Assembly (NCBI GenBank): GCA_009787835.1
Contig: WQSN01000004.1
Location: forward strand, 48,420-112,419
Direction: 5' to 3'
DNA from: Treponema sp.
Lineage (GTDB): Bacteria > Spirochaetota > Spirochaetia > Treponematales > Breznakiellaceae
DNA: 64,000 bases
Of the stretch, positions 1 to 64,000 are shown piece after piece. The stretch's first letter is position 1; each line of letters begins with the position of its first letter. The notes beneath the pieces are model-generated. The model worked only from the letters and a program-made list of their open reading frames with translations. It was not told the DNA's origin and ran no database searches. The translations under genes were made by a program, and so were the position numbers.

Positions 1-1
1 C

Positions 2-1000
2 GAAGACAGGACAATCCCGCTTGGTTTTCCTCTTGTCAATGAGGCATTTCGCGTATTGGCAATGATTGTATCAGGCATTGTCGCCGGCATGGCCTGCAAG
101 CGCCACCTTGCGCTCTTCAATAACATGATAGAATCACAGACATCTGCATCCGATTCTGTTACCAAAACAGTGGAACAGACAAAGAGCATGGCAAAAACAA
201 TTCAAAAATCCACAGACGAAATATTCCTGTCTTCCAAGGAAATTTTTACCACAGCGAACAACCAGGCGGCAAGCATTCAGGAGATAGAAAGCACAATAAA
301 CGAAAACGCGAAAATAGCAGGCGAAATTGCGGACAAAACATCCAGCGTAGCCGCAATTGCATCCAAAATGGAAAACGATGTCATTCACGGGTTTTCTGTT
401 CTGGAAAACAATGTCAATCAGCTTGAAAACATAAAAAGCAAAAATGACGGAGTAATTTCAGGCATTGTAGCCCTTGGAAACAAAATTACAAAAATACGCG
501 ATATAATAAAAACCATTAATACAATTACCGATCAAACCAAAGTAATTGCGTTTAACGCCGCTCTTGAAGCCGCAAGTGCGGGGGATCGCGGAAAACGATT
601 CGCCGTAGTCGCGAGCGAAGTAAACCGCCTTGCAGATGATATTGCGGCTCTTACTAGGCAAATTCGCGAACAGACAGAGGAGATTCAGGGCTCGTCAACT
701 TCATTGATCATTTCAAGCGAGGAAAGCGCCGACAAAATCACCGAGGGTAATAACCTTATCAGGGAGCTGGAAGACATTTTCCGTGAAATACGCTCAGGCG
801 CGGAGATTACGGCAAACCAGGCCCAAACCATCACAGTGTCCACTCAAAGACAGCAAAAATCCACAGAACAAATAAATGTCGCCATCGCCGATATTTCAAA
901 AGGTCTTAGTAATTTTATACATTCAACAAAGGTCGCGACTTCATCTGCGGAGGATCTTACGCAGATGATTAATAAACTGGACGCTTTACTGTCAAGTTAA
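2..1000 (+). CDS. Methyl-accepting chemotaxis protein, C-terminal part (5' truncated by window edge)
   Basis: Frame is open from base 2 upstream of the listed ATG; contains the MCP signaling hairpin (IRDIIKTINTITDQTKVIAFNAALEAASAGDRGKRFAVVASEVNRLADDIA). Confidence 0.9.
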   Translation, partial: EDRTIPLGFPLVNEAFRVLAMIVSGIVAGMACKRHLALFNNMIESQTSASDSVTKTVEQTKSMAKTIQKSTDEIFLSSKEIFTTANNQAASIQEIESTINENAKIAGEIADKTSSVAAIASKMENDVIHGFSVLENNVNQLENIKSKNDGVISGIVALGNKITKIRDIIKTINTITDQTKVIAFNAALEAASAGDRGKRFAVVASEVNRLADDIAALTRQIREQTEEIQGSSTSLIISSEESADKITEGNNLIRELEDIFREIRSGAEITANQAQTITVSTQRQQKSTEQINVAIADISKGLSNFIHSTKVATSSAEDLTQMINKLDALLSS

Positions 1001-4000
1001 AGCGCATTTTGTCCGCTGTTAACGGTTTTTTGTTCTTTTGTAAATCTTGCGTTCATTATCAGCATCTGCAAACGGTTTTCAATGTTCGCAAAACTGACAT
1101 CAGGATCATAATCCAAAGGCAGAATCTGAATGCCGGGGTAATGTTCCTTAAGTTTCTTAATGATTCCGCGGCCGCAGACATGATTTGGAAGGCAGCCGAA
1201 CGGCTGGAGGATTACAAAAGAGCGGATGCCTTTCGCGGCATAATGGAGAATGTCAGCGGAGATTAAAAAAGATTCGCCTGACAGTATCGAATGATGCATT
1301 ATATGATCGCTTAGCTTCCATACTTCATCAAGAGTTACATCGCTTTCGTATAACGGATGTTTTTTCGCGATATTGTCGGTGTGTTTCACGGCAATGTCCA
1401 TAAATTTATCGCCGCCAAAAGCGAACAATGTGTCGTATAACGAATGTTTAACCCTGAATTCCTTCATTTCCGCTATCGTATGCTGAAGAAAAAGATGGCG
1501 GTAAATGCCGTACATGCGCGGGAATATTACTTCCATCCCGTTTTTTTCAAGATACTTTTCCACTTCCTGATTTGATCCCGGATGAAAGGTTAAAAGATAT
1601 TCACCCTGAATTAACACAGGCTCTCTTAATTTTGAGCGGTCATAGCGGATTTTGCACATATCATCTATCGCCCTGGTAAACGGCTTAAAGGAGCCTGGAA
1701 TGCCGCCCTTCTTAAGACCGTCCGCGATTTCAGCAAATGCGTTCTCTGTTACCTTGTCTGTTTCTCCCTTCTCCAGTTCGTAAGGACGTATCTTCCGCCT
1801 TAAATACTCAAGAGCGTCTGTTTGAATAATGCCCCATACAATATTGGCATAAGTAACAGCGGTAAAGTTCATGCCAGGATGCGCTTTTTTCAGATCCATC
1901 ATATCGGTAGTAATTACAGGCACCTGGGGAAAGCCCGCTTCATCCAGCGCTTTTCTTGTTAAAGGCATATAATTTGCGAGCCTGCAGTCGCAAAGGACTT
2001 TCGCGTTGCTTACTACAGTATTGTCAGGATCATATTTTCCGCTTTTAAGCGCGAGAATGGCTTCGCCGATTACAATCTGCGCGGGCAGGCACATATCATT
2101 ATGCACATATTTCTTTCCCATCGCTATTGCATCCGCACCGCCCATCGGCAGAGGTTCTGTGATGTAACCATGATAGGCAAGGCAGCCGCTTGCGACAAGG
2201 CAGAATGCCCTGCTCGCGTTCGGTATTAAAATGGTCTTGTGCTTGTCCGTTTTTTTCAGTTTTACAGGATAGGGATCGCCAAGCGGTTTGGCGTTATGCG
2301 CTTCCTTTTTCCTGCGTATCATTACGGTTTCTATAAATGATCGTACGCGGATGCGCAGAGGGCCTGCTATCTCACTCTCGTCCATTTTTAAAATCAGGGG
2401 AGACTTGCCCGAAATTTCATCCATTATGCGCGCAATTTCGTCCGTATAAACGGCGTCATGCCCGCAGCCGAAACTGAAAATGTCAACATATTCAAGAGCG
2501 GGATGGTTGGCCGCGATAATGGCACCAGAAAGCAGGCGCGCGTGATTGTTGTTTGTAATCTCCACCCGCGATTTGTCCAGCTTTACCTTTCCGATGCCGG
2601 GAAGAGAATCAAGTGTCAGCACAGGTATTCCCATGCCCGTAAAGTAGCGGGAAAGATTGTGATTGATATGTTCATCATACTGATAATGCCGCCCTGCAAT
2701 AACAACCGCAAATTTTCCTTCACGTTCGGCTTCATCAATTATTTTACTGCCGTTATCTGTCATTAAACGCCTGAAATCGTTAAGCGCTTTTTCCGCCTGT
2801 TCAATCGCGGCAAGGACAGCTTTCCCGGGAATATCAAAAGTTTTCTGCATAAAAACGCAGAGCTGATTATCCTGATCCCTTTTGGAAAACCAGTGGCAGA
2901 CAGGGGTATCAAACGGGATATTGTGTTTTTCCTGCGGGTTATTGGAAAATCTGACAGATAACGGATACCCTTTCAGCACAGGGCATGTAAAAGTGCTGAA
3001 ACGCTCAGGATTATCGGGAGGAAGCCTGTTAATCTGCGGGAAGAATATCCTGTTTACCTTCCTGTCGATTAGATCCTGAATATGGCCGTGAACCAGTTTT
3101 GCCGGAAAGCAGACTGTATCGGACGCTACAAACTGAATTCCGCTTTCGTACAATTTGCGGGAACTCTTCCGTGATATTACGGTTTTAAAGCCCAAAGCGT
3201 TCCAGAACACTTTCCAGAACGGCATGTTCCGCCAGAAATCCAACACCCTCGGGATCCCGATTGTAATGCCGTTTAACGGTAATACAGGAGTAAATGGATA
3301 ATCCTTAAAAAGAAGTTCATCCCTTATTTTAATCATGTCGGGAACAGAGTTAATATTATTAGTGATTTTATTCGCCTCTTCGCGGATTACAGGATCATTA
3401 ATGTCACCGACAAGCTCTCCGCGTTCGCAGCGGTTGCCCGTAACCCAGGTTAAACCGTTTGTAAAACGTACCAGAGTACGGTTACAGCTATTGCTGCAGA
3501 ACGGGCAAATTTTATTAGCTTCCTGGGTGTAATCAAAATCCTTAAGAGCGTCAAAACCGATAAAACGCGAACAGCCGCCTGTTCCGTGCGGAGAAGTGTA
3601 ACCGTGCTCGTTAATTTCACGCCTGGTGAGAATTGCAATTCCTATAGCGCCCATCTCTCCCGGATACGGAGCGCGGATTACCGATTTGCCAAGATACTGT
3701 TCAAACGCGCGCAGAACCGCGTCATTTTTTAAAGTGCCGCCCTGCACTACTATTTTATTGCCAAGCTGGGCGGCGGAGGAAATGCGCACTACCTTGGTAA
3801 ACACATTTTCTACGATTGAGCGGCAAAGCCCCGCCATAATATCGTCCGCCTGTTTTCCGTTTTTCTGCTCGGTGATTATCGTACTGTTCATAAAGACAGT
3901 GCAGCGGCTGCCAAGGCGGGCTGGATTCTTCGCGTTAAGGGCGGACTCCGCGATTTTACTGACAGGAATATTCAAAGCTCCGGCAAAAGTTTCAAGGAAA

Positions 4001-5412
4001 GAACCGCAGCCTGATGAGCACGCTTCGTTTACAGTAATATTGGTAATAATATCATTTGAAATGCTGATAGCCTTCATGTCCTGACCGCCAATGTCCAGGA
4101 TGAAGCTGACGCCCGGAATATATTTTTGCGCGGCCGCGGCATGGGCTACAGTTTCAACTGTGTGGAAATCAGCGCCGAACGCTTTATCAAAAAGCAGTTC
4201 GCCGTAACCAGTGGTTCCCAGCGCGATAATTTCAAGCTTAATGCCCGCTTTCTTATATTTTTTATTCATGTCAAGCAATGCCTGCTTTACAACCTTCAGC
4301 GGTTCGCCCTTGTTGGAACTGTAAAAACAGTCAACAACATTTTCATCTTCGTCTATCAGCACAAATTTTGTAGTGGTGGATCCTGCATCAATTCCAAGAT
4401 ACACGCGCAATGTATCCCCTTTTTTTAATGTGAGCGCCATGAGATCATCGTTTATATCCATCATTTTATGACGGGCAGTGAACTCTTCCCTTTCATGAGA
4501 TATATTAAAAAAATTCAAATTATGTATGTCAGAATTTCCCGCGATAATTTCACGGTACATGGAAAGGGATTTTAACGCGGCATCGGGACTGAATTTATAA
4601 TCAAAATCCGCGAACATTTCTTTAACAGAAAGAGCAGCTCCATAGGCGATGAAAAGCTCAGCTTTAGGGGGAATAATTATATCAGCGTCGGAAAGCCCGA
4701 GACGCTCGACAAAAACCCTGATCAAAGTAGGATTAAACGTTAAAGGCCCGCCTTCAAAAACTACAGGCGGTTTAATCTCCAGTCCCTGCGACAGACCGCC
4801 GATAGTCTGCTTCGCGATTGCATGAAATGTTGAAAGGGCGATATCTTCCAATAACCCGCCCTGATTCAACAAAGGCTGAATATCTGTTTTGGCGAATACT
4901 CCGCAGCGGCCGGAAATATCATAAACCTGCGTACCCTTTGCGGCAAGAGCGTCAAATTCCTCAATTGGGATTCGCAGAAGAGATGCTACTTCATCAATAA
5001 AAGCTCCGGTCCCCCCTGCGCAGCTTCCGTTCATGCGCATGTCTCCTGCTACCAGCCGGTTAGTCGCTTTGTCATGGTAGAAGAAGACGATTTTTGCGTC
5101 CTGACCTCCCAATTCCACAGCGACTCTTGCCTGAGGATAGAAAGTTCTGACAGCGATTGAATTGGCTACCACTTCCTGGATATACGGAACATTGAGCAAG
5201 TCCGCAATAGCCCTGCCTCCCGATCCGCAGAAGGCAAGTTTATACTGCTCATGGGTATATTGGGAAAAAATCTCCTGTAAAAATGAGCGAACCATCTCGC
5301 TCTGACAGGCATTATGCCGCGCATACCGGGAAAAAATTACTTCGTTTGTATCACTCCTGATAACTACAGTCTTAACCGTAGTGGAGCCTACGTCTATACC
5401 TATGTGAATCAT
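997..5412 (-). CDS. 2-hydroxyacyl-CoA dehydratase activase-like protein (BadF/BadG/BcrA/BcrD ATPase x2 + DUF2229/HgdB-like region)
   Basis: Two ASKHA ATPase modules (IGIDVGSTTVKTV... and LGIDAGSTTTKFVLIDE...), GGQDAK/GGQDMK and CAGGTGAF/CSSGCGSF motifs, CPFCSNSC motif. ORF opens at 5436; the ATG at about 5412 (MIHIGIDVG) looks the better start. Confidence 0.9.
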   Translation of the reverse strand: MIHIGIDVGSTTVKTVVIRSDTNEVIFSRYARHNACQSEMVRSFLQEIFSQYTHEQYKLAFCGSGGRAIADLLNVPYIQEVVANSIAVRTFYPQARVAVELGGQDAKIVFFYHDKATNRLVAGDMRMNGSCAGGTGAFIDEVASLLRIPIEEFDALAAKGTQVYDISGRCGVFAKTDIQPLLNQGGLLEDIALSTFHAIAKQTIGGLSQGLEIKPPVVFEGGPLTFNPTLIRVFVERLGLSDADIIIPPKAELFIAYGAALSVKEMFADFDYKFSPDAALKSLSMYREIIAGNSDIHNLNFFNISHEREEFTARHKMMDINDDLMALTLKKGDTLRVYLGIDAGSTTTKFVLIDEDENVVDCFYSSNKGEPLKVVKQALLDMNKKYKKAGIKLEIIALGTTGYGELLFDKAFGADFHTVETVAHAAAAQKYIPGVSFILDIGGQDMKAISISNDIITNITVNEACSSGCGSFLETFAGALNIPVSKIAESALNAKNPARLGSRCTVFMNSTIITEQKNGKQADDIMAGLCRSIVENVFTKVVRISSAAQLGNKIVVQGGTLKNDAVLRAFEQYLGKSVIRAPYPGEMGAIGIAILTRREINEHGYTSPHGTGGCSRFIGFDALKDFDYTQEANKICPFCSNSCNRTLVRFTNGLTWVTGNRCERGELVGDINDPVIREEANKITNNINSVPDMIKIRDELLFKDYPFTPVLPLNGITIGIPRVLDFWRNMPFWKVFWNALGFKTVISRKSSRKLYESGIQFVASDTVCFPAKLVHGHIQDLIDRKVNRIFFPQINRLPPDNPERFSTFTCPVLKGYPLSVRFSNNPQEKHNIPFDTPVCHWFSKRDQDNQLCVFMQKTFDIPGKAVLAAIEQAEKALNDFRRLMTDNGSKIIDEAEREGKFAVVIAGRHYQYDEHINHNLSRYFTGMGIPVLTLDSLPGIGKVKLDKSRVEITNNNHARLLSGAIIAANHPALEYVDIFSFGCGHDAVYTDEIARIMDEISGKSPLILKMDESEIAGPLRIRVRSFIETVMIRRKKEAHNAKPLGDPYPVKLKKTDKHKTILIPNASRAFCLVASGCLAYHGYITEPLPMGGADAIAMGKKYVHNDMCLPAQIVIGEAILALKSGKYDPDNTVVSNAKVLCDCRLANYMPLTRKALDEAGFPQVPVITTDMMDLKKAHPGMNFTAVTYANIVWGIIQTDALEYLRRKIRPYELEKGETDKVTENAFAEIADGLKKGGIPGSFKPFTRAIDDMCKIRYDRSKLREPVLIQGEYLLTFHPGSNQEVEKYLEKNGMEVIFPRMYGIYRHLFLQHTIAEMKEFRVKHSLYDTLFAFGGDKFMDIAVKHTDNIAKKHPLYESDVTLDEVWKLSDHIMHHSILSGESFLISADILHYAAKGIRSFVILQPFGCLPNHVCGRGIIKKLKEHYPGIQILPLDYDPDVSFANIENRLQMLIMNARFTKEQKTVNSGQNAL

Positions 5413-5518
5413 AAGGATTTTTTTAATTTCTATCAAAATTTTGATTTTTTTTCAATAGGGGGTCAATTTATGTTCAAATGCAACTTTGTAATGTATTAAC
5501 TTCATGGTATAACAAATT

Positions 5519-6694
5519 ATGGTGACAGGCGATATTTTGAAGTTACGGCTGGAAAGCATAACCGGCGGCGGAGAGGCGGTTGGACGGTTTGAAGGCATAC
5601 CAGTCTTTGTTGAAGGCGGCGCGCCAGATGAAACTGTTTTATGCCGCGTTACAGAAGACAGAAAAAAATGGATGCGTTCTGAACTGCTTGAAATTATTGA
5701 GCCATCTCCTGCGCGCGTGGACAGCTTATGCGCGTTTAACAATAAATGCGGCGGATGTCCTCTTCAGCATATTGAGTACAATACCCAGCTTGAAGCGAAA
5801 AAAAACATATTAAAAGATTCTCTGTTAAAATTTGGCGGAATTCCAGCTTCTGAAATGCCCGCAATCGATCCTGAAGTTTATCCTTCACCGGAATGGGAAT
5901 ACCGCAATAGAATGCAATTTCACTGTATAAGGCAAGCGCCCGCAGGCAGTCCAAAATACGGCCTGATGGGACGGAGAAGCCCGGAAATAATCAGGGTTTC
6001 TGACTGCCCTGTCGCTTCCATTCAAATAAGGGATATTCTTCGCGTAAAAGAAAAAGAGCTTACACCGCCGCCCGGTAAAGATCGTTTTACAGTATTCGCA
6101 AAGGACAATGTCATATTAAGCGAAGGCGGACAGGAGAGGGGAAAAATAAAACTCCTTGAAAAAGATGTACTAATCGACGCCGGTTTATTTTTTCAGAGTA
6201 ACTGTTTTATGCTGGAAAAACTAATAATTGAACTGCGCAAGATTGCAAAGCAGGCGGACTGTAATTATCCAATGGCGGATCTTTACTGCGGCGTTGGGAC
6301 ATTTGCGATCTTTCTCTGCGATCTTTTTCCGAAAATAATCCTTGCAGAGGAAAACAAAGACGCCAAAAATCTCGCCCGTGAAAATTTAAAGGGAGCAAAC
6401 GCGGAATTTTTCGCTCTATGCGATACACAGTGGCCGCGGACAATATTGCGTAATAAAGCAGCAATAGGCTTTGCTGTAGTTGATCCGCCAAGATCAGGGC
6501 TTAACTCCAATACCGCATCAGCGCTGGCCAATAATGGGCCGCCTGTTATTGCCTATGTATCCTGTAACACAGTCTCGCTGGCCCGCGATTCAAAAATCCT
6601 TGCAAGAGGCGGCTATAAACTGAAAGAGCTGAAACTATTTGATTTTTATCCCCAGACCGCGCACATAGAAAGTTTAGCAGTGTTTGTAAAATAG
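5519..6694 (+). CDS. 23S rRNA (uracil-C5)-methyltransferase, RumA/TrmA (RlmD) family
   Basis: TRAM-like N-terminus, 4Fe-4S cysteines (CAFNNKCGGCPLQH), LYCGVGTF and VDPPRSGL, YVSCNTVSLARD motifs. Confidence 0.9.
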   Translation: MVTGDILKLRLESITGGGEAVGRFEGIPVFVEGGAPDETVLCRVTEDRKKWMRSELLEIIEPSPARVDSLCAFNNKCGGCPLQHIEYNTQLEAKKNILKDSLLKFGGIPASEMPAIDPEVYPSPEWEYRNRMQFHCIRQAPAGSPKYGLMGRRSPEIIRVSDCPVASIQIRDILRVKEKELTPPPGKDRFTVFAKDNVILSEGGQERGKIKLLEKDVLIDAGLFFQSNCFMLEKLIIELRKIAKQADCNYPMADLYCGVGTFAIFLCDLFPKIILAEENKDAKNLARENLKGANAEFFALCDTQWPRTILRNKAAIGFAVVDPPRSGLNSNTASALANNGPPVIAYVSCNTVSLARDSKILARGGYKLKELKLFDFYPQTAHIESLAVFVK

Positions 6695-6746
6695 TTCTGT
6701 TTAACCACCCTTGATATATAATAATAAATTTGGGATAATTTTAACC

Positions 6747-7187
6747 ATGAAAAATGAAGAAAATAAGATTCTATCAGTTGAAGATATACTACACCTTCAA
6801 AGTGATAAAAACAATCAAAAAGATAAAATAATGCCTAATGTAGACACAAGCAAATACGTTCTACAACAAAAACCAAAAGTGGAAGCGGCGCGCAGCTTTG
6901 CCACCTCTGTAAACATCACAGAAGAACAGCGAAAACAGTTCAATCAGGGCAATACAGCAGCGCCAAACCGCAATACCATACTGGCCGAACAAGCCCGTCA
7001 GGCAATTAAAATAGTAGAGCAAAACGCCCAAAAGGAAGCCATAGAAAGCAAAAAGACAGTTGAAGAAAAAAAAGTAAAAGATGGAAAAGACATAAAAAAA
7101 CTTGCCGATGAAATCAGAGGCGGTAAATTTGACTTTAACTTCGGCGCCCTTATCGAAGGCTCAAAGAATCTTAAAGATACTATTTGA
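6747..7187 (+). CDS. Hypothetical charged, Lys/Glu/Gln-rich protein
   Basis: ORF without a recognised family; better ATG at 6747 (MKNEENKILSVEDILHL). Confidence 0.6.
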   Translation: MKNEENKILSVEDILHLQSDKNNQKDKIMPNVDTSKYVLQQKPKVEAARSFATSVNITEEQRKQFNQGNTAAPNRNTILAEQARQAIKIVEQNAQKEAIESKKTVEEKKVKDGKDIKKLADEIRGGKFDFNFGALIEGSKNLKDTI

Positions 7188-7352
7188 ATTGAATTGTCCG
7201 CAGATTAAACGGATTATTATGGATTATAGGGAAGAAATGTTTTAAATCCGTTTTAATTCACAGACCTTTAATTTCTATATCAACGATTAGGGAGTCATGT
7301 ATCTAACATTACCTATGTACACTATTTACACAGTGTACTATAGATAGATATG

Positions 7353-8012
7353 TTAGCGATCAAACGCTTCTTTCATTCGCTCTTCAGCGTTAAAAGTGGC
7401 CATGGGTGGAACAAGTAAAATATCGTTCATGCGCTCTTCAGCATCGAAGTACCTGGGTTTCGAAGAATCATATAAAATTGACCATTTTTCCCTTAACATG
7501 TCTATTATTTTGTCCGCTTCAGTTTTATCAATCGCCGCTATGCAAACTACCTCGTTATCAATTGTCTTTCCAAGGCGCATTATTTGAATTTTTACGGAAT
7601 TATTTAATTCATATACCATGTCAGGATAATGAGAAATTTTTGCATCTTCCGGTTCCCCAAGCATAGCAATCAGTAAACCTACAGTTGCCCAATATTTAGC
7701 CGCTTCAATGGCTATTGTATCAGCGCTTCCAATACCTAACCCAACACCCAGGAATTCATCATCATACATCAAACCCCACGTTCTGGCTGCATTCCAATCT
7801 TCAGGTAAAATTTCTGGCAGCCAGGGGATAGTTTTTAGTTGGCCAGGTATTATATCCACGGGGAAAGTATCCATATCCCATGACCAGTCAGCTACAGTTT
7901 CCAGTTTAGGAAGAGATGTTGAATCTGTTTTGGGAACAGAATTACAGCCAATAAACGCAAAAAAAGCCAAAATTGCAATAAGAGGCAATATAATACGAAA
8001 AATTTTGTTCAC
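7353..8012 (-). CDS. Putative lipoprotein of unknown function
   Basis: Signal peptide with lipobox-like FAFIGC near the N-terminus. Confidence 0.7.
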   Translation of the reverse strand: MNKIFRIILPLIAILAFFAFIGCNSVPKTDSTSLPKLETVADWSWDMDTFPVDIIPGQLKTIPWLPEILPEDWNAARTWGLMYDDEFLGVGLGIGSADTIAIEAAKYWATVGLLIAMLGEPEDAKISHYPDMVYELNNSVKIQIMRLGKTIDNEVVCIAAIDKTEADKIIDMLREKWSILYDSSKPRYFDAEERMNDILLVPPMATFNAEERMKEAFDR

Positions 8013-8100
8013 TGAGAATCTCCTTGTATAATAAATTTAATTATATTTTAAAATTCAAAAAAATCAAGAAAATTTTCGGTTATTTTTAATGAATGATAAA

Positions 8101-9156
8101 TCAGCCCTTTTCGCTCAAACCATCTTTTGCGGCAAGAATCTGATCATTTACCTGATTAAAAACATCCACGATTAGCGGATCAAAATGGCCGCCTGAGCTG
8201 CTTAAAATTACATTAACCGCTTCTTCATGGGTAAAGGCTTTTTTGTAGGGGCGTTCCGAAACAAGAGCGTCATATACGTCAATGATTGCCATAAGGCGTC
8301 CCTGAAGAGGAATCTCTTTTCCTTTAAGGCCGTAAGGGTATCCCGATCCGTTCCAGCATTCGTGGTGATACGCCGCTATCATTTTGGCGTTTTGTAAAAA
8401 ATCAGCGTCCCCTGTCTGTTTCATGGTTTTATCAATGATCCGTTCACCCGCGATGGAATGCGTTTTCATTGTTTTTTTCTCTTCCTGTGTCAGGGGACCG
8501 GGCTTGTTTAAGATGGAATCAGAAATGGTTATTTTTCCCAAATCATGCAATCGCGCCGATGAAATCACAGACGCCATGTTCCAGTCACGCATTTCGTCTG
8601 TATATATTTCACGTTCCATCATCGCTTCAATTAAAATTTTTAAATAAACGGCGGTTCTGTCTATATGACCGCCTGTGTTCTTATCGCGATGCTCCACAAG
8701 TTCCGCCATTGTCTGCACAATGCCGTTCTGCAGAAGCACAAGCTGTTCCATACGGCGGGCAAGCTGCGCTGTACGTTCACGTATTAATTCATCAAGCTGC
8801 AGATGGTTTTTTATGCGGTTAAGCAGCACCGGAACAGAAAATGGTTTCATAATAAAATCCACTGCTCCCATTTCAATGCCCATTGCCTCGCATACAGGAT
8901 CAGTGCGTCCGGTCAGAAATATTACAGGAATTTCCGCGTATGTTTCACTTGATTTTAATTTCTTCATCGCTTCAAAACCTGTCATTTCAGGCATTTCAAC
9001 ATCAAGTAAAATAAGATCGGGTTTGAACTTTTCCAATGCCATAAACATTTTTGTCGCGGAAGCCAGGGCTATGACCCTGTACTGTTTCACAAGAGCTTCT
9101 TCCGCCATCGTAAGGTTTGTAGCGTTATCGTCAATCAGGAAAATGGTTTTCTGCAT
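8101..9156 (-). CDS. Response regulator with HD-GYP phosphodiesterase-like domain (RpfG-like)
   Basis: REC (LIDDNATN, LLDVEMPEMTGFE, FLTGRTD, MKPFS) plus HDLGK, HHE, GYP motifs. Confidence 0.92.
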   Translation of the reverse strand: MQKTIFLIDDNATNLTMAEEALVKQYRVIALASATKMFMALEKFKPDLILLDVEMPEMTGFEAMKKLKSSETYAEIPVIFLTGRTDPVCEAMGIEMGAVDFIMKPFSVPVLLNRIKNHLQLDELIRERTAQLARRMEQLVLLQNGIVQTMAELVEHRDKNTGGHIDRTAVYLKILIEAMMEREIYTDEMRDWNMASVISSARLHDLGKITISDSILNKPGPLTQEEKKTMKTHSIAGERIIDKTMKQTGDADFLQNAKMIAAYHHECWNGSGYPYGLKGKEIPLQGRLMAIIDVYDALVSERPYKKAFTHEEAVNVILSSSGGHFDPLIVDVFNQVNDQILAAKDGLSEKG

Positions 9157-9171
9157 AACTTTACCCCATGT

Positions 9172-10029
9172 TTAATCATATAATTTTTTGTTTTCATCCC
9201 TGACTTTCCGCAGTTCACCGGCTATCCTAATATGCTTTGCGACCTTATCATTAAGCTCTTTTGGTTTAAAAGGCTTTACAATGAAATCAGAAGCTCCAAG
9301 AGTAATAGCCTCGTTTACATGATCCTGCGTCCCTTCGGTTGATATAATTATTATCGGAGTATCTTTATGTTCAGGTAATTTTTTTATTATACTTATCAGG
9401 TCAAACCCGTTTAAGCCCGGCATCACATAATCGAGCAGGATGCAATCGGGCTTTCTAACATTCAAAAAGTCCAGCACATCTTCGGATTTAGAGAGCACAT
9501 ATACCTTGTATCTGTCGCTAAGCGCGTACTGAATCGCCCTGAGCATACTGGAAACATCGTCAACTACAAGCACGCTCGGTTTATTGCTGCCGTCATCATC
9601 GAATACGGCGAACTTGCTCTTTCTTGGATCCAGCTGGGTATTTATTGTTTCAATCAGCTTTGTAGTTGAATACGGTTTTACAACATAATCAACAGCGCCA
9701 AGGCTAAGACCCTTTACCACGCTCTCTCTGTCGCTTTTGCCTGTCAGAAAAATAACAGGAATTCCGGAATAACGTTCGTCTTCTTTAAGGCTTCTTATAA
9801 CTTCATACCCGTCTACAAACGGCATATTTACATCCAGCAAAATTAAATCCGGAATAAAGTTCTCAAGGAATTCCATCAGTTTAACAAATGATTCAGCCGG
9901 GTAGATTTCAAAAAATTCGCTCAGCCTGCTTTTTACTGATACCAGGCTGTAATTTACATCATCAACATAAATGATTTTTTTACGTCTTCCGGAAAAATCA
10001 TATATGGATTTAAAATCAGAACTTTTCAT
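9172..10029 (-). CDS. Tandem double-REC response regulator
   Basis: Two receiver domains (IIYVDDVNYS...LLDVNMPFVDGYE...VVKPYS and VLVVDDVSS...LLDYVMPGLNGFD...IVKPFKP), no output domain. Confidence 0.9.
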   Translation of the reverse strand: MKSSDFKSIYDFSGRRKKIIYVDDVNYSLVSVKSRLSEFFEIYPAESFVKLMEFLENFIPDLILLDVNMPFVDGYEVIRSLKEDERYSGIPVIFLTGKSDRESVVKGLSLGAVDYVVKPYSTTKLIETINTQLDPRKSKFAVFDDDGSNKPSVLVVDDVSSMLRAIQYALSDRYKVYVLSKSEDVLDFLNVRKPDCILLDYVMPGLNGFDLISIIKKLPEHKDTPIIIISTEGTQDHVNEAITLGASDFIVKPFKPKELNDKVAKHIRIAGELRKVRDENKKLYD

Positions 10030-10042
10030 GACCTTCCTCCTG

Positions 10043-13000
10043 TCAGTTATTTAAATAAGAAAGTTTTTGAACGATTTGAGAAAAATTCATTCTGTTTAAA
10101 TTTTCCCGCAGCCACTGGGCAAGCCCGTCATCTGATTCATATTTATACTTTTCTATTTCCGCCATGGCCGCGTCCGCCTCATCCATCTCATAAGACTTGC
10201 AGGCTTTGTAAAGATTTAACAGTATTTCATCATCAGGCTTGTCCTTTACCGGTTTTTGATCATCGCCTTCAATTCTTGACAGCATGTCTTCTATGCCGCA
10301 GATCATTTTCTTCGCAGCTTCCACAAAAGCCGTGTTGTTAATTTTTATATAGTCGATATCGGCGTTCTTCGACGCCTCTTCCAGTTCTGCGGCTGTGTGG
10401 CCAATTTTGTCCGCGTAAATATCCAGGCTGATCCCTTTAATGCCATGAACTTTAATTCTGTAATCGCCGATTTTATCCTCGCTGAAATTTTCTACTACAT
10501 CAAGCATGGTGCGGACATTGTCTGCGTAAGAGCGAAGGAGTTTTATATACATTTTTTCATCGCCGCCATAGCGATCAAGGCCTTTGACTATATCCAGCCC
10601 TTCCACTTCTTCATAAAAAAGCGGCGAATCATTGCCCTCCTGCGTCCCGGATAAAAAGTCCGCGTATTCCTGCGCTTCGTTTTCAGCTTCCTCGAAATCG
10701 CTGTGATGCACAAACTCCGAAATCCTGTCCAGAACCGCCTTTGTCTCTTTTGAGTAACTCTTTATTTCAGAAATAATGTCTAATGTGCCCTTGCGGTTAT
10801 AAACAGCGCATTTTTCCTTTATTGCAAGCAGTTTGCCGTGTAAATCATCAATATCGTCGGTTCCGTATATATCGCGTTTTGTATCAAGTTTTTTCAGCAC
10901 TGCCTTCAGTTCTTTAATGAAATCCGGAACAGAGGCTGTAACCTGTTCATGATCTTTTTCCCTGCCTGATATTTCCAGTTTACCTGCAAGTTCAGAGAGC
11001 ATGCTCTCCCCAATGTTCCAAAGAGAGCTTTTTATGCCATGAACCTTGATTGTAAAATTCCTCAATACCTCTTCGTCCTTAAACCCGGTATTCTTCCTGT
11101 GCTCATCCAGCCAGTCTATTGTCTTTTGTGCGTCTCTTATAAATGATTCCTGCAGCAGGCTGTTAACATTCGGCACGCCGCTTACGCGCCCTTCAGCCCC
11201 GGAAAACTGAATCTGCGCGGCTTCAATTACTTCGGCGCTCTGCCTGTCGCGGATCAGCTTGTTCAGCACAGAGTTAAGCTGCCTTATGTCAATCGGTTTT
11301 GAAATAAATTCATCAAAGCCGTTGCTCAGGAATATTTCAGACTGCCCCACAAGCGCGTTAGCTGTCAACGCAACGATTGGAGCGTTATATGCCATTGCGC
11401 GCAGGCGTTTTGCGGTTTCCATTCCGTCCATTTCAGGCATCATGTGATCCATAAATATAATGTCGTACACTTTTCCGCTTTTGATTTTATCTATCGCTTC
11501 CTGTCCGCTCATGGCAGTGTCTATCTGGAGCCTGTAAAGTTTCATAAGCCCCATCGCTACATACAGGTTTGTTTCAACATCATCCACTATAAGCACGCTC
11601 CCGTAAGGCATCGGGTTACGCACAATCTGCCCCCTCTTCCTGCGCGCGAGGTAGCTCATCCTGAACTTCTTAAAATTCGCCGCGACTTCCTTTCCAAGCA
11701 CATCTGAGTCTACAATCCCCTGCGGCAGGTATATCGTAAACAATGTGCCCTTTGCAGGCGCGCTTTCAACGCGGATCTCTCCGTCCATGAGCGTTATAAG
11801 CCGCTGCGTAATAACAAGACCAAGGCCTGTTCCCTCTACTGTTGTGTTCTTCTCCCGGTCAAAGCGTGAATATTCTTCAAACAGCCTTCCCAGCTGTTCC
11901 TTAGACATTCCGCGTCCTGTGTCGCGTATTCCCAATACCAAAGTTATCCCTTCTTTCTCTGATATTTTTTTAGCAGCCACAGACAAGGTTACCTTTCCTT
12001 CGTCTGTGTATTTGAACGCATTGGACAAAAGGTTATTTAATATTTGCTTAATCCTGAGTTCATCGCCGATCAATTTTGCAGGGACTTTTTCATCAATATG
12101 AAGCTCAAACTCAATTGGTTTACTGTTAATATGCATCATATTAAGATGTACAGAATCATTTATCATGTCCGCGACTTTATATTTGTCAGACATGATATCC
12201 ATTTTCCCTGCTTCAATTTTTGAGAAATCAAGTATGTCATTGATAATACCCAATAACATATCGCACGAACTGTATATCCTGCCAAGCCCTTCCTCGATTT
12301 CGTCGGGAAGCGTTGTATGCTGTATTAAAAGTTCGGTAACGCCCAATATAGCGTTCATCGGGGTGCGTATTTCGTGGCTCATATTGGCCAGAAACGCGGA
12401 CTTAGAACGCGAAGATGCGAGAGCAGCGGCTTCCATTTCCTTGCGCTGCGTTATATCATGCGCGATGCATACCATCCCAATTATCTGACCGTCCAGAATG
12501 AGCGGAATTCTTGATGTCTCAAAAAGCATGATAGTCCCGTCAAAGCGCGGCACATGTTCCTCGATTGTGATAGTCTTTCCTTTATTGATAACTTCGTGAT
12601 CATTCCTGTTAAATGATTCCATTAAATCATCAGGCAGCCCGAGATTTTTTTCACTGTCTTCGCCTGTAATGTCTTCAGGCTTCTTTCCGAAATGTTCCAG
12701 GAAAGCCTTATTGCAATGAATAAAACGCAGGCTGGAATCTTTTGTAAAAATAATGTCAGGAATGGAATCAAACAATGTCATAAGAGTGGTTGTCTGAAGC
12801 GCGAGTTCATGCGTTCTCTTCGCGACCAATGAGTGGCGGTTTATCATGTTTACCATCATCAGACTGACAGATCGCAGAATCGCGATTTCTTCTTCTGTAA
12901 AATTACGCTCGTTTCTGCAATCATCAATACTGAAAATCCCCCAGAACTGCTTGTCCAGATAAAGGGGTATCAGCAAAATTGATTTTATTTCATAAGCATT

Positions 13001-13408
13001 AAAAAACGCCTGTTCTTTTTCAGGCATCTTTGAGACAGGACTGCTGATGTGTTCTCCGCGTATAAACCTGCTTTCGCAAATAGGCATATCCTTATAGGAT
13101 ACTTTTGAACCTATGGAAATTGATTTCTTGCCCTTTCCAAGATCGCTGCACCAGTTATATGCGCAGATAAAATGCATCTCACCTTTTATTATTTCATTGC
13201 GCCATATATAAACATGATCTGCGTTAGCTGAACTGCCCACAAGCTCCATGCTTTTTGTAAGGGAGTCGTCTATATCTTCATTTTCATCAACAGAGAGCAG
13301 CAGGACCGCAGCGTTATTTACAGCCTGCAGCATTTTATCCCGATGTTTTATGCTTTCAATCATTTCATAATATTCGTTTGTCTCGTTCATTGGTCTTTCC
13401 AATTCCAT
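10043..13408 (-). CDS. Hybrid sensor histidine kinase (GAF-PAS-HisKA-HATPase-REC-HPt-like regions)
   Basis: MSHEIRTPMNAILG H-box, GTGLGL G-box, REC (VLIVDDVETN...FMDHMMPEMDGME), two HGIKxx HPt-like motifs. Confidence 0.92.
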   Translation of the reverse strand: MELERPMNETNEYYEMIESIKHRDKMLQAVNNAAVLLLSVDENEDIDDSLTKSMELVGSSANADHVYIWRNEIIKGEMHFICAYNWCSDLGKGKKSISIGSKVSYKDMPICESRFIRGEHISSPVSKMPEKEQAFFNAYEIKSILLIPLYLDKQFWGIFSIDDCRNERNFTEEEIAILRSVSLMMVNMINRHSLVAKRTHELALQTTTLMTLFDSIPDIIFTKDSSLRFIHCNKAFLEHFGKKPEDITGEDSEKNLGLPDDLMESFNRNDHEVINKGKTITIEEHVPRFDGTIMLFETSRIPLILDGQIIGMVCIAHDITQRKEMEAAALASSRSKSAFLANMSHEIRTPMNAILGVTELLIQHTTLPDEIEEGLGRIYSSCDMLLGIINDILDFSKIEAGKMDIMSDKYKVADMINDSVHLNMMHINSKPIEFELHIDEKVPAKLIGDELRIKQILNNLLSNAFKYTDEGKVTLSVAAKKISEKEGITLVLGIRDTGRGMSKEQLGRLFEEYSRFDREKNTTVEGTGLGLVITQRLITLMDGEIRVESAPAKGTLFTIYLPQGIVDSDVLGKEVAANFKKFRMSYLARRKRGQIVRNPMPYGSVLIVDDVETNLYVAMGLMKLYRLQIDTAMSGQEAIDKIKSGKVYDIIFMDHMMPEMDGMETAKRLRAMAYNAPIVALTANALVGQSEIFLSNGFDEFISKPIDIRQLNSVLNKLIRDRQSAEVIEAAQIQFSGAEGRVSGVPNVNSLLQESFIRDAQKTIDWLDEHRKNTGFKDEEVLRNFTIKVHGIKSSLWNIGESMLSELAGKLEISGREKDHEQVTASVPDFIKELKAVLKKLDTKRDIYGTDDIDDLHGKLLAIKEKCAVYNRKGTLDIISEIKSYSKETKAVLDRISEFVHHSDFEEAENEAQEYADFLSGTQEGNDSPLFYEEVEGLDIVKGLDRYGGDEKMYIKLLRSYADNVRTMLDVVENFSEDKIGDYRIKVHGIKGISLDIYADKIGHTAAELEEASKNADIDYIKINNTAFVEAAKKMICGIEDMLSRIEGDDQKPVKDKPDDEILLNLYKACKSYEMDEADAAMAEIEKYKYESDDGLAQWLRENLNRMNFSQIVQKLSYLNN

Positions 13409-13514
13409 TTTTTAATGATGCCTTTTATTTTTTATTGTATATATCAATATTAAGAATGCCAAGTACTGTAAAACAGTCTTATGCTTTTTTCAATAGTGGC
13501 GTTTCCAACAATAT

Positions 13515-14468
13515 TTAACTGTCCGCCAATATTGGAAGCTTCTCTGCAAATACACACCCGTACTTCCACTTCCCGTCTTTTTTACTGACTACAGCGGTAA
13601 GAGTCTCCCCGCAAAACACAGCGGCGTGCATATTTGGCAGAGAGTTCACCTGCTGATGTGCACAGGAGAATAGCGGCCTATCATTTAAAATTGGATCTAG
13701 AAACCTGCCGTGGATTAGTTTCTCTGCGTCACAAGGCGCAAGTTCAAACCATGGTAATCCAAGAGTTTTTATCACATCCTTGTTTATGGGGAGTAATGAA
13801 TATAAACCGGGAAGCGGGAAATCAGTACCTGTTTCCAATTGCTCATTTCCGTCTGGCAATTTAAAACCTGAAACCTGTGTTCTTACAAGCGATACCAGGT
13901 GTCCCCTGCTTCCCGCAGCAATAGCTATGTCGCGCGCAAGGGAGCGTATGTATGTACCGCTTGAACAGTGAACAAAAATATCGGCGAAAGGAGGTTCCCA
14001 AAGGCGAAGTTCCAGTTTATAAATATTTACCTGTCTTTGTTTCATTTCCAGTATCTGGCCTGATCTGGCAAGTTCGCTTGCGCGTTTTCCATTGATATGT
14101 ATCGCCGAATATGCCGGCGGCGTCTGCATTATCCCGCCTGAAAACCCGGCAAGCGCTTTTTCAGCTTCTTCACGGGAAGGAATATCCGCCCGCGCGATTT
14201 GTTCCCCTTGCGGATCAAGGGTATCGGTTTCTATGCCGAAGCGTATCCTGCCTGTGTACTGTTTATCGCAATGGGTGAACCACGGAACAAGTTTCAGCGC
14301 GCTTCCCGCAAGAACCAGAAGCAGCCCCTGTGCGAATTTGTCCAATGTGCCAGTGTGCCCCACTTTCCCTGTTCCAAGAAAGCGCTTTATATCACGTAAC
14401 GCGTCAAAAGAAGTGATTCCAGGCGGTTTATTCAGTAAAATTAAACCTGAACTGTCAGTATGGCTCAT
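13515..14468 (-). CDS. truB: tRNA pseudouridine(55) synthase TruB
   Basis: LLNKPPGITSFD, KVGHTGTLDKFAQGLLLV motifs; adjacent to rbfA/infB. Confidence 0.95.
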   Translation of the reverse strand: MSHTDSSGLILLNKPPGITSFDALRDIKRFLGTGKVGHTGTLDKFAQGLLLVLAGSALKLVPWFTHCDKQYTGRIRFGIETDTLDPQGEQIARADIPSREEAEKALAGFSGGIMQTPPAYSAIHINGKRASELARSGQILEMKQRQVNIYKLELRLWEPPFADIFVHCSSGTYIRSLARDIAIAAGSRGHLVSLVRTQVSGFKLPDGNEQLETGTDFPLPGLYSLLPINKDVIKTLGLPWFELAPCDAEKLIHGRFLDPILNDRPLFSCAHQQVNSLPNMHAAVFCGETLTAVVSKKDGKWKYGCVFAEKLPILADS

Positions 14469-14515
14469 TAGATTCCAATCCGAAATAAATCCCGCACAAG
14501 CTAAAATGCCGTATA

Positions 14516-14878
14516 TTACTCCGCGCCCGCTTCCTTTATATTAAGCTCATCAATTTTTTTTATCATGTCAAAACCGTCGCCTATGCTGGTGTCCGCGTGG
14601 AAGCGCAGGCGGGGAGTTTTACGGATGCGCATTCCGGAACCAAGCTGTGACTGGATAAAACCTGCGGCGCTTTGAAGGCCTTCCGCTCCCCTTTCAATAT
14701 TTTTCTCCCGGACATCGGAAACATATACATCCGCAAAGGACAGGTCTTTGGACACATCCACCCTTGTAATGGAAAGGAATGAGTTTACCCTTTTGTCTTT
14801 TATTTTACCTTCAAGAATGAGGGAGCTGATCTTCTCCTGGATTGACTGACCCAGCCGTTCCGTACGGTATTGAGCCAT
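14516..14878 (-). CDS. rbfA: 30S ribosome-binding factor RbfA
   Basis: RTERLGQSIQEKISSLI, TRVDVSKDLSFADVYVS, RKTPRLRFHADTSI; position between truB and infB. Confidence 0.95.
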   Translation of the reverse strand: MAQYRTERLGQSIQEKISSLILEGKIKDKRVNSFLSITRVDVSKDLSFADVYVSDVREKNIERGAEGLQSAAGFIQSQLGSGMRIRKTPRLRFHADTSIGDGFDMIKKIDELNIKEAGAE

Positions 14879-14879
14879 A

Positions 14880-17507
14880 TCAGGACACGCTGAGTTTTCG
14901 CGCTACTTCCACAGTTTCAATAACTTCAAGCATATCGCCTATTTGAATGTCGTCAAAACTATCAAGGCCAATTCCGCACTCATACCCGGCGGCTACTTCG
15001 CGCGCGTCATCCTTAAAGCGCCTGAGGGACGCGATCTTTCCCGAATGGATGACAATCTGGTTTCGTATAACATTAACAGTGCAGCTTCGCTTAACGGTCC
15101 CTGTTAGCACATAACAGCCTGCGATAGTGCCTACCTTTGGAACCTTGAATGTATCGCGGACTTCCACGGTGGCGACAACCTCTTCCTTTGTGTCCGGCTT
15201 TAACATTCCTTCCATCGCCTGCCTTATCTCATCCACGGCTTTATAGATAATATTGTATTTTCTAATATCTACCTTTTCCTGTTCCGCGAGTATTTTCGCC
15301 TTGGGCAGGGGACGGACATTAAAGCTGATAATAATCGCCTTGGAAGCGATAGCAAGGTCAACATCGCCTTCGTTTACAGGACCCGGAAGAGCCTGTATTA
15401 CATGAAGACGGATTTCCTTTGTGGAAAGTTTTTCAAGGCTGGATTTCAGCGCTTCGGCGGACCCCTGAACATCCGCTTTGATGATTACTTTCAGTTCCTG
15501 AATTGTGCCGTCGCTGATCATGTCGTGAAGGTTATCCATTGTAACCTTTCTCATAATCTTGGCGTCTTCAAAACGCTTAAACTCCTGCCGTCTTGAAGAA
15601 TATTCGCGCGCTACTTTTTCATCCGCCACTACCTGCAGAGGATCGCCCGCGTTAGGCATGCCTTCAAAACCCAGTACCTCAACAGGCATGGATGGAGTCG
15701 CATGGGTGAGTTTTTCTCCCTTATCGTTAAAAATCGCACGGACTCTGCCGGGCCAAACGCCCGCTACAAATGAATCTCCTACTGCAAGCGTTCCCCTTTC
15801 CACCATTACTGTCGCGACAATGCCCCGGCCGTGATCGACTTTTGCTTCCAATACCTTCCCTTCCGCGTTGCGCTGGAAATTCGCCTTTAAATCCAGAAGC
15901 TCAGCTTCCAGTAATATTGATTCTATCAGTTTATCAATGCCGACTTTCTGAAGCGCGGACAGTTCTACAAACATATTGGTTCCGCCCCAGTCCTCCGGCA
16001 TTAGCCCCAAATCGGAAAGCTGGCTCTTTACCCTGTCCGGATTCGCTTCGGGCTTATCAATTTTATTAACAGCGACGATAATCGGAACATTCGCGTCTCT
16101 TGCGTGATTGATGGCTTCAATTGTCTGAGGCATTACCCCATCATCCGCCGCCACGACAAGCACGACTATATCCGTTATCTGCGCTCCGCGCGCCCTCATG
16201 CGTGTAAACGCTTCGTGTCCCGGCGTATCCAAAAATGTTATTCTGCCGTGCGGAGTTTCAACCATGTATGCGCCGATATGCTGCGTGATGCCTCCGAACT
16301 CGCCTGACACTACATCGGCTTTTCTGATGGCGTCCAACAGCTTAGTCTTGCCGTGATCAACATGTCCCATAACAGTAACAACCGGAGGGCGCGGCAGAAG
16401 CACCGCGTTATCATCCGAAGCGGTTTCAATTACAGTCTCATCATAGAGGCTTACTATTTTTACATCCGCGCCGAATTCCGAAGCAATAATGGTAGCCGTA
16501 TCCGCGTCAATCTGCTGGTTGATGGTAACCATCTGTCCCATTGTCATTAACTTCGCGATAAGGTCAGACGCTTTCAGATTCATTTTTTTTGCCAGTTCGG
16601 AAACTGAAATGACTTCCATTATGTCAATTGATTTCGGTATTGGGTTGGCGACATGGGTTATTTTTTTCTTGGTCTGGAGGAGTTTTTCCTCCATCTCAAG
16701 TTCTTTTTCCTTGCGGTTATATACCGGTTTTTTGGTCGCGAATTTTCGTTTTGCAGGTCCTTTGCCTTCCGGTATCGGAGACGCAGGCGCGCCGCTCATG
16801 CCGCCGCTTCGGCCCGCTCCTCCTGCGGGAGGACGCTGAAAGCCTCCGCCGCCTGGTTTGTGTCCCGGTTTTGGAGGAAATCCGCCTGTTCTTACATTAC
16901 TGCCCGCAACGCCGCTTTGTGGACGCTGTCCATGAGTGTGGCTGCCGCTCCTGTTATGGCTTCCGCCTTCGGGCTTATGGCTTCTTGATTGCGGACGAGC
17001 CGGTTTTTGATGAGAGCTTCCATGATGACCTACTAGTTTTCCTCCGACCCTGCCGGCAGCGGCTGCGGGTCTTTGCGGCATTTGGAATGAACTTATATGA
17101 GAACCGGACTGCACGCCTGGGGAAACATTACCTGCCTGAGATTTTTCATGCTCTCTTTTTTTACCGGTGTCATCCGCTCGGGCGTCTGATCTTGCATAAG
17201 AGCCTTTGCCGGATGAAGTGCCTGTCTTCCCGGGAGCCGGAGCTGAAGGTTTGGTTTCCGCTGCGGCCGGGCGGTTATTTCCGCCTGTATTGATAACGAT
17301 CTTCGGCTGTATTTTTTTTACCGGTGTTGAGGAAGGTTTTTTCGATATAACAACAACTTTAACTTTTCTGCGCTCTCCCTGTTCCACCTGATTTTTCCCA
17401 TTGGAATTAGCGGAATTGGCGGAACTCACAGAGGCGTCCTGTTCACCCTGTGAATGTTTAATAAGTGGAGCTTTTTGTTTTCTTGTATTGTCAGTTTCTT
17501 CCGCCAT
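14880..17507 (-). CDS. infB: Translation initiation factor IF-2
   Basis: [37 protein letters not shown]; low-complexity Gly/Ser/Pro/Arg N-terminus. ORF opens at 17540, but MAEETDN at 17507 is the likelier start. Confidence 0.97.
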
Positions 17508-17517
17508 AAATCCTCTT

Positions 17518-19011
17518 CTATTCCTCCTCTTCGTATTCAAAGCTCAGACCAATTCCGCAGTTTGGACAGGTAGTCATATCCACTGTTATCTTCGCGCCGC
17601 ATTCTGGACATTCATATTCTTCTGTTTCAGTTTCTTCTTCGATTGTTTCATCAGCCACAACCGCTATATCTGCGGACTCTTCTTCGTATACCTCATCTTC
17701 TTCTTCCACAATTTCAACATACTCTTCTATAAGCTTACGCAGCTGATCAAGTTCAGACGGCGACAATCCCCTGGATTCAAGTTCTTCCTGGCTTAACGCG
17801 ATAAAGTCCTCGATATAATCAACGCCTGAGTCAAGCAGTATCCTGGCAAGCCGGCTGTCCACGCCTGGCAGTTCGCTGATGCGTGAAATTTCGTCGCTGA
17901 AATCTTCGGAGTCTCCGAAAAGTTCAGATACAGCGCGCCTGGACTCGGCCGCGATATCCATTTCCGAGAACTGAGATTCAGTTTTCACGTCGATGTTCCA
18001 GTCCACAAGCCTGTTTGCAAGACGCACATTAAGCCCCTGCTTTCCGATTGCCAAAGACAGCATGGAGTCGCTTACAACCGCCAATGCCTGATGTTTGCCT
18101 TCATCCAGTATAATCACATCGCGCACTTCTGCTGGTGAAAGAGCGTTTTTAATGAACCGTCTTGGATCGGGATCGTATTTTAGTATATCAATTTTTTCGC
18201 CTTCAAGTTCCTTGATCACCGCCTGAATACGAACGCCTTTAAGACCGACGCACGCGCCTACAGGATCTACATCTTCGCGGTTTGAATAAACGGCCAGTTT
18301 TGTGCGGAAACCAGGTTCGCGCACAATCTTGTGTATTTCGACTGTTTTGTCGTAAATTTCCGGAACCTCAAGCTCAAAAATTGTACGGACAAATTCAGTA
18401 TGGGTTCTTGATAATACAATCTGAAGCCCGCCTGAATCTTTTTTAACTTCGGCAATCAGGGCTTTTATCCTGTCATTAACATGATAGGTCTCGCGGGGAG
18501 ACTGGAACTTTTTGGGAAGTACGCCTTCCGCTTTTCCAAGATCAACATATATTGTTCCGTTGCGTTCACGCTGGTAATAACCAATTATTATCTCGCCTTC
18601 CTTGTCCTTGAATTCTGAGTAAAGCGAATCCTTTTGTATTTCCCTTATTGTCTGATGCGCTGTCTGTTTCGCGCTCTGGACAGCGACACGGTCGAACTGT
18701 TTTGGATCAAGTTCCACCAGTATTTCATCTCCGACATCCGCGTCCGGATTTAATTCCCTTGCGTCGAATAAATCAATTTCCGTTACAGGATCATAAACTC
18801 CGTCCTGCTCCACTATTTTTTTCTGCGCAAAAATTGAAACTTCCATATTATCTTCATCAAATCTGACAACTGCGTTATCTACACTGCCGAAACGGTGTTT
18901 ATATGCCGCTCTCAATGTTTCTTCGATAGTGCGCAGTATAAGCTCTTCAGGAATTCCTCTATCCTGATTAATTTGACGGATTACCTGCGACATGTCTATT
19001 CCCAACTTCAT
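17518..19011 (-). CDS. nusA: Transcription termination/antitermination factor NusA with C-terminal acidic tail and zinc ribbon
   Basis: S1/KH regions (GACVGLKGVRIQAVIKELEGEKIDI), HhH-like C-terminus, then ECPECG-x11-CPNCG. Confidence 0.95.
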   Translation of the reverse strand: MKLGIDMSQVIRQINQDRGIPEELILRTIEETLRAAYKHRFGSVDNAVVRFDEDNMEVSIFAQKKIVEQDGVYDPVTEIDLFDARELNPDADVGDEILVELDPKQFDRVAVQSAKQTAHQTIREIQKDSLYSEFKDKEGEIIIGYYQRERNGTIYVDLGKAEGVLPKKFQSPRETYHVNDRIKALIAEVKKDSGGLQIVLSRTHTEFVRTIFELEVPEIYDKTVEIHKIVREPGFRTKLAVYSNREDVDPVGACVGLKGVRIQAVIKELEGEKIDILKYDPDPRRFIKNALSPAEVRDVIILDEGKHQALAVVSDSMLSLAIGKQGLNVRLANRLVDWNIDVKTESQFSEMDIAAESRRAVSELFGDSEDFSDEISRISELPGVDSRLARILLDSGVDYIEDFIALSQEELESRGLSPSELDQLRKLIEEYVEIVEEEDEVYEEESADIAVVADETIEEETETEEYECPECGAKITVDMTTCPNCGIGLSFEYEEEE

Positions 19012-19532
19012 CCTCCTTTGAAAGCCGCAGGCGCAGCCTGCTTTTTAATGAGCGGATCCTGCGTTTCCCGCGAGGAATCCAGTTTTGCTTTCGCGATAAT
19101 ATCAAATTCCAGTCTGACTGTTTCTGTAACTGTTCTTAACACAATTCCCTTTTCATCGGCGGCTTCCAATATTCCGGCCGTCCATTCTGTTATATCTGTA
19201 CGGTAACACCGCACTCTCCTTCCAATATAATGGGCAAACTCCGCGCCGTCTTTAATGGTACGGTCTATCCCCGGCGAAGATACTTCCATGTAAACATCCT
19301 GCCCGCTGAAAGCCAGTTCCAGCCGCGGAGTAACAGCGCGATGCGCTTTAGTGCAGTCATCCGTACCAATTGACTTGCCGTTATAAATAACAAGCCTAAC
19401 CTGGACGCTCCCTTTATGCCTGGAAACCGTTATTTCAACAAGGTTAAAACCCAATCCGCCAAGAATCTCTTCCAGCGGCTCCCGTAAAGAAACGATATCA
19501 GGGCTTTGCAGGTTCTTACCGGTATATTGCAT
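19008..19532 (-). CDS. rimP: Ribosome maturation factor RimP
   Basis: RimP-like N-terminus, YMEVSSPGIDRTIK motif; adjacent to nusA. Confidence 0.93.
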   Translation of the reverse strand: MQYTGKNLQSPDIVSLREPLEEILGGLGFNLVEITVSRHKGSVQVRLVIYNGKSIGTDDCTKAHRAVTPRLELAFSGQDVYMEVSSPGIDRTIKDGAEFAHYIGRRVRCYRTDITEWTAGILEAADEKGIVLRTVTETVRLEFDIIAKAKLDSSRETQDPLIKKQAAPAAFKGG

Positions 19533-19546
19533 CGTTTCTCCAAACT

Positions 19547-19577
19547 AAAAAAAAAGAGCTCCCAGGAAGCCCTTTTT
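19547..19577 (-). terminator. Rho-independent terminator (possibly bidirectional) downstream of the hybrid kinase gene
   Basis: Minus-strand aaaaaagggct-tcctggg-agctcttttttttt: 6-bp stem with one G.U, 7-nt loop, long T-tract. Confidence 0.65.
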
Positions 19578-19681
19578 TAAATGAAAAATAATACTGTCTG
19601 TAGCATACCGCCATTTGAAAAATATGTCAAGCGTTGTACGGAAATTTTTTATGAAGGGCATAGCAGCAAGAAGCCTTCAAA

Positions 19682-22600
19682 TCAATAAGGAAACAAATCC
19701 TGGGCGGTAATGGACGCTTCTTCAAAATCACTGTGCAGCAAATGTTCTGCTATAATATTGAGCCGTTCCTTTATGGCAGGCGACCATGATACCTGCTTTA
19801 ATTCCGCCAGTGTTTCCTTGGCAAGCTTTTTATCATATCTGGCGCAGGCGGCCTGTATTATTATCAGTTTTTCACGCAATAAATTTTTATATTCTTTTGA
19901 ATTTTCATCAACTGATTCAATGTCTTCACTCTCTGATTTTTTCTTATTCTTGTTTATTACATTCTGTAACGAGTTCAGGAACACAGGAATTTCAGCTAAT
20001 ATAAGATCAATATTCTTCTCCCTTCCCGCCATTTCAAGCTTTAACGCTTCATCGGAAAGCTGCTGCTCTCCAATATTTGCCAAAGCGCTTTTCATTGCAT
20101 GTACATTAATTACAAGCATGGAAAAATCATCTGTCCTGCGGCATTTATTCTGGTAAATAGAATCAATCAATGCAAGCGCTTTTTCCGCGTCACGGACAAA
20201 AATTTCGGCAAGCTGCGGATTTACAGGAGTATCCTTGTTAGTATCATGGCTTGTGATTTTCTGCTGTCTGGCCGCTTCAATAACATCGGTTGTCTGCTTG
20301 TCACGTATCATCCTGTTCAGCACCGAATTCATCTGCCGGATATCAATCGGTTTGGAAATAAAACCGTCAAAACCGTTTTTAAGAAAAATCTCCGCCTGTC
20401 CTGCGAGCGCGTTTGCGGTTAACGCTATTATTGGGTTTGCGTAACCAAGACTCCTGATAATTCTGACAGATTCTATCCCATCCATTCTTGGCATCATGTG
20501 ATCCATAAAAATGACATCGTATATTTTACCGTCCCTGATTTTATCAATCGCTTCAAATCCGCTTAAAGCGGTATCAATTGATATTCCATAGGGGCTTAAT
20601 AGCCCTCTTGCTACATACAGATTTGTTTCAACATCATCCACAACCAAAACGCTGCCGTAGGGCATAAATTCCCGCGTTATCTGCGCATTTCTGGATTTTG
20701 AAATTTTTCCAAGATTTAACTGCTCCAGATTATTGGCCCATTCCTTTCCAATCGCTTCAAAACCCGCGTCCCCCTGCGGAAGGCTCACGGTAAAAGTTGA
20801 TCCCATGCCTGGTATGCTTTCTACGGAAATATCGCCGTTCATCATGTGAATCAATGTCCGCGTTATATTCATGCCCAACCCGGTTCCTTCGGTTGTGCGG
20901 TTAATATCAAGATTAAAGCGCGCAAATTTTTCGCCGAGTTTGTTTACCTGCTCTTCGGTCATCCCCTGCCCCGTGTCGCTGATGCGGAAAATAAGAGTCA
21001 CATCCGTGTTCTCGCTTCTTTCCTGCGGCTCTATATGGACAGACATATTAATCATTCCTTCGTCGGTATATTTGAAAGCATTGGAAAGAAGATTATTTAA
21101 AATTTGCTTAATACGAAGCTCATCCCCAATCAGCACGGAAGGCACGGTTTCACTTACAATTAATTTAAACTCAATGGGTTTGCTTTCAAAACGCAAAATA
21201 TTCAACTGCACAGTATCGTGAATAAGTGAGGCTACATCATATTGGGAATTCGTAAGTTCAAGTTTGCCGGCTTCAATTTTTGACAGATCAAGTATATCAT
21301 TTATAATTCCGAGCAGCATATCGCCTGAATTATAAATCCTGTACAGCGCTTCCTTTGCGTTCTGAGGAAGAGAATTATCCTGCAGCTGAATTTCAGTAAT
21401 ACCCAAAATCGCGTTCATTGGAGTGCGGATTTCATGGCTCATTCTGGCAAGGAAGTCGCTTTTCGCCCTGTTGTTCTCTTCGGCGATTTCCGCCCTGCGC
21501 ATTTCAGTTATCATTGCCTTAACTTCCCTCAAGTCCCTGATAAATCCGGCAAGCGCGTAATCGCCCCTGAATTTAACGCGGACAAGAGTAACTTCAGTCG
21601 GGATCGCTTCCTTTTTTTTATTCTGATGTATACATTCAAAACTGCTACGACCTTCTTCAAACGCTTCATCCGAGTATCTTATGATTTTTGCGGATGATAA
21701 TTCACCGTCCGGCTGATACTCGGGCAGGAATTCAAAAACACCGTTGATAAATTCATTTTTATTTGATAATCCAAGAAGCCTTACGGTTTCCTGATTACAC
21801 GCGAGAATTTTATTTTTATTGTCAACCATGAAGGAGCTAAGGGGAGTAGTGTCAAATAAAACCTGAGTGTACTCATCAGCCTCGCGCATTTTCGCCATTA
21901 CTGATTTCATATCACGCAAATCACGCGCGTATTGGGCTACTATATATTCCTTTCTGAAACTGACACGGACCAAAGTTACCTCGCACAGTATATCTTCCCC
22001 GTTCAGTTTGCGGTACAGCCACTCAAACCGGCAGTAACCCGTATAAAACGCCTTTTTGAGACATTCAATATTTTTCTCAAATGACAGCCTGCCGTCAGGC
22101 TGGTATTCGGGAGACAGTTCAAAAAATCTTTTGCAGTATTCTTTTTTGCCTGATATATCAAACAATTTAAGTGATTCTTCATTGCAGTCAATCGGAATAA
22201 AATATTTATCCCACAGGATCATGCAAAGGGGCGTCGCGTCCAGCATAATCTGCGTCCGCTCTTCTGCTTTCTTTTTGGCGGAAACAATGCTCAGAAGTAT
22301 CGCGCAGAGGGCCGAAGCCAGGATCGCGCCCAGCAGAATCAGGATATACGCTATATCATTTACGCTCTTATAATATTCCTTTGAATACGCTATAAGCGCC
22401 ATGTACCAGCCGTTATTGAGCTTGCGGACAAATAAAACAGAGGTATTACCGTTATAATCAGCCGCCTTCCGCTCGGAAATTTCTTTTCCCGCGAGCAGAT
22501 CATTCTGGATATTAACGCCGTCGTTCATCTGGGACAGATGCCTGCCAATATACGCCGGGACAGGATGCGCAATCACATTGAAATTACTGTCCAGCAGTAT

Positions 22601-23206
22601 GCCGTAACTGTTTTTGGTAACAGATGTGTTCACGGCATATTGCGCGATTCCATCAAACTGTATGTCAAGACAAATGATCCCAAGACGCCCGCCTTTCCCG
22701 TCTGTAATAACGCGGGGAAATGTAATAAAGTAATTTCCCGATTGCATGTTTAAATACGGCTCTGCATGCGAATTACCGTCAATAATTAAAGGCAGCCCGC
22801 TTAGCCTGTTGCTGTCTGTCAGCGGATTACCCGACCAGAACTCTCCGAAACAATCGAAGAAACCGTAAAAGTCTGTAATGCCGGAATTCAGGTTTTCATC
22901 GTAAAGGACATAATGGGCGGCGGACGCAAGATGCTCCCTTACTTCGCTGAAATCAGCGCCGCCAATAATCATGGCGCGGATACTGTCCGAAATGACACCT
23001 AACGCAATTTGCGGCTCGGTCAGATCGGCTTCTATGTGCGCCTGCATATTGGCGATAACATTATTTACATCATTTAATAAATTGCCGCGTTCAATATCGC
23101 TCATGAAATTATAGCTTAAAAAAACCATTATCGCAAACGCGAGAAAAACCGACAGCGCCTGCACATGAGTAACAATTGCCAGTAATTTTTTAAACAATGA
23201 ACGCAT
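19682..23206 (-). CDS. Membrane hybrid sensor histidine kinase (Cache-like periplasmic region, two PAS-like, HisKA, HATPase, REC, HPt)
   Basis: N-terminal TM and central TM (ILILLGAILASALCAILLSIV), MSHEIRTPMNAILG, GTGLGM, REC (FMDHMMPRMDGIES), HAMKSA HPt motif. Confidence 0.92.
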   Translation of the reverse strand: MRSLFKKLLAIVTHVQALSVFLAFAIMVFLSYNFMSDIERGNLLNDVNNVIANMQAHIEADLTEPQIALGVISDSIRAMIIGGADFSEVREHLASAAHYVLYDENLNSGITDFYGFFDCFGEFWSGNPLTDSNRLSGLPLIIDGNSHAEPYLNMQSGNYFITFPRVITDGKGGRLGIICLDIQFDGIAQYAVNTSVTKNSYGILLDSNFNVIAHPVPAYIGRHLSQMNDGVNIQNDLLAGKEISERKAADYNGNTSVLFVRKLNNGWYMALIAYSKEYYKSVNDIAYILILLGAILASALCAILLSIVSAKKKAEERTQIMLDATPLCMILWDKYFIPIDCNEESLKLFDISGKKEYCKRFFELSPEYQPDGRLSFEKNIECLKKAFYTGYCRFEWLYRKLNGEDILCEVTLVRVSFRKEYIVAQYARDLRDMKSVMAKMREADEYTQVLFDTTPLSSFMVDNKNKILACNQETVRLLGLSNKNEFINGVFEFLPEYQPDGELSSAKIIRYSDEAFEEGRSSFECIHQNKKKEAIPTEVTLVRVKFRGDYALAGFIRDLREVKAMITEMRRAEIAEENNRAKSDFLARMSHEIRTPMNAILGITEIQLQDNSLPQNAKEALYRIYNSGDMLLGIINDILDLSKIEAGKLELTNSQYDVASLIHDTVQLNILRFESKPIEFKLIVSETVPSVLIGDELRIKQILNNLLSNAFKYTDEGMINMSVHIEPQERSENTDVTLIFRISDTGQGMTEEQVNKLGEKFARFNLDINRTTEGTGLGMNITRTLIHMMNGDISVESIPGMGSTFTVSLPQGDAGFEAIGKEWANNLEQLNLGKISKSRNAQITREFMPYGSVLVVDDVETNLYVARGLLSPYGISIDTALSGFEAIDKIRDGKIYDVIFMDHMMPRMDGIESVRIIRSLGYANPIIALTANALAGQAEIFLKNGFDGFISKPIDIRQMNSVLNRMIRDKQTTDVIEAARQQKITSHDTNKDTPVNPQLAEIFVRDAEKALALIDSIYQNKCRRTDDFSMLVINVHAMKSALANIGEQQLSDEALKLEMAGREKNIDLILAEIPVFLNSLQNVINKNKKKSESEDIESVDENSKEYKNLLREKLIIIQAACARYDKKLAKETLAELKQVSWSPAIKERLNIIAEHLLHSDFEEASITAQDLFPY

Positions 23207-24312
23207 TAATAATCCGTCCTTGCCTGATTAATCTGCTCATGCACATCATAAAATATTTCCGCAATTCTGGGATCATAATGTATGCCGGAATTTTCCATAA
23301 TAATATCCACAGCTTCCCTATGGGTAAAAGCTTTCTTGTACGGCTTGTCTGTAACCAGCGCGTCATAGGCGTCAGCGACCGCCATTATGCGTCCGTGAAG
23401 CGGTATTTCAGTTCCCTTTAAACCGCGCGGATACCCCTTGCCGTCCCAGCGTTCATGATGAGAGCCGGCGAATAATTTTGCGTTACGCAAAAATTCGCCC
23501 TCGCCTGTCCGGGCGATGATCTCGTCAATTATCCGCTCTCCTTCCAGGGTATGGGTTTTCATTGTCTCGTACTCGGAAGGAGAAAGCCCGCCCGGTTTAT
23601 TTATAATTAAGTCTGATATTGAGATTTTTCCAAGATCATGCATGCGCGCAGATGATACCATTTTGCTTATATCCCATTCGTTGATTTCATCCTCATACAC
23701 ATTGCGCGCTTTCATTTCGGCGATCAATATGCCGATATAAACTGAAGTCCGTTCTATATGCCCGTCGGTTTTCTTGTCGCGGTTTTCGACCATGTCCGCA
23801 AGAACCGTAACAATGCTGTTCCTCACCGCGTTTAACTGCATTGTCTGTTCACGGATTATATGATCTATGTTAAGATGCGTTTTAATCCGGTATTGCAGCA
23901 CAGGCGGAGAAAAAGGTTTTGTTATAAAATCCACAGCGCCCATCTGGAATCCAAGAGCCTCCACTCCCGCATCCGTGCGGCCGGTTAAAAATATAACTGG
24001 TATATCATCCCATAAATTTACAGATTTTAAACGCTTAAGCGCCGCAAATCCGTCCATTTCAGGCATTTCAATATCCATTAATATTAAGTCCGGTTTGATT
24101 TTTTCAAGGAGGGAAAACATTTTCGCAGCGGACGGCATTGTCATAACGCGATAAGAATCTTCCAGGGCCGTTTCCGCCATGGATAGGTTAGTATCACTGT
24201 CATCAACGACAAATATTGTCTTCAAATGCGAAAGCGCTCCTTTTCTACTAAATAATATTCTAACATTAAAATTACGGAACAGCAATCTTGGATTTTTAAT
24301 AAAAGTGTGCAA
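23206..24312 (-). CDS. Response regulator with HD-GYP domain
   Basis: REC (VDDSDTNLS, LMDIEMPEMDGF) plus HDLGK, HHERWDGKGYP. The N-terminal ~30 aa may not be translated; a downstream start is possible. Confidence 0.9.
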   Translation of the reverse strand: MHTFIKNPRLLFRNFNVRILFSRKGALSHLKTIFVVDDSDTNLSMAETALEDSYRVMTMPSAAKMFSLLEKIKPDLILMDIEMPEMDGFAALKRLKSVNLWDDIPVIFLTGRTDAGVEALGFQMGAVDFITKPFSPPVLQYRIKTHLNIDHIIREQTMQLNAVRNSIVTVLADMVENRDKKTDGHIERTSVYIGILIAEMKARNVYEDEINEWDISKMVSSARMHDLGKISISDLIINKPGGLSPSEYETMKTHTLEGERIIDEIIARTGEGEFLRNAKLFAGSHHERWDGKGYPRGLKGTEIPLHGRIMAVADAYDALVTDKPYKKAFTHREAVDIIMENSGIHYDPRIAEIFYDVHEQINQARTDY

Positions 24313-24321
24313 ATATAGTTT

Positions 24322-25242
24322 ATGCCGATAAAAATACCGAAAGAATTACCCGCTTATGAGGCGTTGTCAGGCGAGAGGGTCTTTGTAATGACTGAAGACA
24401 GGGCCGAATCTCAGGATATCAGGCCTTTAAAAGTCGGAATAATAAACCTGATGCCGACAACTGTGGATACTGAAATACAGCTCCTGCGGCTTTTGGGGAA
24501 CAGCCCTCTTCAGGTGGATATAACTTTTTTAAACATGAGCAGCCACACATCCAGAAACGCGCCGCCGGGACATCTGGAAAAATTTTATATCAGCGCCGGA
24601 GAAATTGCCCGCCTGAAAGTGCGGTATGACGGACTTATTATTACAGGCGCGCCTGTAGAAACTTTGCCATTCGAGGAAGTTGATTACTGGAATGAACTCG
24701 CCGAAATAATTGATTATTCAGAAGAAAATGTTTTTTCCTGTCTGCACATCTGCTGGGGAGCGCAGGCCGGTCTTTACCGCCGTTACAATATCCCCAAAAA
24801 AGCGCTGGATAAAAAACTATTCGGTGTTTTTCCCCATGCCGTTAATGAACAGTATCACTCGCTTTTCAGGGGTTTTGATGATGAATTTCTCGCTCCTCAA
24901 TCCAGGCATACAACCTGCGACCGCAGCGCCATAGCATCCGATCCCCGTCTCACCATTCAATCGGAAACACAGGAAGCCGGCGTCTTTATAGTTACCGCCC
25001 GCGAAGGCCGTGAAATTTATGTTACAGGCCACCTTGAATACGATCCACTGACCCTTGACCGCGAATACAGACGCGATAAAGAACGCGGTCTCACAATTGA
25101 AGTGCCAAAAAATTATTACCCCGGAGATGATCCTTCAAAATCTCCGGTCGTCCGCTGGCGAGCCCACGCCAATCTGTTTTTTGATAACTGGCTGAATTAT
25201 GTTTATCAGGAAACTCCCTACAATCTGGATGAGTTGAGTTAA
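24322..25242 (+). CDS. metA: Homoserine O-succinyl/acetyltransferase (MetA family)
   Basis: MPIKIPKELPAYEAL start, IINLMPTTVDTEIQLLRLLGNSPLQVDITFL, CLHICWGAQAGLYRRYNI. Confidence 0.95.
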   Translation: MPIKIPKELPAYEALSGERVFVMTEDRAESQDIRPLKVGIINLMPTTVDTEIQLLRLLGNSPLQVDITFLNMSSHTSRNAPPGHLEKFYISAGEIARLKVRYDGLIITGAPVETLPFEEVDYWNELAEIIDYSEENVFSCLHICWGAQAGLYRRYNIPKKALDKKLFGVFPHAVNEQYHSLFRGFDDEFLAPQSRHTTCDRSAIASDPRLTIQSETQEAGVFIVTAREGREIYVTGHLEYDPLTLDREYRRDKERGLTIEVPKNYYPGDDPSKSPVVRWRAHANLFFDNWLNYVYQETPYNLDELS

Positions 25243-25297
25243 CTGATTAATTATAAATAATACAAAAGCTAATATTGATAATTTATATCTAAGGTTG

Positions 25298-25341
25298 CTG
25301 TTCCAAAAACGCAAACCTTCGGTTTGAAAGTTTTGGAACAG
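25298..25341. repeat. Strong hairpin / convergent intergenic inverted repeat
   Basis: ctgttccaaaa (25298-25308) pairs perfectly with ttttggaacag (25331-25341); inner caaacc-ttc-ggtttg stem. Confidence 0.75.
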
Positions 25342-25362
25342 TCTCAATTTCTTATATAATAT

Positions 25363-25797
25363 TTACTTTTTGGCCGGTCTGCCTGCTCTTTTTCCTTTTG
25401 GTTTCTTCGCGCCAGGCGCTTTAGCGGCTACTTTTCGTTTTTCGGACAATGATTTCAATTTCTTTTTACCGGTTTTAACTTCTTTCTTTTCTTTGGCTAC
25501 AGGTTTTGAAGCTTTGGGGATTTTTTTCAGCGCGGACATGAATTTACTGTCCGATGTAAACCCTTCAATTTCCGCAGAATTCTGTATATCAAGCCAGAAT
25601 TGCGGAGTGTTGCCGAAATAAGCGGCTAAACGCAGGGCCATTGAGACCGTTATCCGCGCTTTTCCCTTTAAAATATTCGCAACTGACTGATACGCTACAT
25701 CTAAAGCTTTTGAAACGATAAATGGATTTATTTCGTACTTGTCAATGAATGACTGAAGCACCACGGCGGGGTTTTTGGGATTGGTTGTTTTTGGCAT
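25363..25797 (-). CDS. HigA-like (XRE-family) HTH addiction-module antidote protein with Lys/Ala/Pro-rich C-terminal tail
   Basis: VVLQSFIDKYEINPFIVSKALDVAYQSVANILKGKARITVSMALRLAAYFGNTPQFWLDIQN is HigA/VapI-like; AGGAGG precedes the ATG at 25797; tail KKIPKASKPVAKEKKEVKTGKKK...GKRAGRPAKK. Confidence 0.85.
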   Translation of the reverse strand: MPKTTNPKNPAVVLQSFIDKYEINPFIVSKALDVAYQSVANILKGKARITVSMALRLAAYFGNTPQFWLDIQNSAEIEGFTSDSKFMSALKKIPKASKPVAKEKKEVKTGKKKLKSLSEKRKVAAKAPGAKKPKGKRAGRPAKK

Positions 25798-26183
25798 AAT
25801 TGCCTCCTTTGATATTATTTTGTGTCTATCCATAAATTCATATTGGCTGTGAGACACATGCTATTGCTTACTCTAAAGTATGCTCTATTATCATAATTTT
25901 ATACCAAACAAGAAATTATGTCAATACCTATTATTATCAATTTATTTATATATACATCAATCTTTATCAAAAATTAATTAGAATGGAGATAAATGACTAA
26001 TAATCAATTAACTTTAAATAATGCGGTGTAAAACATCGCTTTTGGCATTGCGCATAACAATACAGCATTGAATGCTTAACACAGAAGCAACCGAAGATAT
26101 TTATAAACTTCATTGTAATTTAAAATCTGACAAATAAAACACCGTTGGAAATTTTTTCAACTAACGCCGGTAAATCAAGAATA

Positions 26184-26221
26184 GACTTGTCCGATAACTC
26201 TAGTTAGTTACTGAACAAGTC
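26184..26221. repeat. Imperfect 15-bp inverted repeat hairpin in AT-rich intergenic DNA
   Basis: gacttgtccgataac (26184-26198), loop tctagtta, gttactgaacaagtc (26207-26221); 13 of 15 paired counting one G.T. Confidence 0.65.
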
Positions 26222-26394
26222 AATTATGGTTTTAAATGTTTCTATTTTACTATAAACCAAGATGATTGGAATAATGTATAAAAAATCATACATTAAACAC
26301 TATAAAAATGATTATTATATAGTTGCATAATATTGAAAAATTATGATATTCTATAAAAGCATAAAGCATTTTTTGGATAACAGGAGAAACATGG

Positions 26395-27528
26395 ATGGCA
26401 TTAATGAAATCAAAATATATGCAGGTTGTTAATCCCGTTTATACAGGAGACAGACCCGCTTCAGAAATGAAGCTGTCCTATATAAATTATGATTCAACAT
26501 CCGCGGAAACGAAAGATGTCTCTTCCATTGATGAAGTAATAAACCTTAAAGACGATTCAAAGATGTTATGGATAAATATCAGCGGATTAAAAGACACTGA
26601 TTCAATTAAGCGTTTGGGTGAACTGCTGGAAATTCACCCATTAACCATTGAAGATATTCTGCAGACAGAACAACAGGCAAAAATGGAAGTTTTTGACAAA
26701 TACAGATTCTTATTGGTTAAAACAATTATACAAAAAAAGAATACTTTTAACCGTTCAAACACCAAAAGAAAAATGTTCTTTCTGCCTTTCAGGAAGGACA
26801 AGCGCTTTGTATCCCAGGACGGAAATACAGATGAACTGATTATTACCCAGGTCGGAATAGTTATTATGAAAAATGTTCTTCTGACTTTTCAGGAATTATC
26901 AAGAGGTGCGTTTGAAGGTATAAGAAGAAAAATATTGGAAAATACCGGTGAAATCCGCAAAATGGAAACCGATTATCTTGCCTATTTAATAATTGATAAA
27001 ATTGTCGATGAATATTTTAACTCCATAAACCACCTGGAAGAACATATAGAAAATCTTGAGGAACGCGCGACAAGAACCAGCGATGATACATATATTGAAG
27101 AGATACAGGAAACTAAAAAATATCTATTGCTCGTCAAGAAAGCAATCCTGCCGTTAAAAAATAATTTATTAATTATTTCCCGGCAGGAATCATTTTTCCA
27201 AACAGGGGAAATAAAACCATTTTTACAGGACTTACTAGAAAATTTAGATCATGCGGTAATGCAGATTGAACATTACCGCGAATGGCTTTCAAGCGTTATG
27301 GAAGTAAATTTATCTGTATTATCGTATCAATTGAACAAGGTAATGAAAGTACTGGCAATGATTTCCGCCATCTTTATTCCGCTGTCTTTTATCGCCGGAA
27401 TTTATGGCATGAATTTTGATGTTATGCCTGAATTAAGATATAATTTCGGGTATTTTATCGTTCTTGGCGTAATGTTTTTAGTCGCCACAATCATGATTAT
27501 TGTTTTCAAGATTCGCAAGTGGTTCTAA
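26395..27528 (+). CDS. corA: Magnesium/cobalt transporter CorA
   Basis: C-terminal IAGIYGMNFDVMPEL (GMN motif) between two TM helices; RBS caggag upstream. Confidence 0.95.
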   Translation: MALMKSKYMQVVNPVYTGDRPASEMKLSYINYDSTSAETKDVSSIDEVINLKDDSKMLWINISGLKDTDSIKRLGELLEIHPLTIEDILQTEQQAKMEVFDKYRFLLVKTIIQKKNTFNRSNTKRKMFFLPFRKDKRFVSQDGNTDELIITQVGIVIMKNVLLTFQELSRGAFEGIRRKILENTGEIRKMETDYLAYLIIDKIVDEYFNSINHLEEHIENLEERATRTSDDTYIEEIQETKKYLLLVKKAILPLKNNLLIISRQESFFQTGEIKPFLQDLLENLDHAVMQIEHYREWLSSVMEVNLSVLSYQLNKVMKVLAMISAIFIPLSFIAGIYGMNFDVMPELRYNFGYFIVLGVMFLVATIMIIVFKIRKWF

Positions 27529-27551
27529 ATTTAAAACCGCAGAATGTTATT

Positions 27552-27971
27552 TCAGCCAAAAAGCCTTGCCGCGGTCAGATCATCAGTTTCGGCCATCTGA
27601 TAATCAAACAAATCCTTGCGGTATTCTTTTTGCCGTTTTTCCTTTAACTTTTCAATAGCTTTAAGATCTTTTAAAGCTTCCATGTATTCGGCGCGTTTCT
27701 CTTCAACTAACAGTTCCGCTTTCCCGGCCTGATCTTCCAGTATATGCGCCTCCTGTTCCAGCCTGATGATATAATTATCCCAGACTGCCATCTGCATTGG
27801 AGATGTAAAACGCTGGGAAGCCGCGTTATGATGCTTAAACGCGGTTTCTTTTATTCTGTTTTCTATCTCGTTCAGAAAACCGATTGCCTGTCCAAGCGCA
27901 ATCTTGCATTCCTCTTCACGGAATTTCCTTAACTGGAGAACTTTCTGCAAATTAAAAGAAAACTTTTTCAT
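27552..27971 (-). CDS. fliJ: Flagellar export chaperone FliJ
   Basis: FSFNLQKVLQLRKFREEECKIALG coiled coil; directly after fliI. Confidence 0.85.
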   Translation of the reverse strand: MKKFSFNLQKVLQLRKFREEECKIALGQAIGFLNEIENRIKETAFKHHNAASQRFTSPMQMAVWDNYIIRLEQEAHILEDQAGKAELLVEEKRAEYMEALKDLKAIEKLKEKRQKEYRKDLFDYQMAETDDLTAARLFG

Positions 27972-29482
27972 TGATTAAACTCTCCCGCCGCGCTGATTCC
28001 AGGAAGCGAAGAAAAAAGGGCGGCTACGCTGTTAAGCGCTTTTTTTGTGTCTTCCTCGGAAGAAGAAGGCGCGGATTCCGTTTCAGATTTTTCTTTTTTC
28101 ACGGAACGGCCGGATTTTGCGAGTTTAGCGTTGTTATCCGCCATTTCAAGCTCGGGGATTTTTACCCCTGTTATCGCGGATAAACCTTCAAGCGTATCTT
28201 CCAGCGATGAAGGTTCATCGATATCCTGTATAAGAAAATCTTCGATAAGACCGTGTTTCGCTATAGCTTCATCTATCGCCGGATTTGAACCTGGACGATA
28301 AGCGCCTACATTGATAAGATCTTCGGCTCCCGCGTAGGAAGCCATGTTCCTTCGTATAACACCTGCCGCTTTGCCGCTTGCGCTTCCTGAAACATGGGGC
28401 GCGAGGCGGGAAATGCTCTGCAGTATGTCAATCGCGGGGTAATGGTAACCTTGAGCCAAATCGCGGGAAAGAACGATATGCCCGTCCAAAATGCCGCGCA
28501 CAGTATCGGCGACAGGCTCATCCATGTCATCGCCGTCTACAAGGATTGTATAAAAACCTGTGATGCTGCCCCTGTCTGATGTTCCGGATCTTTCAAGGAG
28601 TTTCGGCATCGAATCGAACATGCTCGGAGGGTAGCCTCTTTGTGCCGGAGGCTCGCCTGACGCAAGGCCGATTTCCCTCATCGCGCGGGCAAAGCGCGTA
28701 ACGGAATCGAAAAGCAGCATTACATCATTTCCCTGATCGCGGAAATATTCAGCGACAGCGGTCGCGACATAAGCGCCGCGAAGGCGCGCAAGCGGCGGTG
28801 AATTGGAAGGGGTCACTATTAAAACACTGCGCGCAAGCCCTTCCGGCCCCAAATCGTTTTCTATAAAGTCATTTACTTCCCTGCCGCGCTCTCCTATAAG
28901 GGCGACCACATTTACATCGGCCGTTGTGTTACGTGCAATCATTCCAAGCAGTGTGGATTTGCCGACTCCAGAGCCTGCGAAAATGCCAAGCCTTTGTCCC
29001 TTTCCGACAGCGAGAAGGCCGTCAATCGCGCGCACTCCGGTTGTTATGCGCTCTGTAACGCGTTTCCTTTTAAGGGGATCAGGAGGGCTTGTTAAAGCGG
29101 GATACGTGCAGGCAGATTCTATATCGCCCTTGTCATCAACCGGGTTTCCCATCGCGTTCAGCACCCTTCCCAGAAGTTTCTGAGATACAGGCACTTCAAG
29201 GCGCGAGCCAAGGGCTATAACCTTGTCGCCCACTTCAAGCCCATCTGTATCTTCAAAAGCCATCAACTGAACAACTTCATTCCTTAACCCGACAACTTCG
29301 GCCATTATTCTCCCCCTGCCCTTGGGAGCAATAATTCTGCACATTTCGCCTATTATAGCCTGAGGTCCTCTGCTTTCAATTAACAGCCCCTGCACTTTAA
29401 TGATTCTGCCGATACATTTTATAGGATCAATACGCTGCGCGGATTCTATATATTTTTCTATAACTGATATTTCCATATGCAA
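27968..29482 (-). CDS. fliI: Flagellum-specific ATPase FliI
   Basis: GQRLGIFAGSGVGKSTLLGMIARNT, LIGERGREVNDF, LLFDSVTRFARAMREIGLASGEPPAQRGYPPS. Confidence 0.96.
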   Translation of the reverse strand: MHMEISVIEKYIESAQRIDPIKCIGRIIKVQGLLIESRGPQAIIGEMCRIIAPKGRGRIMAEVVGLRNEVVQLMAFEDTDGLEVGDKVIALGSRLEVPVSQKLLGRVLNAMGNPVDDKGDIESACTYPALTSPPDPLKRKRVTERITTGVRAIDGLLAVGKGQRLGIFAGSGVGKSTLLGMIARNTTADVNVVALIGERGREVNDFIENDLGPEGLARSVLIVTPSNSPPLARLRGAYVATAVAEYFRDQGNDVMLLFDSVTRFARAMREIGLASGEPPAQRGYPPSMFDSMPKLLERSGTSDRGSITGFYTILVDGDDMDEPVADTVRGILDGHIVLSRDLAQGYHYPAIDILQSISRLAPHVSGSASGKAAGVIRRNMASYAGAEDLINVGAYRPGSNPAIDEAIAKHGLIEDFLIQDIDEPSSLEDTLEGLSAITGVKIPELEMADNNAKLAKSGRSVKKEKSETESAPSSSEEDTKKALNSVAALFSSLPGISAAGEFNQ

Positions 29483-29547
29483 TCAGCCCTCCCCCTGTGC
29501 ATGTTCCGGCCTGAAAATCCGCGTCTGTTTATAAACAAACCAAATTT

Positions 29548-30726
29548 TTACATGACCGGATTATCAGAACTTCTTTTACCGATACTTTCAATTTTCCCTG
29601 TTTCAATTTTATCCGATTCTCTTCTGCCTTTTGCAGCCATTGTAGCGATTGCCGCAGAAGCTGTAAGCGCCGCGTTCGCAGCGGGTGAAAGCTCTGTTCC
29701 TTCTTCGGCTTCACTGCCTGACACATCCATCAGCGACGATGTCGCGGCAAGATCATTATTCAAATTAGCCGTCCTTATAACAGGAGGAGGCGTATTGTTT
29801 TTAATCCTTGATTTTATGGGAGATACTTCCAGAATCTTGTTTTCCAGCTCCGCCAGCTGGCTCGCAATACGCGCGTCAATCTCGCCAAAATCAGTTTCTA
29901 TAATGCAGCCGCCTGAGTCAACTGTTGTATCTTCTATTATCTGAACGGATTTCGCGCTTTCCATAAGTTTTATAAAATCCTGTTTGCGTTCCGTCGCAAG
30001 CTGCAAATCGCTCATGTTTACCCTGATGATAACATCTCCCTTTGCCTTTACCTTCCTGAGAGCCTGAACAACATTGGATATAATAACATTACGCTGATTT
30101 TCAGAAATAACCTTTATAATCTTGCGCGCGATCAGTAAAACCAAATCTATTATTTCTTTTTCCGTTTCGGCGAGTATTTCACCGCGTTTATCCTGCGCGC
30201 GCTCAAGCATTACCTGGGTTCTTTCAATCAAACGATCAACTTCGGCCTTGCCTTCCGCGAAACCCGCTTTGTGTCCCTCTTCATGCCCGTTATCAAGCGC
30301 TTCCTTGCGTTCGGCATCCAGAGTCTGTTTCATCTCTTTTTCCATTTCCGCCGCTTTCGCGTTCGCTTCATCTATTATTTTTTTTGCTTCAGTTTCCGCC
30401 TGCTGTTTTATAATCTGGGCTTCGTCGTTCTTTCGTTTAACGTCTGCGGATGCCGTTTTCTGCGCGTCAAGAACAATTTTGTCCGCTTCCGCTTTCGCGC
30501 CGGAGAGCATTTTCGCTTTTTCCGCTTCCCATCTTATCCTGAACGCTTCAGCTTCCCGGCGAAGGTCGTCAGCCGTCGGCCCTGTGTATTCTTCCGCCTT
30601 GACCGTGTCTTCATCAGTTTCTTCAACCGTCATAAGATGCGCAAGCTCAAGAGTATTGGGAGAAGCTATTATAATTTTTTCAGCTAACGGCACCAGTTCA
30701 TTCGGTCTGAATACAGCTTTTAACAT
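29548..30726 (-). CDS. fliH: Flagellar assembly protein FliH
   Basis: Coiled-coil Ala/Glu-rich region, FliH/V-ATPase E-like C-terminal half, position between fliG and fliI. Confidence 0.88.
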   Translation of the reverse strand: MLKAVFRPNELVPLAEKIIIASPNTLELAHLMTVEETDEDTVKAEEYTGPTADDLRREAEAFRIRWEAEKAKMLSGAKAEADKIVLDAQKTASADVKRKNDEAQIIKQQAETEAKKIIDEANAKAAEMEKEMKQTLDAERKEALDNGHEEGHKAGFAEGKAEVDRLIERTQVMLERAQDKRGEILAETEKEIIDLVLLIARKIIKVISENQRNVIISNVVQALRKVKAKGDVIIRVNMSDLQLATERKQDFIKLMESAKSVQIIEDTTVDSGGCIIETDFGEIDARIASQLAELENKILEVSPIKSRIKNNTPPPVIRTANLNNDLAATSSLMDVSGSEAEEGTELSPAANAALTASAAIATMAAKGRRESDKIETGKIESIGKRSSDNPVM

Positions 30727-30747
30727 AGATTACCTTCTTTTTGTATA

Positions 30748-30862
30748 GGGAGTGGGGAGTTGGGAGTCGGGATTGTTGTTTCTGAAATATGTGCCAGCAT
30801 CTTGCAAGGCTTACAAACAACAATCCCTATTCCCTACTCCCTATAACCCACTCCCCATTCCC
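30748..30862. repeat. Inverted-repeat element built of GGGAGTN-type heptamers between fliG and fliH
   Basis: gggagtg gggagtt gggagtc gggattgttgttt (30748-30781) against the reverse complement of 30815-30862 (gggaatg gggagtg ggttata gggagta gggaata gggattgttgttt); the inner 13 bp are perfect. Confidence 0.8.
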
Positions 30863-30863
30863 G

Positions 30864-31916
30864 TTATACTACCAATTCGTCCTCTCCTGCGCGGGCGACG
30901 ACGATCTCTCCTGTGTCTTCCAGATGCCTAATGATGGATACAATCTTCTGCTGGGCTTCTTCAACATCTTTCAGACGTACAGGACCCATATACTCCATGT
31001 CTTCCTTGAGCATACCAGCGGCGCGTTTTGACATGTTCTTGAATATCTTGTCCTGTACCTGCGAGTCAACGGATTTAAGCGCTTTCGCGAGTTCCTGAGA
31101 GTCCACTTCGCGCATAACCTTCTGAATGGCGCGGTCGTCGAGCATAACAATGTCTTCGAATACGAACATTCTTTTCTTTATCTCTTCGGCAAGTTCGGGA
31201 TCTTCGTCTTCCAGAGCTTCTATAATCTGCTTTTCAGATGCGCGGTCTACAAGGTTCAGTATTTCTACAATGCTTTCCACGCCGCCTGCCGCGGTATAAT
31301 CTTCGCTTGACAGCGATGAAAGTTTCTTTTCAAGAACACGTTCAACTTCACGTAACACTTCAGGGCTTGTTCTGTCCATTGTCGCTATGCGCCTCGCTAC
31401 ATCGCTCTGCACTTCATTCGGCAGATTTTGAAGAATTATGGAAGCCTTGTTGGGCTCAAGATACGCAAGGATAAGCGCGATAGTCTGCGGATGCTCCTGC
31501 TGAATAAAGTTTAAAAGATGCGCAGGGTCTGTGCGCCTGATAAAGTCAAACGGACGAACCTGAAGGCTGGATGTAAGACGGTTGATAATATCAATTGCCT
31601 TCTGGCTTCCCAAAGATTTTTCCAGAAGTTCCCTGGCGTAGTCGATGCCGCCAGTTGATATAAACTGGTTGGCCATCATCAGTTCCTGGAATTCCTGAAG
31701 GATTGCGTCTTTCTGTTCTGCGTCAATTGTTTCAAGGCGCGCTATTTCAAATGTTAATGTCTCAATTTCATCTTCACGAAGATATTTGAATATTTCCGCC
31801 GAAATTTCCGCGCCTACGGCTACGAGAAATATCGCTGATTTCTGGCGCCCGGTATATTCTTTCCCGCCTTTCTTTTTTCCACCGCCTCCGGCGGCGCCTG
31901 CTGCTGCTTTTGCCAT
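30864..31916 (-). CDS. fliG: Flagellar motor switch protein FliG
   Basis: YTGRQKSAIFLVAVG, EHPQTIALILAYL, VMLDDRAIQKVMREV. Confidence 0.96.
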   Translation of the reverse strand: MAKAAAGAAGGGGKKKGGKEYTGRQKSAIFLVAVGAEISAEIFKYLREDEIETLTFEIARLETIDAEQKDAILQEFQELMMANQFISTGGIDYARELLEKSLGSQKAIDIINRLTSSLQVRPFDFIRRTDPAHLLNFIQQEHPQTIALILAYLEPNKASIILQNLPNEVQSDVARRIATMDRTSPEVLREVERVLEKKLSSLSSEDYTAAGGVESIVEILNLVDRASEKQIIEALEDEDPELAEEIKKRMFVFEDIVMLDDRAIQKVMREVDSQELAKALKSVDSQVQDKIFKNMSKRAAGMLKEDMEYMGPVRLKDVEEAQQKIVSIIRHLEDTGEIVVARAGEDELVV

Positions 31917-33623
31917 TTATTCCTCCAGTATCCAGGTTCTGATAAGCTGAGCCGCGTCTTCCGGATGTTCCTTTGCCATATTGATGACGCTTTCCGTAAG
32001 TTCCATCCTTGAGCGCTCTTCCATCGAGATTGAGACTTCCATGCCCTCCTGTTCCGCTTCCGCCATTGCGCTCTCACGCAGCATCTGCTCGCGTCTGGCT
32101 CTCTCTTCTTCGGCAAGCCTTCTGCGCCTTTCCATTTCACGCGATATTACCCTGAACAATACAAATCCGAATATCAAAAGCGTTAAACCCGAAAGGATTA
32201 TAATAACGGTCATCTGTATTTGTTTCTGCCTGAAATATACAGCGTCTTCAGCGTTGAATTCCACAGTGCGATCAAAGGGAATGTTCTGCACAGTAACGGA
32301 ATCTCCTCTGGCAGAGTTATAGCCGATGGCATCCCTGATAAGCGCTTCCGCCCTGCGCAGATCTTCTGCCGGAACGGGCGTGTATTCCCGCTCAATTGTG
32401 CCGCCGGTAAGGATTACAGGCTCTCCCTTTTCATCATATTTCCACTTCCATTTTCCGTCAATATTTACCGAAACCGTTACGCGATCAATCTGGGGGCTTC
32501 TCTCTTCCTGAATATTCCGCTCATTAAGCTCTTCGTTATGCGTCCTTGTAACGCTTGTTACTTCTCCGTAAAGGTTGCTCATATCCCTGAAAGCAGGCGG
32601 CGTCTGTCCTTCAACTCCAGCGGGGCCTTCCGGATTAAAACCTGTTCCCCTCCATGTTGTCTGTGAAGTTGTTTCTCCGACTGTTATAGAGGTTAACATT
32701 TCAGAATCGTCATAAGGAAGGCCGGGAGTGCGGGGTTTCACTGTTATTGGAAAAATTTCCCTTGTGTCGACCGATTTCCTTGACATGTCCATTTCTATTT
32801 TAATATTGAGATCCCTGACGCGATCGGAAGAAAAAGTGCTTTGAAGCGATTTCAGCACAAGGGTGCGGTAATCGCTTTCCATTTTCATAACAATTCTTTT
32901 TTCCCTTTCAATGGCATCCAGCCTGTCGCTTATTTCCATTCCCGCGAAATCATTTATTACAAGACCCCTGTTATCGGTAATCGTTATATTTTCGTCCTGT
33001 AAACCTTCAATCGCGTATTTAAGAAGTTTATGAATGCCTTCCACTTTCTTGCGGTTCTGGGTAATGTCGCTTCCCGGTTTCGGAGTGATAATCACGCTGG
33101 CTGTAACAGGATTTTGATCGGAGCGGAAAAGTTCCCGCTGAGGCCATACAATATTTACTGTTACATTGTCTATGTCGTCGATTGCCTTGATATGATCCGT
33201 TATCATCTGCCGCTGAGCACGCTGGAAATTTACATTCCGTTCAAAGTCGGTTATAGTCCAGCGGTCCTTGTCGAATATCTGCCATGGATCAATGCCTGAA
33301 GGAAGCAGATCCTCGCTTGTCAGAATGGTTCTCATCCGCCGCGCTGTGGCTTCATCGGGAACCTGCACTATGCCGTTTGCTGTTACTGCTACTCTTATCC
33401 CTTCCTGTTCAAGCCTGAATACAATTCTGTCCAGCACCGCTTCGTCGGTGATTGGCCGGGAAAAAACATTTACCATTATCGGTGATGATGTAACCCTGAA
33501 AAGCGCCACAATTCCCACAATGATTACAACGGCTACCGCGATAAGGATAACCCGCTGCATCATTGACCATCCCGCCCACAGGGCTGTAAGCCTTGTCAGG
33601 ATCTTTCTAAAAAACTCGTTCAT
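31917..33623 (-). CDS. fliF: Flagellar M-ring protein FliF
   Basis: N- and C-terminal TM helices, SSEDLLPSGID-like ring-building motif region, VRDLNIKIEMDMSRK; operon context. Confidence 0.95.
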   Translation of the reverse strand: MNEFFRKILTRLTALWAGWSMMQRVILIAVAVVIIVGIVALFRVTSSPIMVNVFSRPITDEAVLDRIVFRLEQEGIRVAVTANGIVQVPDEATARRMRTILTSEDLLPSGIDPWQIFDKDRWTITDFERNVNFQRAQRQMITDHIKAIDDIDNVTVNIVWPQRELFRSDQNPVTASVIITPKPGSDITQNRKKVEGIHKLLKYAIEGLQDENITITDNRGLVINDFAGMEISDRLDAIEREKRIVMKMESDYRTLVLKSLQSTFSSDRVRDLNIKIEMDMSRKSVDTREIFPITVKPRTPGLPYDDSEMLTSITVGETTSQTTWRGTGFNPEGPAGVEGQTPPAFRDMSNLYGEVTSVTRTHNEELNERNIQEERSPQIDRVTVSVNIDGKWKWKYDEKGEPVILTGGTIEREYTPVPAEDLRRAEALIRDAIGYNSARGDSVTVQNIPFDRTVEFNAEDAVYFRQKQIQMTVIIILSGLTLLIFGFVLFRVISREMERRRRLAEEERARREQMLRESAMAEAEQEGMEVSISMEERSRMELTESVINMAKEHPEDAAQLIRTWILEE

Positions 33624-33646
33624 ACCCCCCCCTGATATTTTCTATA

Positions 33647-34045
33647 TTATCTGGTATTGATTATATCTCTCCAGCTTTGCACCAGCCTGCTTAAAATGTT
33701 GCGCGTAGTGCTAAGCGACATGCTGGCAAGAGACTGCGCTATTGTGATGTCGTGAATATCAATTGAATCAGGATTGATAATCGCTTCCTGCTGCAGCTGG
33801 CTCGCGAACTGCTGCTGGCCTGATACGCTGTCCAAAGCCTTAAGCATGGTCTGCTCGAACGGCGCAGATCGCGTAACGCCTTCAGCTCCGATTTTCTGCT
33901 CAAGGTTTAACATGCTGTTTATGCCGCCGTAATACGGGCTGTCGTTTAACGGTCCCATGTGATTCTGCCTGGTACGCAGGAGCGTTGTGGCGAAATCCTG
34001 CGCGGCTGACGCGCTGATAAAGGCATTGTCATCAAATATTTTCAT
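33647..34045 (-). CDS. fliE: Flagellar hook-basal body protein FliE
   Basis: Size, C-terminal AQSLASMSLSTTRNILSRLVQSWRDIINTR; operon position. Confidence 0.88.
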   Translation of the reverse strand: MKIFDDNAFISASAAQDFATTLLRTRQNHMGPLNDSPYYGGINSMLNLEQKIGAEGVTRSAPFEQTMLKALDSVSGQQQFASQLQQEAIINPDSIDIHDITIAQSLASMSLSTTRNILSRLVQSWRDIINTR

Positions 34046-34070
34046 TTTTCCCTCCCATTATTGTTAAGCG

Positions 34071-34532
34071 CTATCTTGCGCCTATATCCAAAGCGCGCTG
34101 GAACATGGCCTTTGAGCCTTCTATAATCGCGGCATTTGCTTCATAAGACCGCGATGCGGAAATCATATCCACCATTTCTGTAACAACATCAACATTCGGA
34201 AGCTCTACATAACCTTCGCGGGGTCCTGACTTAATCGCGTCAGGATGGGTGGGATCCCAGCGCAGAGGATTCTCTGTAGAAAAATCCTTCTGAATTTCGG
34301 CTACCCGCACTCCGCCGCCAATTCCGTTATCCATCGCCTGCGGAAGAAAAGGCGAACGCCAATACGGGCTTTCTACCTTTGGCTGCATAATAACGCGGCT
34401 GCGCCTGTACGGGCCGCCCTCTGCGGTCCGCGTAGTGTTCACATTCGCCATGTTATCTGAAATTACGTCCAGCCTGACCCTGTTCGCGCTCAAGCCTGTA
34501 GCCGCTATGTTAATTGAACTGAATATTCCCAT
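34071..34532 (-). CDS. flgC: Flagellar basal-body rod protein FlgC
   Basis: INIAATGLSANRVRLDVISDNMANVNTTRT and EMVDMISASRSYEANAAIIEGSKAMFQRALDIG. Confidence 0.96.
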   Translation of the reverse strand: MGIFSSINIAATGLSANRVRLDVISDNMANVNTTRTAEGGPYRRSRVIMQPKVESPYWRSPFLPQAMDNGIGGGVRVAEIQKDFSTENPLRWDPTHPDAIKSGPREGYVELPNVDVVTEMVDMISASRSYEANAAIIEGSKAMFQRALDIGAR

Positions 34533-34543
34533 ATTTTACCTCC

Positions 34544-34957
34544 CTAATTCCTTAATACCTGATTTATCTGGCTGAATTCAAATGAAACCGCCTGAGCGAA
34601 CAGGTTATAACTCATCTGATTCTGTGTGGCAAGCATGAATTCCTGTTCCGGGTCTACATTGTTACCATTGTTATTATAAGTGCTTGTGTAATCCAGAACG
34701 CGTCTGATTTGTACGTCTCTGTAATCTTTATCTTTATAATTAGGAAAATGACCGTCACGTGTCATTTTCATTTCAACAGCCGGTCTTTGTTTTTCGGTAT
34801 CCAGCGCCCGTTTCAGTTCGCTTTCAAAATTTACATTTGAACGTTTAAAATCAGGCACATCGGCATTAGCCAGATTATTTGCGATAACCGAACGGCGGAC
34901 AACCGCTGTGTCCATCGCCCGGTGCAATAAATCAACAGTTTTTGCAAATGAGTTCAT
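34544..34957 (-). CDS. flgB: Flagellar basal-body rod protein FlgB
   Basis: RRSVIANNLANADVPDFKR, QMSYNLFAQAVSFEFSQINQVLRN. Confidence 0.95.
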   Translation of the reverse strand: MNSFAKTVDLLHRAMDTAVVRRSVIANNLANADVPDFKRSNVNFESELKRALDTEKQRPAVEMKMTRDGHFPNYKDKDYRDVQIRRVLDYTSTYNNNGNNVDPEQEFMLATQNQMSYNLFAQAVSFEFSQINQVLRN

Positions 34958-35115
34958 ATTTACCTTCCCCCTCCCTTCAACATCGGTAAATTTCAGGTCA
35001 AACTAAAATTGACCCTAAATCCTCCCAACACTCATTTATCAATCTTCAATAATAATTCCTCTTTTCTCATTATACACTATCTTTTTAATATATTATATTT
35101 TTTTTTCATTTATAT

Positions 35116-36687
35116 TTATAAAATATATCTTCCCAAATCCTGATCCTTTACAATTTCCGCAAGCTTCTCGTTGACATAATCAACGGTTATATCTATATCC
35201 GCAGGAGCGATATCGGACGCCTCAAACGAAAGTTCTTCCAGCAGGGTTTCCATAATGGTGTGCAGCCGGCGCGCTCCGATATTTTCCAGTTTTGAATTAA
35301 CCTCCGCAGCAAGAGCTGCAAGGTGTTCTACTGCCTGCGGCGAGAAACTGATCTTTATTTCTTCTGTAGCGAGTAATTCTGTGTATTGTTTTACAAGCGC
35401 GTTTTTCGGTTCTGTAAGGATACGCAGAAAATCATCCTTTCCAAGAGAATCAAGTTCAACCCTTAGCGGAAAGCGTCCCTGCAATTCCGGAATTAAATCC
35501 GAAGGCTTGCTGACATTGAAAGCTCCGGCGGCGATAAAGAGAATGTGATCTGTATTAACAGGACCCCATTTTGTATTGACTGTCGCGCCTTCAACAATGG
35601 GAAGTATATCCCGCTGTACGCCCTCGCGGGAAACATCATGTCCGCCTCCGCGGTCTCCCTTAACGGCGATTTTGTCAATCTCATCAATAAAGATAATGCC
35701 GGTCTCTTCCACCCTCTGCCGCGCTTCATCGCTTACCTTGTCCCGGTCTACAAGTTTTTCTGCTTCTTCCGCTTTTAATATTTCCTTTGCCCTTACGACA
35801 GAGACAACTTTTTTCTTTTTATTGCCGCCAAAAAAACCGGCAATCCCGGAAAGGCTCGATTCAATATCTTCCATGCTGCCGCCCATCATTTCAAACGCGG
35901 GAAATGTCGGATTTTGGCTAACCGTAAGTTCCACTGTCCTGTTGTCAAGTTTCCCTTCATGCAGCATTGTTCTGAGTTTTTCCCTGGTACCCCTGAACTT
36001 TTCTTCTTCAGCTTCATTTACAGGCTCATTAACGGGTTCATCCGCTGCGTTATCTGTCATGCCTGCCTTGTTTTCATCAGCCTTTTTTTCGCCTCCGTTC
36101 TTTTGGGAAAAAAACGGAAACCCGACCTGCAGCGTTGTTCCGATAATGCTTCCGTTTGAATTTTCCGGGCTTATGGAAAAAGCGCCCATCGGCCTGACAA
36201 CAGGCGCTGGCTTTTCCTTTTTTTCCTTTTGTTTTTTCTGGTTAACCGGAAGAAGCAAATCCAAAAGCGCTTCTTCAGCGCGTTTTTCCGCTTCCTGGGT
36301 AACGGATTCCTGCATTTCCTGTTTTACCATCTGAAAGCCGGCCGCCATTAGATCGCGCACCATGGATTCTACATCCCTTCCCACATAACCTACCTCGGTA
36401 TATTTTGTGGCTTCCACTTTCAGAAAGGGAGAGCCTGAAAGTTTCGCAAGCCGCCTTGCGATTTCTGTCTTTCCAACTCCCGTCGGGCCTATCATCAGAA
36501 TATTTTTAGGCGCTATATCTTCGCGTAACTCAGGTTCAAGTTTGAGTCTTCTGATACGATTGCGCAACGCTACCGCTACCGCGCGTTTCGCTTTTTTCTG
36601 ACCAACAATATATTTGTCAAGTTCCGCCACAATTTCTTTTGGGGTCAGCCTGTTAAGCTTTTCATTCATCTGTTTGTTTTCGTTCAT
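35116..36687 (-). CDS. hslU: ATP-dependent protease ATPase subunit HslU
   Basis: [60 protein letters not shown]-terminus [13 protein letters not shown] at 36687 overlaps the hslV stop (TGATG). Confidence 0.97.
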
Positions 36688-37247
36688 CAGCTCAATTCCT
36701 CCAAAGTTATTTGCATATTTGTATATATACATATATTACCCGCGATTTTCAGGCTTTTTTCCGCTATTTCGGCGGCGGAAAAACCGCTTCCTTCAAGAAA
36801 AGCCAAAGCCGCCGCGTACGCGTAATTTCCTCCGGAACCGATTGCAAGCGCGTTTTCCGCGGGTTCTATTACATCTCCTGTGCCGGAAATCAAAAGAGTC
36901 TTGGTAATATCCGCCACCAAAAGCAAGGCCTCAAGCCGCCTTAAAGTGCGATCAAGACGCCAGTCTTTCGCGAGTTCAACCGCTGCCCTTAAAAGATCGC
37001 CTGAGTATTCCTTTAACTTAGCTTCAAACCGATCAAAGAGTGTAAACGCGTCCGCTGTCGCGCCGGCGAAACCGCAAAGCACCTTTCCGTCCATAAGACG
37101 GCGCACTTTACGCGCGTTGTTTTTCATTACAGTATTGCCCATCGTTACCTGTCCGTCTCCCGCCATGGCGACCTTACCGTCCTTGCGCACCGCGATAACG
37201 GTAGTGCTTCTGATTTTATTTTCATTATCAATCATTTGACTGCGCAT
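36687..37247 (-). CDS. hslV: ATP-dependent protease peptidase subunit HslV
   Basis: [39 protein letters not shown]; coupled with hslU. Confidence 0.97.
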
Positions 37248-38223
37248 GTTTTTTCTCCTTGATTTTTTTGCTTTTTGCTTCTCTTATAGCACCTCTTGGA
37301 TGAGCGTAAGCGTATACCTTTTTAAGGTTTTCAATATTTACATGTGTGTAACGCTGGGTTGTGGAGATACTGGAATGTCCCAGCATTTCCTGCACGACCC
37401 GCACATCGCAGCCTGAGTTTACAAGATGTGTCGCGAAACTGTGGCGGAGCGAATGCGGATGTATGTTTTTTCCCAGTCCTGAATGCTGCGAATACCGAGA
37501 AATAATCCAGCGCACTCCCGCCGTTGATATCGGCCTTCCTTTCTTGCTTATAAAAAGAGAGCTTGTTTTTTCATCAGAACCGATAATCCTTAAACGGGCG
37601 GAACGCTGCGGAAGGTATTCGGTTATTGCCGTCTTTGCCTCATCAGAAAAAAACACATAACGCTGCTTTCCGCCCTTTCCCGTAATTCTGGCTTCTTCCA
37701 GATTGGCTGAAATATTTGCCATGGAAAGCGAGACAAGTTCGGATATGCGCAAACCCGCCGAGTACATTGAAAGAATAAGAGCCTTGTCCCTCTGCGGCCA
37801 GAGAATGCCGGCTGTTTCAGGAAGAGCGGCGAATCCAGCCATTTCATCTTCCCAAAGAACAGACGGTAAATAATGAGGCGTTTTTACATTCCTTAATGAA
37901 GAACACGGATTATCTTCCCTTTTGTTAAATCTTGTCATCCAGCGGTAAAACCCGCGGATAGTTGAAAGATGGCGGTTAATGCTTGAAGATGCCATGCGTT
38001 CCGCGGACAGGTCGGCGATGAATTTCTGCACCTCATACCCCAGCGCCTTTTCCGGAGTAATATCATGGTTGGCGCAGTAATTCGCATAACGCAGGAGATC
38101 ATTCCTGTACGCTTCAATGGTTCTTGCGGAACATCCCTTAACAAACTGAAGGTAGGAAAGATATTCCTCTACAGCCTGGGGATCATTTATTTTTACCGTC
38201 TTTTCCGCAATCTCATTTCTCAT
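37228..38223 (-). CDS. Tyrosine recombinase, XerC/XerD family
   Basis: [60 protein letters not shown]. Confidence 0.95.
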
Positions 38224-38253
38224 TTTTGATTTCTGTTTCCTCTTTGTCCCGCG

Positions 38254-40428
38254 TCATTCATCTTCCGCGCTGTGCAGATAATCACAGGCGGGGTTTATGC
38301 AAATCTTGTGAGCCCCGTGTTTCTTGTCGTATTTTTCAACCATGAAAAAACCGCATTTGGGGCAGTCCTGATTTACAGGTTTAAAGTGGCTGATAAAATC
38401 GCATTCAGGATAATTTGTACAGCCGTAAAATTCCTTGCCCTTGCCCTTTGTCTTGCGCGCGACAATATCGCCTGAGCATTTGGGGCACCTGGCAAGCGGT
38501 ATGGATTTTGTATTTCTGCATTCCGGGAATCCGGAACAGGCAAGGAAAAAACCAAAACGCCCGAGTTTTTTTACAAGCGGCTTGCCGCATTTTTCGCAGG
38601 AATATTCCGTTACTTCATCCAGGGTTCCTTTATACGATTCAATATTTTTGCTTACCTCATCTACCGCTGTTTTAAAAGGATACCAGAACTCTCTTATCAT
38701 TTCCGGCCAGCTAACTCTGCTTTCTTCCACTTCGTCAAGTTTCGTTTCCATGGAAGCAGTAAAATCAGAATCCACATAAAGCTGAAAATGTTCTACAAGC
38801 ACATCATTGATGAGTTTTCCAAGGACAGTAGGCACAAGCTGCTTGTTTGAGCGCGTAACGTAGTAACGATCCAGCAGAACTGAAATAATGGAGGCATAGG
38901 TCGAAGGGCGTCCTATGCCTTTTTCTTCCAGAGTGCGCACAATGGATGCGTCTGAATAACGCGCCGGTCCCTGGGTAAAGTGCTGCTCACTGTAAAATTT
39001 TTCCACTTTAACCATGTCATTCACTTTCAAAGACGGACATGAGCCGGAACTCTCCTCCCTTGATGCCAGGAGTTTTATAACTTTATAAAAACCTTTTTCA
39101 AGAAGTTTTGTTCCGCTGACGCGGAAAATTCCCTCTTCCGCCTGCGGCCCGGATCCGCAGATTACTTTAATATCAACGCTGATTGTCCTGCTCTTTGCGT
39201 TGCTCATCTGGCTTGAAACAAATCTCTCCCAAATAATCGCGTACAAACGGTGCTGATCTTTTGTTAAATATTCCTTTATTGAATCGGGAGTATATTCAGT
39301 ATATGTCGGCCTTATGGCTTCATGAGCGTCCTGCGCGTTTTTTCCTACTGTGTATTCAGCCGGCTTTTCAGGCAATTCATCAGGGTAATTTTTGCCTAGC
39401 CAGACGCGCACATCTTCAATAGCTGTTTTTGCTATGCGGACGCTGTCTGTGCGCATATAGGTGATAAGTCCGACTCTTGAAGAGCCGATACTCACACCTT
39501 CATAAAGCTGCTGCGCTACCTGCATGGTCTTGCGTGAGGTGAAACCAAGACGATTTGCCGCGGTCTGCTGCAGCTGAGAAGTTGTAAACGGCGCTTTGGG
39601 GCGTATGGTTTTATCGGTCTCGCGCACATCGGAAACAATGCAATCATTATTTTTTATTTTATCCATGATTGCGTTAACTTCTGTTTCGTTTTTCAATTCC
39701 GGTTTACTGTTGTTCCACAGCGCCAATTGAGCTGTATAAACTGATTTGCCTGATTTAAAATCCGCTTCCAGCGTCCAGTATTCTTCGGGAATAAAATTCT
39801 CTACTTCTTTTTCCCGTTCGCAGATCAGTCGCAATGCCACAGACTGAACGCGCCCGGCGGAAAGGCCGTTTTTAACTTTCTTCCAGAGCAAGGGCGAAAG
39901 ATTGTAGCCTACAAGCCTGTCCAGCACCCGGCGCGCTTTTTGCGCGGATACTTTAGCTTCATCAATTGTGCGCGGATTTAAAACAGCGTCTTTCACAGCC
40001 TGGGGGGTTATTTCATTAAAACTAATTCTTTCAATGGGAACCTGTTCTGTTTTGGCGTTAATTGAATTGCGCAAATGCCAGGCGATTGCCTCTCCTTCGC
40101 GATCATTATCACAGGCAAGCAAAACCTTGCCGGATTTTTTCGCGTCTGTCTGCAGTTCTTTCAGGATTTTTGCCCTGCCGCGCACTGTTATATATTCAGG
40201 TTCAAAATCATGATCAACATCTATCGCGGTACGCGATTTTGGCAAGTCAATTAAATGCCCCATGGACGCTTTTACATTGTAGGAAGGCCCCAGATATTTT
40301 TCTATTGTTTTTACCTTCCCGGGAGATTCAACAATTACAAGAATCTGCTTTTCCTGCTTTGGCGAGTTTCTATTTTTTACTGGGCTGCCCGCTTTTGAGC
40401 TTTTTTTTGCTTTTGTTTCAGCTGCCAT
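38254..40428 (-). CDS. topA: DNA topoisomerase I
   Basis: TOPRIM (LVIVESPGKVKTIEKYLG, DNDREGEAIAWHL), active-site region GLITYMRTDS, three C-terminal 4-Cys zinc fingers. Confidence 0.97.
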   Translation of the reverse strand: MAAETKAKKSSKAGSPVKNRNSPKQEKQILVIVESPGKVKTIEKYLGPSYNVKASMGHLIDLPKSRTAIDVDHDFEPEYITVRGRAKILKELQTDAKKSGKVLLACDNDREGEAIAWHLRNSINAKTEQVPIERISFNEITPQAVKDAVLNPRTIDEAKVSAQKARRVLDRLVGYNLSPLLWKKVKNGLSAGRVQSVALRLICEREKEVENFIPEEYWTLEADFKSGKSVYTAQLALWNNSKPELKNETEVNAIMDKIKNNDCIVSDVRETDKTIRPKAPFTTSQLQQTAANRLGFTSRKTMQVAQQLYEGVSIGSSRVGLITYMRTDSVRIAKTAIEDVRVWLGKNYPDELPEKPAEYTVGKNAQDAHEAIRPTYTEYTPDSIKEYLTKDQHRLYAIIWERFVSSQMSNAKSRTISVDIKVICGSGPQAEEGIFRVSGTKLLEKGFYKVIKLLASREESSGSCPSLKVNDMVKVEKFYSEQHFTQGPARYSDASIVRTLEEKGIGRPSTYASIISVLLDRYYVTRSNKQLVPTVLGKLINDVLVEHFQLYVDSDFTASMETKLDEVEESRVSWPEMIREFWYPFKTAVDEVSKNIESYKGTLDEVTEYSCEKCGKPLVKKLGRFGFFLACSGFPECRNTKSIPLARCPKCSGDIVARKTKGKGKEFYGCTNYPECDFISHFKPVNQDCPKCGFFMVEKYDKKHGAHKICINPACDYLHSAEDE

Positions 40429-40437
40429 AACGCTTCC

Positions 40438-41433
40438 TTATAAATCAATCTCCAGATAATCTGCCATGGAAGATACAAGCTCCGAGGGGAGCAGCTCCCT
40501 TTTACCCGCTTTATTTCCGGGAATCTCATAATCACCGCTTTCTATATAATCAATATTCCATTTTTTTAGAATATCGGCAACAGAATATATTATTTCCGCT
40601 CCGTCATAAGCGAGCTTTACAGTGCCGCGTTTATCATATAACGCCCCGTCATGCCGCTGAATGCCGGTCGATGCCACCCAAAGATCCCTGCCCTGTTCCA
40701 GAGCGAAAGAAGCTGTATGAAGAGCGCCTGATTTTTGCGGAGCTTCAACAATTAAAACACTGCGCGACAGCGCAGATATTATCCTGTTCCGCGCCGGAAA
40801 ATTACCTTTATACGGGCGCGTACCCGGAGGATATTCGCTAATCAGCGCCCCCCCTGAATCAAGTATCTGTTTTGCAAGATGCCTGTTTGACGCGGGATAA
40901 ATTTCGTCCGTTCCTGATCCAAGCACCGCGTATCCCGGAACACCGCCCGCAAGATTTCCCCTGTGCGACATTGCGTCAATTCCAAGTGCAAGACCGGATA
41001 CCACAGAAATACCGGTCCGCCCTGCGCCGCAGGCCAGCAAAAAGCTCTGCGCTGACGCTTCAGGGCTTGGCTTTCTGGTGCCGACCATGCCAAGCAGCGG
41101 TTTCCCCGGATATGGAAGACGCCCTCTGTAAAAAATTACAGAAGGCGGATCATACATTTCCCGTAACATGGGCGGATAGGCTTCATCCTTCCACGACACC
41201 CACTCAATTGACCTCTTGCGGCAAATCGCGTCAATCTGTCCTGCCCTTGCGCAGACTTCATCAATATCCCAAAATTGATTCAATCCATGTTTTAATATAT
41301 TTTCTATATCACTCCTGAATTGTACAATAAAATCTTCCTCACGGTCAAAGATCTGAAGTAATTTTATACGATCCACAGGTTTTAAGCCTGGTAAAAGCGC
41401 TATGACCAAGTCCAAAATGCTCCGTTCACTCAT
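40438..41433 (-). CDS. dprA: DNA-processing protein DprA (Smf)
   Basis: VGTRKPS, SGLALGIDAMSHRG, LGSGTDEIYPASNRHLA, NRIISALSRSVLIVEAPQKSGALHTASFALEQGRDLW. ORF opens at 41457; ATG at 41433 preferred. Confidence 0.95.
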   Translation of the reverse strand: MSERSILDLVIALLPGLKPVDRIKLLQIFDREEDFIVQFRSDIENILKHGLNQFWDIDEVCARAGQIDAICRKRSIEWVSWKDEAYPPMLREMYDPPSVIFYRGRLPYPGKPLLGMVGTRKPSPEASAQSFLLACGAGRTGISVVSGLALGIDAMSHRGNLAGGVPGYAVLGSGTDEIYPASNRHLAKQILDSGGALISEYPPGTRPYKGNFPARNRIISALSRSVLIVEAPQKSGALHTASFALEQGRDLWVASTGIQRHDGALYDKRGTVKLAYDGAEIIYSVADILKKWNIDYIESGDYEIPGNKAGKRELLPSELVSSMADYLEIDL

Positions 41434-42172
41434 ACAGCATCCCCCTGATCGTGTCAATATTATTCAGCGCTTCATTGATAGTGTTTTTATCCTTTGTCCG
41501 GCTTATAATCCGTTCATAAAGATCAATTGCCTGTGAATTTCGGCCTGTCATATAATACGCCCTTGCAAGAACAAACATCGCGGGAATATCCGAAGAGCTT
41601 ATCTCAAGATTTTTTTCAAGAAGCGGAATTGCTTCCGCCGGTCTGTTAAGCTCAAATGCATAGAGCACGCCAAGACCGTACATCGGCCTTGTGTATGTGC
41701 TGTCAAGTTCTATAGCGCGCAAATACGCCTTTTCGCACAGGCTGTAATAATGATCCCTCTCTTTCTGTGCGTTAGTTGAAAATCCAATAACTGATTTTGC
41801 CACAACCCCTGCGGAAACTCCTGTTAAATTATAAAGCGCGGGATCTGTTGAATTAAAATAAATCGCCCTTTCCAGAGCGGAAAGTGCGTCCTGATGCATT
41901 CCCCTGTCCGCGAGCCTTGTCGCAAGAATTTTCCAGTATACTCCTGTTTGTGCGCCTTCCATTACATTCCGATCAATTTGCTCTTCATATAACGCAATTG
42001 CCCTTCTTAAGCCGTCAATGGTTTCAGGAGGACCTCCGCGCGGACTTATTTCCGCCATGCGGCGCGCCAGTTCCCTGTTCTGATTTCCCTGGCTGTGGTA
42101 CACAAGGTAAATTATTGATCCTATAACAAGAAAAAAGACAATGCCTATAATAATATCTTTTGCTCTTTTCAA
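41426..42172 (-). CDS. Membrane-anchored TPR-repeat protein
   Basis: N-terminal TM helix then TPR-like repeats (KILATRLADRGMHQDALSALERAIYFNSTDPALYNLTG...). Confidence 0.8.
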   Translation of the reverse strand: MKRAKDIIIGIVFFLVIGSIIYLVYHSQGNQNRELARRMAEISPRGGPPETIDGLRRAIALYEEQIDRNVMEGAQTGVYWKILATRLADRGMHQDALSALERAIYFNSTDPALYNLTGVSAGVVAKSVIGFSTNAQKERDHYYSLCEKAYLRAIELDSTYTRPMYGLGVLYAFELNRPAEAIPLLEKNLEISSSDIPAMFVLARAYYMTGRNSQAIDLYERIISRTKDKNTINEALNNIDTIRGMLYE

Positions 42173-42194
42173 TGTATTATTCTCCTGTCTCCTT

Positions 42195-43115
42195 TCAATC
42201 CGGCGCGTTCAGCCGGGGTAAATAACGGCGGTGATTCTCACGCAGAACGCCGACATCCACATGAGTATAAATCTGGGTTGTGGCGAGATCCGCGTGTCCC
42301 AGCAATTCCTGAACAGTTCTAAGGTCAGCGCCGCCTTCCAAAAGTCCTGTAGCGAAACTGTGACGCAGTGTATGAAGCCGCGATGATGTTCCCGCGAGGG
42401 CAGCGTTTTTCGCGTAATTTTTCCAGATGCCTTTTCTGGAAAGCCTCTTTCCGTTCCTCCCGATAAACAGCGCCTGGTTTTTCATGAAAGGCTGATTCCG
42501 GCTCACCTTCCCCGCGAGTTTCGGACGCGATTCTTCCAGATACTGTCTCAGCCGCAGCGCCGCTTCCGGTCCAAAAAGCGCGAGCCTTTCCTTATTCCCC
42601 TTTCCTTTGACTTTCGCAACTCCTCCTTCAAGATCAATATCCCTGATATTCAACCCTGCCGCCTCTGATACTCTCAATCCCGCGGAATAGATCATTTCAA
42701 AAAGACATCTGTCGCGGCATCCTACAGGATTGCTTGTGTCTACGGTATCCAAAAGCACTTCAATGGTTTTTTTATCCATTACCTCAGGAAGGCTTACCCT
42801 TCTTTTGGGACTCTCCAGAACAACAGCCGGATTATCGTCTGTTAATCCTTCGTCCATCGCAAAGCGGAAGAACGAGCGCAGAGCGGAAACCGCCTTTGCC
42901 GTTGACCTTGAATCAATTTTATCCGTTGTGCGCCTCATCGCAATATACACAGACAGTAAACTCGCGTCCGCTTCATCAAGATTTTTATTTTCAGCTTCCA
43001 GAAAATCAAGAAAGCGGCGTATTTCCAGACGGTAACAATCCATGGTCAGTACGCCCCTCCTCTCTATCGCGACAAGCCGGGAACAAAATCTTTTCAATAA
43101 ATCGGATTTTTCCAA
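42195..43115 (-). CDS. Tyrosine recombinase, XerC/XerD family (second copy)
   Basis: SAGLRVSEAAGLNIRDID, KGKGNKERL, LHTLRHSFATGLLEGGADLRTVQELLGHADLATTQIYTHV. Confidence 0.95.
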   Translation of the reverse strand: MEKSDLLKRFCSRLVAIERRGVLTMDCYRLEIRRFLDFLEAENKNLDEADASLLSVYIAMRRTTDKIDSRSTAKAVSALRSFFRFAMDEGLTDDNPAVVLESPKRRVSLPEVMDKKTIEVLLDTVDTSNPVGCRDRCLFEMIYSAGLRVSEAAGLNIRDIDLEGGVAKVKGKGNKERLALFGPEAALRLRQYLEESRPKLAGKVSRNQPFMKNQALFIGRNGKRLSRKGIWKNYAKNAALAGTSSRLHTLRHSFATGLLEGGADLRTVQELLGHADLATTQIYTHVDVGVLRENHRRYLPRLNAPD

Positions 43116-43116
43116 T

Positions 43117-44436
43117 CTATTCGTTCTCCGCTTTCTTCAGCGCGATCTTTTCATCTGCCTGATAATTATGATTTCTTATAACAGACGGGACATCCAAATC
43201 ATCCTGATACTCGCGCTGCGGAAGAAAATGCAGATATTCGGGATGTTTTGTCCTTTCCCTCATTTTCACAAAATCACTGTAATCAATAAAATCGGGAGGT
43301 TTTGGTTTGGCGCTTTCAGCCGGATTGGCTGTTACAATCCTTTCGCTGTTAAAGCCCGTGGCGATAACCGTTACCTGAATGTCATTGTTTAACTCAGGTT
43401 CAAAAAGAATGCCGTGAATAATATTTACATCCGGATCGCATTTTTCCCTGATGCTGTTGATAATATTGTTAATTTCAATGAGCGGAACGTCTTCAGGGCC
43501 TGCGATATTGATAAGCACATGGGTAGCTCCGTCAATATTGGTATCTTCGATAAGAGGACCGTCCATGGCGTTTTTAACGGCGTCCATGGCGCGGTTGGAG
43601 CCCGACCCGGTGCCGATGCTCAGCAAAGCGTCTCCCTTGTTTCGCATAACGCTCTTGACATCCGCGAAATCAATGTTTTTATAGCCGACCTTATTGATAA
43701 TGTCGCTGATTGCCTTTACTCCGTTGCATAAAACTTCATCCGCTTTTTTGAAAGTATCCCTGTAGGAAGGCATGCTGTCCATTATCTTTAAAAGATCCTG
43801 GTTTCTTGTAACAATAAGCGAATCGATATTTTCCCGTAATTTATCAAGACCCTTTAAAGCCAGATTCATTTTATAGCGGCCCTCGCATTCAAACGGAAGC
43901 GTTACAACCGCTACTGTCAGAATGCCCATCTCTTTAGCGACTTTCGCGATAATGGGAGCCGCGCCTGTTCCGGTTCCTCCGCCCATCCCCGCTGTAATAA
44001 TCACCATATCGGCGCCCTTGAGCACTTCGGCAATTGTATCAATGTCCTCTAACGCCGCCTTCTCGCCTTTTTCAGGTTCGCCTCCGGCTCCGTGCCCGCT
44101 TGTGATCTTCGCGCCTATCTGCACTTTAATATCCGCTTTGCTTTTTATTTCAAGGTCCTGGATATCGGTATTTGCCGCAATAAACTCGACTCCGTACAGG
44201 TTACTGGAAATCATAAGATTTAAGGCGTTCCCGCCGCCGCCGCCCGCTGATATTACCTTGATAATCGCAGGAAAAGATTTTGAACGCAGTCTTTCCGGAA
44301 TTATCTGTTGTTTATCAGAGTCGTCGGGTTGTTTGAATTTCAACACCTGATTTCTTTCGCGCAATGAAACAACCGGCGCAGGTTCATCCTGCAGATCGTT
44401 CATTTGTTTATTCTCATAAACCGCAACAATATTCAT
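43117..44436 (-). CDS. ftsZ: Cell division protein FtsZ
   Basis: IKVISAGGGGGNALN, GMGGGTGTGAAP, NIDFADVKSVM, C-terminal DLDVPSVIRNH peptide. ORF opens at 44529; ATG at 44436 with aggaggg RBS preferred. Confidence 0.95.
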   Translation of the reverse strand: MNIVAVYENKQMNDLQDEPAPVVSLRERNQVLKFKQPDDSDKQQIIPERLRSKSFPAIIKVISAGGGGGNALNLMISSNLYGVEFIAANTDIQDLEIKSKADIKVQIGAKITSGHGAGGEPEKGEKAALEDIDTIAEVLKGADMVIITAGMGGGTGTGAAPIIAKVAKEMGILTVAVVTLPFECEGRYKMNLALKGLDKLRENIDSLIVTRNQDLLKIMDSMPSYRDTFKKADEVLCNGVKAISDIINKVGYKNIDFADVKSVMRNKGDALLSIGTGSGSNRAMDAVKNAMDGPLIEDTNIDGATHVLINIAGPEDVPLIEINNIINSIREKCDPDVNIIHGILFEPELNNDIQVTVIATGFNSERIVTANPAESAKPKPPDFIDYSDFVKMRERTKHPEYLHFLPQREYQDDLDVPSVIRNHNYQADEKIALKKAENE

Positions 44437-44504
44437 TTTTTTCCCTCCTAAAAAAAGAATAATGCAATATTTTTTTGACTGGTTTAACGCCTTCGCGTTA
44501 ACTG

Positions 44505-45773
44505 TCAAGAAAATTCTTCTCTTAGCCACTCCTTTAATCTGTCTATAAGAGCGGCGCTCTTCTTGTCATTTTTTTTCATTTCAGAACTGTGTTCCGCGCC
44601 CAAAGACGCCCTTCTGTCTCCCTCCATCGCAAGCCCGATAACAGTCGCGTAAGAGGGAGTGCGGTACTCTTCTACCAGCCCTCCAAGCTCCTGCACCGGC
44701 AGGGGATATCCAAGTCTCGCAGGCAATTTAAGAATACTGTTCGCAAGTTCTACAACTCCCGTTAGCTGTGCCCCTCCGCCCGTTATTACAACACCGCCTC
44801 CAAGGGGACGCGGAAGATTTAACGTATCAAGATGATTTTTAATCATTTTAAAAATTTCTTCCATGCGGGGTTTAATAATTGTTAAAACCTGCGAACGCGG
44901 AATTGACATTGGCGGCCTTCCTCCCACTCCCGGAACAATGACAGTTTCATCATCATCAAGCAGATCATCCCAGCAGCATCCGGCTTCAATTTTTATTTTT
45001 TCCGCGTTTTCTATGGAAACATTTTTTATTATGGATATGTCGTTTGTAACTTGCGTCCCCCCCGCAGGTATAGTATATGTTGAATATGGAGTTCCGTCAA
45101 CATAAACAAGCACATCTGTTGTGCCGCCGCCTAAATCAATAACTGTTACTCCCAATTCTATCTCATCCTGGGTAAGAACAGCGCGTCCTGCGGCAAGCGT
45201 ATGCAGTATAAGTTCATTTACCCTGAAGCCAGCGCGATTAACGCACTTTATTAAATTCTGAGCGCCTGTAACAGTGCAGGTAATAATGTGCACCTCGCAT
45301 TCAAGACGAACCCCCATCATGTCAAGCGGATTGCGTATCCCTTTCTGATCGTCTACCTTGTAGTTCTGCGGAATTACTTCCAGTATCTGTTTATCTGTCG
45401 GTATTACTACGGCTTTTGCGGCTTCATGCACGCGATCAAGATCTTCCTGACTGATTTCCCTTGTATCCTTTTTTTTGCTGGAAACTCCCACAACTCCTTT
45501 TGAATTAAAACCATTTATGTGATTCCCTCCAATTCCTGTCCAGCAGTCAAGAATTTCAATACCACTCATCATTTCCGCATCTTCTATCGCCGCGACAATC
45601 GCTTTTAGAGTCGCTTCTATATTTACAATAACTCCCTTTCTCAGACCGGTAGAAGGACGCACGCCGGTTCCCATAATTTTAAGAATCCCGTCTTCGTCCC
45701 GTTCACAGACAATAACGCGTATAAATGCTGAACCAATATCAAGAGCCGTTACTATATTACCATTACCTGCCAT
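44505..45773 (-). CDS. ftsA: Cell division protein FtsA
   Basis: ALDIGSAFIRVIVCE, VIDLGGGTTDVLVYVDG, GGGVVITGGGAQLTGVVELA; upstream of ftsZ. Confidence 0.95.
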   Translation of the reverse strand: MAGNGNIVTALDIGSAFIRVIVCERDEDGILKIMGTGVRPSTGLRKGVIVNIEATLKAIVAAIEDAEMMSGIEILDCWTGIGGNHINGFNSKGVVGVSSKKKDTREISQEDLDRVHEAAKAVVIPTDKQILEVIPQNYKVDDQKGIRNPLDMMGVRLECEVHIITCTVTGAQNLIKCVNRAGFRVNELILHTLAAGRAVLTQDEIELGVTVIDLGGGTTDVLVYVDGTPYSTYTIPAGGTQVTNDISIIKNVSIENAEKIKIEAGCCWDDLLDDDETVIVPGVGGRPPMSIPRSQVLTIIKPRMEEIFKMIKNHLDTLNLPRPLGGGVVITGGGAQLTGVVELANSILKLPARLGYPLPVQELGGLVEEYRTPSYATVIGLAMEGDRRASLGAEHSSEMKKNDKKSAALIDRLKEWLREEFS

Positions 45774-46584
45774 CGTATTGCTCCTTTAATTTATAAGAAC
45801 CCATACCGGATCTAAAATCTATCTCCTGCGGTTTCTGAGATTCAGATTCAAAAACATTTAACATAAGCAGCATATACCTAATTACATCTTCTGTCAAATT
45901 GTTTTCAATCCTAACCCTAATCGGACTGTGAACCGGATACAGGATAAGCTCAAAACCGTCCCATGCTTTTCTCTCGACGCGTATTTCAGAAATTGCAGCT
46001 AACAGATCGGGGGATTTTTCCGCTATAACAGAAATACTTTCAATCAGCGGCAGAAGCCCGGAAGGCAGCCTCATACCCAATTGCGGATTGTCAATTCCGG
46101 AAATAACCGGAACTTTATATGAAACAGATTCGAAATCCGTTATTTTAAAGAATACTCCCTTTTTGTCAACATATATCAGACGCTGTCCTGAGAGTGTATT
46201 TGTCAGAGCCGCCGCCGCCTCTTGCCTGGGAACAAGAAAAATTGATAATTTGTCCGGAAAACGTTTTGTAATTTTCGCGGATTCAATCAAAACATAACCG
46301 GAAAGTTTATCCTGTATCTCTTTGATATTTACCGAAACAAAAGATGACTTCTCATTTAAACCTGCGATTTTTATTATTTCCGCCCTGCTTAAACTTTCAA
46401 ATCCATGCACTTCTATTACAGAAAAAGGAATGAACGAGCTTATTCCAAAAAGCCAGATAATTTGAGCAATCAGGATAATTAAAGCTATAATCAGAAGCCT
46501 TTTAAGGCCTTTTTCTATCTTTTTGGAAGATTTGGTTTTTACGCCCGCATCTTCGCAGGCGGCGTATGAAAAATCAGATGTCAT
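45763..46584 (-). CDS. ftsQ: Cell division protein FtsQ/DivIB (POTRA)
   Basis: Single N-terminal TM, POTRA-like FIPFSVIEVHGFESLSRAEIIKIAGL; position between ftsW and ftsA. Confidence 0.85.
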   Translation of the reverse strand: MTSDFSYAACEDAGVKTKSSKKIEKGLKRLLIIALIILIAQIIWLFGISSFIPFSVIEVHGFESLSRAEIIKIAGLNEKSSFVSVNIKEIQDKLSGYVLIESAKITKRFPDKLSIFLVPRQEAAAALTNTLSGQRLIYVDKKGVFFKITDFESVSYKVPVISGIDNPQLGMRLPSGLLPLIESISVIAEKSPDLLAAISEIRVERKAWDGFELILYPVHSPIRVRIENNLTEDVIRYMLLMLNVFESESQKPQEIDFRSGMGSYKLKEQYDGR

Positions 46585-47756
46585 TCCATATCTCCGGAAT
46601 AATTATAATTTTTATTTTTAAAAGTATTATAACCTGAGTTTGCGCCGCCTTTCCTTGCGACATTGGCGATTAAACCCGCGCATATCAGAGTTGTTGTAAG
46701 AGATGAACCGCCCGCGGAGAAGAAAGGAAGCGGAATGCCAGTAGCCGGAAGAGCTCCTGACACCACTGCGACATTTAACAGCGCCTGCGATACAAGCATT
46801 GTCGTTAATCCTGATGCGAGAAGCCGTCCAAAAACAGTATCACTGCGCAATGCCGTACTGTAGCCTAAAATGCCCAGGGCGGCGAAAAGGATAAAGAATA
46901 AAACAATTCCTATTAAACCTGTTTCTTCCGCGTATGAACTGAAAATAAAATCCGATTGTATTTCCGGTACGCTCGCTATCTTGCGCGTTCCCTCTCCTAT
47001 GCCTTTTCCCAGCAAACCGCCTGAAACAATCGCATCGCGGCTTGCTTTAACCTGGAAACCCGCGCCCATCGGCTCCCATTCGGGTCTTAGAAAACTGATA
47101 ATGCGCATCCAGCGGTGTTCCTTTGTAAAAACAAGCAGTATTGATATCGGCGCTATCATTACAAAAGCGGATATAAAATACCGGTAGCGGAGTCCTGCGA
47201 TAAAAAAGATTGCAAGGGCGTTAATCACAATAAAAACAGCGGTGGAAAAATTATTTTGAATATAAATCAGGGTAAAGAAAAGGCCGATTACAAGCACAGG
47301 AGGCAGTATTCCGGAAAAGAAGTCATTTATTTTTTCGCCTTTTTTGTCAAACAGATGGGCCAGATATAACGGGAGAACAAATTTAACCATTTCAGACGGC
47401 TGGTAAGACACCGAATTAATTTCTATCCAACGAGTCGCGCCGTGCCTCTCTTTTCCGATTTCAGGAACTAGTGTCAAAATGCACAGAACAGCTGATAACC
47501 CAAGCAGGATAATTATATTTTTGCGCAGGATGCCAAGATTAATCCGCGAAGAAATTATGAATAACACGATGCCAATTGCGCTGAAAACAAGCTGTCTCGT
47601 GATTAATTTATTGCCGTCATTCATAAACCTCTGTGAATACGCGTAAGACGCCGAATAGAGCGAGGCCAAGCCTGTGCCCAATAAAAGAATTATGCAAAAA
47701 TAAAAAGCGTGTAAAGTCTTTTTATTTTGAATTCTTTCAGCATCAAAATGAAACAT
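46581..47756 (-). CDS. ftsW: SEDS peptidoglycan polymerase FtsW
   Basis: Multi-TM; YQPSEMVKFVLPLYLA, GLLGKGIGEGTRKIASVPEIQSDFIFSSYAEETGLIG, GIPLPFFSAGGSS. Confidence 0.95.
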   Translation of the reverse strand: MFHFDAERIQNKKTLHAFYFCIILLLGTGLASLYSASYAYSQRFMNDGNKLITRQLVFSAIGIVLFIISSRINLGILRKNIIILLGLSAVLCILTLVPEIGKERHGATRWIEINSVSYQPSEMVKFVLPLYLAHLFDKKGEKINDFFSGILPPVLVIGLFFTLIYIQNNFSTAVFIVINALAIFFIAGLRYRYFISAFVMIAPISILLVFTKEHRWMRIISFLRPEWEPMGAGFQVKASRDAIVSGGLLGKGIGEGTRKIASVPEIQSDFIFSSYAEETGLIGIVLFFILFAALGILGYSTALRSDTVFGRLLASGLTTMLVSQALLNVAVVSGALPATGIPLPFFSAGGSSLTTTLICAGLIANVARKGGANSGYNTFKNKNYNYSGDME

Positions 47757-47767
47757 TTCAATTCTCC

Positions 47768-48847
47768 CTATTGAATTTTCAGCGTTGACAGGGAAATAAT
47801 CGCGAATAAACCTCCGATAATCCAGAATCGGATAACCACCTTTGTTTCCGCCCAGCCTGAAAGCTCATAATGATGATGGAGCGGCGCCATTTTAAATACC
47901 CTTTTTTTCCTGAGCTTGTAAGAAATTACCTGAATAACAACCGAAGCGATTTCCAGGACAAATACTCCTCCGATAATGAAAAGCAGTATTTCTTTTTTTA
48001 TCATTAAGGACACTACAGCGACAGCGCCGCCGAGAGCCAGGCTGCCTGTATCGCCCATAAATACTTCCGCAGGCGGCGCGTTGAAAAACAGAAATCCCAC
48101 GCACGCGCCCGCAGCCGCTAAACAGAAAACTGTTAACTCTCCGGCTCCGGGAATATAAGGTATTCCCAAATAATCGGAATAATCAACGCGTCCCGTTATA
48201 TAGGTAAGAACCGCAAGCGTTAAAAAGACCAGGATCAAAAGACCCGCCAACAGACCATCAAGACCGTCAGAAAAATTAACAGCGTTCGACTCTCCTACAA
48301 TCAGAAGTACCGCGAACGGAACCCACAGCCAGCCCATATCAGCTACCGGGTTTTTGAAAAAAGGAATATATAAAGCGGTAGAATTCTCTTCTCCCGTAAA
48401 ATACATGATTAAAACGACAGTAAGCGCTACCGCAAACTGCGCTAAAAGCTTTGCCCATACTGGAAGACCCGCGGAATTATGGCGCGTAACTTTCAGATAA
48501 TCATCGGTAAAGCCAATCGCGCCGAAGGCGAGAAACGCTCCCATGACTATCCACACTGATTTGTCCTTTAAATCCCCCCAGAACAGCATCGCAATGACTA
48601 CGGAAAGGATAATAAATATTCCTCCCATTGTAGGGGTTCCTGTTTTTTGCAGATGAGTCTGCGGACCGTCTTCACGCACAAACTGGCCGATTTTAAGCCT
48701 TCGAAGGAGTTCAATTATTTTATTACCAAAGATAAAACAGATTAGCAATGTGGTAAGGGCCGCGAACGCTCCGCGGATTGTCAGGTAGCTGAATACCCGG
48801 AAAGGAGTAAAATAACTGAACAAAAAATCAAAAAACTCAAGAACCAT
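47768..48847 (-). CDS. mraY: Phospho-N-acetylmuramoyl-pentapeptide-transferase MraY
   Basis: THLQKTGTPTMGGIFI, GFTDDYLKVTRHNSAGL, NFSDGLDGLLAG, MGDTGSLALGG, MAPLHHHYELSGWAETKVVIRFWI. Confidence 0.97.
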   Translation of the reverse strand: MVLEFFDFLFSYFTPFRVFSYLTIRGAFAALTTLLICFIFGNKIIELLRRLKIGQFVREDGPQTHLQKTGTPTMGGIFIILSVVIAMLFWGDLKDKSVWIVMGAFLAFGAIGFTDDYLKVTRHNSAGLPVWAKLLAQFAVALTVVLIMYFTGEENSTALYIPFFKNPVADMGWLWVPFAVLLIVGESNAVNFSDGLDGLLAGLLILVFLTLAVLTYITGRVDYSDYLGIPYIPGAGELTVFCLAAAGACVGFLFFNAPPAEVFMGDTGSLALGGAVAVVSLMIKKEILLFIIGGVFVLEIASVVIQVISYKLRKKRVFKMAPLHHHYELSGWAETKVVIRFWIIGGLFAIISLSTLKIQ

Positions 48848-50237
48848 GTTTTACCTCTGTGAGAATTTCACTTAACCGTTCAAGCGCGCATCCCCTTGAA
48901 CCTTTTAAAAGGACAATATCCTTTGACTGCACATAACCATCAAGAGCGGCGGAAAGCTGTTCCATATCGTCTGTGTAAAAGAAGGATTTGCACCTGTCAG
49001 ACAGGCAGGAAGCCGCGGCTTTTATTTCACTGCCGAATAAAAAGATCCTGTCAGCTTTTGATTGAGTTAAAAAATCTCCAAGCTGTGTATGAGCGGAAAA
49101 GGAAACATCTCCCAATTCCAGCATATCTGCAAGCACATAAACCTTTCTGCCGTCCCATACAAGGGAATCGCAGAACTCAATGCTTTTTACCATCGATTCG
49201 GGGTTAGCATTGTAACAGTCGCGGATAACAGTTGTTCTTCCTTTCAGAATTTCAGCCCTGCCGAAAAGCGGCTTAACAGATTCCAGACCTTTTTTAATAG
49301 AATCATTGCCAACATTTAATTCTTTTGCGATTGCGATGGCGGCAAGCGCGTTGGCCAGATTATGTTTCCCTGCAAGAGCGAAACGTATTTTTTCGCCCGC
49401 CCATGTTATTTCAGTTCCTTCAAGCCCCAGATCGAGCGCGCCTTCAAATTCCGCAAAAGTATCTTCTCCGAAATAATGAATATTTCCCATAACGCCCTGC
49501 GCAAGTTCGCCTGCAAGTTCATCGTCTTTTGGAATCAGGGCGATATCGTTATCTGTCATAAATTTAAAAACGCATTTTTTTTCTTTAAGTATTTCATTCC
49601 GGCTGCCGAAAAATCCTACATGAGCATGACCGATATTCGTAACCTGCGCGATATTGGGTCTTAAAATTTCCGCAAGAGCGGATATTTCGCCTTTTTTATT
49701 CATGCCAAGCTCAAATACGCCGACCTCATGGCATGAGCGCAGGTTAAAAACCGAAAGCGGCAGCCCTGATTCTGAATTAAAATTTCCTTCATTTTTCAAA
49801 GTGTTTTTTTCACAGGAAATAATTGAGGCCGCAATTTCCTTTGTTGTTGTTTTACCCGATGATCCTGTAATGGCGATCTTTACAAGAGCGGGAAATTTTT
49901 TAAGATACGCAATAGCTGAATCTTGCAGAGCCTTTAGCGTATTTTGCACTAAAATTAAATCTTTCCGGTGTTTTTTCGCGATATCTGCAATATTAAAACT
50001 TTCCAGTTTGGAAGATTCGACAACCGCCGCCTGCGCACCTGAGCTAAACGCGGCTTCGACAAAACCATGACCGTCGCAGGATGCGCCTTCAATGGCGAAA
50101 AACAGGCCTCTCTCTTTGATTAAACGCGAATCTATGGACACTGAATTAAATGGTGAATTGGGGGAAGGCGAAAAAGACAAAAGACGTCCCCCGATTGACC
50201 GGGACAGCTCGTCTGCTCCCATGAGTTCAGTATTCAT
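48837..50237 (-). CDS. murF: UDP-N-acetylmuramoyl-tripeptide--D-Ala-D-Ala ligase MurF
   Basis: AITGSSGKTTTKEI, FELGMNKKGEIS, RDCYNANPESM, LLKGSRGCALE. Confidence 0.95.
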   Translation of the reverse strand: MNTELMGADELSRSIGGRLLSFSPSPNSPFNSVSIDSRLIKERGLFFAIEGASCDGHGFVEAAFSSGAQAAVVESSKLESFNIADIAKKHRKDLILVQNTLKALQDSAIAYLKKFPALVKIAITGSSGKTTTKEIAASIISCEKNTLKNEGNFNSESGLPLSVFNLRSCHEVGVFELGMNKKGEISALAEILRPNIAQVTNIGHAHVGFFGSRNEILKEKKCVFKFMTDNDIALIPKDDELAGELAQGVMGNIHYFGEDTFAEFEGALDLGLEGTEITWAGEKIRFALAGKHNLANALAAIAIAKELNVGNDSIKKGLESVKPLFGRAEILKGRTTVIRDCYNANPESMVKSIEFCDSLVWDGRKVYVLADMLELGDVSFSAHTQLGDFLTQSKADRIFLFGSEIKAAASCLSDRCKSFFYTDDMEQLSAALDGYVQSKDIVLLKGSRGCALERLSEILTEVKHGS

Positions 50238-50520
50238 GCCCCTTCCCCTCCGTTATTCTTACCTGAAGCAAATACTCAGGCTGTATCCTCTGTAAATCAA
50301 GCTGGTTTTTCGCTATATCATTTATTCTTTCTGCGGATGAATATTCTGCAATTCCGGCGATAAGCCTTTTATTGCTTTCCACCCATTCGGTCTGCGTTTG
50401 TTCCAGGCGTATAATTTCCGAATTCAGATTTTGGTATCTTGTAGACTGAAATACGATGAGACTCAGAAAAACAGGTATTGTAATCACAATTAAATAAAGC
50501 AGGAAATTCTGTTTCCTCAT
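50227..50520 (-). CDS. ftsL: FtsL-like cell division protein
   Basis: Short bitopic coiled-coil protein between rsmH and murF. Confidence 0.75.
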   Translation of the reverse strand: MRKQNFLLYLIVITIPVFLSLIVFQSTRYQNLNSEIIRLEQTQTEWVESNKRLIAGIAEYSSAERINDIAKNQLDLQRIQPEYLLQVRITEGKGHEY

Positions 50521-51470
50521 AAACTGTCCTCTTCCAGAACTTTTTCAGCTACACGCAGCCTGGCGCTGCGGGAAGGAGGATTCCGCTCAATCTCGTCTTC
50601 TGCAGGCGCAATACCCTTTTTTGTAAGTATATTGACTGAGCGGCGTCCCTCACATCTACATATCGGCGCTTCTTTCGGGCAAATGCAGTCTTTATTCATT
50701 GAGCGGAAAAAATTCTTTACAATTTTATCCTCCAGCGAATGAAAACTGATAACCCCAAGCCTCCCCTCAGGCTCAAGGACCCGAAGCGCTCCCCTCAAGA
50801 GTTCAGGAAGCCGTGAAAGCTCCCCATTTACTGCAATACGTAAAGCCATAAAAACTTTAGTAGCAGGATGTATTGGTCCATGCCGGTAAGAAGCCGGTAC
50901 AGCCCTTTTTACCAATTCGGCCAAAGCCGAAGTTGATGTAATTTTTCCTTTCTGCCTTTCATCAGCGACAACAGAAGCGATGCGTTTTGAATAACGTTCG
51001 CCGGCATTGTTGTAAAAAAGGTCAGCCAGCTCCTGTTCCGGCAATCTGTTCAATAGATCCGCAGCTGTTACGCCGCCAGAAATATCGAGGCGCATGTCCA
51101 GGTATTCATCATTCTCGAAACTGAAGCCCCTGCTGCTTTTTTTATAATGATAGGAACTAATCCCAAGATCAAAGAAGATTATATCCGGTCTTTTAAATTG
51201 CGAAGGATAATCGGCGAAGAAATCATGGGACCAGCCGGTATAAAAATGCACGCGATCCGCGAACCTTTCAAGCCTCTTTTGCGCAACCGCGATAATCTCA
51301 CTGTCAACATCAATTCCTATCAATTTTAATTCAGGATATTTTACAAGAAATTCAAACGCGTGATTTCCTTCGGCGATATTGCAATCGATCATCAAATCTT
51401 TATTTCCTCTTGGAGCAAGATATAGCAATACTTCATTCAGAAGAACAGGAGTATGTATGTACTGTGTCAT
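50517..51470 (-). CDS. rsmH: 16S rRNA (cytosine(1402)-N(4))-methyltransferase RsmH (MraW)
   Basis: HTPVLLNEVLLYL, FFDLGISSYHYK...RGFSF, YLDMRLD, GVISFHSLEDKIVKNFF. Confidence 0.97.
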   Translation of the reverse strand: MTQYIHTPVLLNEVLLYLAPRGNKDLMIDCNIAEGNHAFEFLVKYPELKLIGIDVDSEIIAVAQKRLERFADRVHFYTGWSHDFFADYPSQFKRPDIIFFDLGISSYHYKKSSRGFSFENDEYLDMRLDISGGVTAADLLNRLPEQELADLFYNNAGERYSKRIASVVADERQKGKITSTSALAELVKRAVPASYRHGPIHPATKVFMALRIAVNGELSRLPELLRGALRVLEPEGRLGVISFHSLEDKIVKNFFRSMNKDCICPKEAPICRCEGRRSVNILTKKGIAPAEDEIERNPPSRSARLRVAEKVLEEDSL

Positions 51471-51949
51471 TCATCCTCTCCGTTTATAAAGAAATTCGCT
51501 TTTCCGATGCTTTTTCTGTGAGTATTTTTATTGATAATCCGCTGTTCTTCCATGAATGATCTGTTTAATTCCTCGTTCCATATCTCCAAATGCCCGTTTA
51601 TGCTTACAACAAGGCAGTCTTTCGACAAATTCGCGTAAGATCTGAGGAAAGCCGGTATCGGCATACGGCCTGTTTTTGGATCAACATCAACAACCTGCGC
51701 TGTGCTGACATGCTGGTATAAAAACGCTTCAATTTCTTCCGAACTCCAGTTATCTTCCTTGCTTGTCTTTTTAAAGGTTTTCATAAAGTGATCGTAAGTG
51801 CCGGCCGGCATAACCCATACGCATAAATCCTTACCCTGCATAATAACAAGCCTGCCTGTATAGCGTTCTCTGACAGCAATGGGAATCACTACACGGCCTT
51901 TATCATCGAGAGTACTTTCAAATGTCCCAGTTTCAAGCACGGATTCCAT
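51467..51949 (-). CDS. mraZ: Transcriptional regulator MraZ
   Basis: FESTLDDKGRVVIP, GKDLCVWVMP, DPKTGRMPIPAFLRSYANLSKDCLVVSINGHLEIW. ATG at 51949 preferred over the GTG at 51979. Confidence 0.93.
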   Translation of the reverse strand: MESVLETGTFESTLDDKGRVVIPIAVRERYTGRLVIMQGKDLCVWVMPAGTYDHFMKTFKKTSKEDNWSSEEIEAFLYQHVSTAQVVDVDPKTGRMPIPAFLRSYANLSKDCLVVSINGHLEIWNEELNRSFMEEQRIINKNTHRKSIGKANFFINGEDE

Positions 51950-52128
51950 TATTTCCCTTGGATAGCTAATTTTGGTCACTAAATGACACTTTTAGTATCC
52001 AATGGTTTTATTTATTTGTCAATACTTTTTAATAAAAAAAAATGAAAAAAAAATGCTTTTTTTAAAAATTCTTTCACTACGCATTATTGTAGTAAATATT
52101 AATCTTGAGATAAATTTTTTCTTTAGAT

Positions 52129-52380
52129 ATGATTAAAAAAATGTTTACAAATGAATATTTTATGGTTTTCCCGGAAGGTGATATTCAGGAAATAAACCGC
52201 CGTCTTCCTTTTAACTCTCTTGTTGATATGAACGGCAATGTGTTATATCCTCCGCTTCCAACAAACAGAATGATAGTCTTTAGGGTAAACAGAATAAAAA
52301 CCGATGAAAATAAGGGAGGAAATGAAACATTTCATTTTCTGGAATTGCTTGGCGCGGATGAATTAACAGAATTTTTATGA
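52129..52380 (+). CDS. Hypothetical small protein
   Basis: 83-aa ORF divergent from mraZ; stop overlaps the next ORF start. Confidence 0.6.
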   Translation: MIKKMFTNEYFMVFPEGDIQEINRRLPFNSLVDMNGNVLYPPLPTNRMIVFRVNRIKTDENKGGNETFHFLELLGADELTEFL

Positions 52381-52400
52381 GGCAGCAAAAGGGAGGGGGC

Positions 52401-53090
52401 ATGAGTAAGTCCATTGGGGTTAAAAACGAAAGCAGTTTACATCGCGCCCTGAAATACCATTATACAGGGCCAGGCGGAAAAACTGAAGTTTCCGTAGGCG
52501 AATATGTAGCGGACGGAGTATGTAAGAACGGCGAATATATTGAAGTTCAAACCGGCAGCTTTGCCCCGCTGAAAAAGAAGGTAAAGGAATATACCGTATT
52601 CGGAAAGGTAAGGATCATCCATCCTGTCGCGGTTACAAAAAAAATAGAAGTGTATGATTCAGATGGCTCATTTCTTTACAGGCGAAAAAGCCCCGTACAA
52701 GGATCATTATGGGACATTTTTGACGCTCTTATGTACGCGCCGGAATTGCCGCTTATCCGCAATGTAGAAATAGAAGTCGCAATGATTGATATTATTGAAA
52801 AACGCGTTAAAGACGGCAAAGGAGCGTGGCGGCGCAGGGGAATAAGCATTAAGGACAAGGAACTTTCCGCCTGGCATGAATGCTTCCTGTTTAAGAAATC
52901 ATCCGATTACTTATGTTTTGTCCCATTTAAAAAAAAAGAAGAGTTTACCGCTTCCATGCTGGCTGAACGCGCCGGTATCAATAAAGACACAGCCAGAAAA
53001 GCTTTATATGTTCTTACAAAAATGAAGATTGTTAAAAGGATTTACAGGAAAGGGCCGGCATGGGTATACATAAAAAAAGCTGCCTGTTAA
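52401..53090 (+). CDS. Putative PDDEXK-like nuclease-fold protein fused to a C-terminal winged helix
   Basis: SLHRALKYHYTGPGGKTEVSVGEYVADGVCKNGEYIEVQTGSFAPLKKKV (E...D...ExQ...K arrangement); C-terminal ASMLAERAGINKDTARKALYVLTKMKIVKRI. Start taken at MSKSIGV. Confidence 0.65.
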   Translation: MSKSIGVKNESSLHRALKYHYTGPGGKTEVSVGEYVADGVCKNGEYIEVQTGSFAPLKKKVKEYTVFGKVRIIHPVAVTKKIEVYDSDGSFLYRRKSPVQGSLWDIFDALMYAPELPLIRNVEIEVAMIDIIEKRVKDGKGAWRRRGISIKDKELSAWHECFLFKKSSDYLCFVPFKKKEEFTASMLAERAGINKDTARKALYVLTKMKIVKRIYRKGPAWVYIKKAAC

Positions 53091-53115
53091 CCTTTCGGTC
53101 AACGGCAGCCGTTTT
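53073..53115 (-). terminator. Rho-independent terminator (convergent, mainly for the flaA-like operon)
   Basis: Minus strand ggctgccgttgaccgaaaggttaacaggcagcttttttt; stem gctgcc/ggcagc plus gttaacc/ggtcaac, T7 tract. Confidence 0.85.
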
Positions 53116-53117
53116 GT

Positions 53118-53846
53118 CTACCAGCCATCCACCATATCATCAGGATCGCGGTTACTCTCCGTAAAGAGATCCGTTACCGCGCGAAGATCGTCAAAATAGA
53201 TATAGTAACTGCCATAAGTTTCCGCCAGATTACAAACTACCCTGAAACCCATGATCTTGATACCCATTTGATTATTATAATGATAATTCCGCTGAATAAC
53301 GCCGGATACGCCATCCTCTGATTGAGGCGGTATAGCGACAACCAACTTCTTCCAGCCCATAAAATTAAGCCTTCCCATGAAGAATTCATAATTTCTACCG
53401 AAAAAATCCTGAATTATTACATACAGGTCATGGTTAAAATTACGCCCTGCTACCCACATTGATAATGTTTTTGTAATCCCTTCAATTGGAATTGGACGGG
53501 CAGGGTAAATGGTAAAGCTATTATGACCTCTGCGCAGGTAATCCACCCTTGTACCAAGCACATGCTTGTCCGGAAGATCAAGCCCTTCTTCATCCGCAAT
53601 TGGTTCTTTATCCTGTGAACCTAAGGAAGAAAACAGCCTGGAAGTTACATAACCTTCATCAGTTGACATACTGGAACGCCAGAAGCCGTCATGCTCAAAC
53701 TTGTCGACACTGACTTCTTTAAGTTCCTGCTGAGCGGCTTCAGCTCCCATACTTTCCGGACTTATAGCGCCGATTTCCCTCTCCTGCTGAGCATAGAGAA
53801 AACCAGACAAGGAAAAAACAATTAAAATAATAATTAACTTTTTCAT
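53118..53846 (-). CDS. FlaA-family flagellar filament outer layer (sheath) protein
   Basis: Signal peptide; IPIEGITKTLSMWVAGRNFNHDLYVIIQDFFGRNYEFFMGRLNFMGWKKL; SYYIYFDDLRAVTD, typical of spirochaete FlaA proteins. Confidence 0.85.
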   Translation of the reverse strand: MKKLIIILIVFSLSGFLYAQQEREIGAISPESMGAEAAQQELKEVSVDKFEHDGFWRSSMSTDEGYVTSRLFSSLGSQDKEPIADEEGLDLPDKHVLGTRVDYLRRGHNSFTIYPARPIPIEGITKTLSMWVAGRNFNHDLYVIIQDFFGRNYEFFMGRLNFMGWKKLVVAIPPQSEDGVSGVIQRNYHYNNQMGIKIMGFRVVCNLAETYGSYYIYFDDLRAVTDLFTESNRDPDDMVDGW

Positions 53847-53861
53847 TCTTTATAACCTCCC

Positions 53862-54608
53862 TTAATTACCGTTCGACCATATCTGCTCAATAAATTGAGG
53901 ATCAGCTAAATCATTACCGTCATATAAAGACTGGAAAGTATCTGTTAATACTCTAAACTGTTTAAAATAGATATAAAAATTATCTACCTTTTCAGTCGGT
54001 TGAGTCCATATACGGAATTTTATGAAATCCAAGCCTGTGTAAGCAGGTAAAATTCTTTTTGTCTGAGGAATGTTATTGGGAACGTTGGCACGAAGGTTCT
54101 TCCATCCGGGATAAGAGATGTCCCCCAGTTTTACGGCGTGAACAACACCTTGATAATCCCGTAAATATACTTCTATATAATACTTGAGATTTGATCCCCA
54201 GACCCACATATCTATGCTTCGCACAGTGCCTGGTATACGAATCTCGTACGGGTTCTCTTCATCATCTTCCGATAAGACAGGATATATATCTATCCAATTA
54301 TATCCCCGGCGGTTAAATCCGCCCCGAATCCCCAAACTCCTTAGAGTTTCCTGAGCGTTGCTGCCCCGGTTGTTTCCAAAGGCTGCTATCGGCCAAGCTT
54401 CTACATAGGTTAGCAATGGAAAACTAATATCGTCCGTTTTTGTTGTAAACCTACTTGCTGTAGCTTTCCACGTATATTCAGAATCTCCATTAAAAGATTC
54501 CAGAATTCGTGTTTCATAGCTTATGGTGTTTTCCTGACCATAACCTGAAAAAACCGTTATACATGCCCAGATAATCAGGCAGATGATTTTGAAACTACCT
54601 TGTTTCAT
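53862..54608 (-). CDS. FlaA-family flagellar filament outer layer protein (second paralog)
   Basis: Signal peptide; RIPGTVRSIDMWVWGSNLKYYIEVYLRDYQGVVHAVKLGDISYPGWKNL; NFYIYFKQFRVLTD. Confidence 0.82.
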   Translation of the reverse strand: MKQGSFKIICLIIWACITVFSGYGQENTISYETRILESFNGDSEYTWKATASRFTTKTDDISFPLLTYVEAWPIAAFGNNRGSNAQETLRSLGIRGGFNRRGYNWIDIYPVLSEDDEENPYEIRIPGTVRSIDMWVWGSNLKYYIEVYLRDYQGVVHAVKLGDISYPGWKNLRANVPNNIPQTKRILPAYTGLDFIKFRIWTQPTEKVDNFYIYFKQFRVLTDTFQSLYDGNDLADPQFIEQIWSNGN

Positions 54609-54685
54609 CTTTAAAGCTCCTTGTGTCATTCCTTATATAGATTATATTTGGTTGACAAGTTTTTGTCAAACCTCCATTTGGTGAA

Positions 54686-55612
54686 TTACTTAATTTTACC
54701 AATATTTTGTAATTTCTGAATAGTATCCTTGCCAATTTTATCTCCTATAATAATTTCACGTCTGGATAATATTTGCCCCTTTACCGTACCGGCGGCAACC
54801 ATTTCAACTGCTTTAACAGCCTGAACAAAGGGTGAATCATTAAAAACCATTACTACATTATCGGGTAAATATTCAAGATTCATCCAAGAAAAAAAAATAA
54901 TTGGAACATTTATTTGATTTTCAAGGTATTCAGACCCAATACCGGCCAGAACTACACATGAAAAATCCGGTCTCCTTGATGCTGCGCTGGAAAACGTATT
55001 ATAGGAAGTATAAAACGATGTTTGCAGAGGTTTTTCCAGATCAATTAAAGCCTGTGTAAAAGCCTCCCTGGCTTGAACAGGGGCGCCTGGTTCCATTAAA
55101 ACAGCGATTCTGCCGTTTTTATCCCCGTCAAGGATAGAAGCGGCTTGACCCGCAATATAAAAATCTCTAATAATATCGGTTTTAAAAATGAAATAATCAT
55201 CGTTATTGCCGCTCCCTATCCCAAAGACGGCCGGGTTTGCATTTTCAGGATACCTTCCCTCCAGTATAACTACAGGAATTCCCGGATTTTGCTCCCGGTA
55301 CATACGCGCCGCCTGCGCAAACCTTAATGAAAATATAACGCAAAAAGGAGCCGCGGAAACTTCAGCTATGGCATACTGAATTATATCGGCGCTTACATCA
55401 TCTGCGATATCCACCGTTTTTACCGGCCTGAACAGGGCGATTGATGAAGAAGCCAGGTCCTTTTTTATTCTGGATTCATTATACAGCAAAGCGAAGGAAT
55501 GATCGGTAACAATCAGTACCGGAGGAAGTGAAAAAAAATACAGGACAGGCACCGCGATTATTATCAGAATTATCAATGGCACTGCAATTTTTATGATATT
55601 TTTCTTATTCAT
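54686..55612 (-). CDS. Membrane-anchored periplasmic-binding-protein-like protein (BMP-like)
   Basis: N-terminal TM/signal anchor; DDYFIFKTDIIRDFYIAGQAASILDGDKNGRIAVLMEPG resembles the type I periplasmic binding fold. Confidence 0.6.
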   Translation of the reverse strand: MNKKNIIKIAVPLIILIIIAVPVLYFFSLPPVLIVTDHSFALLYNESRIKKDLASSSIALFRPVKTVDIADDVSADIIQYAIAEVSAAPFCVIFSLRFAQAARMYREQNPGIPVVILEGRYPENANPAVFGIGSGNNDDYFIFKTDIIRDFYIAGQAASILDGDKNGRIAVLMEPGAPVQAREAFTQALIDLEKPLQTSFYTSYNTFSSAASRRPDFSCVVLAGIGSEYLENQINVPIIFFSWMNLEYLPDNVVMVFNDSPFVQAVKAVEMVAAGTVKGQILSRREIIIGDKIGKDTIQKLQNIGKIK

Positions 55613-55764
55613 GGCGGCGCTTTCAGGATAGCATAATAAAAATTATTTGTCTCAAATGTATTTATTAAATGCGGGCTGCGCAAATCCCTGTCAGGGTCTG
55701 TAAGGCAGACCGTTTGCACGGTCAATAATATAAGCGGCATTCTACTGAATTTGATACTCGCTCT

Positions 55765-55995
55765 TTATTTTTTAACAATCTCATTAATTTTTGCCACAAT
55801 TATTTTCCCCAATACTGTATCTGATATTATTACCTGTATAAATCCTGCCAAAATAAATGGAATTAATACTATTATCCAGTTCCATTCTACTATTTTTAAT
55901 ATTTTTAATATCAAAAATATCCACCCAAATAATCCAATAGAAGAAAATATTATATCTTTTACTTTTTTCATTGTTTTATTATACCTGATATTCAT
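55765..55995 (-). CDS. Possible small hydrophobic membrane protein
   Basis: Two hydrophobic segments following a basic N-terminus (MKKVKD...); the antisense ORF 55751..56023 is less protein-like. Confidence 0.4.
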   Translation of the reverse strand: MNIRYNKTMKKVKDIIFSSIGLFGWIFLILKILKIVEWNWIIVLIPFILAGFIQVIISDTVLGKIIVAKINEIVKK

Positions 55996-56144
55996 TATTT
56001 CGTATATTAATCTTGTTCAATGATATTATTAGGAGATTAAAGAACTGACCTGTATCAGCATCAGACCATTCAATAATGTAAATGTAAGGTAAATTTTAAT
56101 AAATTAATTTTAAACGCAACTGTCGCCTAACACACGGCAACGGT

Positions 56145-56180
56145 TCAGAGCATGTTCTTAAAGGTCGGAACATGCTCTGA
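56145..56180. repeat. Perfect 13-bp inverted repeat (strong hairpin) downstream of the beta-propeller lipoprotein gene
   Basis: tcagagcatgttc (56145-56157), 10-nt loop, gaacatgctctga (56168-56180); outer acggt/accgt extend it. Confidence 0.8.
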
Positions 56181-56236
56181 TATAAACCGTTTATAATCTC
56201 AAAAAAATGCATTACAATATGTGTCTGCGATCTTGA

Positions 56237-57991
56237 TTAATTTTCTACCACCATAATTCTTGATGGGGCAGAGACGGTTGCTCCGGCTGGTACATTCAAG
56301 TCTGTTTTATTTCCATTAAGCCAGTAACAAGCCTTTCTGGTTTCCACTGTACTCCCATAACTGCCAACTACATAGATATTTGACCCATGTACAACTACTT
56401 CACCGGCTCTTGTTATAGCCGCTCCCGGCACGGTTAAATCTGTCCTGACTCCGTTGGTCCAGTAACAGCCTGTTTGATTACTGCTTCCGGTGCTATAAAC
56501 CCCGGCTACATAGATCGTTGAGCCATAAATAGACAGGGCATTTGTATATGAATCAGTAATCCCTGCGGGCAGGGAAAGATCTGTTCTGTATCCGTCTCTC
56601 CAGTAACAGGCTCTCTGAATGCTGCTGCTCCTGACATTACCGGGAACATATACCGCATTTCCCAGTTTTGCGCCGGGCGTACTGTAGTAGTTATTATTTC
56701 CGCTGCCTGATGGCAGTTGAAAAGAAATGCTATTTACTGTTGCGTTCTCGCTGCTGACTCCGGTATCCCAGTAAAAGGATTTCGTGTCGTTCGTGGGTCC
56801 AAATAAACCAAGAATATATACCGCAGTTCCCTCGACAGATATTCCTACGGTATAGGTGATGTTTGTGGAGTGAGTTATGTTTGTTCTATTCCCGTTAACC
56901 CAGTAACAAGCCATCCGGTCGCTTCCGCTCCTTAGTTGACCGGTAATATATACTGTACTCCCCTGAACAGCGATATCAGTAGTTGTTGAGTAAGTTATTC
57001 CTGTGGGAAGTTCCAGGTCTGTCTTGACCCCGTTAGCCCAGTAACAGGCTCTTGGCGTTTCAGAGGTCATTGAATAATAACCTGAAACATAAACTGTATT
57101 CCCCATGACGGCTATACCGCTTGTGCCGCTGCTGGTTGCTCCGGCGGGTACGGGAAGATCTACCCTGGATCCGTTAATCCAGTAACATGGATTCCATACG
57201 CCGCCACTTTCATAAGAACCGGCTATATAGACGCTGGTGATAGGGGTGCCGCCCCTTGTATAAGTATTAGTGTAAGGTCCGGAAGAATCATTACCTGACA
57301 TAGTTAAAGTTTGTCCGTCTGAGCTCAAGGTAAATGTAACATTTGACCAGGCTGTACCTGTAGCAACATTTGGATTTGATGTATTATACGTTATATGCAA
57401 GTTTTGTCCCGACCATGTCAAGGAACCAGTACTCGTAATATTTCTCCATATTGTCTGACCAATTTGTAAATATCCTTTATTTTTGGCATCCTGTATTATA
57501 GGTTCATCAGCAATGGTACTCCAGGCAGTTCTGACACAGGATGTGCCGCTAACAGTATATAACCCTCCGGCGCTACCCTGCCAAACGCCGTCAAGAGAGT
57601 AATTATTAGGGTTCAGTGTTGTCGCATAAGCAATACTTGACATTGCAACTTCTGTTCCGTTTGCGGTAAATGCGGCTACTTTATAATAAAAAGTCGTACT
57701 TGGCAGCAGTGTGTCATTAACTTTCATGTTTATTATTGCGGTACCAAATAATTCAAATCCAGTCGAAGAATCCTGACTTTGATATACATTGTATCCAACA
57801 GCGCCCGGCACGGGATTCCAGTAGAGATATATCTCTGATGAAGAAAATGCCGCAGCGATTAATCCGGTTGGCGCGGTAAGTCCGCCGCCGGTATTATTGT
57901 CACCCAGATCGCAAGCGATCATTGAGAATCCGATTACCGCTGCAATGAGACATAAGTTTTGGAAAAAAGTCCGATTTTTGTTTTTCGTCAT
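56237..57991 (-). CDS. Secreted lipoprotein with FnIII-like domain and tandem CYWxNGxRTDL repeats (probable beta-propeller)
   Basis: Lipobox-like FSMIACD; LTAPTGLIAAAFSSSEIYLYWNPVPGAVGYNVYQS FnIII-like; repeats of VYxxGxYxxxxxxACYWxNGxRTDLxxPxG. Start taken at MTKNKN. Confidence 0.75.
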   Translation of the reverse strand: MTKNKNRTFFQNLCLIAAVIGFSMIACDLGDNNTGGGLTAPTGLIAAAFSSSEIYLYWNPVPGAVGYNVYQSQDSSTGFELFGTAIINMKVNDTLLPSTTFYYKVAAFTANGTEVAMSSIAYATTLNPNNYSLDGVWQGSAGGLYTVSGTSCVRTAWSTIADEPIIQDAKNKGYLQIGQTIWRNITSTGSLTWSGQNLHITYNTSNPNVATGTAWSNVTFTLSSDGQTLTMSGNDSSGPYTNTYTRGGTPITSVYIAGSYESGGVWNPCYWINGSRVDLPVPAGATSSGTSGIAVMGNTVYVSGYYSMTSETPRACYWANGVKTDLELPTGITYSTTTDIAVQGSTVYITGQLRSGSDRMACYWVNGNRTNITHSTNITYTVGISVEGTAVYILGLFGPTNDTKSFYWDTGVSSENATVNSISFQLPSGSGNNNYYSTPGAKLGNAVYVPGNVRSSSIQRACYWRDGYRTDLSLPAGITDSYTNALSIYGSTIYVAGVYSTGSSNQTGCYWTNGVRTDLTVPGAAITRAGEVVVHGSNIYVVGSYGSTVETRKACYWLNGNKTDLNVPAGATVSAPSRIMVVEN

Positions 57992-58282
57992 TGAAAAAAC
58001 CTCCATTCATTTTCAGTTTTTATTTGATAAACCGCCGTTAGAGCGGTGTTTATCCAATGGTATGGGTATGCTGCTCTATGGCTAATTGTAAAGTTTTTTT
58101 CATTGGAAGACAGCGAAAGAGAGCAATTATATACATTTGGAGATAAAGGTTAAAATGCTGTTTTTTACTTTTTTGGGTGATTTTTCCAGCCATTATGAGA
58201 TATTAACATTTCCTGGTAGAAATTTCCAGTAACGGCCATTGATAAAATCTGTCTATCGAAATTTCTAATTTCTATATCTGAA

Positions 58283-59497
58283 TCATTCATATCTCAACGC
58301 TTCAATGGGATAAAGTTTAGCCGCTTTTAACGCGGGGTAGAAACCGAATATTACTCCGACAAGGGCGGCGAAAAAAGCGGAAACTGCGACAATCATGGGG
58401 TTTATCGCTGTGGGAATTCCAATCCCGAATAAAACCCTGCACGCTAGAAAAGCCAAACCGATACCGATAACTCCTCCCATCAGGCTTAAAATTACAGACT
58501 CGGTGAGGAACTGAAAAAGGATGTCGCGTTTGCGGGCTCCGACTGCCATTCTGATGCCTATCTCGCGGGTACGTTCCGTAACGGATACAAGCATTATGTT
58601 CATGATGCCTATGCCGCCGACAAGCAGCGAAATCGCGGCGATGGCGGTTAACAGTCCTGTAAGGATTCTTGAAGTTTCCGATGCCGTGTTGATTGTGTTG
58701 GTTTGGTTTGCGACAGCGAAGTCGGAATTTATTCCGTCGGGGATGCTTCGTGACTCGCGCAGAAGCAGCTCTATCTCTCTTTGAGCGGCTTCCATGTATT
58801 CGGATCTGATCACGCTAATTACTATATGGTTAGCATACTGCGAGTTGTTGATTCGCGTCATCGCGGTATCCATCGGGATTAGGACTATATCGTCTATATC
58901 CCTTCCGTCTATATCAGTCCCTCTTGTTTCCAAAAGACCGATAACTGTGAAATAAACATTTCCGATCCGCACCTGCTGTGAAATGGCTTTCTGGGGGTCG
59001 GTAAAAAGATTTTTGGCTGTAGTACGGCCAAGAACAGCTACAGTATTGCGGGCTTCCAAATCATCATCATCAAAAAAATATCCTGAGTCTACTACCATGT
59101 TACGTGCTTTCAGGAAATCAGGCTGCACGCCCTGCAGTCTTACCCGGACGCTTCCTTCGCCTCCAATCAGATTAGTCTCGCTCTGGACAACGCCTGAAAC
59201 CGCCGACGCGTAAGTCGCTTCCGTCTTTAGTTTATCAATGTCTTCCTTGCTGAAGGAACTCCTTCGTGTATATGTAGACTGAGTGTTTCGGGATGGCGGC
59301 CGATGGTTGATCTGCAAGAGGTTAGTTCCCATCGCGCTGATTTTCTCCTGAATGGCGCGCTGGGAACCTTCGCCCATCGCAACCATGACGATTACTGACC
59401 CAACTCCTATTATTATGCCCAATGATGTTAAAAGACTTCGCATACGGTTACGAAGGATTGATCGAAAGCAGTTAAGCAGGTGCTGGGACATATCCAT
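58283..59497 (-). CDS. MacB/FtsX-family ABC transporter permease
   Basis: N-terminal RSLLTSLGIIIGVGSVIVMVAMGEG and C-terminal GIGIMNIMLVSVTERTREIGIRMAVGARKRDILFQFLTESVILSLMGG. ATG at 59497 directly after the adaptor stop. Confidence 0.93.
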   Translation of the reverse strand: MDMSQHLLNCFRSILRNRMRSLLTSLGIIIGVGSVIVMVAMGEGSQRAIQEKISAMGTNLLQINHRPPSRNTQSTYTRRSSFSKEDIDKLKTEATYASAVSGVVQSETNLIGGEGSVRVRLQGVQPDFLKARNMVVDSGYFFDDDDLEARNTVAVLGRTTAKNLFTDPQKAISQQVRIGNVYFTVIGLLETRGTDIDGRDIDDIVLIPMDTAMTRINNSQYANHIVISVIRSEYMEAAQREIELLLRESRSIPDGINSDFAVANQTNTINTASETSRILTGLLTAIAAISLLVGGIGIMNIMLVSVTERTREIGIRMAVGARKRDILFQFLTESVILSLMGGVIGIGLAFLACRVLFGIGIPTAINPMIVAVSAFFAALVGVIFGFYPALKAAKLYPIEALRYE

Positions 59498-59498
59498 T

Positions 59499-60776
59499 CT
59501 AAAGTCTCTCCCGCGCAATCACCTGTTTGCCTTCAAGATCCTGGGATGATATGATCTCTGTTAATGAACTTGTACTGATGCCGGTTTGAACCTGTATCAC
59601 TTCAAGTTTACCTTCATTATTTAAATACCAGATATTGCGGTAAACAACAGCCACGCGTCTTCCTCCTCCGGACGGCGGCAATGGCGCAGGCCTTGACCTC
59701 GCTCCTGTTAAAAGCCCCACAAGGCCGGAACTTGAATTCTGGGAAGCGCCCCTGTCAGTCAGAGTCTGCAATCGCGCTTCTATTGCTGATTGCTGCTGGC
59801 TTTCGTCCATGTTCGCCAGGCTTGCGATAAATTCCATTTCTTCAATATGATCTGCACTTAAACCTGAAGGCTGATAACGCAGCGCGGCGTTGGCGACCAC
59901 AAGGACATTCTCGCTCTGCTGCACAACAAAATTTACCGCGCATGTCATTCCAGGAAACAGTAATCCATCCTGATTATCCGCGCTGATTATTACGGTGTAT
60001 GTAACTACATTACTTGTCACTACAGGAGTCATTTTTACATTATCTACAGTTCCGTTAAACCTGCGGCCGGGAAGGCTTTCCAGAGTAAAGCGGACAGTCT
60101 GTCCCCTGTGAATTGATACAACATCAAGTTCGCCTACAGAAGCCGTTATCTGCATTTCACTTAGATTCTCCGCCAGGGTAAAAATACTGCTGTTGCCGGA
60201 ATCCACTACAGTGTCACCCACATTGATGTTACGATCCAGAACAATGCCGTTTATGGGAGATGTTATATATGCATACTGATTTATTTCAGTTTCGAGAACC
60301 AGCAGGTTTGTCTCTGCGACTTCTAGTTCGGCAGCGAGGTTTTCCAATGAAGTCAGGCTGCTTTTAAGCTCATATTCAGATATTAAATTTCTTTGCGCAA
60401 GAGTTTCCTGGCCGCTGTAATTCATTAGCTGCAATTCGTAATTGGCCCGCGCTTTTCTGACTGTGGCAAGCTGCTGGCTCCTTTTAAGCCGCAGTACGTC
60501 TGTGTTTAATTCCGCCAGTATATCTCCCGCCTTTACAGTATCATTATCATTAACAAAAACTTTTTCTACCTTGCCGCTCATGCGCGGTATTACCTTGACT
60601 ATTGCGACCGGATTGATGGTACCGCTTGCAGTTACAGTGCGTTCAAGAGTGCTCCTGCGAATATTGGTGTATTCATAATTGGCCGTCTCTGTTTTTGTAC
60701 CGGTACATCCCGGAAAATTTCCGGCGCAGTATAAAATAATAATAAATAATATAAACCGGTGATAAAATAGTTTCAT
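59499..60776 (-). CDS. Periplasmic adaptor (MacA/HlyD/membrane fusion family)
   Basis: RTVTASGTINPVAIVKVIPRMSGKVEKVFVNDNDTVKAGDILAELN, ITSPINGIVLDRNINVGDTV. Confidence 0.93.
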   Translation of the reverse strand: MKLFYHRFILFIIILYCAGNFPGCTGTKTETANYEYTNIRRSTLERTVTASGTINPVAIVKVIPRMSGKVEKVFVNDNDTVKAGDILAELNTDVLRLKRSQQLATVRKARANYELQLMNYSGQETLAQRNLISEYELKSSLTSLENLAAELEVAETNLLVLETEINQYAYITSPINGIVLDRNINVGDTVVDSGNSSIFTLAENLSEMQITASVGELDVVSIHRGQTVRFTLESLPGRRFNGTVDNVKMTPVVTSNVVTYTVIISADNQDGLLFPGMTCAVNFVVQQSENVLVVANAALRYQPSGLSADHIEEMEFIASLANMDESQQQSAIEARLQTLTDRGASQNSSSGLVGLLTGARSRPAPLPPSGGGRRVAVVYRNIWYLNNEGKLEVIQVQTGISTSSLTEIISSQDLEGKQVIARERL

Positions 60777-60835
60777 TGTAAACTCCCTATAAGCGATAAC
60801 TGCCAGGCATTTACATCAAAGCAGTATAACAGACC

Positions 60836-62323
60836 CTAAACAGCCCTGCCGTATCTGGCAAATAGTTCCTGTATGCTCTGAATACCCAATTTCCGGTACA
60901 AATTCTTCTGATGATGATGAACTGTCTCATAGCTGATTTTCAATGTAAAAGCAATATCCTTGGGCGAAGTGCCTTTAAGCAGCATGGTAAAAATTTCCTG
61001 TTCTCTGGGTGTTAAATTCAACTGTTCCTTTTTATTTATTTTTTCCGTTTCTACTAGCTGACAGGAGTACTCTTCCATGTCACGCAGATAAAGACCGTCT
61101 GTCCAGTCTGCTTCAAACAGCCTCTTTTGAATAAACGGTATAAATAACAAACATAAACTAACCAAAACCAGAACAACAGCGAAAGCGAGAAATTTATTAG
61201 GTTCATCAAAATAATTAAAATAAAAAGAGAAGATGCCAGAAATAACAAAATACTGAATAAAAAAAACAAAACAGCAGAACCTGAACATTCGCAGCGATTT
61301 GCTTCTTTTAATGGCTCCGGCGCACATATAACTAATTATAATATAACCTAAACTGTCGCCAAGACCGTATATGAATGAACCTGATATTACCGCCGCGGAT
61401 GTATTGAAATGGGAACCTTCATACAGCGCCGCCATGTCCGGTTGAGGCTCAAGTAACAGTGCGCCTAACCCAAGCAATGTAAAGACAAGAAACATCAGCC
61501 AGATATACAAAGCGCTGCGGCCTTTGAGCAGCTGCATAATCAGAACAATGGCGATAGCGATTGCGGTTCCAAGTCCAAAGGCAAAACTGGAAACGCTGCT
61601 TTGCGACCATTCGATATAATTACTCATGCACATTATCATGTAATGAACAACACCCAGACCGATCACAAAAAAAACTCCGGAACCTTTGCCGTCGCTGTCT
61701 GTATTTGTTTCGCTGTTAGCTGTCATGCGCCCGGAAACAAAAAATACAATAACAATAAGCAGCGCCATTAATGCGGCATCTGTCCATGAATTTCCCGCTG
61801 TATGAAATTCAGGAAATATATTCCAGAGCGCGTAATATAATCCGTAGTAAAGCTGAATAACAGCCAAACCTGCAAGACGCTCAACATTATTCAATACAAA
61901 ACAGAACAGATAAAAGGCGCTGGCGGCGCAAAGACCGCTGAAGAATTTAAAAGCTGAATAAAGCGCGAACTGAACAAAACCCATTGGCATTAAAAATAAT
62001 AAAATCATTAGAGCCGCTGAAACTATTACAGATATTCTAAGTAAAGGAATTATCAGGCGTTTAGGCGTAAAGCTTAGGATGAGCCAGCTTAAGGCCAAAA
62101 TAAAAAACATTATTTCATTGGCCGCAAACCCTGTTATTGCGATGCTGTGATCGTAATAACGCAGATTCCCCAAAATAACAGAAATTGGAAAAACCAGCAT
62201 AACAGGCCAAAGGGCAGTCCTGATATTGCGAAATGATAATTCATCCCGGGTTTGAAAAAAGCCTTTTACTACCGCGCTTATTCTGTTATGCAAAATTCTA
62301 TACCCCTGCCCTTCCGATGGCAT
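60836..62323 (-). CDS. Multi-TM membrane protein with C-terminal LuxR-type HTH
   Basis: About 12 hydrophobic segments; LTPREQEIFTMLLKGTSPKDIAFTLKISYETVHHHQKNLYRKLGIQSIQEL. Confidence 0.88.
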   Translation of the reverse strand: MPSEGQGYRILHNRISAVVKGFFQTRDELSFRNIRTALWPVMLVFPISVILGNLRYYDHSIAITGFAANEIMFFILALSWLILSFTPKRLIIPLLRISVIVSAALMILLFLMPMGFVQFALYSAFKFFSGLCAASAFYLFCFVLNNVERLAGLAVIQLYYGLYYALWNIFPEFHTAGNSWTDAALMALLIVIVFFVSGRMTANSETNTDSDGKGSGVFFVIGLGVVHYMIMCMSNYIEWSQSSVSSFAFGLGTAIAIAIVLIMQLLKGRSALYIWLMFLVFTLLGLGALLLEPQPDMAALYEGSHFNTSAAVISGSFIYGLGDSLGYIIISYMCAGAIKRSKSLRMFRFCCFVFFIQYFVISGIFSFYFNYFDEPNKFLAFAVVLVLVSLCLLFIPFIQKRLFEADWTDGLYLRDMEEYSCQLVETEKINKKEQLNLTPREQEIFTMLLKGTSPKDIAFTLKISYETVHHHQKNLYRKLGIQSIQELFARYGRAV

Positions 62324-62966
62324 GCACTTTTATATGAATCTGAGAGCGGTTGATCTTTACCTCTCCGAAAATTTCAACCCTGTCGGAAACGCCGACAGAT
62401 AACCCCCGCCATTCTTTGGCGCCGATATCAACTGTAATTTCCCCTGTCGCGTCACTGAAAGTATAATTATGTTTACCGTCTGGCAGCCTATTAATTATGT
62501 TGCCGGTTAATACCACAAATGAATCATGGGGAAGAGTTCTGGCTTCATTTACCATAACCGGTCGTGTAATTGTAACAGCCTGCCCTGCTCTGGCATTTAC
62601 CCTCGCTGTTCCTGAAATCGCATGAACTTTAATATGAATTTGTCCGCGGCTTATTTTAACCTCTCCGAAAATTTCAACCCTGTCCGCTGCGTCAACAGAC
62701 AATCCCCTCCATTCTTTCGGTCCTATATCAACCACAATATCGCCTGTCGCGTCACGGAAAGTATATTGTCTGCCTCCCGGCAGCATATTGATTATATTTC
62801 CTGTTAATACTACCCATGAATCATGGGGCAGCATTCTGGCTTCGCTAACCGAAATAAACCTGCCTGTCATAATAGTTTGTCCTGTAGAACCTGGCCCTGT
62901 AAAACCCTGCCCGTAAACAACGGCGGTTAACAACAGAAGCGTCAAATAAATAAAATATTTTCTCAT
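62298..62966 (-). CDS. Secreted protein with two tandem BOF (YgiW/YdeI-family OB-fold) domains
   Basis: Signal peptide; duplicated SVxEARxLPHDSxVVLTGNIIN...TFxDATGxIxVDIGxKEWRGLSV...VEIFGEVKI. Confidence 0.85.
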   Translation of the reverse strand: MRKYFIYLTLLLLTAVVYGQGFTGPGSTGQTIMTGRFISVSEARMLPHDSWVVLTGNIINMLPGGRQYTFRDATGDIVVDIGPKEWRGLSVDAADRVEIFGEVKISRGQIHIKVHAISGTARVNARAGQAVTITRPVMVNEARTLPHDSFVVLTGNIINRLPDGKHNYTFSDATGEITVDIGAKEWRGLSVGVSDRVEIFGEVKINRSQIHIKVHAIGRAGV

Positions 62967-63036
62967 AGGAAAACCTCACGATTAAGAGAGTCTTGTCTGA
63001 GCTGCCGCCCAAACAAGAGGTTCTCTGATAAATCTA

Positions 63037-63528
63037 TCATAATTTCCTGATATATCTTACATGCACTTCAGGTGATCCCCAATTATGCCTTGGCCAATGA
63101 ACTTCGCCGTATACTTCAACAGTATCGGCCGCGGCGATACTCACACCCTGATACCACAGGTTCTGCCTTTCTTTCGCTCCGATTTTGACAAGAATATCGC
63201 CTGATGAATCACGGAAAATATACAGGTCTTTTCCTCCGTAAAACTGGACAATATTTCCCTGTATAACAATCGGCATTTTATGGCCGTATGTCCATGCCTG
63301 GACTACAGAGACAGCTTGCTGCCCATAACCGTATTGCCCCGGAATAATCTGCTGTCCCGGGACAATTTGCTGTCCGGGAATGATCTGCTGACCCGGAATA
63401 ATCTGTTGACCCGGTAGAATCTGCTGTCCCGGAACTGCCTGCCCTGAAAATCCTCCCTGGGCAAAAACGCTTCCTGTTGAAAAAAACACAATTAAACAAC
63501 AGGTAAAAAAAGCTGTATACTTGTTCAT
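63037..63528 (-). CDS. Secreted BOF (YgiW/YdeI-family) protein with PGQQI(I/V/L) tandem repeats
   Basis: Signal peptide; five PGQQIx repeats; IVIQGNIVQFYGGKDLYIFRDSSGDILVKIGAKE...VEVYGEV. Confidence 0.82.
   Translation of the reverse strand: MNKYTAFFTCCLIVFFSTGSVFAQGGFSGQAVPGQQILPGQQIIPGQQIIPGQQIVPGQQIIPGQYGYGQQAVSVVQAWTYGHKMPIVIQGNIVQFYGGKDLYIFRDSSGDILVKIGAKERQNLWYQGVSIAAADTVEVYGEVHWPRHNWGSPEVHVRYIRKL
63343..63432. repeat. Five 18-bp coding tandem repeats (PGQQI[ILV])
   Basis: Repeated ccgggaataatctgctgt-type 18-mers within the BOF gene. Confidence 0.85.
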
Positions 63529-63770
63529 AAGTACACCTCCTAAATAGATTTGCGTATTAGCATTCTGTCATAACATTCATTGCGTCAAATAAAACAAAAC
63601 GCTGTCATACGCATTTATGAAAAATATAAGGCTGCAAAAACGCAAAGGCAACTCACCAAATTAGGTGAGTTTGGACAAGCCCCGCATTTTTTTGGCTGTT
63701 TTTTACCTGCCAAATTAGGGGATATTGGCTGTAATGGCGGTAGCAGCTGCGTTGAAAATACGGATAGTCA

Positions 63771-63799
63771 TTGACCAAGTGCGTATATATATGTAGTAT
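63771..63799 (+). promoter_or_regulatory. Sigma70-like promoter upstream of the aldolase gene
   Basis: ttgacc - 17 nt - tagtat, followed by caaggag RBS and ATG at 63828. Confidence 0.6.
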
Positions 63800-63827
63800 T
63801 TAGAAAAATCATTCAAGGAGTGAAAAA

Positions 63828-64000
63828 ATGACCAGTTATAAGGAATTAGGTCTGGTAAATACAAAAGACCTGTTTAAGAAAGCGGTATCAGGCGGATATG
63901 CCCTTCCGGCGTATAATTTTAATAATATGGAACAAATGCAGGCTATTATTCAGGCTTGCGTGGAAACCAAATCCCCGGTAATCCTTCAGGTTTCAGCCGG
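63828..64000 (+). CDS. Class II fructose-bisphosphate aldolase, N-terminal fragment (truncated by window end)
   Basis: Translation MTSYKELGLVNTKDLFKKAVSGGYALPAYNFNNMEQMQAIIQACVETKSPVILQVSA; not in the ORF track because it lacks a stop. Confidence 0.9.
   Translation, partial: MTSYKELGLVNTKDLFKKAVSGGYALPAYNFNNMEQMQAIIQACVETKSPVILQVSA

Follow-up and report, generated by a model that had tools for sequence, protein, structure and literature searches.

A palindromic element with heptamer-array arms between fliG and fliH of a Treponema genome, probably related to S23-encoding elements

Described palindromic elements and heptamer repeats

Rickettsia palindromic elements (RPE) measure ~100–150 bp and occur in many copies, some intergenic and many in frame within unrelated, even essential, genes (PMC10969869). 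The element described here from Treponema is likewise palindromic, 115 bp long and present in about a dozen copies, and it too has copies that are open in the host frame, in valS, a badF-like CoA-enzyme activase gene, a DEAD-box helicase gene, trmD, and flhB. It differs from RPE in its heptamer-array arms, its species-specific repeat units, the likeness of its arms to those of an S23-encoding element, and its spirochaete host; the resemblance to RPE is one of anatomy and behavior.

The heptamer repeats of Xanthomonas (GGGANTN/GGGAATC) and Nostoc (GGGGAYT) form close inverted pairs, favor co-directional gaps, and are dispersed genome-wide. In the passages of that study considered here, they are described as quadruplex-forming simple repeats and are linked neither to a core nor to S23 or insertion (PMC4692102). 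The Treponema genome similarly has GGGANTN tandem units, inverted pairs, and co-directional gaps, and the resemblance to cyanobacterial repeats proposed in a preliminary description of this DNA holds for unit type and arrangement. Unlike the repeats as characterized there, the Treponema copies have a shared core, empty sites in relatives, and S23 partners.

In Coxiella, the intervening sequence (IVS) of the 23S rRNA gene carries tandem heptamers before S23, and RNase III cuts the IVS (PMC4990558). The probable S23-encoding relatives of our element resemble such sequences in having an inverted-repeat stem, an S23 gene, adjoining tandem heptamers, and insertion into tolerant loops, but they are located within protein-coding genes and leave the host frame open through S23. 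The fliG–fliH copy differs further: it does not lie in a 23S rRNA helix and holds no S23 gene within its 115 bp, whereas larger related elements have one; a stem is predicted for it as well. Correia/NEMIS and ERIC MITEs are also small, dispersed, and hairpin-forming, lie in transcribed gaps, and are possible RNase III substrates. They differ from the Treponema element in that its arms are tandem arrays, and neither a cognate transposase nor a consistent target-site duplication was found for it.

The hairpin between fliG and fliH

In the window (the whole stretch of 64,000 nucleotides analyzed), fliG (30864–31916, an ORF of 350 aa) and fliH (29548–30726) both lie on the minus strand and are separated by 137 bp. 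Most of this gap is taken up by one 115-bp hairpin (30748–30862, boundaries approximate to within a few bases). The upstream gene, fliG, whose protein product is 80–96% identical to FliG relatives in spirochaetes, ends with its stop codon directly before the element; downstream, fliH has a ribosome-binding-like AAGAAGG outside it. On the plus strand, the outer arm (30748–30768) consists of three GGGAGTN heptamers (GGGAGTG GGGAGTT GGGAGTC) and is followed by the inner core arm GGGATTGTTGTTT (30769–30781), which core alignment places within a conserved 60-nt core. The central part of the core (30782–30814) is a weakly paired loop region according to folding and core alignment. Beyond it, in minus orientation, come the other inner core arm AAACAACAATCCC (30815–30827), the exact reverse complement of the first, and an outer arm of five degenerate inverse-orientation heptamers (30828–30862; TATTCCC TACTCCC TATAACC CACTCCC CATTCCC on the plus strand). 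The preliminary description had seen a gap filled almost entirely by one hairpin, with three GGGAGTN copies facing five degenerate inverse ones around a perfect 13-bp core, and this anatomy is confirmed.

Both the repeats and the predicted fold are exceptional in the window. Heptamer triplets gave three overlapping matches, all at this hairpin, against 0.01 expected. The folding energy of the plus strand is −58.3 kcal/mol compared with −32.9 ± 3.3 kcal/mol for shuffled sequences (z = −7.6), the mRNA strand is also predicted to fold strongly (z = −6.4), and 30748–30862 ranks highest in stability among 2,556 tested 115-nt stretches. Taken singly, the 13-bp core is unremarkable; its paired placement within arrays is what stands out. 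The variable base of the heptamers is mismatched between the arms when copies are compared by eye, so we claim no covariation. No Rfam family reached its gathering score in the window, and a reading of the element as a terminator or promoter was set aside because simple consensus scans gave no site. Elsewhere in the window, an 18-bp unit is repeated in tandem 5.4 times (63338–63434) inside the ORF at 63037–63528.

By its FliG, the genome belongs among Treponema-like spirochaetes of termite guts. A heptamer array at the fliG locus was found in none of 80 relatives. Their fliG–fliH gap has a median of ~14 bp (measured in 39 loci), and subtraction of the element leaves ~22 bp in the Treponema gap. 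Judged by sequence comparison, the fliG–fliH hairpin is an insertion. The preliminary description had favored this over a junction element conserved throughout the genus or a sequence with no other genomic copies; the junctions of relatives lack the element, the genome search returned about a dozen copies, and the insertion reading is thereby upheld. In some relatives (L061, L063, L064, and L100), the same gap after fliG is occupied by palindromic or repeat insertions unrelated to this element, so the site is a permissive one.

Genomic copies and probable S23-encoding relatives

About a dozen loci in the genome carry arrays of the GGGAGTN type. Six copies are intergenic: between fliG and fliH, gap and pgk, nusG and rplK, dnaK and dnaJ, and two fumarase parts, and downstream of a lolA-like gene. 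All six lie in co-directional gaps of ≤60 bp (pre-insertion length), a class that makes up ~12% of the noncoding bases of the window; the chance of this is ~4e-6 if that proportion applies genome-wide. Part of the preference may reflect selection against insertions elsewhere. These copies are not frameshifted intragenic ones, since their neighbors are intact, different genes (one without a Pfam match). The intragenic copies, some of them in essential genes, were recognized by their open frame, which biases their count; a single-arm array also lies inside an ATP-grasp gene. Neither these in-frame copies nor the S23-encoding elements, all outside the window, figure in the preliminary description. 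The valS and badF loops that carry copies are mostly short in relatives. Unit number varies among copies. A 60-nt core starting with GGGATTGTTGTTYGYAATCT is common to this genome (G000) and to the sister species G008 and G037. In G008, the arms are built of a different heptamer, GGGACTN; the core is thus conserved, whereas unit sequences differ from genome to genome. A further core match at window position 2542 falls inside a long ORF, has neither palindrome nor arrays around it, and was dismissed as chance. In three genomes (L192, L199, and L204), we also observed arrays in a PrmC-like methyltransferase gene, at roughly the same linker ahead of the NPPY motif. A second valS in this assembly (L300, G000:C127), whose contamination is 8.4%, looks identical over the stretch shown to that of another genome (L301, G016:C42).

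No mobilizing enzyme of the families tested was found. No reverse transcriptase (RVT_1, PF00078) was matched in G000 or G008, which sets the element apart from diversity-generating retroelements, and no Y1 transposase (RAYT, PF01797) was matched in G000 at the threshold used; both were rejected as movers in this genome. The core search tied no copy evidently to a transposase, with flanking genes annotated unsystematically. No consistent target-site duplication was seen by eye at the sites examined, where the loops are highly variable.

S23, the "23S rRNA intervening-sequence protein" (searched as PF05635), is encoded in larger elements with the same type of arm. The genus has five IVP-type S23 genes, and inverted heptamer or heptamer-like arrays flank every one of them (those of G016 and G007 are somewhat degenerate). 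In leuS, three of the genes share a single site in the variable loop of the editing domain; a fourth occupies the badF linker that in this genome contains the short element. At that linker, relatives from three genera in all have the S23-encoding element, a single array is present in another two genomes, and the remaining sequences compared mostly have a short linker. In leuS of G008 (L171), an S23 element, a short element with the core, and another heptamer array are all in frame in one gene. An apparent second S23 copy (C44) proved to be the other half of leuS, the contig break falling in the array between the halves. Because the 60-nt core is absent from the S23 elements, the short element is not a simple internal deletion of them.

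Seven of the nine IVP-type S23 genes in the family lie inside a continuing host ORF, always in frame +2 (one is cut by a contig end), compared with none of 22 more distant S23 genes. The host frame runs through the nested S23 genes with zero stops, against 1.5–4.1 expected from synonymous codon shuffles (P = 0.003–0.14 each). Of the two alternative frames, +2 is poorer in stops, which may account for its constant use. An eighth nested case was noted on a viral contig (L344:1-2477), where an Eco57I-type methylase ORF encloses an S23 gene in frame +2; phage records gave no S23 match. Around more distant (Avd-like) S23 genes, we observed inverse-orientation short tandem repeats of ~7 bp (L242, L243, and L244).

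The association extends to other bacteria. We compared 49 S23 loci, drawn from cyanobacterial and other plasmids and viral contigs together with the nine IVP-type genes of the family, and mostly outside spirochaetes. A strong inverted repeat surrounds S23 in 38 of them, compared with 2 of 138 control positions, and the commonest arm period is 7 (56 of 98 arms vs. 8 of 276 in the control). Unit sequences differ widely among these arms; unit length mostly does not. On cyanobacterial and Riemerella plasmids, S23 genes were seen within cas (cas6–cas4, cmr2–cmr3) and suf operons (L321, L322, L326, and L330).

Origin of the element and its wider connections

We consider it probable (roughly 0.6) that the short element is a dispersed, palindromic, non-autonomous, selfish mobile element, probably related to S23 and IVS elements, located at a permissive operon site. 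This reading starts from a multi-copy family, absence from the junction in relatives, in-frame intragenic copies, a conserved core with species-specific arms, and a predicted transcript hairpin; it would add to these non-autonomous mobility, a relation to S23 elements, cutting by RNase III, and little effect on fliH. The element would insert into transcribed core operons and would survive where harm is small, either in co-directional gene gaps or in frame within variable protein loops, where it would be translated. It may be the S23-less companion of the larger same-arm element encoding the S23/IVP four-helix-bundle protein, as suggested by arms of one type, by co-occurrence, and by the single site at which both have been seen. 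The larger element would belong to the same class as 23S rRNA intervening sequences, and S23 may aid spread or upkeep at the level of the hairpin, in DNA or RNA. RNase III probably cuts the hairpin in the fliG–fliH transcript, and since fliH keeps its own ribosome-binding site outside the element, the effect on fliH is likely to be small.

It is rather unlikely, though worth weighing, that two unrelated things have met at one site, the short palindrome being a MITE-like family moved by some DNA transposase and S23 genes inserting into, or being captured by, the arrays. The absence of the 60-nt core from S23 elements fits such a coincidence, as do single-arm arrays in the same linkers and array-bearing genomes in which no S23 gene was detected (G001, G002, and G004, the last 67% complete). 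Against it, both element sizes have one arm type within a genome, and such arms accompany most S23 genes, those of distant phyla included. Each of the core-rich genomes (G000, G008, and G037) also has an IVP-type S23 gene, and array-rich genomes coincide with IVP-type S23 in the genus, where the genomes are related and not independent samples. A regulatory hairpin that benefits the host by setting mRNA processing or fliG:fliH stoichiometry, effects suggested in the preliminary description, could be expected to be very stable and to lie in an operon gap, as this one does, and Correia and ERIC hairpins do alter processing (PMC10969869). The hairpin is nevertheless missing in all relatives examined, and because the same element occurs in unrelated operons and inside protein-coding sequence, a role of this kind is an improbable reason for its presence.

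Short palindromes dispersed in operon gaps also bring to mind REP/REPIN-type elements moved by a RAYT (Y1) transposase, and Y1 transposases are present in 18 of 40 genomes of the genus; G000 is nonetheless without a match. To our knowledge, REPINs have neither heptamer arrays nor copies lying in frame within genes, and we give this origin very little credence. Immobile simple-sequence repeats that expanded by slippage would differ in unit number and would include single-arm arrays, both of which are seen, yet they leave the conserved 60-nt core, the paired inverted arms, and the empty sites in relatives without a cause, and we find them scarcely plausible.

Bacterial heptamer repeats have been described for decades, and we know of no agreement on their origin. 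Building on the S23-related mobile element that we prefer, we tentatively suggest, at somewhat less than even odds, that inverted heptamer arrays across bacteria (the cyanobacterial STRR, the Xanthomonas GGGAATC pairs, and the hairpins described here) may be the ends of one S23-associated selfish class, with the 23S rRNA intervening sequences among its members. Inside protein-coding genes, this class would persist by dual coding, with S23 in one frame and the host in +2, and the fliG–fliH hairpin would be a non-autonomous member. The papers searched, with most subscription journals outside their scope, contain no link between heptamer repeats and S23 beyond the Coxiella IVS and no case of an S23 gene lying within a protein gene. 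For S23/IVS proteins, no function is known (PMC4990558). The shared arms and insertion site connect heptamer repeats with S23 and lead to the idea that S23 may act on heptamer-ended hairpins. The nested S23 genes are remarkable in their own right: in several genomes, the frame of an essential tRNA synthetase gene continues across a second gene that is encoded in a different frame.
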